IMG/VR virus record: IMGVR_UViG_3300042479_000397 | Span: 1-36,608 of that record | Origin: a virus | Reading direction: 5' to 3' (one strand) | Length of the DNA: 36,608 nucleotides | In this document: positions 1-36,608 of the stretch, in pieces | Layout of the letters: each line of letters starts with the position of its first letter | How positions within the stretch are numbered: the stretch's first letter is position 1 | Made by a program: the position numbers and the translations under genes | Notes under the pieces: generated by a model | What the model saw: the letters and a program-made list of their open reading frames with translations, nothing else | What the model was told of the DNA's origin: nothing | The model's database searches: none

Positions 1-873
1 CCACGACTCTCGGTCGTACATAATAGGATTTTCTATATTTGCTAGATTAATGTTGGCAATTTCTTTGCACTGACTTCGGTCCGGATCAGTAACAAACACC
101 GGAATGCCCTGTAATGCAGATGCAACTGCAGGACTACTGTTATGATTAACCATGGCCCAACATCGATTAAGGTCATCTTCTAATCTTTCATTGGTGCTAA
201 AATGAACATTAAGCAATGCTCTTCCTCTACAAAGTTTTAGTAGACGCTCGCAGTATTTTTTTGCTCGTTTGTCTCCAGGGTGAGCTCTTATACGAATACT
301 TCTTTGTGTAAACTTTCTTAATGTTGTTATGACATTTAGTGCCCAATCAACCACATTCCATCCTGCCATACTCCAACCACCATCTCGTTGAAGACAAATC
401 AAAATATGGTCTCCATTTTTTCGCCAGGGGCTTAGTTCAACACCAATGGCTTGTTTTATAATCTCCCATCTGATGGGATCTGGTTCATGATCGCAATACT
501 CGCCAGTGGTTGGAAAAACTCCATCGTAGCTATAACGCAACCAGTATCCAGGATTGGTAGTGTTTTTGTACAAAAACAAATTGCTATCTGCAATAACAGT
601 TCTACCACCAATGGCTTTTTGACGATCAATGATTTCTTGTCTAAACGCCAGATGAGCACCAGTTTTACCGTTCTCGTGAACCCAGCCCAATATCATTGCA
701 ACATCGGCTGGTTCGTATTGCATAGTTTCAATCACCTGTCCTTCATCCCCGACGTTAATTACCCCGTCGATAAAATATCTTAGTGTATTTGCCTTGTTAT
801 TTTGTTTTTGCAAAGACTCAGGTGTGGGCTCTTGTTTCTTAGGCAAGGTTGCTAGATAACTTATAACTTTCAT
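1..873 (-). CDS. GT-B-like glycosyl/polysaccharide transferase, 3' end cut by window
   Basis: Open through 291 codons from the ATG at 873 to the window edge, so the C-terminus is missing. The protein begins MKVISYLATLPKKQ. The visible C-terminal part has the pattern NHNSSPAVASALQGIPVFV, typical of the donor-binding region of GT-B-fold capsule and CDP-glycerol-type transferases (a Ser-rich turn, then a helix, then a G-x-P-V strand). The neighbour ending at 870 carries a similar segment, so the two look like tandem paralogues. The start overlaps the upstream stop as ATGA (870-873), implying translational coupling in a four-gene minus-strand operon. The family call rests on motif shape only; donor and acceptor are unknown. 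Confidence 0.55.
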   Translation of the reverse strand, partial: MKVISYLATLPKKQEPTPESLQKQNNKANTLRYFIDGVINVGDEGQVIETMQYEPADVAMILGWVHENGKTGAHLAFRQEIIDRQKAIGGRTVIADSNLFLYKNTTNPGYWLRYSYDGVFPTTGEYCDHEPDPIRWEIIKQAIGVELSPWRKNGDHILICLQRDGGWSMAGWNVVDWALNVITTLRKFTQRSIRIRAHPGDKRAKKYCERLLKLCRGRALLNVHFSTNERLEDDLNRCWAMVNHNSSPAVASALQGIPVFVTDPDRSQCKEIANINLANIENPIMYDRESW

Positions 874-1679
874 TTTGTCAAAATCCTAAATGCAGTACCA
901 TCTCGTAACTCGTCTACATGAAACTGCCCATAGGCAAGATGATGTGCCCATGCATGGAGTTTATCTCTATCAGGATAGTAGGGTGTTTCAATCTTGCTGA
1001 GATCTGTGTTGCCAACCGGCATTGCCGCATTTGATGGAGCCAACACAAATGCTGGAACTCCCTGCATGACTGCTTCTGTGGCCGCAACGCTGTTAAATGT
1101 TACTAATGCATGGACATCTCTTGCCAAGATAGCAGATAATGGATTCAATTGTACACGGTCTATTCTTTTTGGCTCACGTTGTCTGATAATAATTGGCCGG
1201 TCTGTGTATTTTTTTAAAGTTGCCACAGTTTCAATGAGCCAGGTTTCCAAATCAATTCCATAAAACTTGCAGGGTTTTTCGTCAGGCGCCGCAACAATTA
1301 TTACTTTTCCATATTTTCTTGGGTGCAATTGAATTCGAAGTTTTTTCCATCTATCATCAGGCCTGGGAACTATTTCGTTGTGTTGAAGATCATTTTTTAC
1401 AATTCTGTGCCAATTCTTCCACCCTTGCGGATTCTGATCATTTGGTTGATTACCAAAGTAGCCGCTGTCCATGTAATAGAATGTTTTATTATCTTCCCAG
1501 CAACTGCGCATAATTTTGTGTTTTAAAATCCCACGCAGTACCACGGGCCTATCATCAACTACTACATCATAATAATAATCAAAGTCGTCGGAGTTGGTTA
1601 TTTTTCCTCCGCATCCTTGGGCAAACATATTGATATATTCATCTTTGCCGTTCTTACTAAGAAATAACCACTCGCTCAT
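870..1679 (-). CDS. GT-B-like glycosyl/polysaccharide transferase
   Basis: A 269-residue protein starting MSEWLFLSKNGKDEY. I chose the ATG at 1679 because it forms TAATG with the upstream gene's stop; a longer reading from 1700 would extend into that gene. The C-terminal segment TFNSVAATEAVMQGVPAFVL resembles the nucleotide-sugar binding turn of capsule-type GT-B enzymes and matches the pattern in the next gene downstream. The middle holds RKYGKVIIVAAPDEKPC and a helix with ETWLIETVATLKKYTDR, consistent with the inter-domain region of such folds. It probably adds a sugar or polyol phosphate to a glycan together with its paralogue. Exact activity is not determinable. Confidence 0.55.
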   Translation of the reverse strand: MSEWLFLSKNGKDEYINMFAQGCGGKITNSDDFDYYYDVVVDDRPVVLRGILKHKIMRSCWEDNKTFYYMDSGYFGNQPNDQNPQGWKNWHRIVKNDLQHNEIVPRPDDRWKKLRIQLHPRKYGKVIIVAAPDEKPCKFYGIDLETWLIETVATLKKYTDRPIIIRQREPKRIDRVQLNPLSAILARDVHALVTFNSVAATEAVMQGVPAFVLAPSNAAMPVGNTDLSKIETPYYPDRDKLHAWAHHLAYGQFHVDELRDGTAFRILTK

Positions 1680-2356
1680 TATAATGTCCTTTGTAAACAA
1701 TACTCAGTGAGTATGCGTTCTCTGTGCCACTCTTCACTTTGTGGTGTGTCAGCAAACTCGTGGAAGCATGGAGTGCCCAAGGTATAGTGCAAGAGCTTGG
1801 CCGCGGGGTTTGGCCCGTATTCATCGGGCAACCAATTCCATTCAGGCGGCAGTTCGCCAAGTCGTTCATCATCGATCCAGGTAAATCGATGTAGTTCAGC
1901 CCCTGTGGCTTTCTGTATAAATCCTGGGGTTAGCTTACGATTAGGAAAACTTCCGCAGTTCCACAAGATAACGCTACTCCAATTTTTTCTAGGATAATCT
2001 TCATTTTTTGATCCAAGATATTTCTCAGTCATCTTTGTTTTATAATCATGTTTGACTACCAATACATCCTTGTAGGGGTTCTGTAATTCCCATAATTTAG
2101 TAATGTCGTCACGCACAACCATATCACCATCTATAAAAATGGCCCACCCTGTAAATTGCATCAAGTGCGGCACAAGGAAACGACTGTAGATAAATTGATT
2201 GCTACCATCTGTGTGTGTTTCTTTATAGTCTTTAAATAAATTTAATGCCAGCGGGATAATCTGTACTGGTTGTGTTGCATGCCTAATAATACTATTAGCA
2301 CAGGTATGAAACGCAATTGCTTCTCTAGGATCGTATCCTATGAAAATTGGAATCAT
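1679..2356 (-). CDS. GT-A-fold glycosyltransferase (GT8-like)
   Basis: 225 residues. The N-terminus MIPIFIGYDPREAIAFHTCA is the usual first strand and helix of phage and bacterial GT-A nucleotide-sugar transferases. FIDGDMVVRDD supplies the D-x-D metal and nucleotide-sugar binding motif, preceded by the hydrophobic strand WAIFI. Near the C-terminus LLHYTLGTPCFHEF is the His-containing stretch seen in GT8-type enzymes. It sits between the cytidylyltransferase-cupin gene (ATGA overlap at 2353-2356) and a GT-B-like gene (TAATG at 1679), so it is part of one glycan operon. The sugar transferred is unknown. Confidence 0.7.
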   Translation of the reverse strand: MIPIFIGYDPREAIAFHTCANSIIRHATQPVQIIPLALNLFKDYKETHTDGSNQFIYSRFLVPHLMQFTGWAIFIDGDMVVRDDITKLWELQNPYKDVLVVKHDYKTKMTEKYLGSKNEDYPRKNWSSVILWNCGSFPNRKLTPGFIQKATGAELHRFTWIDDERLGELPPEWNWLPDEYGPNPAAKLLHYTLGTPCFHEFADTPQSEEWHRERILTEYCLQRTL

Positions 2357-3108
2357 TTTCTTTCAATGTCCTCTTCGATACAGTTCTCACCGTATTGAAT
2401 TTCAATTAATTTTAACGGCTGGTTGGTTTCGTTACACAGCATGTGCCATTGGCCTTTGTCGATAAACACATATTCGTGCAGACCGTATGTGCCAACCAGA
2501 TCGTGATCACTGCTGGAGTCTAGTGTATAAACTGCGGCTTCACCTTCAGCAACAAACCAAAACTCTGCACGTTGATCATGACGTTGCATGCTCAAACATG
2601 TCTTGGGCGTCACTGTTAGTTCTTTGAGTTTGGTGTTTGCGCCTACTTCGTGTAACACACGATAGTATCCCCAGGCACGTGAGGTCCGGGGCTTCTTCCA
2701 ATCCTCGAGAATCCATGAACTAGAATTCTTCTTGTCCTCTCCACCAACACCAAACACAAACTCTACGTCATCGAACACCATTTCTGGAATGTTATTCTGG
2801 GTACGATCGCCGCCGTTGGCAAACACAATAGTATCAGTTGGGTAACGTTGTTTGATTAACTCAATTGCATTGCAACTGGAGTTGTCATCATCGTTGTAAA
2901 CCACAACTTCGTCAACAATGCTCAACGCACTGATTAGTTCAAAACGTTCACTCATAGGCATAAAAGGCCTACCTTTTTTACGAGTAAGCCATTCATCAGA
3001 GTTGAGTCCGACAATCAATATGTCGCCTAGTTGTTTTGCTGATTTAAAGTAAGCAAGGTGCCCGGAGTGTATGGGATCAAACCCACCTGTAACAAGTACG
3101 ATTTTCAT
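2353..3108 (-). CDS. Cytidylyltransferase fused to PMI-type cupin
   Basis: 251 residues in two domains. Residues about 1-135 are a nucleotidyltransferase of the HxGH superfamily: the motif H14-S-G-H17 follows GGFDP, and SERFELISAL is the second conserved helix, as in glycerol-3-phosphate cytidylyltransferase, TagD and RfaE-C. Residues about 165-251 match the C-terminal cupin of type II mannose-6-phosphate isomerase/ManC: QRHDQRAEFWFVAEGEA, then KGQWHMLCNE, then IEIQYGENCIEEDIER. A fused pair suggests one protein that activates a sugar or polyol with CTP and also binds or isomerises a sugar phosphate. It is first in the minus-strand glycan operon. A minus-strand ATAAATA box lies 5 bases upstream of the ATG, and no Shine-Dalgarno is visible. 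Confidence 0.75.
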   Translation of the reverse strand: MKIVLVTGGFDPIHSGHLAYFKSAKQLGDILIVGLNSDEWLTRKKGRPFMPMSERFELISALSIVDEVVVYNDDDNSSCNAIELIKQRYPTDTIVFANGGDRTQNNIPEMVFDDVEFVFGVGGEDKKNSSSWILEDWKKPRTSRAWGYYRVLHEVGANTKLKELTVTPKTCLSMQRHDQRAEFWFVAEGEAAVYTLDSSSDHDLVGTYGLHEYVFIDKGQWHMLCNETNQPLKLIEIQYGENCIEEDIERK

Positions 3109-3112
3109 AGAA

Positions 3113-3120
3113 ATATTTAT
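3113..3120 (-). promoter_or_regulatory. T4-late-like promoter box for the minus glycan operon
   Basis: On the minus strand this reads ATAAATAT, close to the T4 late consensus TATAAATA. It is in the 37-base divergent gap between genes starting at 3108 (minus) and 3146 (plus). The spacing would place the transcript start at or next to the ATG at 3108. Confidence 0.4.
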
Positions 3121-3145
3121 CTATGTATATTATGGTAAATATAAT

Positions 3146-3727
3146 ATGGACCACTTTTATCAAGACATAGACGGATTTATGAGCGTTAGAAACACAATCA
3201 TGCTTGACATGGTGTTAGAACAATTTCCTAAAAAAGGCACATGGGTTGAGCTAGGATCATGGACAGGTCGTAGCGCGGCATATTGTGTGGTTGAGTTAAT
3301 CAATCGAGATAAACTAGGTGAATTCTATTGTGTAGACAGCTGGCAGGGCGAAACTGACATAGCATACGATCAAGGCGTGATACAGGACATGGAAAATATT
3401 TTCCGTAAAAATGTCAATCCAGTGATAGATTCAATTACCATGTTGACCATGATGAGTTGGGCCGCCGCAGAAAAATTCAAAGATGAATCTGTGGATTTTT
3501 GTTATGTGGATGCTGGACATAGTTACGAAGCAGTAACAAAAGATCTCACTGCATGGTGGCCAAAACTGTGCCCTGGTGCCATGTTTGGTGGTGATGACTA
3601 CACAAAAGGTTATCCAGGAGTGCAACAAGCAGTTTGGGACTTTTTTGGACCAATGAATATAAAAGTACGCAGATCAGGACGTTGTTGGTTGGTCACAAAA
3701 CCAACAGCCGGTAATAATTTAATTTAA
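3146..3727 (+). CDS. Class I SAM-dependent methyltransferase (Methyltransf_24-like)
   Basis: 193 residues from the ATG at 3146; an in-frame extension to 3071 would run back through the divergent gap and into the opposite gene, so I rejected it. Motif I is GTWVELGSWTGRS (about residues 31-43), an acidic strand end follows in FYCVDSWQG, and SVDFCYVDAGHSYEAV is the post-II/III region usual in this family, with GGDDYTKGYPGV downstream. Such enzymes in phage glycan clusters usually methylate a sugar, but the substrate is not readable here. It is the first of four genes on the plus strand dedicated to glycans, divergent from the minus-strand cluster. Confidence 0.8.
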   Translation: MDHFYQDIDGFMSVRNTIMLDMVLEQFPKKGTWVELGSWTGRSAAYCVVELINRDKLGEFYCVDSWQGETDIAYDQGVIQDMENIFRKNVNPVIDSITMLTMMSWAAAEKFKDESVDFCYVDAGHSYEAVTKDLTAWWPKLCPGAMFGGDDYTKGYPGVQQAVWDFFGPMNIKVRRSGRCWLVTKPTAGNNLI

Positions 3728-3734
3728 ATAAAGA

Positions 3735-4373
3735 ATGAAACAAGACTGGTTAGAGTTTTACCGAAAAAACTATTACAATTTATTAAACCCACGTGTTAGC
3801 GCAATAAAGCGAGGGTTAGTCGATGGCTTATATCAAAGAGCACACGGATTTAACATTATGTTTGCTGAACTGGTAACACGCGGTCAAGATCAGTATCATA
3901 TAATTGAAACTGGCACTCTACGAAATCCCGGAAACTGGAAAGACGGCCAGAGTGCAAAATTATTCACTGAATTTGTGGACATTCACAACGGATCTGTAAG
4001 GTCAGTAGATATTGATCCGGGTGCATGTTCCTCAGCATCAGCCGCAATACGGTCCAAGAACTTTACAGTTACCTGTAGTGACAGCGTAACTTGGTTAAGC
4101 AAACAACCAGATTTATCTACAGTTGATTTGTTCTACTTAGATTCGTGGGACGTCAAGTGGGAAAATGATCTGGACAGCGCCGAGCACCATTTAAGCGAAT
4201 TTAAGGCAATTGAACCTTACTTGAAATCTGGATGTATTGTGGCCATAGATGACAACAGTAGATTCAAAAACACAAACCAAAGAACTGGCAAAGGTCGTAG
4301 GATTGTTGAATACCTTGAGTCAAAAGGTAAACACCCTGTATACGACGAATACCAAATAATTTATAAGTTTTAA
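3735..4373 (+). CDS. Class I SAM-dependent methyltransferase-like protein
   Basis: 212 residues. YHIIETGTLRNPGNWKDGQS resembles a SAM-binding motif I with E-T-G-T, followed by SVRSVDIDPGA (acidic residue binding the SAM ribose) and VDLFYLDSWDVKW, then a C-terminal GCIVAIDDNS strand-turn as in Methyltransf_24 and related enzymes. It is 7 bases after the preceding methyltransferase and one base before the GT17-like gene, so it belongs to the same transcript. A weak TTTAAATA box precedes it. Sequence similarity to the upstream methyltransferase is low, so the two probably have different substrates. Confidence 0.65.
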   Translation: MKQDWLEFYRKNYYNLLNPRVSAIKRGLVDGLYQRAHGFNIMFAELVTRGQDQYHIIETGTLRNPGNWKDGQSAKLFTEFVDIHNGSVRSVDIDPGACSSASAAIRSKNFTVTCSDSVTWLSKQPDLSTVDLFYLDSWDVKWENDLDSAEHHLSEFKAIEPYLKSGCIVAIDDNSRFKNTNQRTGKGRRIVEYLESKGKHPVYDEYQIIYKF

Positions 4374-4374
4374 A

Positions 4375-5166
4375 ATGATCATCGATACCTTATTGTTTAA
4401 CAACGAATTTGACATGCTAGACATACATCTAGCCATTACCAACCACTATGTAGATCGCTGGATAGTGTTGGAAGCAAGTAGAACATTCAGTGGCATTGAA
4501 AAACCCTACCACCTGACTGACAATTTGAAAAAGTACAATGAAAAGTATCCGGGAAGAATACAAGTAATTCAACAACCACTGACTGCTGATCAAACCAACC
4601 TAATCTGCGAAACCACAATGAGACAAGGATTTAAAACTGCACTCAGCAGTTGCAGTTTGGATGATATTGTTATTCACGGAGACCTTGACGAAGTCATTGA
4701 TCCAACCAAGTGGAGTAAAATTCTTAATCAGATGGATCAACATAATCGGCCAGTGAGTTGTGGATTTGATATGTATATGTACCGAGTTGATCAACGTGCA
4801 GATCGTGGCTGGAAAGGTAGTGTAGTTGCCAGGCGGCGCATGTTTGAAACACCACATGACTTATACAAAGGCGACCGAGCAGTGGTCAAAAGAAAAAACC
4901 GCAATCATTGTGTTGGCATAAACGAATCAGTTGGTTGGCATTGGACCTGGATGGGCAGTGACGATCTAATAAAAAACAAAGTGATTAGCTGTATTGAAAG
5001 TCAGCACAGAGATCCCGAACAAGTACTACATGCTTTTAAACAGTTAGACACAATATCAGCTATCAATCACAAGTGTACTACTCATGTTGTGCCTACTGTG
5101 TATCCTGATCCTGTACAACAAGTATTACAACAATATCCACACTTCTGGCATAACCCACCTTTATGA
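4375..5166 (+). CDS. GT17-like glycosyltransferase
   Basis: 263 residues. The N-terminus MIIDTLLFNNEFDMLDIHL, then VDRWIVLEASRTFSG and EKPYHL, follows the layout of glycosyltransferase family 17 (N-acetylglucosaminyltransferase III-type): a strand with FNNE, a second strand ending in VLEA, and a Phe-Ser-Gly turn. DIVIHGDLDEVIDP gives the D-x-D. VGWHWTWMGSDD near the C-terminus also fits this family. It ends in an ATGA overlap with the next transferase. Family assignment is by motif; donor and acceptor are unknown. Confidence 0.75.
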   Translation: MIIDTLLFNNEFDMLDIHLAITNHYVDRWIVLEASRTFSGIEKPYHLTDNLKKYNEKYPGRIQVIQQPLTADQTNLICETTMRQGFKTALSSCSLDDIVIHGDLDEVIDPTKWSKILNQMDQHNRPVSCGFDMYMYRVDQRADRGWKGSVVARRRMFETPHDLYKGDRAVVKRKNRNHCVGINESVGWHWTWMGSDDLIKNKVISCIESQHRDPEQVLHAFKQLDTISAINHKCTTHVVPTVYPDPVQQVLQQYPHFWHNPPL

Positions 5167-5882
5167 CCACAGTTGACTGTGCATGTTTGATACATGGAGA
5201 CAAATATAACTGGTCCTATGTTGATACTTTATACCATATGATCTGTAGAAACGTCAGCATGGACGTACGGTTTCATGTTTACACAGAAGCTTCTCGTGGT
5301 GTACCGTCACCTTTTATCAAACACGAATTAATAGATTGGCCAGGAGTTTCTGGACCTAGACAAAGTTGGTGGTACAAGTTACAACTTTTTAACCCTGAAC
5401 ATTTTCAAGGCAGAATGTTGTACCTAGATCTTGACACCGTTATATTTGAAAACATAGACTGTTTATGGAGCGATAGTAGCAAGTATTTTTGGACAATTAA
5501 AGATTTTAAATACCTATGGCGTGATTGGGCAGGAATTAACTCAAGTTTAATGCTTTGGGACACAGTTAAATTTAGCTACATCTGGAACGATTTTTTGACA
5601 CAAGATCTGTCAGACGTAATAAAAAAATACCCAGGAGACCAAGATTATTTGTCCGCAATATTAAACCCAAGAGACATACGGTTTTTTGACAGTAATTTAA
5701 TTAAAAGCTGGCGCTGGCAGTTGTTGGACGGAGGACTTGATTTTAAAACAAGAAAATACCGTCGACCAGGCGCAGGCACATTGTTAGACCCCACAACACG
5801 TATTGCTATTTTTCACGGAAATCCCAAACCTCATGAAATTACTGACCCGGTTGTGCAGAAGTTCTGGATCAAGTATAAATAA
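5163..5882 (+). CDS. GT-A-fold glycosyltransferase
   Basis: 239 residues. GRMLYLDLDTVIFENID contains the D-L-D metal-binding motif after a hydrophobic strand, and PRQSWWYKLQLFNPE is the lead-in helix common in GT8-like phage enzymes. IAIFHGNPKPHEI near the C-terminus is the usual H-G-x-x-K-P ending that closes the nucleotide-sugar site. It overlaps the GT17-like gene by 4 bases and ends the glycan operon just before a late-type promoter. The sugar is unknown. Confidence 0.75.
   Translation: MTTVDCACLIHGDKYNWSYVDTLYHMICRNVSMDVRFHVYTEASRGVPSPFIKHELIDWPGVSGPRQSWWYKLQLFNPEHFQGRMLYLDLDTVIFENIDCLWSDSSKYFWTIKDFKYLWRDWAGINSSLMLWDTVKFSYIWNDFLTQDLSDVIKKYPGDQDYLSAILNPRDIRFFDSNLIKSWRWQLLDGGLDFKTRKYRRPGAGTLLDPTTRIAIFHGNPKPHEITDPVVQKFWIKYK
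5874..5881 (+). promoter_or_regulatory. T4-type late promoter TATAAATA
   Basis: A perfect TATAAATA, identical to the T4 late consensus, overlapping the stop of the upstream gene and 21 bases before the ATG at 5903. A GGAG Shine-Dalgarno follows at 5891-5894. It likely needs a phage gp55-type sigma and sliding clamp, neither of which is in this window. Confidence 0.65.
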
Positions 5883-5902
5883 CTATAATTGGAGATAACA
5901 CA

Positions 5903-6469
5903 ATGGCTACACGCACATTTAAGTTTTATGGCAAAGCATTCACTACAGGTGGTCCTGTAACAGTGAGTTTAAATTTTAACAATCAACCAGTGTTTACAGG
6001 CGCTGTTTCTGCATCAACAGGAGCAACCCCTGGGAATAATAACGAAGGCCTATCAGAACTGTTTACATTTGAAGCAGACACTTCTGTATATGGTGACATT
6101 CCTTTGACTTTAACTGTGACCGGTGGTGATTTATTCTACGGCAGAATTACTGCTAATTACGGCGGCGACGTATACACAGTAGATCCAAGTCGTTTACCAG
6201 ACAGAAACAATCCCGACTCTATTCCTGCTGGACCAATTTTTAGTGCTGATGATCCAGGAAGAACCTTTGTAACTGCATCTGTGGATAATTATGTACCAGT
6301 AGATTATAATGTCACCGATGGAAGAGAAAACGTTCAGATTAACGGAGTAGCGGTTCCTGATAAAAATCCAACTGACCCTGCACAAGTTGGTAGATGGCAA
6401 TATTTAATTACTAACGAAAGCACATTGACTTGCACACAGAAAGTTGTTAGGGCATTGCCTATTGAATAA
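5903..6469 (+). CDS. Probable virion structural protein
   Basis: 188 residues, beta-rich, without cysteines in the N-terminal half; it starts MATRTFKFYGKAFTTGGPVT. The N-terminal half (FYGKAF, SLNFNNQPVFTG, FTFEADTSVYGDIPLTLTVTGG) has short alternating strands like jelly-roll carbohydrate-binding modules. I do not recognise a named family. A perfect late promoter and GGAG ribosome site precede it and a strong terminator follows, so it is a separately transcribed late gene, which points to a virion protein such as a fibre or decoration component. Its position directly after the glycosyltransferases would also fit a substrate of glycosylation, but this is only inference. Confidence 0.55.
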   Translation: MATRTFKFYGKAFTTGGPVTVSLNFNNQPVFTGAVSASTGATPGNNNEGLSELFTFEADTSVYGDIPLTLTVTGGDLFYGRITANYGGDVYTVDPSRLPDRNNPDSIPAGPIFSADDPGRTFVTASVDNYVPVDYNVTDGRENVQINGVAVPDKNPTDPAQVGRWQYLITNESTLTCTQKVVRALPIE

Positions 6470-6480
6470 ATGCTTAAAAA

Positions 6481-6561
6481 TTAAGCAGTTTTCTTATCAA
6501 ACCCTACTACTAGTAGGGTTTTTCTTTTGTTGCACAAAAACAACACCCAAAAACTGCTTAA
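6481..6561. repeat. 12-bp inverted repeat flanking the terminator
   Basis: TTAAGCAGTTTT at 6481-6492 and its exact reverse complement AAAACTGCTTAA at 6550-6561 enclose the terminator hairpin. The pair could form a long outer stem or mark a duplicated or bidirectional signal. Confidence 0.7.
6499..6530 (+). terminator. Rho-independent terminator
   Basis: A 10-bp perfect stem (AAACCCTACT at 6499-6508 with AGTAGGGTTT at 6512-6521) with a 3-base loop, followed by a T-rich run to 6530. It ends transcription of the structural gene at 5903 and insulates the promoters that follow. Confidence 0.85.
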
Positions 6562-6582
6562 AAAATAGGCAAAAAATCCTGG

Positions 6583-6611
6583 TTGACCATTAAATAGGGT
6601 TTTGCTATAAT
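6583..6611 (+). promoter_or_regulatory. Strong sigma70 promoter P1 (extended -10)
   Basis: TTGACC at 6583-6588, a 17-base spacer, and TATAAT at 6606-6611 preceded by TGC, which makes an extended -10. Predicted start near 6618. It is the first of two tandem promoters for the ATPase gene at 6737. A 7-bp hairpin (6634-6640 with 6644-6650) lies in its leader. Confidence 0.8.
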
Positions 6612-6633
6612 TATACAATAATAAGTAGCAAGG

Positions 6634-6650
6634 AATACAAGTTTTGTATT
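6634..6650 (+). other. Leader hairpin downstream of P1
   Basis: AATACAA (6634-6640) and TTGTATT (6644-6650) form a perfect 7-bp inverted repeat with a 3-base loop. It lies between P1 and P2, so it could be an operator or an mRNA structure. No T-tract follows, so it is not a terminator. Confidence 0.45.
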
Positions 6651-6663
6651 GTTTGCAACAAGA

Positions 6664-6678
6664 TCAACTAACAGTTGA
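6664..6678. promoter_or_regulatory. Inverted repeat overlapping the P2 -35 (possible operator)
   Basis: TCAACT (6664-6669) and AGTTGA (6673-6678) form a dyad with a 3-base centre that covers the -35 of P2. A repressor bound here would block P2. The binding protein is unknown. Confidence 0.4.
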
Positions 6679-6703
6679 CCGGTAATTCACAGTTTGCTAT
6701 AAT
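6675..6703 (+). promoter_or_regulatory. Strong sigma70 promoter P2 (extended -10)
   Basis: TTGACC at 6675-6680, a 17-base spacer, and TATAAT at 6698-6703 preceded by TGC. The elements and spacing are the same as P1, 92 bases upstream. The -10 is inside a 13-base palindrome (GCTATA-A-TATAGC, 6696-6708). Predicted start near 6710, giving a leader of about 27 bases with AGGAG at 6724-6728. Confidence 0.85.
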
Positions 6704-6736
6704 ATAGCATAACTTAACAAAACAGGAGCCAGATCA

Positions 6737-7768
6737 ATGACGCAAGTACTCGTTCGTAGCGGTAACTACCGCAAACAAACTGTTCGTGGTGTTACTTTTA
6801 CACTAGTTAAAGACTACACACAAGGCGCTCGAGGTGGCTTTGTGACAGTAGAAAGCAATGGCTACTTTGGCGCAGAACACAATGTGGTACGCATCAAAGT
6901 TGATAGCATTCAAGATATAGAAATTGTTGGAGATAACATGCCCAGTGTAAAAGAAACTAAGGTAGTAGAATTTAAACATACTGCTCCGGTGGAAACCGAA
7001 GAGCAAGCAATGGATCGTATTCGTGAGCGATTTGATATCCTGCACGACATGACCAAAGCCTGTGTCAGCGGCGATATCCGTGCTATGATTGTGAGCGGCC
7101 CACCCGGCGTAGGCAAAAGCTTTGGTGTGGAGCAAGAAATTGACAAGGCCTGCTTGTTTGACAAATTGGCTAGCAAACGACTTCGTGCCGAGGTAGTTAA
7201 AGGTAGTGCCACTCCAATTGGTTTGTATCAAACACTTTACAAATTTAGTGACGCCAATTGCGTAGTTGTTTTTGACGACTGTGACAGCATCTTGTTAGAT
7301 GACGTTGCTCTTAACTTGCTCAAGGGTGCCCTGGACTCCGGCAAGAAGCGTACTATTTCATGGCTGTCAGAGTCTAGTGCTTTGCGTCGTGAAGGTATCC
7401 CAGACCGTTTTGAGTTTAAAGGTAGTGTTATCTTTATTACAAACTTAAAGTTTGACCAAATGAAATCGCAAAAATTGCGGGATCACTTGGACGCATTGCA
7501 AAGTCGTTGCCACTATCTGGACTTGACCCTGGACACCATGCGTGACAAACTGTTGCGCATCAAACAGATTGCCAAAGATGGTGTGTTGTTTGCAGACTAC
7601 GACTTTAACGAGTATGCACAAGATGACATTATTGACTTTATGCATGTCAACAAAGAACGCCTGCGTGAGGTAAGTCTGCGTATGGCGCTGAAGATTGCAG
7701 ACTTGCGCAAGAGCTTTCCTAACAACTGGAAGCGCATGAGCGAGACAACATGTATGAAGAGTGCCTAA
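6737..7768 (+). CDS. AAA-family ATPase
   Basis: 343 residues. Walker A is G121-P-P-G-V-G-K127-S128 and Walker B is CVVVFDDCDSI; SVIFITNLKF is the sensor-1 strand with Asn, and the C-terminus has a helical region with REVSLRMALKIADL. Residues 1-80 form a separate basic, beta-rich N-terminal domain. The arrangement suits a remodelling or clamp-loader-type ATPase acting on a protein or DNA complex. It has two strong sigma70 promoters upstream and its own terminator downstream, so it is a single-gene unit probably read by host polymerase early in infection. I cannot name the substrate. Confidence 0.8.
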   Translation: MTQVLVRSGNYRKQTVRGVTFTLVKDYTQGARGGFVTVESNGYFGAEHNVVRIKVDSIQDIEIVGDNMPSVKETKVVEFKHTAPVETEEQAMDRIRERFDILHDMTKACVSGDIRAMIVSGPPGVGKSFGVEQEIDKACLFDKLASKRLRAEVVKGSATPIGLYQTLYKFSDANCVVVFDDCDSILLDDVALNLLKGALDSGKKRTISWLSESSALRREGIPDRFEFKGSVIFITNLKFDQMKSQKLRDHLDALQSRCHYLDLTLDTMRDKLLRIKQIAKDGVLFADYDFNEYAQDDIIDFMHVNKERLREVSLRMALKIADLRKSFPNNWKRMSETTCMKSA

Positions 7769-7786
7769 TTAGCAGGTAAGGTTACC

Positions 7787-7820
7787 GGATCATCATTTTA
7801 GTCTAGCTCCTAGATGATCC
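7787..7820 (+). other. 8-bp stem-loop ahead of terminator
   Basis: GGATCATC (7787-7794) and GATGATCC (7813-7820) form a perfect 8-bp stem with an 18-base loop just after the ATPase stop and before the main terminator. No U-tract follows. It may stabilise the 3' end or assist termination. Confidence 0.5.
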
Positions 7821-7824
7821 GTTT

Positions 7825-7853
7825 AAGGGGTACCTTAGGGTACCTCTTTTTTT
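7825..7853 (+). terminator. Rho-independent terminator after the ATPase gene
   Basis: A 10-bp stem centred on GGTACC (7829-7834 with 7839-7844, extended by flanking pairs out to 7825 and 7848) with a 4-base loop, running into a tract of T residues at 7847-7853. Confidence 0.8.
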
Positions 7854-7892
7854 ATTTGTATGTGTTGACGAGTGCCGTAAATACAAAATCTT

Positions 7893-8423
7893 ATGAATAT
7901 TACGTTTGAAAAACATCCTAAAGTATGGCGACACCCAAATTGGGGAAGACTACAGCTACGACTATTTGCAGAGGAGTGCAAAATTCGCAGGGAAAAGAAC
8001 ATTGAGGATTATATCATTAACAATGGTATCAGCAAAGTTCATGTACTCAAAGATAATAAAATATTGGATAAGTTTTTTGATAAACACAATGTTCAACTGG
8101 TATCACCAGGTGACGCTGAACTAGTTGTCATCACTGACCAACGATTTAGCAGGCTCACAGTAAAAAATATGATTACAGAACTAAATTTGTTATTGGATTT
8201 ATGTCCTAGGATTTACTTTTGTTTAAACCGTTATTATTTAAATGCCGCAGAAACATTTGTTGACCCAGGGTTACCTGAGCATTTTGATACAGCTATTGTT
8301 AAATGGTTAGAAAACAATCTTCGAGATACTGTTGTATTAAATCGTAGCGAAATATTTGTCGAAGACGGTAGTTGTTTTACCTGGGTAGTGCCATCATGTG
8401 AGTTATTATTATGTCGAAAGTAA
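7893..8423 (+). CDS. Phage protein of unknown function
   Basis: 176 residues, starting MNITFEKHPKVWRHPNWGRL. No motif recognised. There is a possible Rossmann-like alternation in the middle (SKVHVLKDN, AELVVITDQR, PRIYFCLNRYY). A weak GTAAATAC late-like box lies 8 bases before the ATG and no ribosome site is obvious. It overlaps the next gene by 13 bases and begins a run of three unknown genes leading into uvsW. Confidence 0.6.
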   Translation: MNITFEKHPKVWRHPNWGRLQLRLFAEECKIRREKNIEDYIINNGISKVHVLKDNKILDKFFDKHNVQLVSPGDAELVVITDQRFSRLTVKNMITELNLLLDLCPRIYFCLNRYYLNAAETFVDPGLPEHFDTAIVKWLENNLRDTVVLNRSEIFVEDGSCFTWVVPSCELLLCRK

Positions 8424-9076
8424 TTGGAAAATATGCAGACGCAGTTCTAAGAACAGACTTTAGAACCAGTTACACAAGATGGAAATTTAGCAAACCTAAA
8501 CATAACTATTTTGTAAGAAATCGTCATTCAAAAGAAATCATACTTGACAACTACGACAAGTACATCATTGATCATCTGAGTCCAGGTAAGACTATTACAT
8601 ATGATGGTGCTGGATATTATCTTGACCCTGCAATTGACAATTTAACAGTAATCGAACTAGTACCTTTGGTACTGTCCTGGTATCCAAAGGCCGTTATTGA
8701 CACAGGAGAAGATTCTGTTAAACATTTGTACAACCAAGCTGACAATTTTATTGTTAACAACACCATAAGACTAAGGTGGAAAACATTTGATGAGTATACC
8801 GAGTATTGGCAATTCCAAACTAGGTTCTTTAAGCCAGGCACACAAATATTTTTCTCTTTTAGGGATATCTTTATTTTTCATAATCGATTAAAACACAATT
8901 TTAGCATATTACTGCAAGCCTGGTTGTTAAGTATGGAACAATACGGATTTAAGTTGTTGTGGGTCAATTATGATCTGATTAAAATAAATGACACTCTTGT
9001 TGATTACACCTGGCTACCTGAGGTTGATGATATGATCAATGGCAATGTTAAAATACATTGGGAGTATTGTCCGTGA
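8411..9076 (+). CDS. Phage protein of unknown function
   Basis: 221 residues, starting MSKVIGKYADAVLRTDFRTS. It is rich in aromatic residues (many W, Y and F). LTVIELVPLVLSWYPKA and FKLLWVNYDLIKIND suggest an alpha/beta core. No catalytic motif was found. It overlaps both neighbours (13 bases upstream, a GTGA overlap downstream), so it is co-translated with them. Confidence 0.6.
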   Translation: MSKVIGKYADAVLRTDFRTSYTRWKFSKPKHNYFVRNRHSKEIILDNYDKYIIDHLSPGKTITYDGAGYYLDPAIDNLTVIELVPLVLSWYPKAVIDTGEDSVKHLYNQADNFIVNNTIRLRWKTFDEYTEYWQFQTRFFKPGTQIFFSFRDIFIFHNRLKHNFSILLQAWLLSMEQYGFKLLWVNYDLIKINDTLVDYTWLPEVDDMINGNVKIHWEYCP

Positions 9077-9618
9077 ACATTATTTGTTACACAGGAGGAA
9101 CTTGCGGTCATGTGTTAGCGGCCATAATAGATTCCACCAACTGCAAATTATCAAAAACAGCAGTTAGGATGCCTGCAGAAAGATGTCGTCTAAATAAACC
9201 TCACACCTTTTTAAATGATTTAGAAAAAACTCAGTATGTACAAAACATTAGTTTAGTGTATAATAGCTTACCCAGTCATGATTTAACCTATCATGTTAGT
9301 GCTGGTCAAGATTTTATTACTGTTACTGTAAATAAATTTGACACAGCATTGTGGGCCGCAGAAAGATTTAAACAGTTGCACAGACCAAATGTGTGGGAAG
9401 AGATGCAACAGTTTTGCGGTGCAAATGACGTTGCAGGATATGCAAAAACATTAATAGACTACTCTAATATGGTAAAGACACATACAAAAAAGATTGTTAC
9501 ACTTGAACGCATACTATCGGGGTATGCCGTTGAGGATCTTGCTAACTATGTAGAATCACCTGAACTGGATAATAACTTTTACCAAGAATGGCTGAAACTA
9601 CAAAACTATGCAGGCTAA
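9073..9618 (+). CDS. Phage protein of unknown function (GTG start)
   Basis: 181 residues. I chose the GTG at 9073 because it makes a GTGA overlap with the previous stop and has GGAG at 9061-9064, 8 bases upstream; a TTG at 9058 is the alternative. It begins with a hydrophobic strand and a glycine turn (NIICYTGGTCGHVLAAIID), which loosely resembles a phosphate-binding turn but is not a Walker A. The rest is mostly helical. The stop lies 11 bases inside uvsW. No function can be assigned. Confidence 0.6.
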   Translation: MNIICYTGGTCGHVLAAIIDSTNCKLSKTAVRMPAERCRLNKPHTFLNDLEKTQYVQNISLVYNSLPSHDLTYHVSAGQDFITVTVNKFDTALWAAERFKQLHRPNVWEEMQQFCGANDVAGYAKTLIDYSNMVKTHTKKIVTLERILSGYAVEDLANYVESPELDNNFYQEWLKLQNYAG

Positions 9619-11074
9619 ATTAATAATCAGAGACGAAGTAAATTTAAAGATTGAAGGACTTGATTTAACTGCTAGGCGTGCCTTAGTAAATAAATTCAAG
9701 TTTGATGTTCCTTATGCACGATATCTACCAGCGGTAAGACTGGGCAGATGGGATGGTAAGGTCAGCTTCTTCCAACTAGGTGGCAGTACCTATGTAAATC
9801 TACTGCCTGAGATCATTCCCATCCTAGAAGACTACAACTACGACATTGACGTAGAGGATTTGCGCGAATATCGTACCACCTTTGATTTTACGCTAGTCAA
9901 GGAAGATACCTTTGCTGAAACAAATTGGCCCAAGAATCATCCGATGGAAGGCCAACCAATTATGTTGCGTGACTATCAGGTAGAGATAGTCAACAACTTT
10001 TTACAAAACCCACAATGCATACAAGAAGTGGCCACAGGCGCAGGCAAGACAATTATGACTGCGGCTATGAGTTACAGCATACAACAATACGGACGTAGTA
10101 TTATCATTGTTCCCAACAAAGACCTAGTGAGACAAACAGAAAAAGATTACATTAATCTTGGACTTGACGTTGGAGTATATTTTGGAGACCGAAAAGAGTA
10201 TAACAAGACACACACAATCTGTACCTGGCAGAGTCTAAACAACATGATGAAGAACACCAAGTCCGGCGAAGCAGAAGTTAGCATTGGGGATTTCATTGAG
10301 GGTGTGGTGTGCGTTATTGTAGATGAAGTACACATGGCCAAAGCAGATGCACTAAAAACGTTGTTGACCAGTGTTATGTCTGAAGTGCCAATTCGGTGGG
10401 GATTAACCGGTACAGTTCCCAAGGAACGATTTGAATTTGAAGCATTGCATGTTAGCCTTGGACCAGTTATTAGTAAGTTGGCCGCCAGTGAATTGCAAGA
10501 CAGGGGTGTGCTGGCACAATGTCATGTGAACATTGTACAGCTAGTTGATCATGTTGAATACAGCAATTACCAAAGTGAGTTAAAATACCTACTAGAAGAA
10601 TCAGGCAGGCTAGATACAATTGCCAGCTTAGTTAAACAGGTCAACGAGACTGGTAACACATTGGTTCTGGTTGACCGTATCAGTGCAGGACAATCACTGG
10701 CCGATCGTCTTGGGGACAAAGCAGTATTTGTTTCGGGCGCAACCAAAGGTACAAAAAGGCAAGAACACTATGATGAAATTGCAGAATCAACAGGCAAAAT
10801 TATTGTTGCCACTTACGGGGTGGCGGCGGTTGGTATTAATATACCACGAATCTTTAACTTGGTGCTGATTGAGCCCGGAAAAAGTTTTGTAAGGGTTATC
10901 CAATCAATTGGTAGGGGCATTAGAAAAGCAGAAGATAAAGACCATGTTCAAATTTGGGACATAACCAGTACCTGCAAATTTGCAAAGCGGCACATGACCA
11001 AACGAAAACAGTTTTACAAAGAAGCCAACTACCCATTCTCTGCTGAAAAATTAGAATGGATGACCATCAAGTAA
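9608..11074 (+). CDS. uvsW: UvsW-like SF2 DNA/RNA helicase
   Basis: 488 residues, close to T4 UvsW (503). Residues 1-115 are the N-terminal DNA-binding region (ARYLPAVRLGRWDGKVSFF). Motif I is A142-T-G-A-G-K147-T148, motif II is VDEVH, motif III is GLTGT, and the second RecA lobe ends with motif VI QSIGRGIRKA. The helicase unwinds branched DNA and R-loops and in T4 drives the switch from origin-dependent to recombination-dependent replication and fork rescue. It is last in a run of overlapping genes, and a sigma70-like promoter begins right after its stop. Confidence 0.92.
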   Translation: MQAKLIIRDEVNLKIEGLDLTARRALVNKFKFDVPYARYLPAVRLGRWDGKVSFFQLGGSTYVNLLPEIIPILEDYNYDIDVEDLREYRTTFDFTLVKEDTFAETNWPKNHPMEGQPIMLRDYQVEIVNNFLQNPQCIQEVATGAGKTIMTAAMSYSIQQYGRSIIIVPNKDLVRQTEKDYINLGLDVGVYFGDRKEYNKTHTICTWQSLNNMMKNTKSGEAEVSIGDFIEGVVCVIVDEVHMAKADALKTLLTSVMSEVPIRWGLTGTVPKERFEFEALHVSLGPVISKLAASELQDRGVLAQCHVNIVQLVDHVEYSNYQSELKYLLEESGRLDTIASLVKQVNETGNTLVLVDRISAGQSLADRLGDKAVFVSGATKGTKRQEHYDEIAESTGKIIVATYGVAAVGINIPRIFNLVLIEPGKSFVRVIQSIGRGIRKAEDKDHVQIWDITSTCKFAKRHMTKRKQFYKEANYPFSAEKLEWMTIK

Positions 11075-11077
11075 CTG

Positions 11078-11105
11078 TTGACTTTCTGCAATAATACTGT
11101 ATAAT
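11078..11105 (+). promoter_or_regulatory. Sigma70-type promoter for the gene at 11113
   Basis: TTGACT at 11078-11083, a 16-base spacer, and TATAAT at 11100-11105. The predicted start falls at 11112-11113, on the ATG itself, and no Shine-Dalgarno fits between promoter and start, so the transcript may be leaderless. Confidence 0.65.
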
Positions 11106-11112
11106 ACTTACT

Positions 11113-11613
11113 ATGAGAATACTAACACTAGATAATGCCTGCTACGATTTAGACACATTGCCTGACGAAGTCGATGACATGCGTTTTGCAATACTAGATA
11201 ACAGCGATCCATCAAACCCAGATTATCATTATATTCCTTTGATCTTTTTGGAAAGTTTTAATAGTCCAGCACTGGTATTACGTATTGGTGAAAATCAAAT
11301 TCGTATGCCAGTTGATTGGCAAATTTTAATTGGAGAACCCGACATAGGAGACCTCGAGGTACTGCCTCTGACGTCTATTAATGATCGTGGCTTCAAAGCC
11401 TTCCAGTTTAACCCACTGACCAGTTTTAGACCTAGTTTTCCTGATATTGAAATCATTGATGTTTACCACGAAGTTGCTTGGTATGCGCCTAAACTCAAGA
11501 ATGGGCAAATGCTAGCAGTTCCAATTCAGGATGGAGAAAATCCTGAGTGCATATATTTTGTAAAGGATGTTAGTCGCAACTGTGAAATTGTTGACTACAA
11601 CAAAGCTTGGTAA
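11113..11613 (+). CDS. Phage protein of unknown function
   Basis: 166 residues, acidic, starting MRILTLDNACYDLDTLPDEV. Alternating strands (HYIPLIFLES, PALVLRIGENQIRMP, ECIYFVKDVSRN) suggest a small beta-rich domain. NPLTSFRPSFPDIEIIDVYHEVAW is a striking central block. No known motif was identified. It is promoter-proximal in an operon that carries the membrane, coiled-coil, clamp-loader-like, zinc-finger and DnaE-like genes. Confidence 0.6.
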   Translation: MRILTLDNACYDLDTLPDEVDDMRFAILDNSDPSNPDYHYIPLIFLESFNSPALVLRIGENQIRMPVDWQILIGEPDIGDLEVLPLTSINDRGFKAFQFNPLTSFRPSFPDIEIIDVYHEVAWYAPKLKNGQMLAVPIQDGENPECIYFVKDVSRNCEIVDYNKAW

Positions 11614-11817
11614 ATGAAACTGTTGATATTACAATTATTAACAAGTTTAACTGCAACCGGAATGATTACATTCACAGTTACTCACATGCACCAAGACTAC
11701 TTTCACTTAGAAGCAATACTATGGGCAATACATTGGATAACAGCTTGGCCAATTGCTTTTGTAACCATTCGGTGGATTTCTCCAGTGTACCAAAAATTTA
11801 TTAATAGGTTTTATTAA
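11614..11817 (+). CDS. Small two-helix membrane protein (DUF2798-like)
   Basis: 67 residues with two predicted transmembrane helices: LLILQLLTSLTATGMITFTV and the segment around AILWAIHWITAWPIAFVTI. The W-x-x-A-W-P-I-A-F signature in the second helix resembles the DUF2798 family of small inner-membrane proteins. It begins immediately after the upstream stop and its own stop abuts the next ATG at 11818. Its role is unknown; it could modify the host inner membrane. Confidence 0.6.
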   Translation: MKLLILQLLTSLTATGMITFTVTHMHQDYFHLEAILWAIHWITAWPIAFVTIRWISPVYQKFINRFY

Positions 11818-12021
11818 ATGGAACAATACAAAGACGAATCAGACAGACCACGAGTGCCGGTTATTCTAAAAAAAGAAATCAACCCCATTGACACTCGGAT
11901 CGCAGAACTAGAAGAAAAACTCAAACAACAGGCCAGCGAAATTGAACGTATTCATCGAGAGCATGGCCGTATGAAAAACCATATTAATATATTGTCAAAG
12001 GCAATTGGTAATGTCAGATAA
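11818..12021 (+). CDS. Small coiled-coil protein
   Basis: 67 residues. After a charged N-terminus, residues about 23-60 form a heptad-rich helix (TRIAELEEKLKQQASEIERI, then HREHGRMKNHINIL), so it is probably an oligomeric coiled coil. It is zero bases from the membrane-protein gene and overlaps the next gene by 11 bases. No known function. Confidence 0.6.
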   Translation: MEQYKDESDRPRVPVILKKEINPIDTRIAELEEKLKQQASEIERIHREHGRMKNHINILSKAIGNVR

Positions 12022-12454
12022 ACTAAACATCAATAATGAAATGCGCCAGCTTGATACCAAGAATCGTAATTTCTATGATAGTTTAACTCCGGAAGAATTA
12101 AAAAAGTTCAGCAACTATCTTATGATACGTTGGGGTAGTAGTGTTGAGGATAGCAGTGAGATACAAGCATACTATGTGCGTAGTTGTAATCATTACTTAA
12201 ACAAACATTTTTTTGCTATAAACAAACATCCCAAACTTCAGTGGTTGTGTGCCACTGCTATTAGTCCTGACCTAGGAACACCACGACATCCTTGGATTGC
12301 TCCAAAGAAAAAAGAAGCAGGTGCTGGAAGTATTAAGAAGCAGTTGGCAGAATTATATCCAACCAAAAAAATGGACGAGATAGAATTGCTTAGTAAGTTA
12401 ATTACTAAAAAAGAACTAGATGAATACGTTAAAGATCACGGTCAGGAAAAATGA
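12011..12454 (+). CDS. Probable clamp-loader small subunit (gp62-like)
   Basis: 147 residues from the ATG at 12011. The central part (FSNYLMIRWGSSVEDSS, then YYVRSCNHYLNKHF, then HPKLQWLCATAIS) follows the gp62 pattern of T4-like phages, where a short V/I-R-x-x-S block precedes an N-rich helix and then L-Q-W/Y-x-x-L. gp62 is the single-copy subunit that works with gp44 ATPase to load the gp45 clamp. The match is by pattern only and identity to T4 gp62 is low; no gp44 gene is in the window. It ends with an ATGA overlap to the zinc-finger gene. Confidence 0.42.
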   Translation: MSDKLNINNEMRQLDTKNRNFYDSLTPEELKKFSNYLMIRWGSSVEDSSEIQAYYVRSCNHYLNKHFFAINKHPKLQWLCATAISPDLGTPRHPWIAPKKKEAGAGSIKKQLAELYPTKKMDEIELLSKLITKKELDEYVKDHGQEK

Positions 12455-13125
12455 CATACCAATGCCAGTATTGTAAAAAAGACTTTTCTAGAGAAAGTAG
12501 TTTGGCAGTACACGTCTGTGAACAAAAGAAACGTAGACAAGATCAGAATGAACGTGGAGTCCAACTGGGATTTCAAGCATATTTAAAATTCTACGAAGTC
12601 ACACAAGGGTCAGCTAAATTAAAAACATTTGATGACTTTGCTGATAGTTCGTATTATCGAGCATTTGCTAAGTTTGGCAGATACTGTGTAGATATTCGAG
12701 CAATCAATCCTGCAAGGTTCACCGAATGGGTGGTTAAACAAAATAAAAAACTTGATTATTGGTGCAAGGATACTATCTACACAGAATACCTGTTATGGTA
12801 TCTTAAAATTGAGTCTGTTAATGATGCATTGGCCAGGTCTATTGAACATAGTATTGACTGGGAAGAGAAGAATGGTCATGCATCAAAAGATTATCTAAGA
12901 TACGGTAACACTAATATAATTTGTCATGCAATTACTACTGGCAAGATCAGTCCCTGGGTAATTTACAACTGTGACAGTGGCCGGGAGTTCTTAAACGGAC
13001 TTGATGAAAAACAAATTGCAATGATATGGTCATACATTGACGCAGATGTATGGCAACAAAAATTTAAAGATTATATGGCAGATCAAGAATACGCCAAGGA
13101 CATTTTATCAAAGGCAGGATGGTAA
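12451..13125 (+). CDS. Zinc-finger phage protein of unknown function
   Basis: 224 residues. The N-terminus has a zinc-binding signature with C5-x2-C8-x12-H21-x1-C23, similar to C2H2 fingers but with a shortened H-to-C spacing, followed by a Lys/Arg-rich stretch. The remainder is helical and aromatic (AYLKFYEVTQGS, YYRAFAKFGRYC, YTEYLLWYLKIE). It overlaps the clamp-loader-like gene (ATGA) and is coupled to the DnaE-like gene by TAATG at 13123-13127. This placement suggests a DNA-binding partner for the replication proteins, which is inference only. Confidence 0.6.
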   Translation: MTYQCQYCKKDFSRESSLAVHVCEQKKRRQDQNERGVQLGFQAYLKFYEVTQGSAKLKTFDDFADSSYYRAFAKFGRYCVDIRAINPARFTEWVVKQNKKLDYWCKDTIYTEYLLWYLKIESVNDALARSIEHSIDWEEKNGHASKDYLRYGNTNIICHAITTGKISPWVIYNCDSGREFLNGLDEKQIAMIWSYIDADVWQQKFKDYMADQEYAKDILSKAGW

Positions 13126-13724
13126 TGAGCGCAGATATCGACATTGACTTTGCTGACAGAGAAACAGTATTAAAATTAGTAAAGCACATTCCTGCACGAC
13201 AATCAGTTAATGAACAAGTGCGTCGACACAACAGTGGTGTTTACGTTACTGATATTCCATTCGATCCAGTGAATCAGTGTGCTGCCATAGACTATGAAGA
13301 AGCCGAACAACGTGGTTACTTTAAGATAGACTTTTTAAACATGAGTGTTTATCAGTTGGTTAAAAGTCCTGAACATTATGATCAAATGATCAAAACTGCA
13401 CCTCCATGGACAAGACTATGGACAGATAACGCATGGGCTTCTCGGTTGGTACACGTCGGAAACTATACAGAATTGTTAAAGTCGATGCAACCAGATTCAA
13501 TAGCTAGGATGGCTGCGTTTATCAGTATTATTAGGCCAGGAAAAGCACACTTACAAAATAAAGATTGGAACACAGTCTTTGCTGGTGTGTGGGACGGAGA
13601 TGATAGTCGCGGGTACACGTTTAAAAAATCACATGCAATTAGCTATGCTGTGTTAGTTGCCCTACACATGAATTTGCTACACGAAGCAGATCAACTTGAA
13701 AAATTAATCAATCTTTCTGACTAG
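13125..13724 (+). CDS. Mini DnaE-like (C-family polymerase palm) protein
   Basis: 199 residues, against about 1,160 for bacterial DnaE. Conserved C-family blocks appear in the correct order: D4-I-D6-I-D8-F9 aligns with the E. coli DnaE catalytic block PDFDVDF (D401 and D403); HNSGVYVT (35-42) aligns with HAGGVVIA; YFKIDFLNM with D69 aligns with KFDFLGL (D555); VGNYTELLKSMQPDSIARM with IIRPGK (137-140) aligns with the MKDLIKRLQPD...FRPGP block; and FKKSHAISYA (166-175) aligns with FNKSHSAAYA. All three catalytic aspartates are present while PHP, most of the fingers, beta-binding and OB domains are absent. It could be a tiny polymerase or terminal transferase, or a repurposed fold. I chose the ATG at 13125 (TAATG with the previous gene). 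The last 21 bases overlap the convergent minus gene. Confidence 0.7.
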   Translation: MSADIDIDFADRETVLKLVKHIPARQSVNEQVRRHNSGVYVTDIPFDPVNQCAAIDYEEAEQRGYFKIDFLNMSVYQLVKSPEHYDQMIKTAPPWTRLWTDNAWASRLVHVGNYTELLKSMQPDSIARMAAFISIIRPGKAHLQNKDWNTVFAGVWDGDDSRGYTFKKSHAISYAVLVALHMNLLHEADQLEKLINLSD

Positions 13725-14081
13725 TGTAATTGATTTACGTTTACTTTTTCTGCGAGTGATATCACTTAAACTGCAAACAGGTCCGTGTAATATTTCAAGG
13801 TCTTTGTTGGCAAAAGTTCTTAAATATGGCTTAAATGGAGTCCACTCTGCTTTTAAGTATATGTTAATAGGTATACTGTGGTTACTTTCCCACCACCAAT
13901 CATTGGCCAACTCAATAAACAGCTTTTTTAGTTCAGGGTCAGTAACATCACCAAAGTCGTAGATTGTTGTAATCGCGTCATCTCGATTTTGTATAATTCC
14001 CACGTATTCCGTCCCTGCATACAAGCACAGAGTTATAAACGGATACTTTTCAGTCAATTTTGTAAAGATATTATCACCCAT
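13704..14081 (-). CDS. Phage protein of unknown function
   Basis: 125 residues from the ATG at 14081; a TTG at 14102 is possible but would run into the promoter of the divergent gene. It starts MGDNIFTKLTEKYPFITLCL and holds GTEYVGIIQNRDDAITTIYDFG, a Trp-rich NDWWWESNHSIPINIY and a basic C-terminus (TRRKSKRKSITLVRKID). It is an isolated minus-strand gene, tail to tail with the DnaE-like gene and divergent from the structural gene at 14103. No ribosome site is visible. The basic tail could bind nucleic acid; otherwise the function is unknown. Confidence 0.65.
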   Translation of the reverse strand: MGDNIFTKLTEKYPFITLCLYAGTEYVGIIQNRDDAITTIYDFGDVTDPELKKLFIELANDWWWESNHSIPINIYLKAEWTPFKPYLRTFANKDLEILHGPVCSLSDITRRKSKRKSITLVRKID

Positions 14082-14086
14082 AAATA
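14079..14086 (+). promoter_or_regulatory. T4-late-like promoter CATAAATA
   Basis: CATAAATA, 17 bases before the ATG at 14103, with GGAG at 14093-14096. It overlaps the start of the divergent minus gene, so use of one start may affect the other. Confidence 0.6.
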
Positions 14087-14102
14087 TTAGTTGGAGATCC
14101 AA

Positions 14103-14894
14103 ATGTATTCAACCACTGCCTATTTATATCAGCAAATCCAACAGGTAATTCTGATTGACACGTCAGGCATTGGCTCAACTTTTGATAGAAGGTGGCAACC
14201 AGTGTACGCAAAAGACTTAAAATTAAATTTAGGAGTGGATAATGTTATTTTATTCCAGTTCCTAAACCAGGACCAAAAACCTGTAAACATCACAGGCGCA
14301 ACGTTTACGTTCCGTATGATTAGTCAAAACGGAGAAAATTTGTTATATGCCAAAGAGCTTGTGACACTTAATGCACCAACAGGCAGAGCTAAAGTAACTG
14401 TCACTGCCGAAGAGACAACATATTTCCAAGCACAACCCGCTAGTTGGAGTTTAGAAATTACGTCAGGTGTTTTAAATCAAGCAGTATTCACAGACGACTA
14501 TGCCGGCGCCCGTGGTAATATTGATATTGTAGACAGCGTATTTCCAGCTTTTGTTGCCAGCCAAGAATTAACTATCCCAAGCCAAGCCCCTGACAGTTCT
14601 ATCCATTACACCAGTACAATTACCACAAATGGTACACGTATTACTACATTTCAAATTGATCCAGTGGACTTTACTGGCACACTTCAAGTACAAGGGTCAT
14701 CAGATGCCACAGCTAATACTGTTGAGTGGTATGACGTGGACTTTGAAGATTTAAAAACAGGTAATACTGTTTCAGAAATAAACTTCATTCATGCAATTGA
14801 AAGATTGGGTATCAATGTTGAAGGATATCATCCTTATCTAAGATTATCATTTGGCATGTCCGACGGGAACATTGATTTAATACAGTACCGATGA
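14103..14894 (+). CDS. Virion structural protein, BppU-N-like domain
   Basis: 263 residues from the ATG at 14103. Residues about 38-125 (KDLKLNLGVDNVILFQFLNQ, then KPVNITGATFTFRMI, then GRAKVTVTAEETTYF) match the layout of BppU-type N-terminal domains that attach upper-baseplate or fibre proteins. The C-terminal part is beta-rich with WYDVDFEDL and HAIERLGINVEGYHPYLRL. A late promoter and ribosome site precede it and it overlaps the SGNH hydrolase gene by 4 bases. Likely role: baseplate or tail-fibre connector. Confidence 0.6.
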   Translation: MYSTTAYLYQQIQQVILIDTSGIGSTFDRRWQPVYAKDLKLNLGVDNVILFQFLNQDQKPVNITGATFTFRMISQNGENLLYAKELVTLNAPTGRAKVTVTAEETTYFQAQPASWSLEITSGVLNQAVFTDDYAGARGNIDIVDSVFPAFVASQELTIPSQAPDSSIHYTSTITTNGTRITTFQIDPVDFTGTLQVQGSSDATANTVEWYDVDFEDLKTGNTVSEINFIHAIERLGINVEGYHPYLRLSFGMSDGNIDLIQYR

Positions 14895-15628
14895 AATTTA
14901 AAAAAATTGTTGGATTTGGGGACAGTTGGGTCTGGGGCGACGAGTTAATTGATCCAGAGTTGTTAAAACACAATTCTGATGCGCATCCAAGTCTAGTAGA
15001 GAATACGTCTTATCGTGAACGAAAATGCTTCCTGGGATTACTTGGTAGACATTATCAATTGCCCACAAAAAACTTTGGCATACCCGGCGGCAGTTTACAA
15101 AGCACCATGTGGACTTTTTTGTGGTGGTTACGCAACGAACCCAGTCCCGAAGAATGTATTGTTCTAGTAGGATTAACCGAAGGTAGTCGAATGAGTTTTT
15201 ATAACCCTAGTCATGAAACTTACCCTAATGCTCCTACGTGGGATAGATTTGTTCACAGTTCGTGGGTACATGCTGGAGTCCAAGACGGTGCTGTGACTCG
15301 CGAATGGACCGATATGATTAAACGATACATGGTACTGAGTGAAAGTGATCCATTGTCAATGCTAAACTACGAACAAGCGTTGTACTTTTTTGATGGTGTG
15401 GCAGCCAGAAGAAATCTACCAATGTTGATCTGGGACATAAGCCCGCCACAAGAAGAAATTACAGTTCCTTCTAAGATATTGCCAGGATTTAATTTTGTAC
15501 ATTGGCTACGACGACATCCAAACGAAATGGAATTAACGTTTCCGGGCGGCCACCCTAATGAAAACGGACACATAATACTGCGAGATATGTTGCAACAAGA
15601 GATAGATTGTGTTATAATGTCTAAGTGA
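14891..15628 (+). CDS. SGNH/GDSL-like hydrolase
   Basis: 245 residues. Block I is VGFGDSWVWG with Ser12 as candidate nucleophile, block II is GIPGGSLQST with its glycine, a LVGLTEGSRM segment stands where the G-x-N-D block is usual but lacks the Asn, and H221-P-N supplies the C-terminal catalytic His. Such enzymes de-acetylate or cleave esters in glycans; in phage they act on host capsule or cell wall, or on virion glycans. It overlaps the BppU-like gene (ATGA) and the primase gene (GTGA), so it bridges a structural and a replication gene. The missing block III Asn lowers certainty about activity. Confidence 0.75.
   Translation: MKFKKIVGFGDSWVWGDELIDPELLKHNSDAHPSLVENTSYRERKCFLGLLGRHYQLPTKNFGIPGGSLQSTMWTFLWWLRNEPSPEECIVLVGLTEGSRMSFYNPSHETYPNAPTWDRFVHSSWVHAGVQDGAVTREWTDMIKRYMVLSESDPLSMLNYEQALYFFDGVAARRNLPMLIWDISPPQEEITVPSKILPGFNFVHWLRRHPNEMELTFPGGHPNENGHIILRDMLQQEIDCVIMSK
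15590..15618 (+). promoter_or_regulatory. Sigma70-type promoter inside the hydrolase gene, for primase
   Basis: TTGCAA at 15590-15595, a 17-base spacer, and TATAAT at 15613-15618 preceded by TGT (extended -10). The predicted start is 15625, exactly the G of the primase GTG start codon, which implies a leaderless transcript. Confidence 0.6.
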
Positions 15629-16614
15629 TAGACATAATCAATTACCTGCCTGCTAAAAGAAAAACTAGTCCACAGGGCTGGACTAGTTTTAATGCTGTGT
15701 GTTGCACCCATAATGGTAACTCACAAGACAAACGTGGCCGAGGCGGCATCAAAGTCACCGACCAAGGTTGGAGTTACCACTGCTTCAATTGCGGCTACAC
15801 AGCTAGCTTTGTACTAGGGCGTACTTTAAGTTTTAAAGCCAAACGATTGCTAGGTTGGATGGGTGTGCCGGACAACGAGATTGAAATGCTCAATCTTGAA
15901 AGTCTAAGACATCGCAACATACACGGAATTTTAGAAGATAGACAACGAGTATCCAACACACTGAGCGCAATTGAGTTTGGTGAGTCCGATGACTTTCCGC
16001 CTTACGCAGAAGTAGTTACTCCAGAATTTCCAACATACTGGGACTACATCCGCCATCGCGGCGTGCCAGAAGATTTTCCTGTAATGACTTCTATCAAGAC
16101 TGATGGAGTTCATTGGACCAGACCGTATGTGTTGATACCGTTTACATACGACAACAAAGTAATAGGTTGGTGTGCTAGATTCTTAGATAACAAGATTCCC
16201 AAGTATATCAATCATAGCCAACCGGGCTATGTATTTGGCACAGACCTACAACATAATGACTGGCAGTATGTGATTGTTACAGAAGGTATATTTGATGCAC
16301 TAAGCATTAGCGGCCTTGCACTAATGCACAACACCATCAGCGACAGTCAAGCTAGACTGATACGTAGCTTGGGCAAGGAAGTAGTTGTGGTTCCGGACCA
16401 AGACACAGCAGGTGTAGAACTGATTGACCGTGCTGTAGAATTAGGATATAGTGTTAGTATACCTACATGGCCAGACGACTGTAAAGACGTTAATGATGCA
16501 GTGATAAAGTTGGGCAAGTTAGGAGCCTTGCTAACTATTATGCAAGCAAAAGAGACCAGTAAGATAAAAATTGAAATAAGGAAAAAGCAACTTGTTAAAA
16601 GATTACGGACTTGA
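15625..16614 (+). CDS. gp61: DNA primase, T4 gp61 type
   Basis: 329 residues, near the size of T4 gp61 (342). The N-terminus is a zinc-binding domain with C26, H29, C53 and C56 (motifs CCTH and CFNCG). The TOPRIM region follows: VIVTEGIFDAL carries the catalytic Glu, VVVPDQDTAG the Asp pair. It makes RNA primers for lagging-strand synthesis and acts with the helicase encoded next. The GTG at 15625 overlaps the previous stop (GTGA) and coincides with a predicted transcription start. The helicase gene overlaps its 3' end by 23 bases. Confidence 0.9.
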   Translation: MIDIINYLPAKRKTSPQGWTSFNAVCCTHNGNSQDKRGRGGIKVTDQGWSYHCFNCGYTASFVLGRTLSFKAKRLLGWMGVPDNEIEMLNLESLRHRNIHGILEDRQRVSNTLSAIEFGESDDFPPYAEVVTPEFPTYWDYIRHRGVPEDFPVMTSIKTDGVHWTRPYVLIPFTYDNKVIGWCARFLDNKIPKYINHSQPGYVFGTDLQHNDWQYVIVTEGIFDALSISGLALMHNTISDSQARLIRSLGKEVVVVPDQDTAGVELIDRAVELGYSVSIPTWPDDCKDVNDAVIKLGKLGALLTIMQAKETSKIKIEIRKKQLVKRLRT

Positions 16615-18034
16615 TGTCCAACGATTATTCCTAGAGATGATGTTAGAAGACGCATCGAGTTATGTGCGTGTTCAAAATATTTATAACCCAGCAAACTTTG
16701 ACAAGAGTTTGAGACCTGCGGCTGAGTTCATTAAAGAACACTCAGACAAGCACAAGACCATGCCAGACAGGCTGCAGATTTCAGCCACCACAGGCGTTAA
16801 ACTTGCACCAGTGCCGGACTTGAACGAAGGTCATTACGATTGGTTCATGGGCGAGTTTGAATTGTTTACTAAACGTCAGGAACTTGAACGTGCTATTCTT
16901 AAATCAGCAGACTTGTTAGAAAAAGGCGAGTTTGAACCAGTTGAGAAACTGATCAAAGATGCTGTGCAGATTAGTTTAACCAAAGACATGGGCACAGACT
17001 ACTTTGCTGATCCTGCGGCTCGCATCAACAAATACTTTAATTCAGGTGGACAAGTGTCAACAGGATGGCCACAACTGGACAAGTTGTTGTATGGTGGATT
17101 CAGTCGCGGTGAACTAAACATCTTTGCAGGTGGATCAGGATCTGGCAAATCACTTGTGATGATGAACATTGCATTAAACTGGTTGCAACAAGGTCTCAGT
17201 GGAGTATACATTACACTAGAACTTTCGGAAGAGCTTACTAGTTTAAGAACAGATGCTATGTTAACCAGCATGAGTACCAAAGACATCCGCAAAGACATTG
17301 ACACTACTACAATGAAGGTTCGCCTGGTCAGTAAAAAATCTGGTCAATATCGAGTCAAGGCATTGCCGGCACAGAGCAACATTAATGATATCCGCAGTTA
17401 TGTCAAAGAAGTGCAGATACAAACAGGTATCAAAATTGACTTTATGATGATTGACTATCTGGACTTGTTGATGCCTGTTAGTGCAAAGGTCAGTCCAAAC
17501 GATTTGTTTGTAAAAGACAAGTATGTGAGTGAAGAACTACGAAACTTGGCCAAAGAGCTAGGTATGTTAATGGTAACAGCGTCACAGTTGAATCGTAGTG
17601 CTGTGGAAGAAATTGAGTTTGATCACTCGCACATTTCAGGTGGTATTTCCAAGATTAATACTGCTGACAACGTGTTTGGTATCTTTACGTCACGTGCTAT
17701 GAAAGAGCGTGGCAAGTATCAGATCCAGTGTATGAAAAGTCGTAGTTCTACAGGCGTAGGACAAAAGATTGATTTGGAATACAACATTGAAACCATGCGT
17801 ATTACTGACCCAGGAGTGTCTGACAACGATAATTTCCGTGGCGGTGCAAAACCTAGTATCATGGACTCATTCAAAACAAAAAGTACAGTAACTGACAATA
17901 CGGCTGAAACCACATCATCAACTAAATGGGAAAGGCCTACAGGAACACCAGCATGGGAACAACCACCTAAGGTATCAGCTGATGTGCAAAGTGCCAAATT
18001 AAAACAACTGTTGGGACAAATTAAACAGTCATGA
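16592..18034 (+). CDS. gp41: Replicative DNA helicase, T4 gp41 / DnaB family
   Basis: 480 residues (T4 gp41 is 475). The N-terminus (LDVQRLFLEMML, YVRVQNIYNP, AAEFIKEH) matches gp41 proteins; Walker A is G180-G-S-G-S-G-K186-S187, Walker B is FMMIDYLDLL, and TASQLNRSA with HISGGISKI are the downstream DnaB motifs H3/H4. It unwinds the fork 5'-3' as a hexamer coupled to primase. I chose the TTG at 16592 because it keeps the conserved N-terminus (MLKDYGLDVQRLFLE) and has AAGG 11 bases upstream; the next ATG at 16637 would delete that block. Confidence 0.92.
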   Translation: MLKDYGLDVQRLFLEMMLEDASSYVRVQNIYNPANFDKSLRPAAEFIKEHSDKHKTMPDRLQISATTGVKLAPVPDLNEGHYDWFMGEFELFTKRQELERAILKSADLLEKGEFEPVEKLIKDAVQISLTKDMGTDYFADPAARINKYFNSGGQVSTGWPQLDKLLYGGFSRGELNIFAGGSGSGKSLVMMNIALNWLQQGLSGVYITLELSEELTSLRTDAMLTSMSTKDIRKDIDTTTMKVRLVSKKSGQYRVKALPAQSNINDIRSYVKEVQIQTGIKIDFMMIDYLDLLMPVSAKVSPNDLFVKDKYVSEELRNLAKELGMLMVTASQLNRSAVEEIEFDHSHISGGISKINTADNVFGIFTSRAMKERGKYQIQCMKSRSSTGVGQKIDLEYNIETMRITDPGVSDNDNFRGGAKPSIMDSFKTKSTVTDNTAETTSSTKWERPTGTPAWEQPPKVSADVQSAKLKQLLGQIKQS

Positions 18035-19167
18035 AATACTGCCCGGATGTTTGGAAAAGTTTATACATAGAGAAAAAATCTAAAAATACAATCGGTGTGG
18101 GATTTTGTTGTCAAAATCAGGTTGTTTACATTCCGGCCAATATAGAAGAGCTTCGCTCAACTATAGAAAAAAAACAACACGATTTTAAAAACAATTCAGA
18201 ACCGACGCAATGTAACAATTGCTGGAGAATTGAAAAAACTGGATCACCCAGTCGCAGGCATGCTTCGATTGATTGGTTTGATAATAATCAGATAGATAAT
18301 AATACCGACAACAAACTAATATCTCTAGATTGGAATAGTGAAAATGTTTGCAATCTTGCATGTATTTCCTGTGGCCCAAAGTATAGCAGTCGCTGGCGTC
18401 AAGAAATTTTAAATTATAGTTTTAACAACCTGTCGTCAGAAAAATATATTAACAATCTTAAAGATAATAAATTTTGGAAATCGTTAGATTTGCGCCATCT
18501 TAAAAGATTATATTTTAACGGAGGCGAACCGTTGATGAATTCTGATCACAAAGAAATATTGTCTCATCTAAGAGAGATAGGACAGTTATCAGAACTTGAG
18601 CTTTCTTATAATACCAACGGAACAATTATTCCCAACGACGAAGTATTAGATTATTGGAAAAATGTTGGACTACTGAGAATTTCTATTAGCATAGATGCAA
18701 CTACTCAAGCTTTTGATTTTATACGTTGGCCCGCCAAATGGGAGCAAATTTTAACTTTTATTGAATTTATAAATCAGCAATCATTTAATATCATTATTGA
18801 TATAACTTGCACAGTTGGCATCCACAATATTTTAGAAGTTGATAAATTAATTGCATGGCAAAAAACTAATTTATCAACCAATGCGCAAGGAGATCCAGTA
18901 GGTCTTAATTTTCAAATGGCTGGCCCAATCAGCCACGGTGGAACTGTACTAAAATTAAATACTATCAGTAAAAATCTTGCCACATGCATATTACCGCAAT
19001 TAATTGAAATAAAAAAATACGGCATCTGGTCAGCCATTGAGAATAGCTTATTAAATGCCAACGGTAATGACTTGTGGGTTGAGTACTTAGATGAACTGTC
19101 TGCTCGACGACATATTAACTGGAAAGATCAGTTACCAACATTGGCAGAATCATTGAGAATTTCTTAA
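18031..19167 (+). CDS. Radical SAM protein, twitch-type (first copy)
   Basis: 378 residues. The radical-SAM cluster motif is C107-x3-C111-x2-C114 (CNLACISC), with the GGEP motif at 164-167 and SISIDA later, the usual SAM-binding order. Extra N-terminal cysteines (C26, C27, and C61-N-N-C64-W) resemble the auxiliary Fe-S site seen in SPASM/twitch enzymes, here placed at the N-terminus. These enzymes modify peptides or proteins by radical chemistry. It overlaps the helicase stop (ATGA at 18031), so it can be read from the replication operon. It is convergent with a paralogue, with 4 bases between stops. Substrate unknown. Confidence 0.8.
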   Translation: MKYCPDVWKSLYIEKKSKNTIGVGFCCQNQVVYIPANIEELRSTIEKKQHDFKNNSEPTQCNNCWRIEKTGSPSRRHASIDWFDNNQIDNNTDNKLISLDWNSENVCNLACISCGPKYSSRWRQEILNYSFNNLSSEKYINNLKDNKFWKSLDLRHLKRLYFNGGEPLMNSDHKEILSHLREIGQLSELELSYNTNGTIIPNDEVLDYWKNVGLLRISISIDATTQAFDFIRWPAKWEQILTFIEFINQQSFNIIIDITCTVGIHNILEVDKLIAWQKTNLSTNAQGDPVGLNFQMAGPISHGGTVLKLNTISKNLATCILPQLIEIKKYGIWSAIENSLLNANGNDLWVEYLDELSARRHINWKDQLPTLAESLRIS

Positions 19168-19171
19168 ATTA

Positions 19172-20233
19172 TCAAAACAAATTAACAAGTTCTGGCAGAT
19201 AGTCTTTGATTAAGATATTCTTTGAAGAATCTTGTAATTTGATATTTTCCAACATTAAATTAAAATTTTGTTGGTCTTGGTCTGTGTGTACTGCCCCCAC
19301 AAACATGTTATAGTCCATTGGTCTGAGCTTTTCTTTAAGCACTTGTTTGATGTCTGCGGACAAGGCTCTCGGTTGTAACCATTTTGGATTATAAATTGGA
19401 TTTACAGAATATACTATATTATTTTGGTCAAACCATTTTTTTGTTTGGTTATGGTACAGCACATTCAAGTTACTTAATGTGTAATTTGAACTAACATTTT
19501 TTGAAATTTCTTTAAAGAATTGAAGATTTTGGTTCAGCTGGTCCCATTTCAATGGAAATCTGAGATACTCGAACACAGGTCCGACTCCGTCGATACTGAG
19601 AGAAAAATTAAGATTTTTAAATTTTGACAGTATTCTTTTTTGTTTATCTGACAGTACAACACTTCCGTTTGTTATCATACTTACAAATAGTTGATCGTTA
19701 CCTGTATCAATTAAATGTTCTAATAATTCGAAGTTTTTCTTTTCGTACAGCGGTTCACCACCTAGCAAACTTAGCATTTTTAATTCTTTAAAATCTACAT
19801 CTTGTTTGATTTTTTCTATGTCAATGAATTTGTATTTTTTAATTGGTATAGTTGGGTCTGTCTGACGATCGAGTTGTGCCCAACTACTACTGGCTCCGGC
19901 GCCACAGCTTACACAGGTAGCATTACAGGTGTAACTGGTTGTTAATTTTAGTATGCGGGTAGGAGTAATACCGTGTGTGGCATCTTGTATGATTTTTGTT
20001 AAGTCTTTATCCCAATAAAAATCTAAAGATTTGTTTTTAACCTGACGATCACTTTTTAAACCTTGATCTTCCAATGACCAGCATTTTTGACAAGCAGATG
20101 ATCTTTGACCAGATAATAAATCTTTTTTAATTTCTTCAAGATTGTGATTCTTGGGCAATAAACAACAGGGTGTTTTGTTATTGTTATAATCAATTTCTTT
20201 ACTAAACCACGGTAATACGCAAAATGTATCCAT
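19172..20233 (-). CDS. Radical SAM protein, twitch-type (second copy)
   Basis: 353 residues. C103-x3-C107-x2-C110 (CNATCVSC) binds the SAM cluster, LLGGEPLYEK provides GGEP, and LSIDGVG lies downstream. The N-terminus has C5, C23, C24 and C48-Q-K-C51-W, the same layout as the first copy, so they are diverged paralogues. A late-like GTAAATAC box sits a few bases upstream of the start and no Shine-Dalgarno is obvious, which suggests a leaderless late transcript. It depends on an Fe-S cluster, which fits the phage IscU and IscA. The product and target are not known. Confidence 0.8.
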   Translation of the reverse strand: MDTFCVLPWFSKEIDYNNNKTPCCLLPKNHNLEEIKKDLLSGQRSSACQKCWSLEDQGLKSDRQVKNKSLDFYWDKDLTKIIQDATHGITPTRILKLTTSYTCNATCVSCGAGASSSWAQLDRQTDPTIPIKKYKFIDIEKIKQDVDFKELKMLSLLGGEPLYEKKNFELLEHLIDTGNDQLFVSMITNGSVVLSDKQKRILSKFKNLNFSLSIDGVGPVFEYLRFPLKWDQLNQNLQFFKEISKNVSSNYTLSNLNVLYHNQTKKWFDQNNIVYSVNPIYNPKWLQPRALSADIKQVLKEKLRPMDYNMFVGAVHTDQDQQNFNLMLENIKLQDSSKNILIKDYLPELVNLF

Positions 20234-20234
20234 A

Positions 20235-20263
20235 TTGTATTTACAGACAAACTATGTTATAAT
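20235..20263 (+). promoter_or_regulatory. Sigma70-type promoter for the gene at 20297
   Basis: TTGTAT at 20235-20240, 17 bases, and TATAAT at 20258-20263 preceded by TGT (extended -10). The predicted start is near 20270. It overlaps the divergent radical SAM start region and is followed by an ATAAATA late box. Confidence 0.6.
20236..20243 (-). promoter_or_regulatory. Late-like box GTAAATAC for the second radical SAM gene
   Basis: On the minus strand this reads GTAAATAC, then three bases, then ATG at 20233. The same box shape precedes 7893 and 24095. It diverges from the T4 consensus at two positions, so it is tentative. Confidence 0.3.
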
Positions 20264-20265
20264 CA

Positions 20266-20273
20266 AATAAATA
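20266..20273 (+). promoter_or_regulatory. T4-late-like promoter AATAAATA
   Basis: AATAAATA between the sigma70-type promoter and the ATG at 20297, so the downstream operon could be read both early and late. Confidence 0.5.
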
Positions 20274-20296
20274 ATATCAAAGGTCCTGAGCAAATT

Positions 20297-20557
20297 ATGC
20301 AAAAGAAAACACGTAGCATTCTTGAAGAATTAGATGGTTTATACAATGATCGACATAAAGATCAGGATAAACGCTATATCATTGAAAGCCGAGCTGACCA
20401 TGTTATAGCATCTGCTATAAGATTGATTGAACAAATCGAGTCATCATTTACGCCTGAGCAGTCAGAAAATCTAATTCGTAAACTGTTCAATGCTATGCGG
20501 GACAAAGACCCAAGTAAATTTACTAGAACAGTGAGAAGAACAAATGCAGATTCATGA
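20297..20557 (+). CDS. Small phage protein of unknown function
   Basis: 86 residues, helical and charged: KKTRSILEELDGLYNDRH, an IIESRADHVIASAIRLIEQI helix and a basic C-terminus (KFTRTVRRTNADS). No known motif. It has both a sigma70-type and a late-type promoter, and overlaps the next gene by 14 bases. The charged helical form would suit a scaffold or DNA-binding accessory, but there is no direct evidence. Confidence 0.6.
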   Translation: MQKKTRSILEELDGLYNDRHKDQDKRYIIESRADHVIASAIRLIEQIESSFTPEQSENLIRKLFNAMRDKDPSKFTRTVRRTNADS

Positions 20558-21542
20558 GCTAACAAAACTTACCGAAGCAGGTGTTATGGATTATTTAAAA
20601 GCGGCTGTGAGCCGTGATCCTGCATTGGCAAACATGAGCTACGATCAAAAAATCAAAGCCATGCAAAACGACGAGTCAATGAAAAAGTTAGCACAAGTTG
20701 CCTCTCAAAATTGGATTAACAAAACTGTAAATCTGCAACGTGCTAATATGGGACAACCCATTAGTGATCAGGAATATACTGCTAACCTTACTGATTTTGT
20801 TAACAAAGTTATGCTAGGTGGTCAAATGAATCAACTTGACCCAACCAGCAAAGCCCGTGTAGATCAAGCCATTCAGTATGTTGCATCTAAGAAAAATACT
20901 CCCAAGGAGTTACCTGCGGCATTTCAGTCGTTGGCAGTTAGAACTAGTGCCGCACGTATGCAACAAAGACAACCCAAAGGTCAACGCGGCGGAAATAATC
21001 CTGCAAAGCCACCAGCAACAACACCAACAACAGCTACTACTCCAACAACAGCTACTACTCCAGCAACGCCACCGGCTACTACTCCAGCAACACCAACAAC
21101 AGCTACTACTCCGGCAACGCCTGCTCAACCAACACCTGCACAAATTAGACAACAAAAGCAAGCGTCCGCTGCCACCACTGCACAACAACAAATGGCGCCT
21201 AATCCAACTACTACACCAGCACAAACACCTGCACAAATTAGACAACAAAAGCAAACCGCTGCCGCCGGTACCGCACAGCAACAAATGGCAAGCGGCACAA
21301 CTCCAACGGCAACTCCTGCGTCTGCCCCGGCAGCACCAGTAAAACCAAATTCAAATGAGTTTGCAGAAAAGATTACCAAGATGTTTGATGAGTTTGCAGA
21401 TGCTGATGGATCCACTGGCTCTCCAGCTGTGAGATCAGCCATACGAAATATGTGGATGCGCACAGGAGGTACTGACTTAAAAGAGAGTAGAGTCAAGAAA
21501 AAGAAAAAAACAACAGTGGTTGAATCTAAAGGTAAAAAATGA
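20544..21542 (+). CDS. Thr/Pro/Ala-rich repeat protein, probably structural or packaging
   Basis: 332 residues. Residues 1-135 are helical (MQIHELTKLTEAGVMDYLKA). Residues about 153-195 are low-complexity T/P/A repeats, followed by two copies of TPAQIRQQKQ-x-xAA-x-TAQQQM with a 31-residue (93-base) period, and then a charged C-terminus ending in KKKKKTTVVESKGKK. The unstructured linker between two short domains looks like a tether, for example a scaffold or a fibrous spacer. It overlaps the ligase fusion gene by ATGA (21539-21542), so the two are probably produced together. Confidence 0.6.
   Translation: MQIHELTKLTEAGVMDYLKAAVSRDPALANMSYDQKIKAMQNDESMKKLAQVASQNWINKTVNLQRANMGQPISDQEYTANLTDFVNKVMLGGQMNQLDPTSKARVDQAIQYVASKKNTPKELPAAFQSLAVRTSAARMQQRQPKGQRGGNNPAKPPATTPTTATTPTTATTPATPPATTPATPTTATTPATPAQPTPAQIRQQKQASAATTAQQQMAPNPTTTPAQTPAQIRQQKQTAAAGTAQQQMASGTTPTATPASAPAAPVKPNSNEFAEKITKMFDEFADADGSTGSPAVRSAIRNMWMRTGGTDLKESRVKKKKKTTVVESKGKK
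21024..21110 (+). repeat. Tandem 18-bp Thr/Pro-coding repeats
   Basis: The 18-mer CCAACAACAGCTACTACT occurs at 21024-21041, directly again at 21042-21059 and a third time at 21093-21110, with related units between. It encodes the PTTATT repeats of the surrounding gene and is a likely site of slippage or recombination. Confidence 0.85.
21132..21254 (+). repeat. 30-bp direct repeat at 93-bp spacing
   Basis: A 30-base segment at 21132-21161 recurs at 21225-21254, spacing 93 bases (31 codons). The protein repeats TPAQIRQQKQ. The identical DNA over 30 bases suggests a recent duplication. Confidence 0.85.
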
Positions 21543-23491
21543 TCAACAGGTTGCTAGAAGGCGGCAACGTGTTTAAAGATGCACAGGGTCAGCCATTAAC
21601 ACAGCGTATTAGTCAAGGTGATGTTCCAGCAACCATTAAATGGTTAGAAGGAGTCACAGGTCTTGATCTAAGCGACGACAAAGATCCATCCACTGGATAT
21701 CCGCGACGCTGGTTGGGCAGTACAGGAAAAAAACCCACATCCGGAGACCTGGACCTTGCAGTTGATAGCAACGAAATCAGTAAACCACAGTTAAAAGCAA
21801 ATCTAGACCAGTTCATTATTAAAATGAAACAAGACCCAAAAGAATGGGTAAAATTAAGCGGCGAAGCAGTACATTTTAAAACTCCTATTGCAGGAGACCC
21901 AACAAAAGGATTTGTGCAAACGGACTTTATGTTAATGCCCAATCTCAATTGGGGTACTTTTTGGTTAGGTGGAGGCGCCGGTTCAGAATACAAAGGCATG
22001 TATAGAAATGTCTTGATGAGTAGCGTGGCCAAAGCATTGGGACTCAAGGCCAGTGCCAAAGGAATCATTAGTCGTGCCACAGAAAATGTGTTAACTCTGG
22101 ATCCTGATCAAGCGGCAAAAAGTTTACTTGGCCCCACAGCTACTGCCAAAGATCTAGCCACAGTTGAAAATATCTATGCCGCATTGTCTAAAGATCCTGA
22201 CCGTGAAGCCAAGTTACAGGACTTTAGAGAATACCTAGCTAGGGACGGCCTTCAAGAGCCAGGGCAAGTGCAAGAAAGTGATGTAAGTTTTATTGCAAAA
22301 CTTCGTGACAGAATTGTTAATCAAGGCATGCAACCCTTGGTTGAAGCCGACACAACAATGCCTGCCAAGAAAGATCCAAGAATTCCGCACCCCGAAGATG
22401 CTTTCTTTATGGGCAATAGCCAAGCCGCATCTCGAGCCATACAAGGCCTAGAAGCTGCCGCTAGCAATGACAAAAATATCACAATCAAATGGGACGGTAA
22501 ACCTGCATTGGTCTTTGGGCGCTTGCCCAATGGACGTCTGTCTATAATGGACAAGTACATGTTCGACGCTGGCTATGCCGCACAAAGCCCTGAAGATTGG
22601 ATCAAATACGATCAACAAAAGAAAAGTGGCAATTTAAGAACAGATTTATATCCTAAGTTAAAAGCTATTTGGCCAGGTCTAGATGCGGCTACTAAAGGTT
22701 CAGGATTTTACTGGGGCGATTTGTTGTGGGCAGGCCAGCTAACACCCACCAGCGGTGAATATCAGTTCAGACCCAATTTGGTTCAATATTCTATTCCAGC
22801 CAACAGCCCCGAAGGGCAAATTATCAATGGCAAGTCGGGAGGCATTGTTGTGCATCAACACTTTAACAAGCTGGGTGATAAAACAGCACAAGTATGGGAC
22901 GGACAAGGATTAGAGAATGTACCGGGTGGAGTGGCTATATTAACACCGACCCTGGGTACAAAATTCAAACTGTCTAAGCCCAATCTTTCGGCGGCCAAAA
23001 AAGCAGTATCCGCATACGGCACAGCAGTAGACGAATTGTTGAACTCGCTTCCTGGCTCTGTCAGACAGAGAATTCAAACCTACTTCAATCAGCGCATCAT
23101 TGGCGGCACAACGCTGAGCCTACACAACTGGCTCAAAGTCAATACCAGCGGCAAACAATATGCTGAGTTAGTGGCTGGCAATCCGGATGTTCAAGGACAA
23201 TACAATGCTAAAACTGACAACCTGCCAGGCAAATTGTTCACTTTAGATCGAGCAGGTAAAATTGTCCCTAGTCCTGCATACACAGGCCTACAACAAATTT
23301 GGGATGGCATTTATAATGCCAAGCTTGGCATGGCACAACAGCTTGAACAACAAGTCAATGGATTAAAACAAACCACAGCTGGTAAAGCCGAAGGCGAAGG
23401 GTTTGTAGTCAACACCCCGCACGGACTGGTCAAGCTGGTAAACCGTGGAGTTTTTTCAGCTGGGAACGCCCAACAAAACAATCCCAGATAA
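21539..23491 (+). CDS. Nucleotidyltransferase-ligase fusion protein (DUF6267-like)
   Basis: 650 residues. The N-terminal half has a pol-beta-type nucleotidyltransferase signature: S68-G69-D70-L-D72 followed by a third acidic residue in QTDFML (D129). The C-terminal half looks like an ATP-dependent nucleic acid ligase: motif I K317-W-D-G with KPALVFGR, a motif III-like FYWGDLLWAG (390-399), motif IV EGFVV (620-624) and motif V VKLV with K632. The first residues (MINRLLEGGNVFKD) match a family that I recall in marine T4-like phages. The fusion could heal and seal RNA or DNA ends. It follows the repeat protein and comes before a strong late gene. Activity is inferred. Confidence 0.72.
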   Translation: MINRLLEGGNVFKDAQGQPLTQRISQGDVPATIKWLEGVTGLDLSDDKDPSTGYPRRWLGSTGKKPTSGDLDLAVDSNEISKPQLKANLDQFIIKMKQDPKEWVKLSGEAVHFKTPIAGDPTKGFVQTDFMLMPNLNWGTFWLGGGAGSEYKGMYRNVLMSSVAKALGLKASAKGIISRATENVLTLDPDQAAKSLLGPTATAKDLATVENIYAALSKDPDREAKLQDFREYLARDGLQEPGQVQESDVSFIAKLRDRIVNQGMQPLVEADTTMPAKKDPRIPHPEDAFFMGNSQAASRAIQGLEAAASNDKNITIKWDGKPALVFGRLPNGRLSIMDKYMFDAGYAAQSPEDWIKYDQQKKSGNLRTDLYPKLKAIWPGLDAATKGSGFYWGDLLWAGQLTPTSGEYQFRPNLVQYSIPANSPEGQIINGKSGGIVVHQHFNKLGDKTAQVWDGQGLENVPGGVAILTPTLGTKFKLSKPNLSAAKKAVSAYGTAVDELLNSLPGSVRQRIQTYFNQRIIGGTTLSLHNWLKVNTSGKQYAELVAGNPDVQGQYNAKTDNLPGKLFTLDRAGKIVPSPAYTGLQQIWDGIYNAKLGMAQQLEQQVNGLKQTTAGKAEGEGFVVNTPHGLVKLVNRGVFSAGNAQQNNPR

Positions 23492-23510
23492 GCCATTTTT
23501 TCTGAATCGA

Positions 23511-23518
23511 CATAAATA
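23511..23518 (+). promoter_or_regulatory. T4-late-like promoter CATAAATA
   Basis: CATAAATA in the 69-base gap before the gene at 23561, with an ideal AAGGAG ribosome site at 23547-23552. Confidence 0.65.
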
Positions 23519-23560
23519 AAAGCAGGCCCAACAAGGCCACAAACATAAGGAGATTTTAAA

Positions 23561-24028
23561 ATGGCATATTTTCCACCATTCAACGGTACTGCGCAACCGG
23601 TATTTGCGTTAGACATCAACAACGGTTCACAAACTGGCACAATTTCAGCTGATGCACTAGTGCAGATGCAAGGTCCAAAACTAGACTTTTTCAAAGTTCT
23701 AGTTAAAGACGGCTCAGCAAGTGCAATTGACCTACGTCCACAACTGGGTAACTACAGTGGCGGCGGCACAGTATTCAACCCAGGTGTTGTTGTTCAACTC
23801 AACCAGTCAATCCAGACTACAGCTACTATTGCTATCTACCAAGTAGAAGGCGACAACACAGGTCAAATCAGCTATGCTGTTTACCCAAGTGGCGCTTATA
23901 CTGCCGCAGACTTGCAGACACAATTGCAAGCTCTTGGCAACGTTCAAATTACAGCATCAGACGGTACTGTAACTGGTGTTAGCGTTGCAGGTACACTTGT
24001 TACTAACCCAGGCTTCAAGTTGGCCTAA
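23561..24028 (+). CDS. Probable abundant virion protein
   Basis: 155 residues, beta-rich with short Gly/Ser/Thr runs (FNPGVVVQLNQSIQTTATIA, then IYQVEGDNTGQISYAV). It has no cysteine. It has its own late promoter, an ideal AAGGAG ribosome site, and a perfect terminator 22 bases after the stop, the strongest expression signals in the window. This is what a highly made structural protein, such as a head decoration or outer capsid protein, would have. I do not recognise the family, so the name is by context. Confidence 0.6.
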   Translation: MAYFPPFNGTAQPVFALDINNGSQTGTISADALVQMQGPKLDFFKVLVKDGSASAIDLRPQLGNYSGGGTVFNPGVVVQLNQSIQTTATIAIYQVEGDNTGQISYAVYPSGAYTAADLQTQLQALGNVQITASDGTVTGVSVAGTLVTNPGFKLA

Positions 24029-24050
24029 TCAACACTCACCGTGTAAAACT

Positions 24051-24078
24051 ACCCTGGATTTATTCCAGGGTTTTTTTT
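24051..24078 (+). terminator. Rho-independent terminator
   Basis: An 8-bp stem (ACCCTGGA at 24051-24058 with TCCAGGGT at 24064-24071) and a 5-base loop followed by eight T residues (24071-24078). It ends the abundant structural gene. Confidence 0.9.
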
Positions 24079-24094
24079 GGCCGTTAAATACCAT

Positions 24095-24520
24095 ATGATA
24101 AGATTGAGATGTTATACGTATTTTGACATTACGCCAACTGGTATAAAAAGTCATTTTAAAGCCTCACAGATACCGTTAACAACAAAAACAGGTACAACTG
24201 TCAACAGTCAAAGCGACTGGCACCATGCTAGAAATCAACAGAGAAACTGGGAAACAGTTAATCAAATCATTAGTCTTAGAACCTCTCCTGTGGACATTAC
24301 TGATCCTGTGACAGTGACAGAAGATGGCAAAAAAATCTGGGAATTTGAATTCACGGTCGAACAACCAACAGCCTTACAATTAGGCAACGACAGCGTTGGC
24401 GCCCTATACTATGACTGTAATGGTGTTCCTATGCTGGTTAATCTAGAAGAAACAGATAGATTTGATGGTGTGTTAATCCCTAGAACAAACATTGTTTTTG
24501 AGTCTGCACACAATAAATAA
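24095..24520 (+). CDS. Phage protein of unknown function
   Basis: 141 residues from the ATG at 24095; a TTG at 24077 would begin inside the terminator. It starts MIRLRCYTYFDITPTGIKSH and contains SDWHHARNQQRNWETVNQII and GKKIWEFEFTVEQP. There is no recognised motif, but the composition resembles small conserved proteins found near head genes in T4-like phages. A TTAAATA box is just upstream and no ribosome site fits, so the start may be leaderless. Confidence 0.6.
   Translation: MIRLRCYTYFDITPTGIKSHFKASQIPLTTKTGTTVNSQSDWHHARNQQRNWETVNQIISLRTSPVDITDPVTVTEDGKKIWEFEFTVEQPTALQLGNDSVGALYYDCNGVPMLVNLEETDRFDGVLIPRTNIVFESAHNK
24512..24519 (+). promoter_or_regulatory. T4-late-like promoter AATAAATA
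   Basis: AATAAATA, overlapping the end of the upstream gene, 19 bases before the ATG at 24539, with GGGG at 24527-24530 as a possible weak ribosome site. Confidence 0.55.
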
Positions 24521-24538
24521 CGTATTGGGGAAACAATC

Positions 24539-24799
24539 ATGGATACAACTGATATTGAAAAGAAAAGTTTAGAAGCGCACGTTGAACTGTGCGCAGAACG
24601 CTACAATGCATTGGAAACTCGCATAGACAGCATGATTGTTTGCATAGACGAAATTAAAAATGACATTAAAGAAATGCATGTCATGATTCAGACAATGGCA
24701 GAAAAACGAAACTCTCAGTTGATCAATTGGGGCTTAGGAATTATTGGAACACTAACTGCTACAGTGGCTTGGTTAGTGACACAGTATATACTTAAATGA
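24539..24799 (+). CDS. Small coiled-coil membrane protein (XhlA/holin-like layout)
   Basis: 86 residues. Residues about 5-60 form a heptad-type helix (EAHVELCAERYNALETRIDS, then IDEIKNDIKEMHVMIQTM), followed by a C-terminal transmembrane segment (INWGLGIIGTLTATVAWLVT). The layout, N-terminal coiled coil and one C-terminal helix, resembles XhlA-type hemolysin or holin accessory proteins. No other lysis gene is adjacent, so a role in lysis is only one possibility. Confidence 0.55.
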   Translation: MDTTDIEKKSLEAHVELCAERYNALETRIDSMIVCIDEIKNDIKEMHVMIQTMAEKRNSQLINWGLGIIGTLTATVAWLVTQYILK

Positions 24800-25323
24800 A
24801 AAAACAAACAATAAAAAACGCACTGGTTCGTCTTGAGCAACTGGTTCAGCCTGAACTGGATTTGTTGAAAAACAATATGATTATTCCATTAGACGGAAGC
24901 AATCAATACCAGGTGTTTGACAAATACTTTATCTTTAAAGAAAACAACGTATTTGTAGTTAAAATAAGAGATACTGTTTGTGGGGAGTTTTCAACCATGC
25001 GCTATGCTATCAGTTGGTGCATCTCAGACAAATACAATCAGTATAACTTATCTAATACTATAAAAATGCTAGATGAAAAAATCACACATTTATCTAGGGA
25101 CGTCAGTGTACGTGAATTACTGGCTCGAAGTTTTAAAGATCAAAATCATAGAGAAATTGCATATCTTAAAGTTCAAAACAAAAAGATGCACATAGTATCT
25201 ATAAAAGAACAGCTAGACAAATGTGTAAATCTGGCTAAATACTGGCAAATTAGAGGATTCAATAATGAAACTGCAAGAACTGGACGCACGTCAAATTTCA
25301 AAACAGACCGAAAAGGTACTTGA
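24796..25323 (+). CDS. Phage protein of unknown function
   Basis: 175 residues, starting MKKQTIKNALVRLEQLVQPE. The middle block NMIIPLDGSNQYQVFDKYFI, then VFVVKIRDTVCGEFSTMRYA, reads like a small conserved alpha/beta domain. The C-terminal helix ends in RGFNNETARTGRTSNF. The ATGA overlap at 24796 couples it to the membrane protein, and its 3' end overlaps the next gene by 59 bases, an unusually long overlap for this genome. Confidence 0.6.
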   Translation: MKKQTIKNALVRLEQLVQPELDLLKNNMIIPLDGSNQYQVFDKYFIFKENNVFVVKIRDTVCGEFSTMRYAISWCISDKYNQYNLSNTIKMLDEKITHLSRDVSVRELLARSFKDQNHREIAYLKVQNKKMHIVSIKEQLDKCVNLAKYWQIRGFNNETARTGRTSNFKTDRKGT

Positions 25324-26158
25324 AAACCGTTTAGGTTATTCTGTACACTTTGACCGGTTGAACACTGGCCAAACACGCCAGATGCTCGCACAGGTTAGAA
25401 ACCTAATCAAGGAGCATCAAAGCACTCCTGCTTTTCACAAGAGTGAAAGACAGCCCGCTTACCTAAAGCTGATCATGCTTGAGCAAGGACTTGCTAGTAA
25501 ACTTTCAGAGCAAATTCCTCCAGCACCTGGCACAGCCGGGGCTGTCCCTGGTCAGCCAGCAGTTAATCCTGCACAGATGGGTATGCAAATTGCCAAGCAG
25601 AAAAAAGCTCTACAAGATCAACTGAAGGCAGCGCAGGAGCAAGTTCGTAATATTCAAAAGCAAATAAGCCAACCTAATCTAGGCATGGCAGAGACAACAA
25701 GAATTGCAAAACGTCGATTAAGAGAAAGCGAAATTCAACAAGCTCAGGTTGTTTTAGCCGCACAGGACATGGTTGACCAGATTCAGAAAATGCTTGAACA
25801 GATCTCTGAAATGCAGTTCAAAGACTTACCAGCATTAACTGACAGCATTCGTAATGACATGGGTGTTGATCAAGCCACCAAGTTCCAAGCTGATGCCACA
25901 GCCGCATTGAGCACATTACTAGGTGCTGTGCAAGCAGGCAAAACTCAACTCGAAGGCGCCCAAGCCGTATTAACTGGACAAGCACCTGTTGTTCCTGGCG
26001 AAGAAGATTTAGCCGCTGACCCAGCTGCCGATCTTGATGCTAGTGCTGACCTAGATGGCGATGCCGCTGATCTTGACGCAGATGCCGCAGACTTAGATGT
26101 CGACGCTGCCGAAGATGATTTACCTCCAGCGTCGTCACTGGGTCGTGATCGTCGATAA
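25265..26158 (+). CDS. Coiled-coil protein with acidic repeat tail (prohead core candidate)
   Basis: 297 residues. Residues about 100-160 are a long helix (KKALQDQLKAAQEQVRNIQK) and 165-240 are helical (AQDMVDQIQKMLEQISEM, LPALTDSIRNDMGVDQ). Residues about 248-290 are an acidic Asp/Ala repeat tail (LAADPAADLDASADLDGDA, then similar units). Scaffold and prohead core proteins of T4-like phages share a coiled-coil core and an acidic region, so that is my best guess; another assembly chaperone is possible. It is coupled to the next gene by TAATG at 26156-26160. Confidence 0.5.
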   Translation: MKLQELDARQISKQTEKVLENRLGYSVHFDRLNTGQTRQMLAQVRNLIKEHQSTPAFHKSERQPAYLKLIMLEQGLASKLSEQIPPAPGTAGAVPGQPAVNPAQMGMQIAKQKKALQDQLKAAQEQVRNIQKQISQPNLGMAETTRIAKRRLRESEIQQAQVVLAAQDMVDQIQKMLEQISEMQFKDLPALTDSIRNDMGVDQATKFQADATAALSTLLGAVQAGKTQLEGAQAVLTGQAPVVPGEEDLAADPAADLDASADLDGDAADLDADAADLDVDAAEDDLPPASSLGRDRR

Positions 26159-26493
26159 TGCGACTAGACGAGATTGAACAAGGTGTTAATAATTCTGAAC
26201 TTGAAGCGTTAACACAATTTTTAATTGGTCGTGCGGGTGACACCAACGCCCAAAAACAAATATCAGTTGATGCCTTTTTAAGATTAGCCCAAAGTATGGG
26301 AATTAGTCTTAGTAAGGATCAATTGATAACAGCAATACAACAACCTCCCCTTAGTAATCTAATAGATAATATTCAGGGCAACGACATCGTTTTTGCAGGA
26401 GCACAAGTCCCAGACTCTACTATGTCTGTAGACAAGGCTAGAGACACAGTTGACAAAATGGCCAAACGAGCTTTGAACAAAAAAGGTTTATAA
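26158..26493 (+). CDS. Phage protein of unknown function
   Basis: 111 residues, helical and mildly acidic: MRLDEIEQGVNNSELEALTQ, LIGRAGDTNAQKQISVDAF, MSVDKARDTVDKMAKRALNK. No known motif. Its coupling to the coiled-coil acidic-tail gene (TAATG) suggests a partner in the same assembly step. Confidence 0.55.
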   Translation: MRLDEIEQGVNNSELEALTQFLIGRAGDTNAQKQISVDAFLRLAQSMGISLSKDQLITAIQQPPLSNLIDNIQGNDIVFAGAQVPDSTMSVDKARDTVDKMAKRALNKKGL

Positions 26494-26498
26494 AAGAC

Positions 26499-26527
26499 TT
26501 GACTTAATCAGTTAAATCCTGTAAACT
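26499..26527 (+). promoter_or_regulatory. Possible sigma70-type promoter before the His-rich gene
   Basis: TTGACT at 26499-26504, 17 bases, TAAACT at 26522-26527. A second -10-like TATAAT at 26552-26557 has no good -35. Either could serve the gene at 26575, whose ribosome site is GGAGAAA at 26564. Confidence 0.5.
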
Positions 26528-26574
26528 AATAACAGTTCTTAGGCGTTATATTATAATACTTTTGGAGAAATGTT

Positions 26575-26889
26575 ATGAAAAAATTATTCATCACTCTGGC
26601 ATTAGCCTGTGCAACATTGCCAGCTGTGGCACAACATCATGGATACCACGGTAAAGGGCTTGGATCTTACCACCACAGACACCACGGCGGATCAAGTATT
26701 GGTTGGTGGGTTGCACCTGTTGTAACAGGTATGATTGGTTATGAAATTGCCAAACAACAGCGTGTCATTGTTCAACAGCCGGTAATTGTACAAAATCCTC
26801 CAGTGGTTGCGCAACAAAGTTGTAGTCTGTGGACAGAAACACAACACTCTGATGGAACAATCACACGCACACGGACCTGTTATCAATGA
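26575..26889 (+). CDS. His-rich exported protein
   Basis: 104 residues. A clear Sec signal peptide (MKKLFITLALACATLPAVA, cleavage probably before Q20) is followed by a His-rich segment (HHGYHGKGLGSYHHRHHGG), a short hydrophobic stretch (IGWWVAPVVTGMIGYEI), repeats of Gln/Val/Pro, and two cysteines late in the chain (C91 and C102). It is probably exported to the periplasm and may bind metal through its histidines, but that is inferred from composition. It is directly upstream of the iscU cluster. It may be a host-derived gene. Confidence 0.65.
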   Translation: MKKLFITLALACATLPAVAQHHGYHGKGLGSYHHRHHGGSSIGWWVAPVVTGMIGYEIAKQQRVIVQQPVIVQNPPVVAQQSCSLWTETQHSDGTITRTRTCYQ

Positions 26890-27005
26890 TAGAAAAATTA
26901 TTACAAAACAAGATCCTGTTAGTAACAACAGGATTATTGAGCACATACTTATTGTATAAGATAAGTTTAGAGCTATGGTGCATAGCCTACGGAATATTAA
27001 ATTAA
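26886..27005 (+). CDS. Tiny single-helix membrane protein (39 aa)
   Basis: 39 residues, MIEKLLQNKILLVTTGLLST, then YLLYKISLELWCIAYGILN. The start overlaps the upstream stop as ATGA (26886-26889), and the stop is 8 bases before the iscU ATG. The hydrophobic core suits one transmembrane helix. Its reading frame contains a perfect hairpin (26913-26934), so a regulatory RNA role for this stretch is the main alternative. It is too short to judge by coding statistics. Confidence 0.4.
   Translation: MIEKLLQNKILLVTTGLLSTYLLYKISLELWCIAYGILN
26913..26934 (+). other. 8-bp hairpin ahead of iscU
   Basis: ATCCTGTT (26913-26920) and AACAGGAT (26927-26934) form a perfect stem with a 6-base loop, about 80 bases before the iscU start. 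There is no T-tract, so it is not a terminator. Confidence 0.5.
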
Positions 27006-27013
27006 GAAATCAC

Positions 27014-27400
27014 ATGGCGTACTCAAACAAGGTAATTGATCACTATGAAAATCCCAGGAATGTCGGATCTTTTGACAAGGCTGATACTGATATTGGTACT
27101 GGTATGGTTGGCGCACCTGCTTGCGGTGACGTGATGAAACTACAGATAAAGGTTGATAATGATACAGGTATTATTACAGATGCAAAATTTAAAACGTATG
27201 GCTGCGGATCGGCTATTGCGAGTTCGAGCCTCGTTACAGAATGGGTCAAAGGCATGCACATCGACCAAGCCAGCCAACTCAAAAATTCCGAAATTGCCGA
27301 AGAACTAGCTCTGCCTCCTGTTAAGATTCACTGTAGTATTCTAGCTGAAGACGCAATCAAAGCGGCTGTGGAAGATTATAAAAAAAGACATGCTAGATGA
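27014..27400 (+). CDS. iscU: Fe-S cluster scaffold protein IscU
   Basis: 128 residues, the same length as E. coli IscU, with very high similarity throughout (MAYSNKVIDHYENPRNVGSF at the start). The three cluster-binding cysteines C37, C64 and C107 are present, as is D39. LPPVK (100-104) is the HscA chaperone recognition motif. IscU builds [2Fe-2S] clusters on sulfur from IscS and passes them on with HscA/HscB. I chose the ATG at 27014 because it matches the bacterial N-terminus. No iscS, hscA, hscB or fdx is in the window, so host proteins must supply them. It overlaps the oxygenase gene by ATGA (27397-27400). Confidence 0.95.
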   Translation: MAYSNKVIDHYENPRNVGSFDKADTDIGTGMVGAPACGDVMKLQIKVDNDTGIITDAKFKTYGCGSAIASSSLVTEWVKGMHIDQASQLKNSEIAEELALPPVKIHCSILAEDAIKAAVEDYKKRHAR

Positions 27401-27987
27401 TTTTAAGAAACATTCCAAATTTTTTAACAAAAGATGAATTAGATTTGGCCTGGGCAGAAATTACAAACAATCCAAAGTGGCAATATTCTAAGAGATGTTC
27501 TTTTGATAATAGTGTAACTAAAAATGTATGGCGTTATCGTGTGTTTTCTAGTTACTCAGGTAAAATATTACAATCAGACCCTAGCACATGGTTTGTAAAT
27601 CAGCCCAATTGGCAGTCAACTATATCTCCAATCTGGGTTACAATTCTAGATAAAGTTATGCAGGCATATGGCCCAAATTTTCAAATATTTAATTTTGTGA
27701 TTAACGGGCTAACAAAAGGACAGGATGATGTAATTCATAGAGACCTGGAAGATGATATTTCCAGCTACGAATCAACTGTGATTTATTTAAACCCAACTTG
27801 GGAAAAAAGCTGGGGTGGCCCATTACTCTATTACGACACTGAGTTAAATGTTACAGAAAGAATTTTACCCGAGCCGGGTCAGCTAGTTGGGCACAACGGC
27901 TCTTGCCTACACCAACCACTTGGCCCTGTGGTTGATGATATATTACGTGTTAGCTTTGCCTGCGGAGGTTATTTTAAAAATGATTAA
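27397..27987 (+). CDS. 2OG-Fe(II) oxygenase (prolyl-hydroxylase-like)
   Basis: 196 residues. The iron-binding triad is H114-x-D116 in VIHRDLEDD with the second His at H172 (CLHQPLGP), and R184 in LRVSFA is the usual 2-oxoglutarate binding Arg. GGPLLYYD and STVIYLNPTW are standard strands of this fold. These enzymes hydroxylate proteins, peptides or small molecules. It is inserted between iscU (ATGA overlap) and iscA (8-base overlap), an order not found in bacterial isc operons. The substrate is unknown. Confidence 0.8.
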   Translation: MILRNIPNFLTKDELDLAWAEITNNPKWQYSKRCSFDNSVTKNVWRYRVFSSYSGKILQSDPSTWFVNQPNWQSTISPIWVTILDKVMQAYGPNFQIFNFVINGLTKGQDDVIHRDLEDDISSYESTVIYLNPTWEKSWGGPLLYYDTELNVTERILPEPGQLVGHNGSCLHQPLGPVVDDILRVSFACGGYFKND

Positions 27988-28303
27988 TATATCTGATGAT
28001 GCTTCTCAAAAAATACAACAAGCACTAATCGGTCGAGGCAAAGGTCTAGGAATACGAATAAGCGTACACACCACTGGGTGTAGTGGATTAGCTTACCGTG
28101 TCGAATTCGTTGACAACCCACTGGATGATGTAGTAGACTATGAAGATCCAAGCGGTTTTAAAGTTTATGTTAGTCCAAAAGATATGCCTTATTTAAATGG
28201 ACTAACCATGGTATGGAAAAGCGATGGTCTCAAACAAGGCATGGATTTTATCAATCCCAATGAAAGAGATCGCTGTGGTTGTGGAGAAAGTTTCAGAGTG
28301 TAA
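27980..28303 (+). CDS. iscA: A-type Fe-S carrier protein IscA
   Basis: 107 residues, the same length as E. coli IscA, with C34, C99 and C101 in the canonical TGCSG and CGCG-E-S-F-x-V motifs. The C-terminal sequence (FINPNERDRCGCGESFRV) matches IscA rather than SufA or ErpA. A-type carriers accept clusters from IscU and deliver [4Fe-4S] units to apo-proteins. The ATG at 27980 gives the standard N-terminus; longer readings add an improbable extension. It is translationally coupled to the sulfotransferase-like gene by TAATG at 28301-28305. Confidence 0.93.
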   Translation: MINISDDASQKIQQALIGRGKGLGIRISVHTTGCSGLAYRVEFVDNPLDDVVDYEDPSGFKVYVSPKDMPYLNGLTMVWKSDGLKQGMDFINPNERDRCGCGESFRV

Positions 28304-28914
28304 TGAGTGTTGAGTACCTGGTTACATCTGCTGGCAGGTCCGGCAGTATATTTTTAAGCAAACTTATCGGATGTTGTGTTGACTGGCACCAAGTTACACA
28401 TACACATGATCTTGTATTACCGACTATCAATAAAAATTCAGTTTTAGTAATCTGCGATCGCAGAGACCTTCTTGCATCTATTTTATCAATGTGTATTGCT
28501 AAACGAACAGACGAATATGTTGAATATTCAGGAAAAACTATAGAACCATTTGATATTGATTGCAATGGTTCCAATTCAGAATTTGCATATCAGTTTAGTT
28601 GGCATCGTTGGTATCAACAAAGTTGCACAACTTCTGAAACTGCAAAATTATACAAGAACATAGAAGTTTTTTATTTTGAAGATTTCATCAATAACCATCA
28701 AACAGTATTTGATAGACTAAACATTGTTCCAGTTAGAAAAATACAAGAAACTCCAAAATCCCCACATAATATTAAAACTTTAATTAAAAATTATAATCAG
28801 TGCAAAGACACGTTTGATTCATTAATGGAATCCGAAGTGTTCAGACCTCACACAGCATACAATCCACTTAAAGAAAATCAACTTGATAAAATTTACAATG
28901 ACAAAATTAATTAA
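28303..28914 (+). CDS. Sulfotransferase-like protein
   Basis: 203 residues. The N-terminus MSVEYLVTSAGRSGSIFLSK has the P-loop-like PAPS-binding turn (T-S-A-G-R-S-G-S) of sulfotransferases. ICDRRDLLASILSM is the second PAPS-binding block (R-D, S) and FYFEDFINNHQTVF the later helix. It probably transfers sulfate from PAPS to a glycan or other acceptor, which would suit a phage with a glycan-decorating cluster. It overlaps the nuclease gene by 17 bases. Confidence 0.7.
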   Translation: MSVEYLVTSAGRSGSIFLSKLIGCCVDWHQVTHTHDLVLPTINKNSVLVICDRRDLLASILSMCIAKRTDEYVEYSGKTIEPFDIDCNGSNSEFAYQFSWHRWYQQSCTTSETAKLYKNIEVFYFEDFINNHQTVFDRLNIVPVRKIQETPKSPHNIKTLIKNYNQCKDTFDSLMESEVFRPHTAYNPLKENQLDKIYNDKIN

Positions 28915-29617
28915 CCGATACAACTACCAACCAATTCCTCGAGTTACTGTTGATGGTAAACGTTTTTATGCCACACCCGATGGCAAGAATCTTCCCAGTG
29001 TAACCACAATCTTAGACAAGACAAAACCACAAGAAAAAGTCGAAGCTCTAAATCGTTGGCGCCGAAGTGTAGGGGTAGAAAAAGCACAGCAGATCACCAC
29101 AGAAGCTGCCAATCGCGGCACTAGAATGCACACATATCTTGAACAGTATGTACGTGATGGCACCATCAAAGAACCTGGTTCAAATCCTTACTCTTGGCCC
29201 AGTCATGCCATGGCCAAGGTTGTTGTGGACAATGGTTTAAAAAATGTCAATGAGTTCTGGGGAATCGAAGTACCCTTGTACTTTCCCAGCATCTACGCAG
29301 GCACAACAGACGGCGCCGGCATACACTTGAACGAAGAAGCTATTTTAGATTACAAGCAAACCAACAAGCCCAAAAAGCGTGAATGGATTGACGACTATTT
29401 TGTGCAGTTGTGCGCTTATGCCGAAGCTCATAATGAAATACACGGCACAAAAATACGCAAGGGTGTGGTGCTTATGTGCGTCAAACCCGATCTTGACGAC
29501 CAATTCAATATCATTAAACCCCCAGAATACCAAGAGTTTGTGTTAGAAGGTGCAGAGTTTGACCGCTATCGAGATTTGTGGTGGCGCAAAGTAGAGCAAT
29601 TTTATCTACAACAGTAA
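28898..29617 (+). CDS. PD-(D/E)XK nuclease
   Basis: 239 residues from the ATG at 28898, which keeps a sensible N-terminus (MTKLINRYNYQPIPRVTVDG). The N-terminal half carries SVTTILDKTKP and RGTRMHTYLEQYV, the R-G-x-x-x-H helix of RecB-type exonucleases. IYAGTTDGAG and ILDYKQTN supply the D...D-x-K catalytic residues of the PD-(D/E)XK fold, and YFVQLCAYAEAH is the following Q-x-x-x-Y helix. It likely degrades or trims DNA in replication, recombination or packaging. It is separate from the structural gene at 29663 by 45 bases that contain a late box. Confidence 0.85.
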   Translation: MTKLINRYNYQPIPRVTVDGKRFYATPDGKNLPSVTTILDKTKPQEKVEALNRWRRSVGVEKAQQITTEAANRGTRMHTYLEQYVRDGTIKEPGSNPYSWPSHAMAKVVVDNGLKNVNEFWGIEVPLYFPSIYAGTTDGAGIHLNEEAILDYKQTNKPKKREWIDDYFVQLCAYAEAHNEIHGTKIRKGVVLMCVKPDLDDQFNIIKPPEYQEFVLEGAEFDRYRDLWWRKVEQFYLQQ

Positions 29618-29630
29618 GCCTGCGATCCTG

Positions 29631-29638
29631 AATAAATA
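29631..29638 (+). promoter_or_regulatory. T4-late-like promoter AATAAATA
   Basis: AATAAATA, 25 bases upstream of the tail spike ATG at 29663. Confidence 0.55.
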
Positions 29639-29662
29639 CTAGAACTAAACGGATCTCACAAC

Positions 29663-31249
29663 ATGGCTATAGTACAAGTATCAAGAATTACAAATCGGAA
29701 AGGTCTCCAGGAGAACCTTCCACAGCTTTCAGGAGCTGAATTCGGCTGGTGTATTGACAGTCGCCAACTTTTTATAGGCAACGGAACACCCGACGAAGGT
29801 GCCCCGGTCATCGGCAACACTGAAATTTTAACAGAATTCTCAGACATCACTGTTTTAAGTAATTACACTTATCAAGATATTGCTGTAGGGTATGCCGCAC
29901 AGACTGGACCAACCCCCGACGATCCAACCATTAGAACGCTTCAGGCCAAGCTTGATGACATTGCTGACGTACGGGATTTTGGCGCAAAAGGCGACGGCGC
30001 CGCTGATGATACAGAAGCTATTAATCGAGCATTGTTCCAACTTTATTGTAGAGACACCAATAGCCAAATACGTCGAACTTTGTATTTTCCTGCCGGAACA
30101 TATAGAATTACAGAATCACTGATTATTCCAACCTACGCAAAACTAGTTGGCGAAGGTGCCAACTGTTCTATTATTCAACTTGATATCTCTACTGATTTAA
30201 GTAGCTTATCTGCTTACGTTGCACGTTACGGTGATAGTCAGCAACAAACCGGTGCAAACATTGGAAACAACGGAGCAGTTGCTCCTCGCAACATTGAAAT
30301 TTCTTCAATGACTTTTGAAAGTTCAGTGGTAACAGATATTTTCAATGTTGAAGATGCAACACAATGTTGGTTTGATAGTGTTAACTTTATTGGACCATTG
30401 TCAGACACTGACATTAGCACAAACCAAAGTCTTGATGATATTGCCGGCGTAAGATTTTACAGTACTACCAATTTAGTTTGCAATCAAATAGTATTTGATA
30501 AATGTCAATTCCAAGGCCTAACATATGGTATGAACACAGATTATCAAATCTCAGGTATAACAGTTAGCAACAGTAAGTTTGACACACTCTATAGGGGTAT
30601 TGTGCTTGGAGAAGGAACACCTATCAATGGAGGTCCTACGGGCTTCCGTGCCGTACACAATATATTTGATAGAATCTATGCCGAAGGCATATATTATGAC
30701 GAAGTCGGATTAAACGTTAGTGCATATAATGCATTCTTAGATGTTGGTAACAATTACACAACTAGTCCAGCTTGCTCAGTTGTTAAATTTGGCAATGACA
30801 ATAATATTTCAGTCAGTGATTTGTTTGCAAGAACAGATGCTGACAACAACATCTACCCACGGATAGACATCATTGGCGGGTCAGTGGATACTACTACATT
30901 GATTCAGCTGGGTAGATATGCCAGAGAATCAGGAAAAACTTTTACGCTAGGTAATAATCAGTCCAACCAAACAATTTTTAGTGTCAATTCAATTGACACC
31001 AAGGCTTTTAGATTTGATTATACTATCTCTCGTTCTAGTTCGATTAGACACGGCACAATGATTGTTACTGCACAGATCAGCGATGACAGTAGTTTAACAT
31101 TATCCTACAGTGATGACTACACTGAAAACTTAACTGCTGGTGTCACGCTTTCTGCAACACAGGTAGTTAATACTGTGTCTGTAAAATACACCACAACCAA
31201 CACCGGGGATCCCGGAACACTAACTTATTCTATTGCTCACCTTGCTTAA
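29663..31249 (+). CDS. Tail spike/fibre with pectate-lyase-fold domain
   Basis: 528 residues. The N-terminus (VQVSRITNRKGLQENLPQLS, then GAEFGWCIDSRQLFIGNGTP) is a domain found at the start of many phage fibre proteins that fixes them to the virion. From about residue 103 DVRDFGAKGDGAADDTEAIN is the entry to a right-handed beta-helix of the Pectate_lyase_3 type, with FPAGTYRITESLI and repeated short strands after it. The C-terminal part (450-528) is beta-rich. Function: host recognition and probably cleavage of surface polysaccharide. It comes after a late promoter. Confidence 0.82.
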   Translation: MAIVQVSRITNRKGLQENLPQLSGAEFGWCIDSRQLFIGNGTPDEGAPVIGNTEILTEFSDITVLSNYTYQDIAVGYAAQTGPTPDDPTIRTLQAKLDDIADVRDFGAKGDGAADDTEAINRALFQLYCRDTNSQIRRTLYFPAGTYRITESLIIPTYAKLVGEGANCSIIQLDISTDLSSLSAYVARYGDSQQQTGANIGNNGAVAPRNIEISSMTFESSVVTDIFNVEDATQCWFDSVNFIGPLSDTDISTNQSLDDIAGVRFYSTTNLVCNQIVFDKCQFQGLTYGMNTDYQISGITVSNSKFDTLYRGIVLGEGTPINGGPTGFRAVHNIFDRIYAEGIYYDEVGLNVSAYNAFLDVGNNYTTSPACSVVKFGNDNNISVSDLFARTDADNNIYPRIDIIGGSVDTTTLIQLGRYARESGKTFTLGNNQSNQTIFSVNSIDTKAFRFDYTISRSSSIRHGTMIVTAQISDDSSLTLSYSDDYTENLTAGVTLSATQVVNTVSVKYTTTNTGDPGTLTYSIAHLA

Positions 31250-31252
31250 TTA

Positions 31253-31678
31253 ATGTGGCCTGTAAAATTTGAGGACCGTTTAGTACAATGGTCCATTCTT
31301 CGAGAAGAGGCTAAGAATCTTAGCCTTGAATCATCTTTAAACAAAATAAACCATTGGTGGCAACAAACACCTTGGTCTCCGTACCACCTACATTGGGACG
31401 ATCTGGAAACATGGCCAAATCCCTGGGAACTTTTGTCAGATAATCTGTTCTGTGATCTTGCAAGATCACTAGGAATAGTGTATACTACTATGATGATAGA
31501 CCATCCAGATATTGACAAAATTGAATTGGCCAGTTGTGACGAGACTAATTTAGTCCTGATCAACCAAGGGAAATATATACTGAATTGGTCCCCGGAAGAG
31601 TTGTTAAATATCTCTACCGCAAACATCAAAATTAAAAAAACGCTTGACAGCGAAAAAGTACGCTATTTAATAGGTTAA
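31253..31678 (+). CDS. Phage protein of unknown function
   Basis: 141 residues, Trp-rich at the N-terminus (MWPVKFEDRLVQWSILREEA, then KINHWWQQTPWSPYHL) and with LHWDDLETWPNPWELLSDN. The remainder is alpha/beta. No motif recognised. It starts 3 bases after the tail spike stop and ends 3 bases before nrdA, so it lies between fibre and metabolism genes; it may be a fibre chaperone by position. An opposite-strand reading of similar length exists but lacks context. Confidence 0.6.
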   Translation: MWPVKFEDRLVQWSILREEAKNLSLESSLNKINHWWQQTPWSPYHLHWDDLETWPNPWELLSDNLFCDLARSLGIVYTTMMIDHPDIDKIELASCDETNLVLINQGKYILNWSPEELLNISTANIKIKKTLDSEKVRYLIG

Positions 31679-31681
31679 ACA

Positions 31682-34000
31682 ATGACACAAATACAAGTAA
31701 CAAAAAGAGATGGTAATCGAGAACCACTCAATCTCGAAAAAATGCATAAAGTAGTTTTTTGGGCCACAGAAGGAATCACAGGAGTCAGTGCTAGTGAATT
31801 AGAAATCAAAAGCCATTTACAGTTTTACAACGGAATCCCAACTGCAAGCATTCAAGAAACTCTAATAAAAAGTGCCGCTGATCTAATCAGTGAAGAAACT
31901 CCAAATTATCAATATGTTGCTGGTCGGTTAATCAACTATCACTTGCGTAAAGAAGTCTATGGCAAATATGAACCATGTGATCTTTTTCAGTTGGTAGAAC
32001 AAAATGTAGCTCGTGGGTTTTATGATCATGAGCTACTAGCTGATTATAGTTCAGAAGAGTGGGAACGTTTAAATGGACATGTTAAACATGATCGCGACGA
32101 CCAATTGACCTATGCGGCTATGGAACAGTTCCGCGGCAAATATCTTGTACAAAATCGTGTGACCAAAGAGATATTAGAAACACCACAGGTTGCATACATG
32201 CTTATTGCGGCAACATTGTTTAGCAAATATCCCAAAGAAGCACGGATGATGTGGGTTAAGGATTACTACGATGCAATTAGCACACATCAAATTAGTTTGC
32301 CTACTCCAGTAATGGCTGGAGTTAGAACACCGCAACGTCAATTCAGTTCCTGCGTTCTCATTGAAACAGATGATAGCCTAGACAGCATCAACGCTACGAC
32401 ATCTAGTATTGTAAAATATGTAAGTCAAAAGGCCGGTATTGGCATCGGCGCCGGACGCATCCGTGCTATTGGTAGTCCCATCCGTAATGGAGATGCTTAC
32501 CACACTGGTGTTATTCCCTTTTATAAAATGTTCCAGGCTGGCACACGCAGTTGTAGCCAAGGTGGCGTTCGTAATGGAGCGGCAACATTGTATTATCCAG
32601 TATGGCATTTAGAAGTTGAAGACCTGTTGGTTCTTAAAAACAACAAAGGCACCGAAGACAATCGTGTTCGACACATGGACTACGGAGTACAGTTCAACAA
32701 AGTCATGTACGAACGATTACTCAGTGGAGGTGACATCACGTTGTTTAGTCCACACGATGTTCCTGAAATGTTTGATGCGTTTTATGCTGATGTAGATCGT
32801 TTCAGAGAACTATACGAAACAGCCGAACGTAATACCAAGTTGCGTAAAAAGAAAGTCAAGGCAATTGATCTGTTTACTGCATTCATGCAAGAACGTAAAG
32901 ATACAGGTCGTGTGTACTTGCAGAACGTTGACCACGCCAACAGTCACAGCAGTTTCAAACCTGAACTTGCACCAATTAAACAAAGCAATCTTTGCTGTGA
33001 AATTGATTTGCCGACTAAACCTCTTAAAGACATACACGACACCGAAGGCGAAATTGCACTATGTACATTGAGTGCTATCAACTGGGGAGTGTTTAGAGAA
33101 CCCGAAGACATGGAAAAAGCCTGTACACTTGCTGTTCGAGGACTAGACAATTTGTTATCCTATCAAAGTTATCCTATTATTGCTGCCGAACTTGCTACAC
33201 AAAATCGCAGACCATTAGGCGTTGGCATTATTAATTTTGCCTACTGGTTAGCAAAAAATGATTTAACCTATACTGACCCAAGGGCATTACCAGTGGTTGA
33301 CAAATGGGCACAGTACTGGAGTTATTACCTAATTAAAGCCAGCGCAGATCTTGCCAAGGAAAGAGGAGCATGTCCCAAGAACAATGAAACCAAATACGGT
33401 GATGGTATTCTTCCAATCGACACATATAAACATGAAGTTGACGAACTAGTCCCGCATGTTGACTATGTTAACTGGGAAGGTCTACGTAGTCAATTACGCG
33501 AGCATGGTATTCGTAATAGTACACTGATGGCTCTAATGCCAGCAGAGACTAGTGCGCAAATTAGCAACAGTACCAACGGGGTTGAACCACCTCGTAGCTA
33601 TGTTTCTATTAAACAAAGTAAAGATGGTGTGCTCAAGCAGGTTGTACCAGAGTATCGTCGACTAAAAAACAAATATGAACTGCTATGGAGTCAAAAAAGC
33701 CCAGAGGGATATTTGAAAATTATGGCAGTCCTGCAAAAATATATTGATCAGGGTATTAGCGTTAACACAAGTTACAATCCACAATTTTTCGAAGATGAAA
33801 AGATTCCAATGAGCGAAATGCTCAAGCATCTTATCATGTTCTTTAAGTATGGTGGCAAACAGCTATACTATTTCAATACATACGATGGTAGCGGAGAAAT
33901 TGACGCTGAAAGACTGTCGCAAGGAAAGTCAATACTGTTAGAAAGTGTTGATACTACTGTCGATCAATCTGCGGATGATTGTGACAGTTGCAAGATTTAA
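31682..34000 (+). CDS. nrdA: Ribonucleotide reductase class Ia, alpha subunit
   Basis: 772 residues, close to E. coli NrdA (761). The N-terminus is an ATP cone (VTKRDGNREPLNLEKMHKVV). The active-site cysteine pair lies in RQFSSCVLIE and ALCTLSAIN; SNLCCEIDLPTKP carries the radical Cys and the catalytic Glu (the usual Leu at the middle position is Cys here). YYFNTYDG has the radical-transfer tyrosine pair. The C-terminus DDCDSCKI supplies the swinging thiols C767 and C770, spaced C-x2-C. It converts NDPs to dNDPs, using glutaredoxin or thioredoxin. nrdB follows after 12 bases and grx after that. Confidence 0.97.
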   Translation: MTQIQVTKRDGNREPLNLEKMHKVVFWATEGITGVSASELEIKSHLQFYNGIPTASIQETLIKSAADLISEETPNYQYVAGRLINYHLRKEVYGKYEPCDLFQLVEQNVARGFYDHELLADYSSEEWERLNGHVKHDRDDQLTYAAMEQFRGKYLVQNRVTKEILETPQVAYMLIAATLFSKYPKEARMMWVKDYYDAISTHQISLPTPVMAGVRTPQRQFSSCVLIETDDSLDSINATTSSIVKYVSQKAGIGIGAGRIRAIGSPIRNGDAYHTGVIPFYKMFQAGTRSCSQGGVRNGAATLYYPVWHLEVEDLLVLKNNKGTEDNRVRHMDYGVQFNKVMYERLLSGGDITLFSPHDVPEMFDAFYADVDRFRELYETAERNTKLRKKKVKAIDLFTAFMQERKDTGRVYLQNVDHANSHSSFKPELAPIKQSNLCCEIDLPTKPLKDIHDTEGEIALCTLSAINWGVFREPEDMEKACTLAVRGLDNLLSYQSYPIIAAELATQNRRPLGVGIINFAYWLAKNDLTYTDPRALPVVDKWAQYWSYYLIKASADLAKERGACPKNNETKYGDGILPIDTYKHEVDELVPHVDYVNWEGLRSQLREHGIRNSTLMALMPAETSAQISNSTNGVEPPRSYVSIKQSKDGVLKQVVPEYRRLKNKYELLWSQKSPEGYLKIMAVLQKYIDQGISVNTSYNPQFFEDEKIPMSEMLKHLIMFFKYGGKQLYYFNTYDGSGEIDAERLSQGKSILLESVDTTVDQSADDCDSCKI

Positions 34001-34012
34001 AAGAGAAATAAC

Positions 34013-35140
34013 ATGTCAGTATTCAATCCAATAACAACAAAACATCACACGGAAAAATTAGCTTTTCTGGACCCTACTGGACCGGTTAATGTACAACGAT
34101 ACGAAACACTAAAGTACAAACAATTTGACAAGTTAACTGACAAACAATTGGGTTTCTTTTGGAGACCCGAAGAAGTTGATGTATTACGAGATGCCAAAGA
34201 CTTTAAAGACTTGACTGATTTTGAACAACATATTTTTACTAGTAATTTAAAACGACAGATCTTATTAGATAGTGTGCAAGGCCGTAGTCCTAATCTTGCT
34301 TTTTTACCATTGGTATCAATTCCAGAATTAGAAACTTGGATCGAGACCTGGGCATTCAGCGAAACCATTCACAGTCGTAGCTACACTCATATTATTCGAA
34401 ATGTGTTTTCGGATCCGAGTACAGTATTTGATGACTTAACCAACGTCGACGAAATCATAGAATGCGCCAAGGATATTAGCAAGTACTATGATGACTGCAT
34501 TGAAGCAAGTACTGCGTATCAATATTTAGGTGCAGGAAATCACGTTGTCAATGGCAAAGATATTGTGGTGAATGAATATGAACTTAAGAAAAAACTATGG
34601 TTGGCTATTAATAGCGTCAATGCATTGGAAGGCATTCGTTTTTATGTTAGTTTTGCTTGTAGTTGGGCATTTGCAGAACTCAAGAAAATGGAAGGCAATG
34701 CCAAGATTATTAAATTAATTGCCCGCGACGAAAATCTGCACCTGGCATCTACACAAACATTAATTAAAATCCTACCTAAAGATGATCCTGACTTTGCTCG
34801 TATTAGAGAAGAAACCAAAGTTGAATGTGAAAAAATGTTTTTGGCCGCTGCCGCACAAGAAAAATCCTGGGCTCGTTATTTGTTTAAAGATGGGTCAATG
34901 ATCGGACTCAATGAAAAACTGTTGTCTGATTATGTGGACTGGTTGACCTGTAAACGTATGACTGCAATAGGATTAGACTGTGGAATAAAAACAGGAAGTA
35001 ATCCGTTGCCTTGGACTGCCAAATGGATTGCCGGCGCCGACGTACAAGTGGCACCTCAGGAAACAGAAATTTCTAGTTATATTGTTGGTGGCACAAGACA
35101 AGATGTTGACTCAAACACATTTACAGGATTGAGTTTATAA
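34013..35140 (+). CDS. nrdB: Ribonucleotide reductase class Ia, beta subunit
   Basis: 375 residues (E. coli NrdB 376). The di-iron ligands align as D86, E117, H120, the E in NALEGIRFY, and E and H in ARDENLHL. The radical tyrosine is Y124 in HSRSYTH, aligned with E. coli Y122. The C-terminal Tyr in ISSYIVGG aligns with Y356, so the radical-transfer path to NrdA is complete. It makes and holds the stable tyrosyl radical. Being a di-iron enzyme, it adds to the phage's iron demand. Confidence 0.97.
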
Positions 35141-35166
35141 AATCAGTTTTAATAAGGAAAACAATA

Positions 35167-35436
35167 ATGATAACAGTATATTCAAAAAATCATTGCCCGT
35201 TTTGCGATCAAGCAAAAGCACTATTAACAAAATGGGAAATTCCATTTGATGAAGTTAAAATTGACCAAGACACCAGTGCTCGTGAGTTCATTGTCAGTGA
35301 AGGACACCGCACAGTTCCGCAAATTTATAATGGTGACAAATTATTTGTTGATGGTGGCTTTCAAGGTTTAAGTAAGCTTAACGCAGACGAAATTAAAACA
35401 CGTTTGGGTATTACTAATAACCTAGGAACATTATGA
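35167..35436 (+). CDS. Glutaredoxin
   Basis: 89 residues, a complete glutaredoxin fold. The active site is C10-P-F-C13 after MITVYSKNH, TVPQIY holds the cis-proline, and DGGF lies near the end. It reduces the NrdA C-terminal thiols. It is preceded by AAGGA at 35154-35158, directly after nrdB, and couples to the next gene by ATGA (35433-35436). Confidence 0.93.
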   Translation: MITVYSKNHCPFCDQAKALLTKWEIPFDEVKIDQDTSAREFIVSEGHRTVPQIYNGDKLFVDGGFQGLSKLNADEIKTRLGITNNLGTL

Positions 35437-35732
35437 AACCAGAAATTAACGAAACTTATACATTCAAACTTATCACCGGAGAAGAACTAGTTGCAAAAAT
35501 ACTTGAAATTCATGCTGATTACATGATTATCAAAGAACCAATTAGTTGCGTACTAAGCCCACAAGGTTTACAAATGATGCCAACTTTGTTTAGTGCAAAC
35601 AAGGACAAAGATATGCGACTAAATAATTCTAGTTGGGCAATGATTGCCGAAGCTCGTGAGGATGTTCGTAACAGTTACATTCAGGCTACTACTGGAATTG
35701 CGCCAATTAGCAAGCAAATTATCACAGGCTAA
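35433..35732 (+). CDS. Sm-like/beta-barrel phage protein
   Basis: 99 residues. TYTFKLITGEELVAKILEI, then DYMIIKEPISCVL and LQMMPTLFSA, follow the pattern of Sm/LSm-type folds (L-x-T-G-E-E then a strand-turn-strand). It probably binds RNA or a protein partner. The assignment is by pattern. It is linked by ATGA to glutaredoxin and by TAATG to the next gene. Confidence 0.5.
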   Translation: MKPEINETYTFKLITGEELVAKILEIHADYMIIKEPISCVLSPQGLQMMPTLFSANKDKDMRLNNSSWAMIAEAREDVRNSYIQATTGIAPISKQIITG

Positions 35733-35947
35733 TGCCTCATTGCTTTAAAATCATGGTTAACGGGAAAGTCGATACCTATCTTAGATACGAAGACATTCCC
35801 GAAATTCTTGATCACGTTATTGAGTTTGACCCGGAGATTCCTCCGCCACCACACAATGACAAAGATCACGATGAAATTGATCTTTGGAAAAGTAGATTTA
35901 AAGATCTTATGGAGAGAGAACGTGCCAGCAGTAGCAAGAATCGGTGA
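35732..35947 (+). CDS. Small phage protein of unknown function
   Basis: 71 residues, acidic in the middle (EILDHVIEFDPEIPPPPHND) and charged at the C-terminus (FKDLMERERASSSKNR). No motif recognised. It couples to the upstream gene by TAATG and its 3' end overlaps the PAAR gene by 26 bases, so it may help PAAR or spike assembly. Confidence 0.55.
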   Translation: MPHCFKIMVNGKVDTYLRYEDIPEILDHVIEFDPEIPPPPHNDKDHDEIDLWKSRFKDLMERERASSSKNR

Positions 35948-36212
35948 TAAATGTGTGGTTGATTGTAGCCCGCCTACTTTAATATCAGGCAGTGGAGATG
36001 TAAAAGTAAACGGCGTTGGCGTTGTGCGCCAAGGAGACAGCACAGACCCACACAAACTTAAAAAGGGCAGATGCCCCATCCACGAATCAAAAGTCACCGG
36101 TGGGTCAGGATCTGTGTTTGTGAACGGTAAACCCATTGCCAGAGTTGGCGACGCCCTTGGTCCAGAATGCACACAAATTAGTCAGGGATCCGGCGATGTA
36201 TTTGCAGGATAA
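35922..36212 (+). CDS. PAAR-domain spike tip protein (T4 gp5.4-like)
   Basis: 96 residues from the GTG at 35922, which has GGAGAG at 35911-35916 and gives the standard PAAR start (VPAVARIGDKCVVDC). The Gly-rich repeats (SGSGDVKVNG, TGGSGSVFVNGKP) and the His/Cys residues (DPHKLKKGRCPIH and GPECTQI) fit the metal-binding conical PAAR fold that caps the baseplate spike. It pierces the host outer membrane. A longer reading frame from 35808 exists but overlaps the previous gene for most of its extra length, so I rejected it. Confidence 0.85.
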   Translation: MPAVARIGDKCVVDCSPPTLISGSGDVKVNGVGVVRQGDSTDPHKLKKGRCPIHESKVTGGSGSVFVNGKPIARVGDALGPECTQISQGSGDVFAG

Positions 36213-36215
36213 AAA

Positions 36216-36608
36216 ATGGGTCTAAGTCCTACTCAATTGATTGCCAGCGCAGGCCTTACAGAAAATCAAGGCATCACTGTCAGTGGCAATCTAACTTTGA
36301 ATATTACCAATTACAACAACGTTGCTGTTGTTAAGCAGTTTATGGGTGTGGTGGCCAATGCCATTGCTGGCAATATTGGCAATGCCACAATAGCAGATCT
36401 TCAGACGCTGGGAGCATCAAACTTTCCTGCTGTTACCAATGCTATTCCATCATCTGCGGCCAATGCATTAGGCAATACCTATACCACTGGGTTCACTGGC
36501 TATATCACAATGATTGCCAATACAGAAACGGGTAACAGTGATGTCAGCAAGTTCACACAAATTTTTTCTCAGTCACAGGGGTATATTTCACAGGCTAACA
36601 TCACTGTT
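36216..36608 (+). CDS. Virion/baseplate structural protein, 3' end cut by window
   Basis: 131 codons open to the window edge, starting MGLSPTQLIASAGLTENQGI. It contains VSGNLTLNITNYNNVAVVKQ and AIAGNIGNATIADLQTLGAS, beta-rich and Asn/Thr/Gly-rich. It follows the PAAR gene by 3 bases, so a baseplate or spike-associated structural role is likely. Family not recognised. Confidence 0.6.
   Translation, partial: MGLSPTQLIASAGLTENQGITVSGNLTLNITNYNNVAVVKQFMGVVANAIAGNIGNATIADLQTLGASNFPAVTNAIPSSAANALGNTYTTGFTGYITMIANTETGNSDVSKFTQIFSQSQGYISQANITV

Follow-up and report, generated by a model that had tools for sequence, protein, structure and literature searches.

The locus at positions 13125..13724 (+) of the window, the whole 36,608-nucleotide stretch of viral DNA analysed here (IMG/VR record IMGVR_UViG_3300042479_000397), raises the question of what a 199-residue protein bearing the motifs of a DnaE palm could be: a polymerase, part of one, or something else. 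The evidence set out below makes it quite likely that this protein, hereafter the C-piece, is the C-terminal subunit of the split minimal C-family polymerase of jumbo phages and serves as one chain of a two-chain accessory enzyme. The start of the reading frame (13125) overlaps the stop of the preceding gene, and an in-frame ATG at 13119 is an alternative start that would give 201 residues. The DnaE motifs follow one another in the order and at the positions claimed in an earlier note on this DNA. DIDIDF occupies residues 4-9, and the D4-I-D6-I-D8 codons (13134..13148, +) correspond to D401, D403, and D405 of E. coli DnaE, of which the first two are catalytic; the numbers D401 and D403 are those we take to apply to the E. 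coli enzyme, in which P400, D403, D405, and D555 are listed as invariant. HNSGVYV begins at H35 (codon 13227..13229, +), KIDFL contains K67 and D69 (K67-I-D69 codons 13323..13331, +), IIRPGK ends at K140 (R137-P-G-K140 codons 13533..13544, +), and FKKSHAISYA spans residues 166-175 (13620..13649, +), resembling the DnaE motif FNKSHSAAYA. Where palm, thumb, fingers, and PHP begin and end in E. coli DnaE, and which motifs correspond beyond the output of hhalign and VIA-align, is taken as background here.

Profile searches, which the earlier note had proposed as a check, return DnaE. Searched as a single protein, the C-piece matches the family phrog_11778, annotated 'DNA polymerase', at E=3.8e-55 over residues 3-187, and the DnaE family phrog_405 at E=7.4e-8 in three short stretches. 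A profile built from the window protein and four relatives scored 96.7% (E=4e-10) in hhalign against a DnaE profile of the E. coli protein and three phage full-length DnaE sequences, aligning H35, K67, D69, and R137-P138 with E. coli H511, K553, D555 (making D69 the third catalytic aspartate), and R639-P640 of the fingers. A larger C-piece set (44 sequences, 37 used) scored 96.8%, and the family of the upstream neighbour, an unrelated but syntenic control, scored 0.2% against the same DnaE profile. Matches to individual domain models were faint: the Pfam finger domain of Pol III alpha gave E=0.073, under the cut-off, and the NCBIfam Pol III alpha model E=0.034, far under it. A search with the single C-piece protein matched no DnaE among PDB sequences, and a five-sequence profile reached PDB Pol III alpha at E=0.0057 only.

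The predicted fold agrees with this assignment. An AlphaFold2 model of the C-piece computed from a 44-row alignment (pLDDT 91.2, pTM 0.80) has strands at residues 5-9 and 68-72, in the regions of the aspartates, and, in the structural comparison likewise suggested earlier, it superposes best on DnaE and PolC. In VIA-align the model matched Thermus 3e0d_A with Z 9.5 (190 residues, 4.0 A) and PolC 3f2b_A with Z 9.4; the match to residues 399-814 of E. coli 2hnh had Z 7.8 (189 residues, 4.1 A), a value in the range under 8 where, the program warns, a common arrangement may be responsible. The 14 best rows were all Pol III alpha or PolC (188-197 residues), with Z values of 6.0-9.5 that in part fall under the same warning, and the first row outside the C family had Z 3.2. 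The first 13 Foldseek rows were also Pol III alpha or PolC enzymes (best E=8.7e-4). As modelled, the C-piece has the fold of the C-terminal half of the palm with part of the fingers, and its superposition on DnaE agrees with the placing together of D4, D6, and D69 that the earlier note had required of the fold. BFVD contains a 374-residue viral protein, A0A249Y020, with a predicted fold similar to that of the C-piece (Foldseek E=4e-3) and of a size that would be right for a minimal polymerase in one chain or for a piece of DnaE.

The PHP domain, thumb, full fingers, and C-terminal domains are absent from the 199-residue chain. The earlier note had seen that most of DnaE is lost; it overlooked that the thumb is gone too, together with the N-terminal half of the palm and its GRGS block. 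Because this block is not on the same chain, we class the C-piece as half of a split relative and not as a DnaE. In relatives of the window's phage the GRGS block is encoded by a separate gene. In the complete jumbo phages Phosso, PA5oct, Atu_ph07, and GAP32, phrog_405 detects, distant from the C-piece, a second small gene that matches profile positions 361-437, and it detects no full-length DnaE in any of the four; in Phosso there is, besides both pieces, one further match of 27 residues (E=0.01). The products of these partner genes, the N-pieces, are 169-177 residues long in the four phages, and their C-terminal ends consist of E-F-L and one or two further residues, so that they stop just where the C-piece begins; in PA5oct the C-piece is gp264 and the N-piece gp196. 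The same end recurs in 82 of 92 distinct N sequences, which terminate one residue past EFL, with 6 more ending within 2-7 residues of it and 4 lacking EFL. In PHROGs the two halves are separate families, phrog_11778 for the C half and phrog_11127 for the N half, both named 'DNA polymerase'.

The closest C-piece among the matches listed, 93% identical to that of the window, comes from a 345,154-base IMG/VR record (G001) that also carries a B-family polymerase. This record is collinear with the window; of 12.6 kb compared, 9.5 kb align at a nucleotide identity of 91.5%. Its C-piece lies at about 124.75-125.33 kb and its N-piece gene, of 174 residues, some 95 kb away (match at 29214-29693, -). 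No N-piece was found within the 36.6-kb window, where the phrog_405 matches are to the C-piece only. Given the identity of the C-pieces, the collinearity, and the distance of the N-piece in G001, the window very probably represents one part of a G001-like genome, with the N-piece gene in another part. The two records differ in places: G001 has an extra 354-residue gene at the junction of primase and helicase (L028 9485-10549) that is missing from the window (16605-16611), and the radical SAM gene at 18031-19167 of the window is missing from the corresponding place in G001.

The N-piece of G001 scores 32.2 bits with Pfam PF07733, whose cut-off is 23.9, and this family is matched by 38 of 38 N-pieces at E<=0.01. 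Its model (pLDDT 84.9) superposes through residues 74-174 on residues 277-393 of E. coli DnaE (2hnh; Z 10.3, 98 residues, 2.4 A), and the match to 5lew reaches Z 12.0 in VIA-align; Foldseek alone was weak here (best E=0.052). The two chains cover complementary parts of DnaE, 277-393 for the N-piece and 399-814 for the C-piece, and these ranges abut without overlap. The first ~70 residues of the N-piece (L228 3001-3219) are modelled with partly lower confidence and are hardly covered by structure matches, and the NCBIfam matches to the Phosso N-piece begin at residue 37.

The two halves also occur together. A search of 50,697 phage records, a homologue search of the kind the earlier note had called for, found the C-piece in 63 (E<=1e-10, the accessions of 3 being taken from other searches) and the N-piece in 60, counts that include RefSeq duplicates. 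The window's C-piece is at most 44% identical to those of isolates. When the threshold was relaxed to E<=10, the C-piece matched 88 phage records, the inspected extras being full-length DnaE or chance, and the Phosso N-piece at E<=1 matched 528. By tblastn, all 60 N-bearing phage records hold the C-piece and 60 of the 63 C-bearing records hold the N-piece. The three with C only are the 109-kb PP728206 and two 141-kb Alishewanella phages, one of which has an N-piece by profile search, bringing the total to at least 61 of 63. The matches to the two halves lie 14.6-223.9 kb apart in the 60 records (median 33.8 kb, linear coordinates).

Pairing is looser among the IMG/VR records. Of those found through the N-piece, 8 of 14 hold a C-piece (14 of 80 loci being covered), as does 1 of 5 in a second set (5 of 15 loci), which leaves ten N-only records (6/14 + 4/5) with sizes that include 543, 359, 277, and 262 kb; a repeat search of the six from the first set, the largest of 543 kb, with phrog_11778 gave no C-piece. 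The 262-kb record and G001, in which a C-piece is present, have identical N-pieces, and the N-only records may be fragments. Conversely, 1 of 7 records found through the C-piece (7 of 80 loci being covered) holds an N-piece, the six without it being 42-95 kb long. Such records are often fragments, and their pattern of co-occurrence is neither proof nor disproof of an obligate pair. The C-piece family extends to at least 579 confirmed stretches from environmental viruses, and among 72,556 plasmid records neither half was matched (thresholds E<=1e-5 for the N-piece and E<=1e-3 for the C-piece).

These distributions bear on whether the C-piece works by itself. The earlier note had proposed a minimal C-family palm, and a palm piece with its aspartates is indeed present; self-sufficiency is the part that fails, the GRGS half being encoded by a distant gene in relatives. 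A stand-alone minimal enzyme might be envisaged, since the C-piece model is confident by itself, the three aspartates are present, and some large records with one half show no other. We nevertheless regard it as barely credible that the C-piece acts alone, given that the palm half with GRGS is absent from it, that a separate gene supplies this half in nearly all C-bearing phage records, and that the N-piece model superposes on the missing part.

Conservation was examined in sequences drawn from 268 scanned loci. Among 118 distinct C sequences, D4, D6, D8, H35, K67, and D69 are present in all 118, so that the three catalytic aspartates named in the earlier note (D4 and D6 from sequence and structural alignment, D69 from hhalign) are kept throughout, and R137, P138, K140, F166, and H170 are found in every one of the 115 sequences long enough to include that region. 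The 92 distinct N sequences are likewise invariant at R105, E109, G140, G142, R143, G144, S145, and S149. The invariance of D4-D8 and of GRGS is partly selected, because the search patterns for many loci included the DIDID or GRGS block, whereas H35, K67, D69, R105, and E109 lie outside the patterns used for collecting loci. The C-piece gave a dN/dS of 0.13 against its nearest relative, dS against the other six relatives being near or past saturation. By these comparisons, the C-piece gene is under selection and is not debris.

The earlier note had also considered a decoy for host Pol III, in which the C-piece would act as a dominant-negative palm fragment devoid of catalysis. A phage-encoded fragment of a host type of enzyme would lend itself to such a role. 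The idea fits badly with invariant catalytic residues, those outside the search patterns (D69, K67, and H35 in 118/118) included, and with the purifying selection indicated by dN/dS; moreover, the surfaces through which Pol III makes its contacts are the PHP and the tau- and clamp-binding parts, which are absent from the C-piece. We therefore consider an inhibitor of this kind very unlikely.

The preferred reading, a two-chain enzyme, requires that the halves come together. In the phage of the window, an N-terminal subunit of ~175 residues, carrying GRGS and ending at E-F-L before the catalytic DxD, would be supplied by another gene outside the window. The two chains would join non-covalently into one nucleotidyltransferase palm, to which the N-piece would contribute the GRGS block and the C-piece the metal-binding aspartates and a short part of the fingers, and the assembled pair would carry out two-metal nucleotidyl transfer. 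Non-covalent assembly is favoured since the sequences at the break appear to leave too little space for intein halves, with translation starts as read from sequence only: 111 of 115 C sequences with DxDI have a Met 2-18 residues before D4 (69 of them at 3), and 4 have none. The pair would presumably be a slow accessory polymerase of low processivity, because it has no thumb, PHP, OB, or clamp-binding parts and little of the fingers; the loss of fingers and thumb could even cost it polymerase activity.

The C-piece gene is embedded in a replication cluster. The upstream gene (12451..13125, +), which overlaps the C-piece start, encodes a C2H2 zinc finger and matches phrog_11058, in keeping with the zinc-finger neighbour noted earlier; five other jumbo or large phages have relatives of it upstream of their C-piece, and phrog_11058 is matched by 5 of 6 members of this family. 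We considered the upstream product as a helicase loader resembling T4 gp59 and rejected it (weak PHROG match, E=0.0046; hhalign against T4 gp59, 0.05%). Downstream is a small convergent gene (13704..14102, -) with a profile match to phrog_11637, and the layouts of five other phages have a small reverse gene at the same place. The cluster continues with a Toprim DNA primase (15625..16614, +) and a DnaB-like replicative helicase (16592..18034, +), and a UvsW-like DNA helicase (9608..11074, +) lies upstream. The order zinc-finger gene, C-piece, reverse gene, primase, and DnaB is also found, with variations, in Phosso, PA5oct, Atu_ph07, GAP32, and Slicko01. The neighbour at 6737-7768, which had been described as clamp-loader-like, encodes an AAA+ protein of phrog_1250, a family of unknown function, and matches clamp loaders only weakly. 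Near the N-piece, Atu_ph07 and GAP32 have a clamp-loader gene, and Phosso has a gene for an AAA-ATPase.

Elsewhere in the window, 18031-19164 and 19175-20233 (-) encode adjacent radical SAM proteins on opposite strands, and 26975-28300 encodes in a row a NifU/IscU-like scaffold, a 2OG-Fe(II) oxygenase-like protein (just under the cut-off), and an A-type iron-sulphur biosynthesis protein.

The relatives possess another polymerase. A B-family polymerase scores above the Pfam cut-off in all four named phages, whose genomes range from 287 to 490 kb, and is present in 13 of 15 IMG/VR records, missing only from one of 191 kb and one of 141 kb; an A-family polymerase (PF00476) was found in none of the four named phages. 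The split enzyme is therefore a second polymerase in these relatives and looks accessory. Its most likely job would be short gap filling or repair, or the finishing of lagging strands, alongside the phage B-family polymerase; taken alone, the assignment to gap filling or repair has a little under an even chance of being right. A DnaQ-like proofreading partner was considered as a constant companion and rejected as a general feature: among 12 records, 3 have PF00929 above the cut-off, and it is found in neither the window nor G001. Matches to the B-family polymerase are divided between two separate open frames in Atu_ph07 (W03 212336-213688; 418 + 578 residues), PA5oct (W02 217618-221395; 825 + 379 residues), and the IMG/VR record G010 (381447-390099; 572 + 549 residues), and in these three the B-family enzyme may be split or interrupted too.

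The presence of a B-family enzyme that already covers templated synthesis could also be taken to mean that the N- and C-pieces form an active nucleotidyltransferase that is not template-directed, such as the terminal transferase that the earlier note had listed, or a tailing transferase, working on the ends of DNA or RNA, all the more so as the retained core is essentially a nucleotidyltransferase palm from which the thumb and most of the fingers have been lost. Against this, the sequence and fold matches are to DnaE and PolC, and no nucleotidyltransferase family other than the C family appeared among the VIA-align rows for either model. The fingers residues R137, P138, F166, and H170 are retained in every sequence that reaches them, the C-piece sits beside primase and helicase genes, and the N-piece is near a clamp-loader gene in two of the four named phages. 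We thus view a transferase as unlikely and continue to favour an accessory polymerase.

A break at the same place is found in phages of Bacteroidota. Tenacibaculum phage Larrie and Cellulophaga phage phi19:2, of the phiST group, divide a full-length DnaE between two neighbouring genes, and the break falls in the same loop as in the jumbo-phage pair, with FERFLN before PDID. Unlike that pair, the phi19:2 and Larrie enzymes have full-length domains, adjacent genes, and an N-fragment tail of ~56 residues, whereas most jumbo-phage N-pieces end right after EFL without a tail of this type. An N-fragment is also present in Bacteroides phage BS-TP1 and in record MT835494, where a simple pattern search of the fetched stretch found no C-fragment. 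The four split loci (L271 3146-6726; L273 2998-6598; L274 2803-4536; L275 2764-4545) belong to three named phages and one faecal record. Across the Bacteroidota phages the N-fragment tails measure ~55-95 residues and two C-fragments have a short leader; by eye, these tails and leaders may recall worn intein (Hint) or docking strands, and a Pfam search of Larrie's two proteins found no intein. DnaE is unbroken in Chryseobacterium phage MA9V-3 and in record OR844993. We infer that the Bacteroidota breaks arose separately from the jumbo-phage break, and recurrence at the same loop makes two-chain working there more plausible. A search of open-licence literature showed no description of the Bacteroidota split; one paper mentions the phiST dnaE gene, and no split is stated there (PMC8008677).

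If the pair is active, it would show the minimum of a bacterial replicase that is needed for DNA synthesis, with an active site assembled from two chains; it would help to trace the origin of Pol III from a small nucleotidyltransferase, and it would explain why phages that own a B-family polymerase keep a second, bacterial-type polymerase core. At its most ambitious, the proposal is that N and C together form the smallest natural C-family polymerase, ~375 residues in two non-covalent chains split at the catalytic loop, copying DNA without thumb, PHP, or most of the fingers for gap repair beside the B-family replicase, and that this loop has been cut more than once in phage evolution; we advance this combined version tentatively and rate it as somewhat more likely wrong than right. 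Environmental viruses carry many members of the C-piece family, so that a testable function would also be gained for a gene that annotations often call 'hypothetical'.

The enzyme can be compared with several known systems. Like bacterial DnaE and PolC, the C-piece has the catalytic aspartates, the counterparts of H511 and K553, the RP pair, a motif resembling FNKSH, and the fold of the C-terminal half of the palm; unlike them, it has no PHP, thumb, most of the fingers, HhH, OB, or clamp-binding parts, and the palm is broken into two genes. The split DnaE of cyanobacteria is likewise encoded by two distant genes, whose products are joined by a split intein, but it is broken elsewhere and no intein is seen here. 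A family X polymerase of a virus, presumably African swine fever virus, provides a functional analogy. Viral Pol X is described as reduced to the nucleotidyltransferase fold and fingers and is linked to genome stability (PMC11646218); it is a minimal viral nucleotidyltransferase polymerase as well, though of the X family and a single chain, and by analogy it is a precedent for a minimal viral polymerase.

The closest counterpart is the minimal Pol III alpha that group 2.2 jumbo phages, Atu_ph07 among them, encode in two pieces; its description places the N- and C-terminal halves in distant genes alongside a B-family polymerase (Iyer et al., 2021; PMC7824862). The suggestion in the earlier note of a 'new' minimal polymerase had thus been anticipated in 2021. 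Before that, genome papers had noted a truncated 172-residue Pol III alpha in CBB (PMC5259590) and, in Atu_ph07, gp316, predicted to be Pol III alpha (PMC6102473); both are N-pieces in the present analysis. The term 'polymerase III' is absent from the text of a 2026 review (PMC13282480), and no experimental or biochemical study of the pair was found in the open-licence literature, which omits most subscription papers and preprints. Our pair fits the enzyme of Iyer et al. through that description and the phage Atu_ph07, in which both halves were found here, rather than through accessions; unlike the described pair, the window record holds the C-half only. The C-piece of the window is accordingly one more of the already described split enzymes, with a predicted function.
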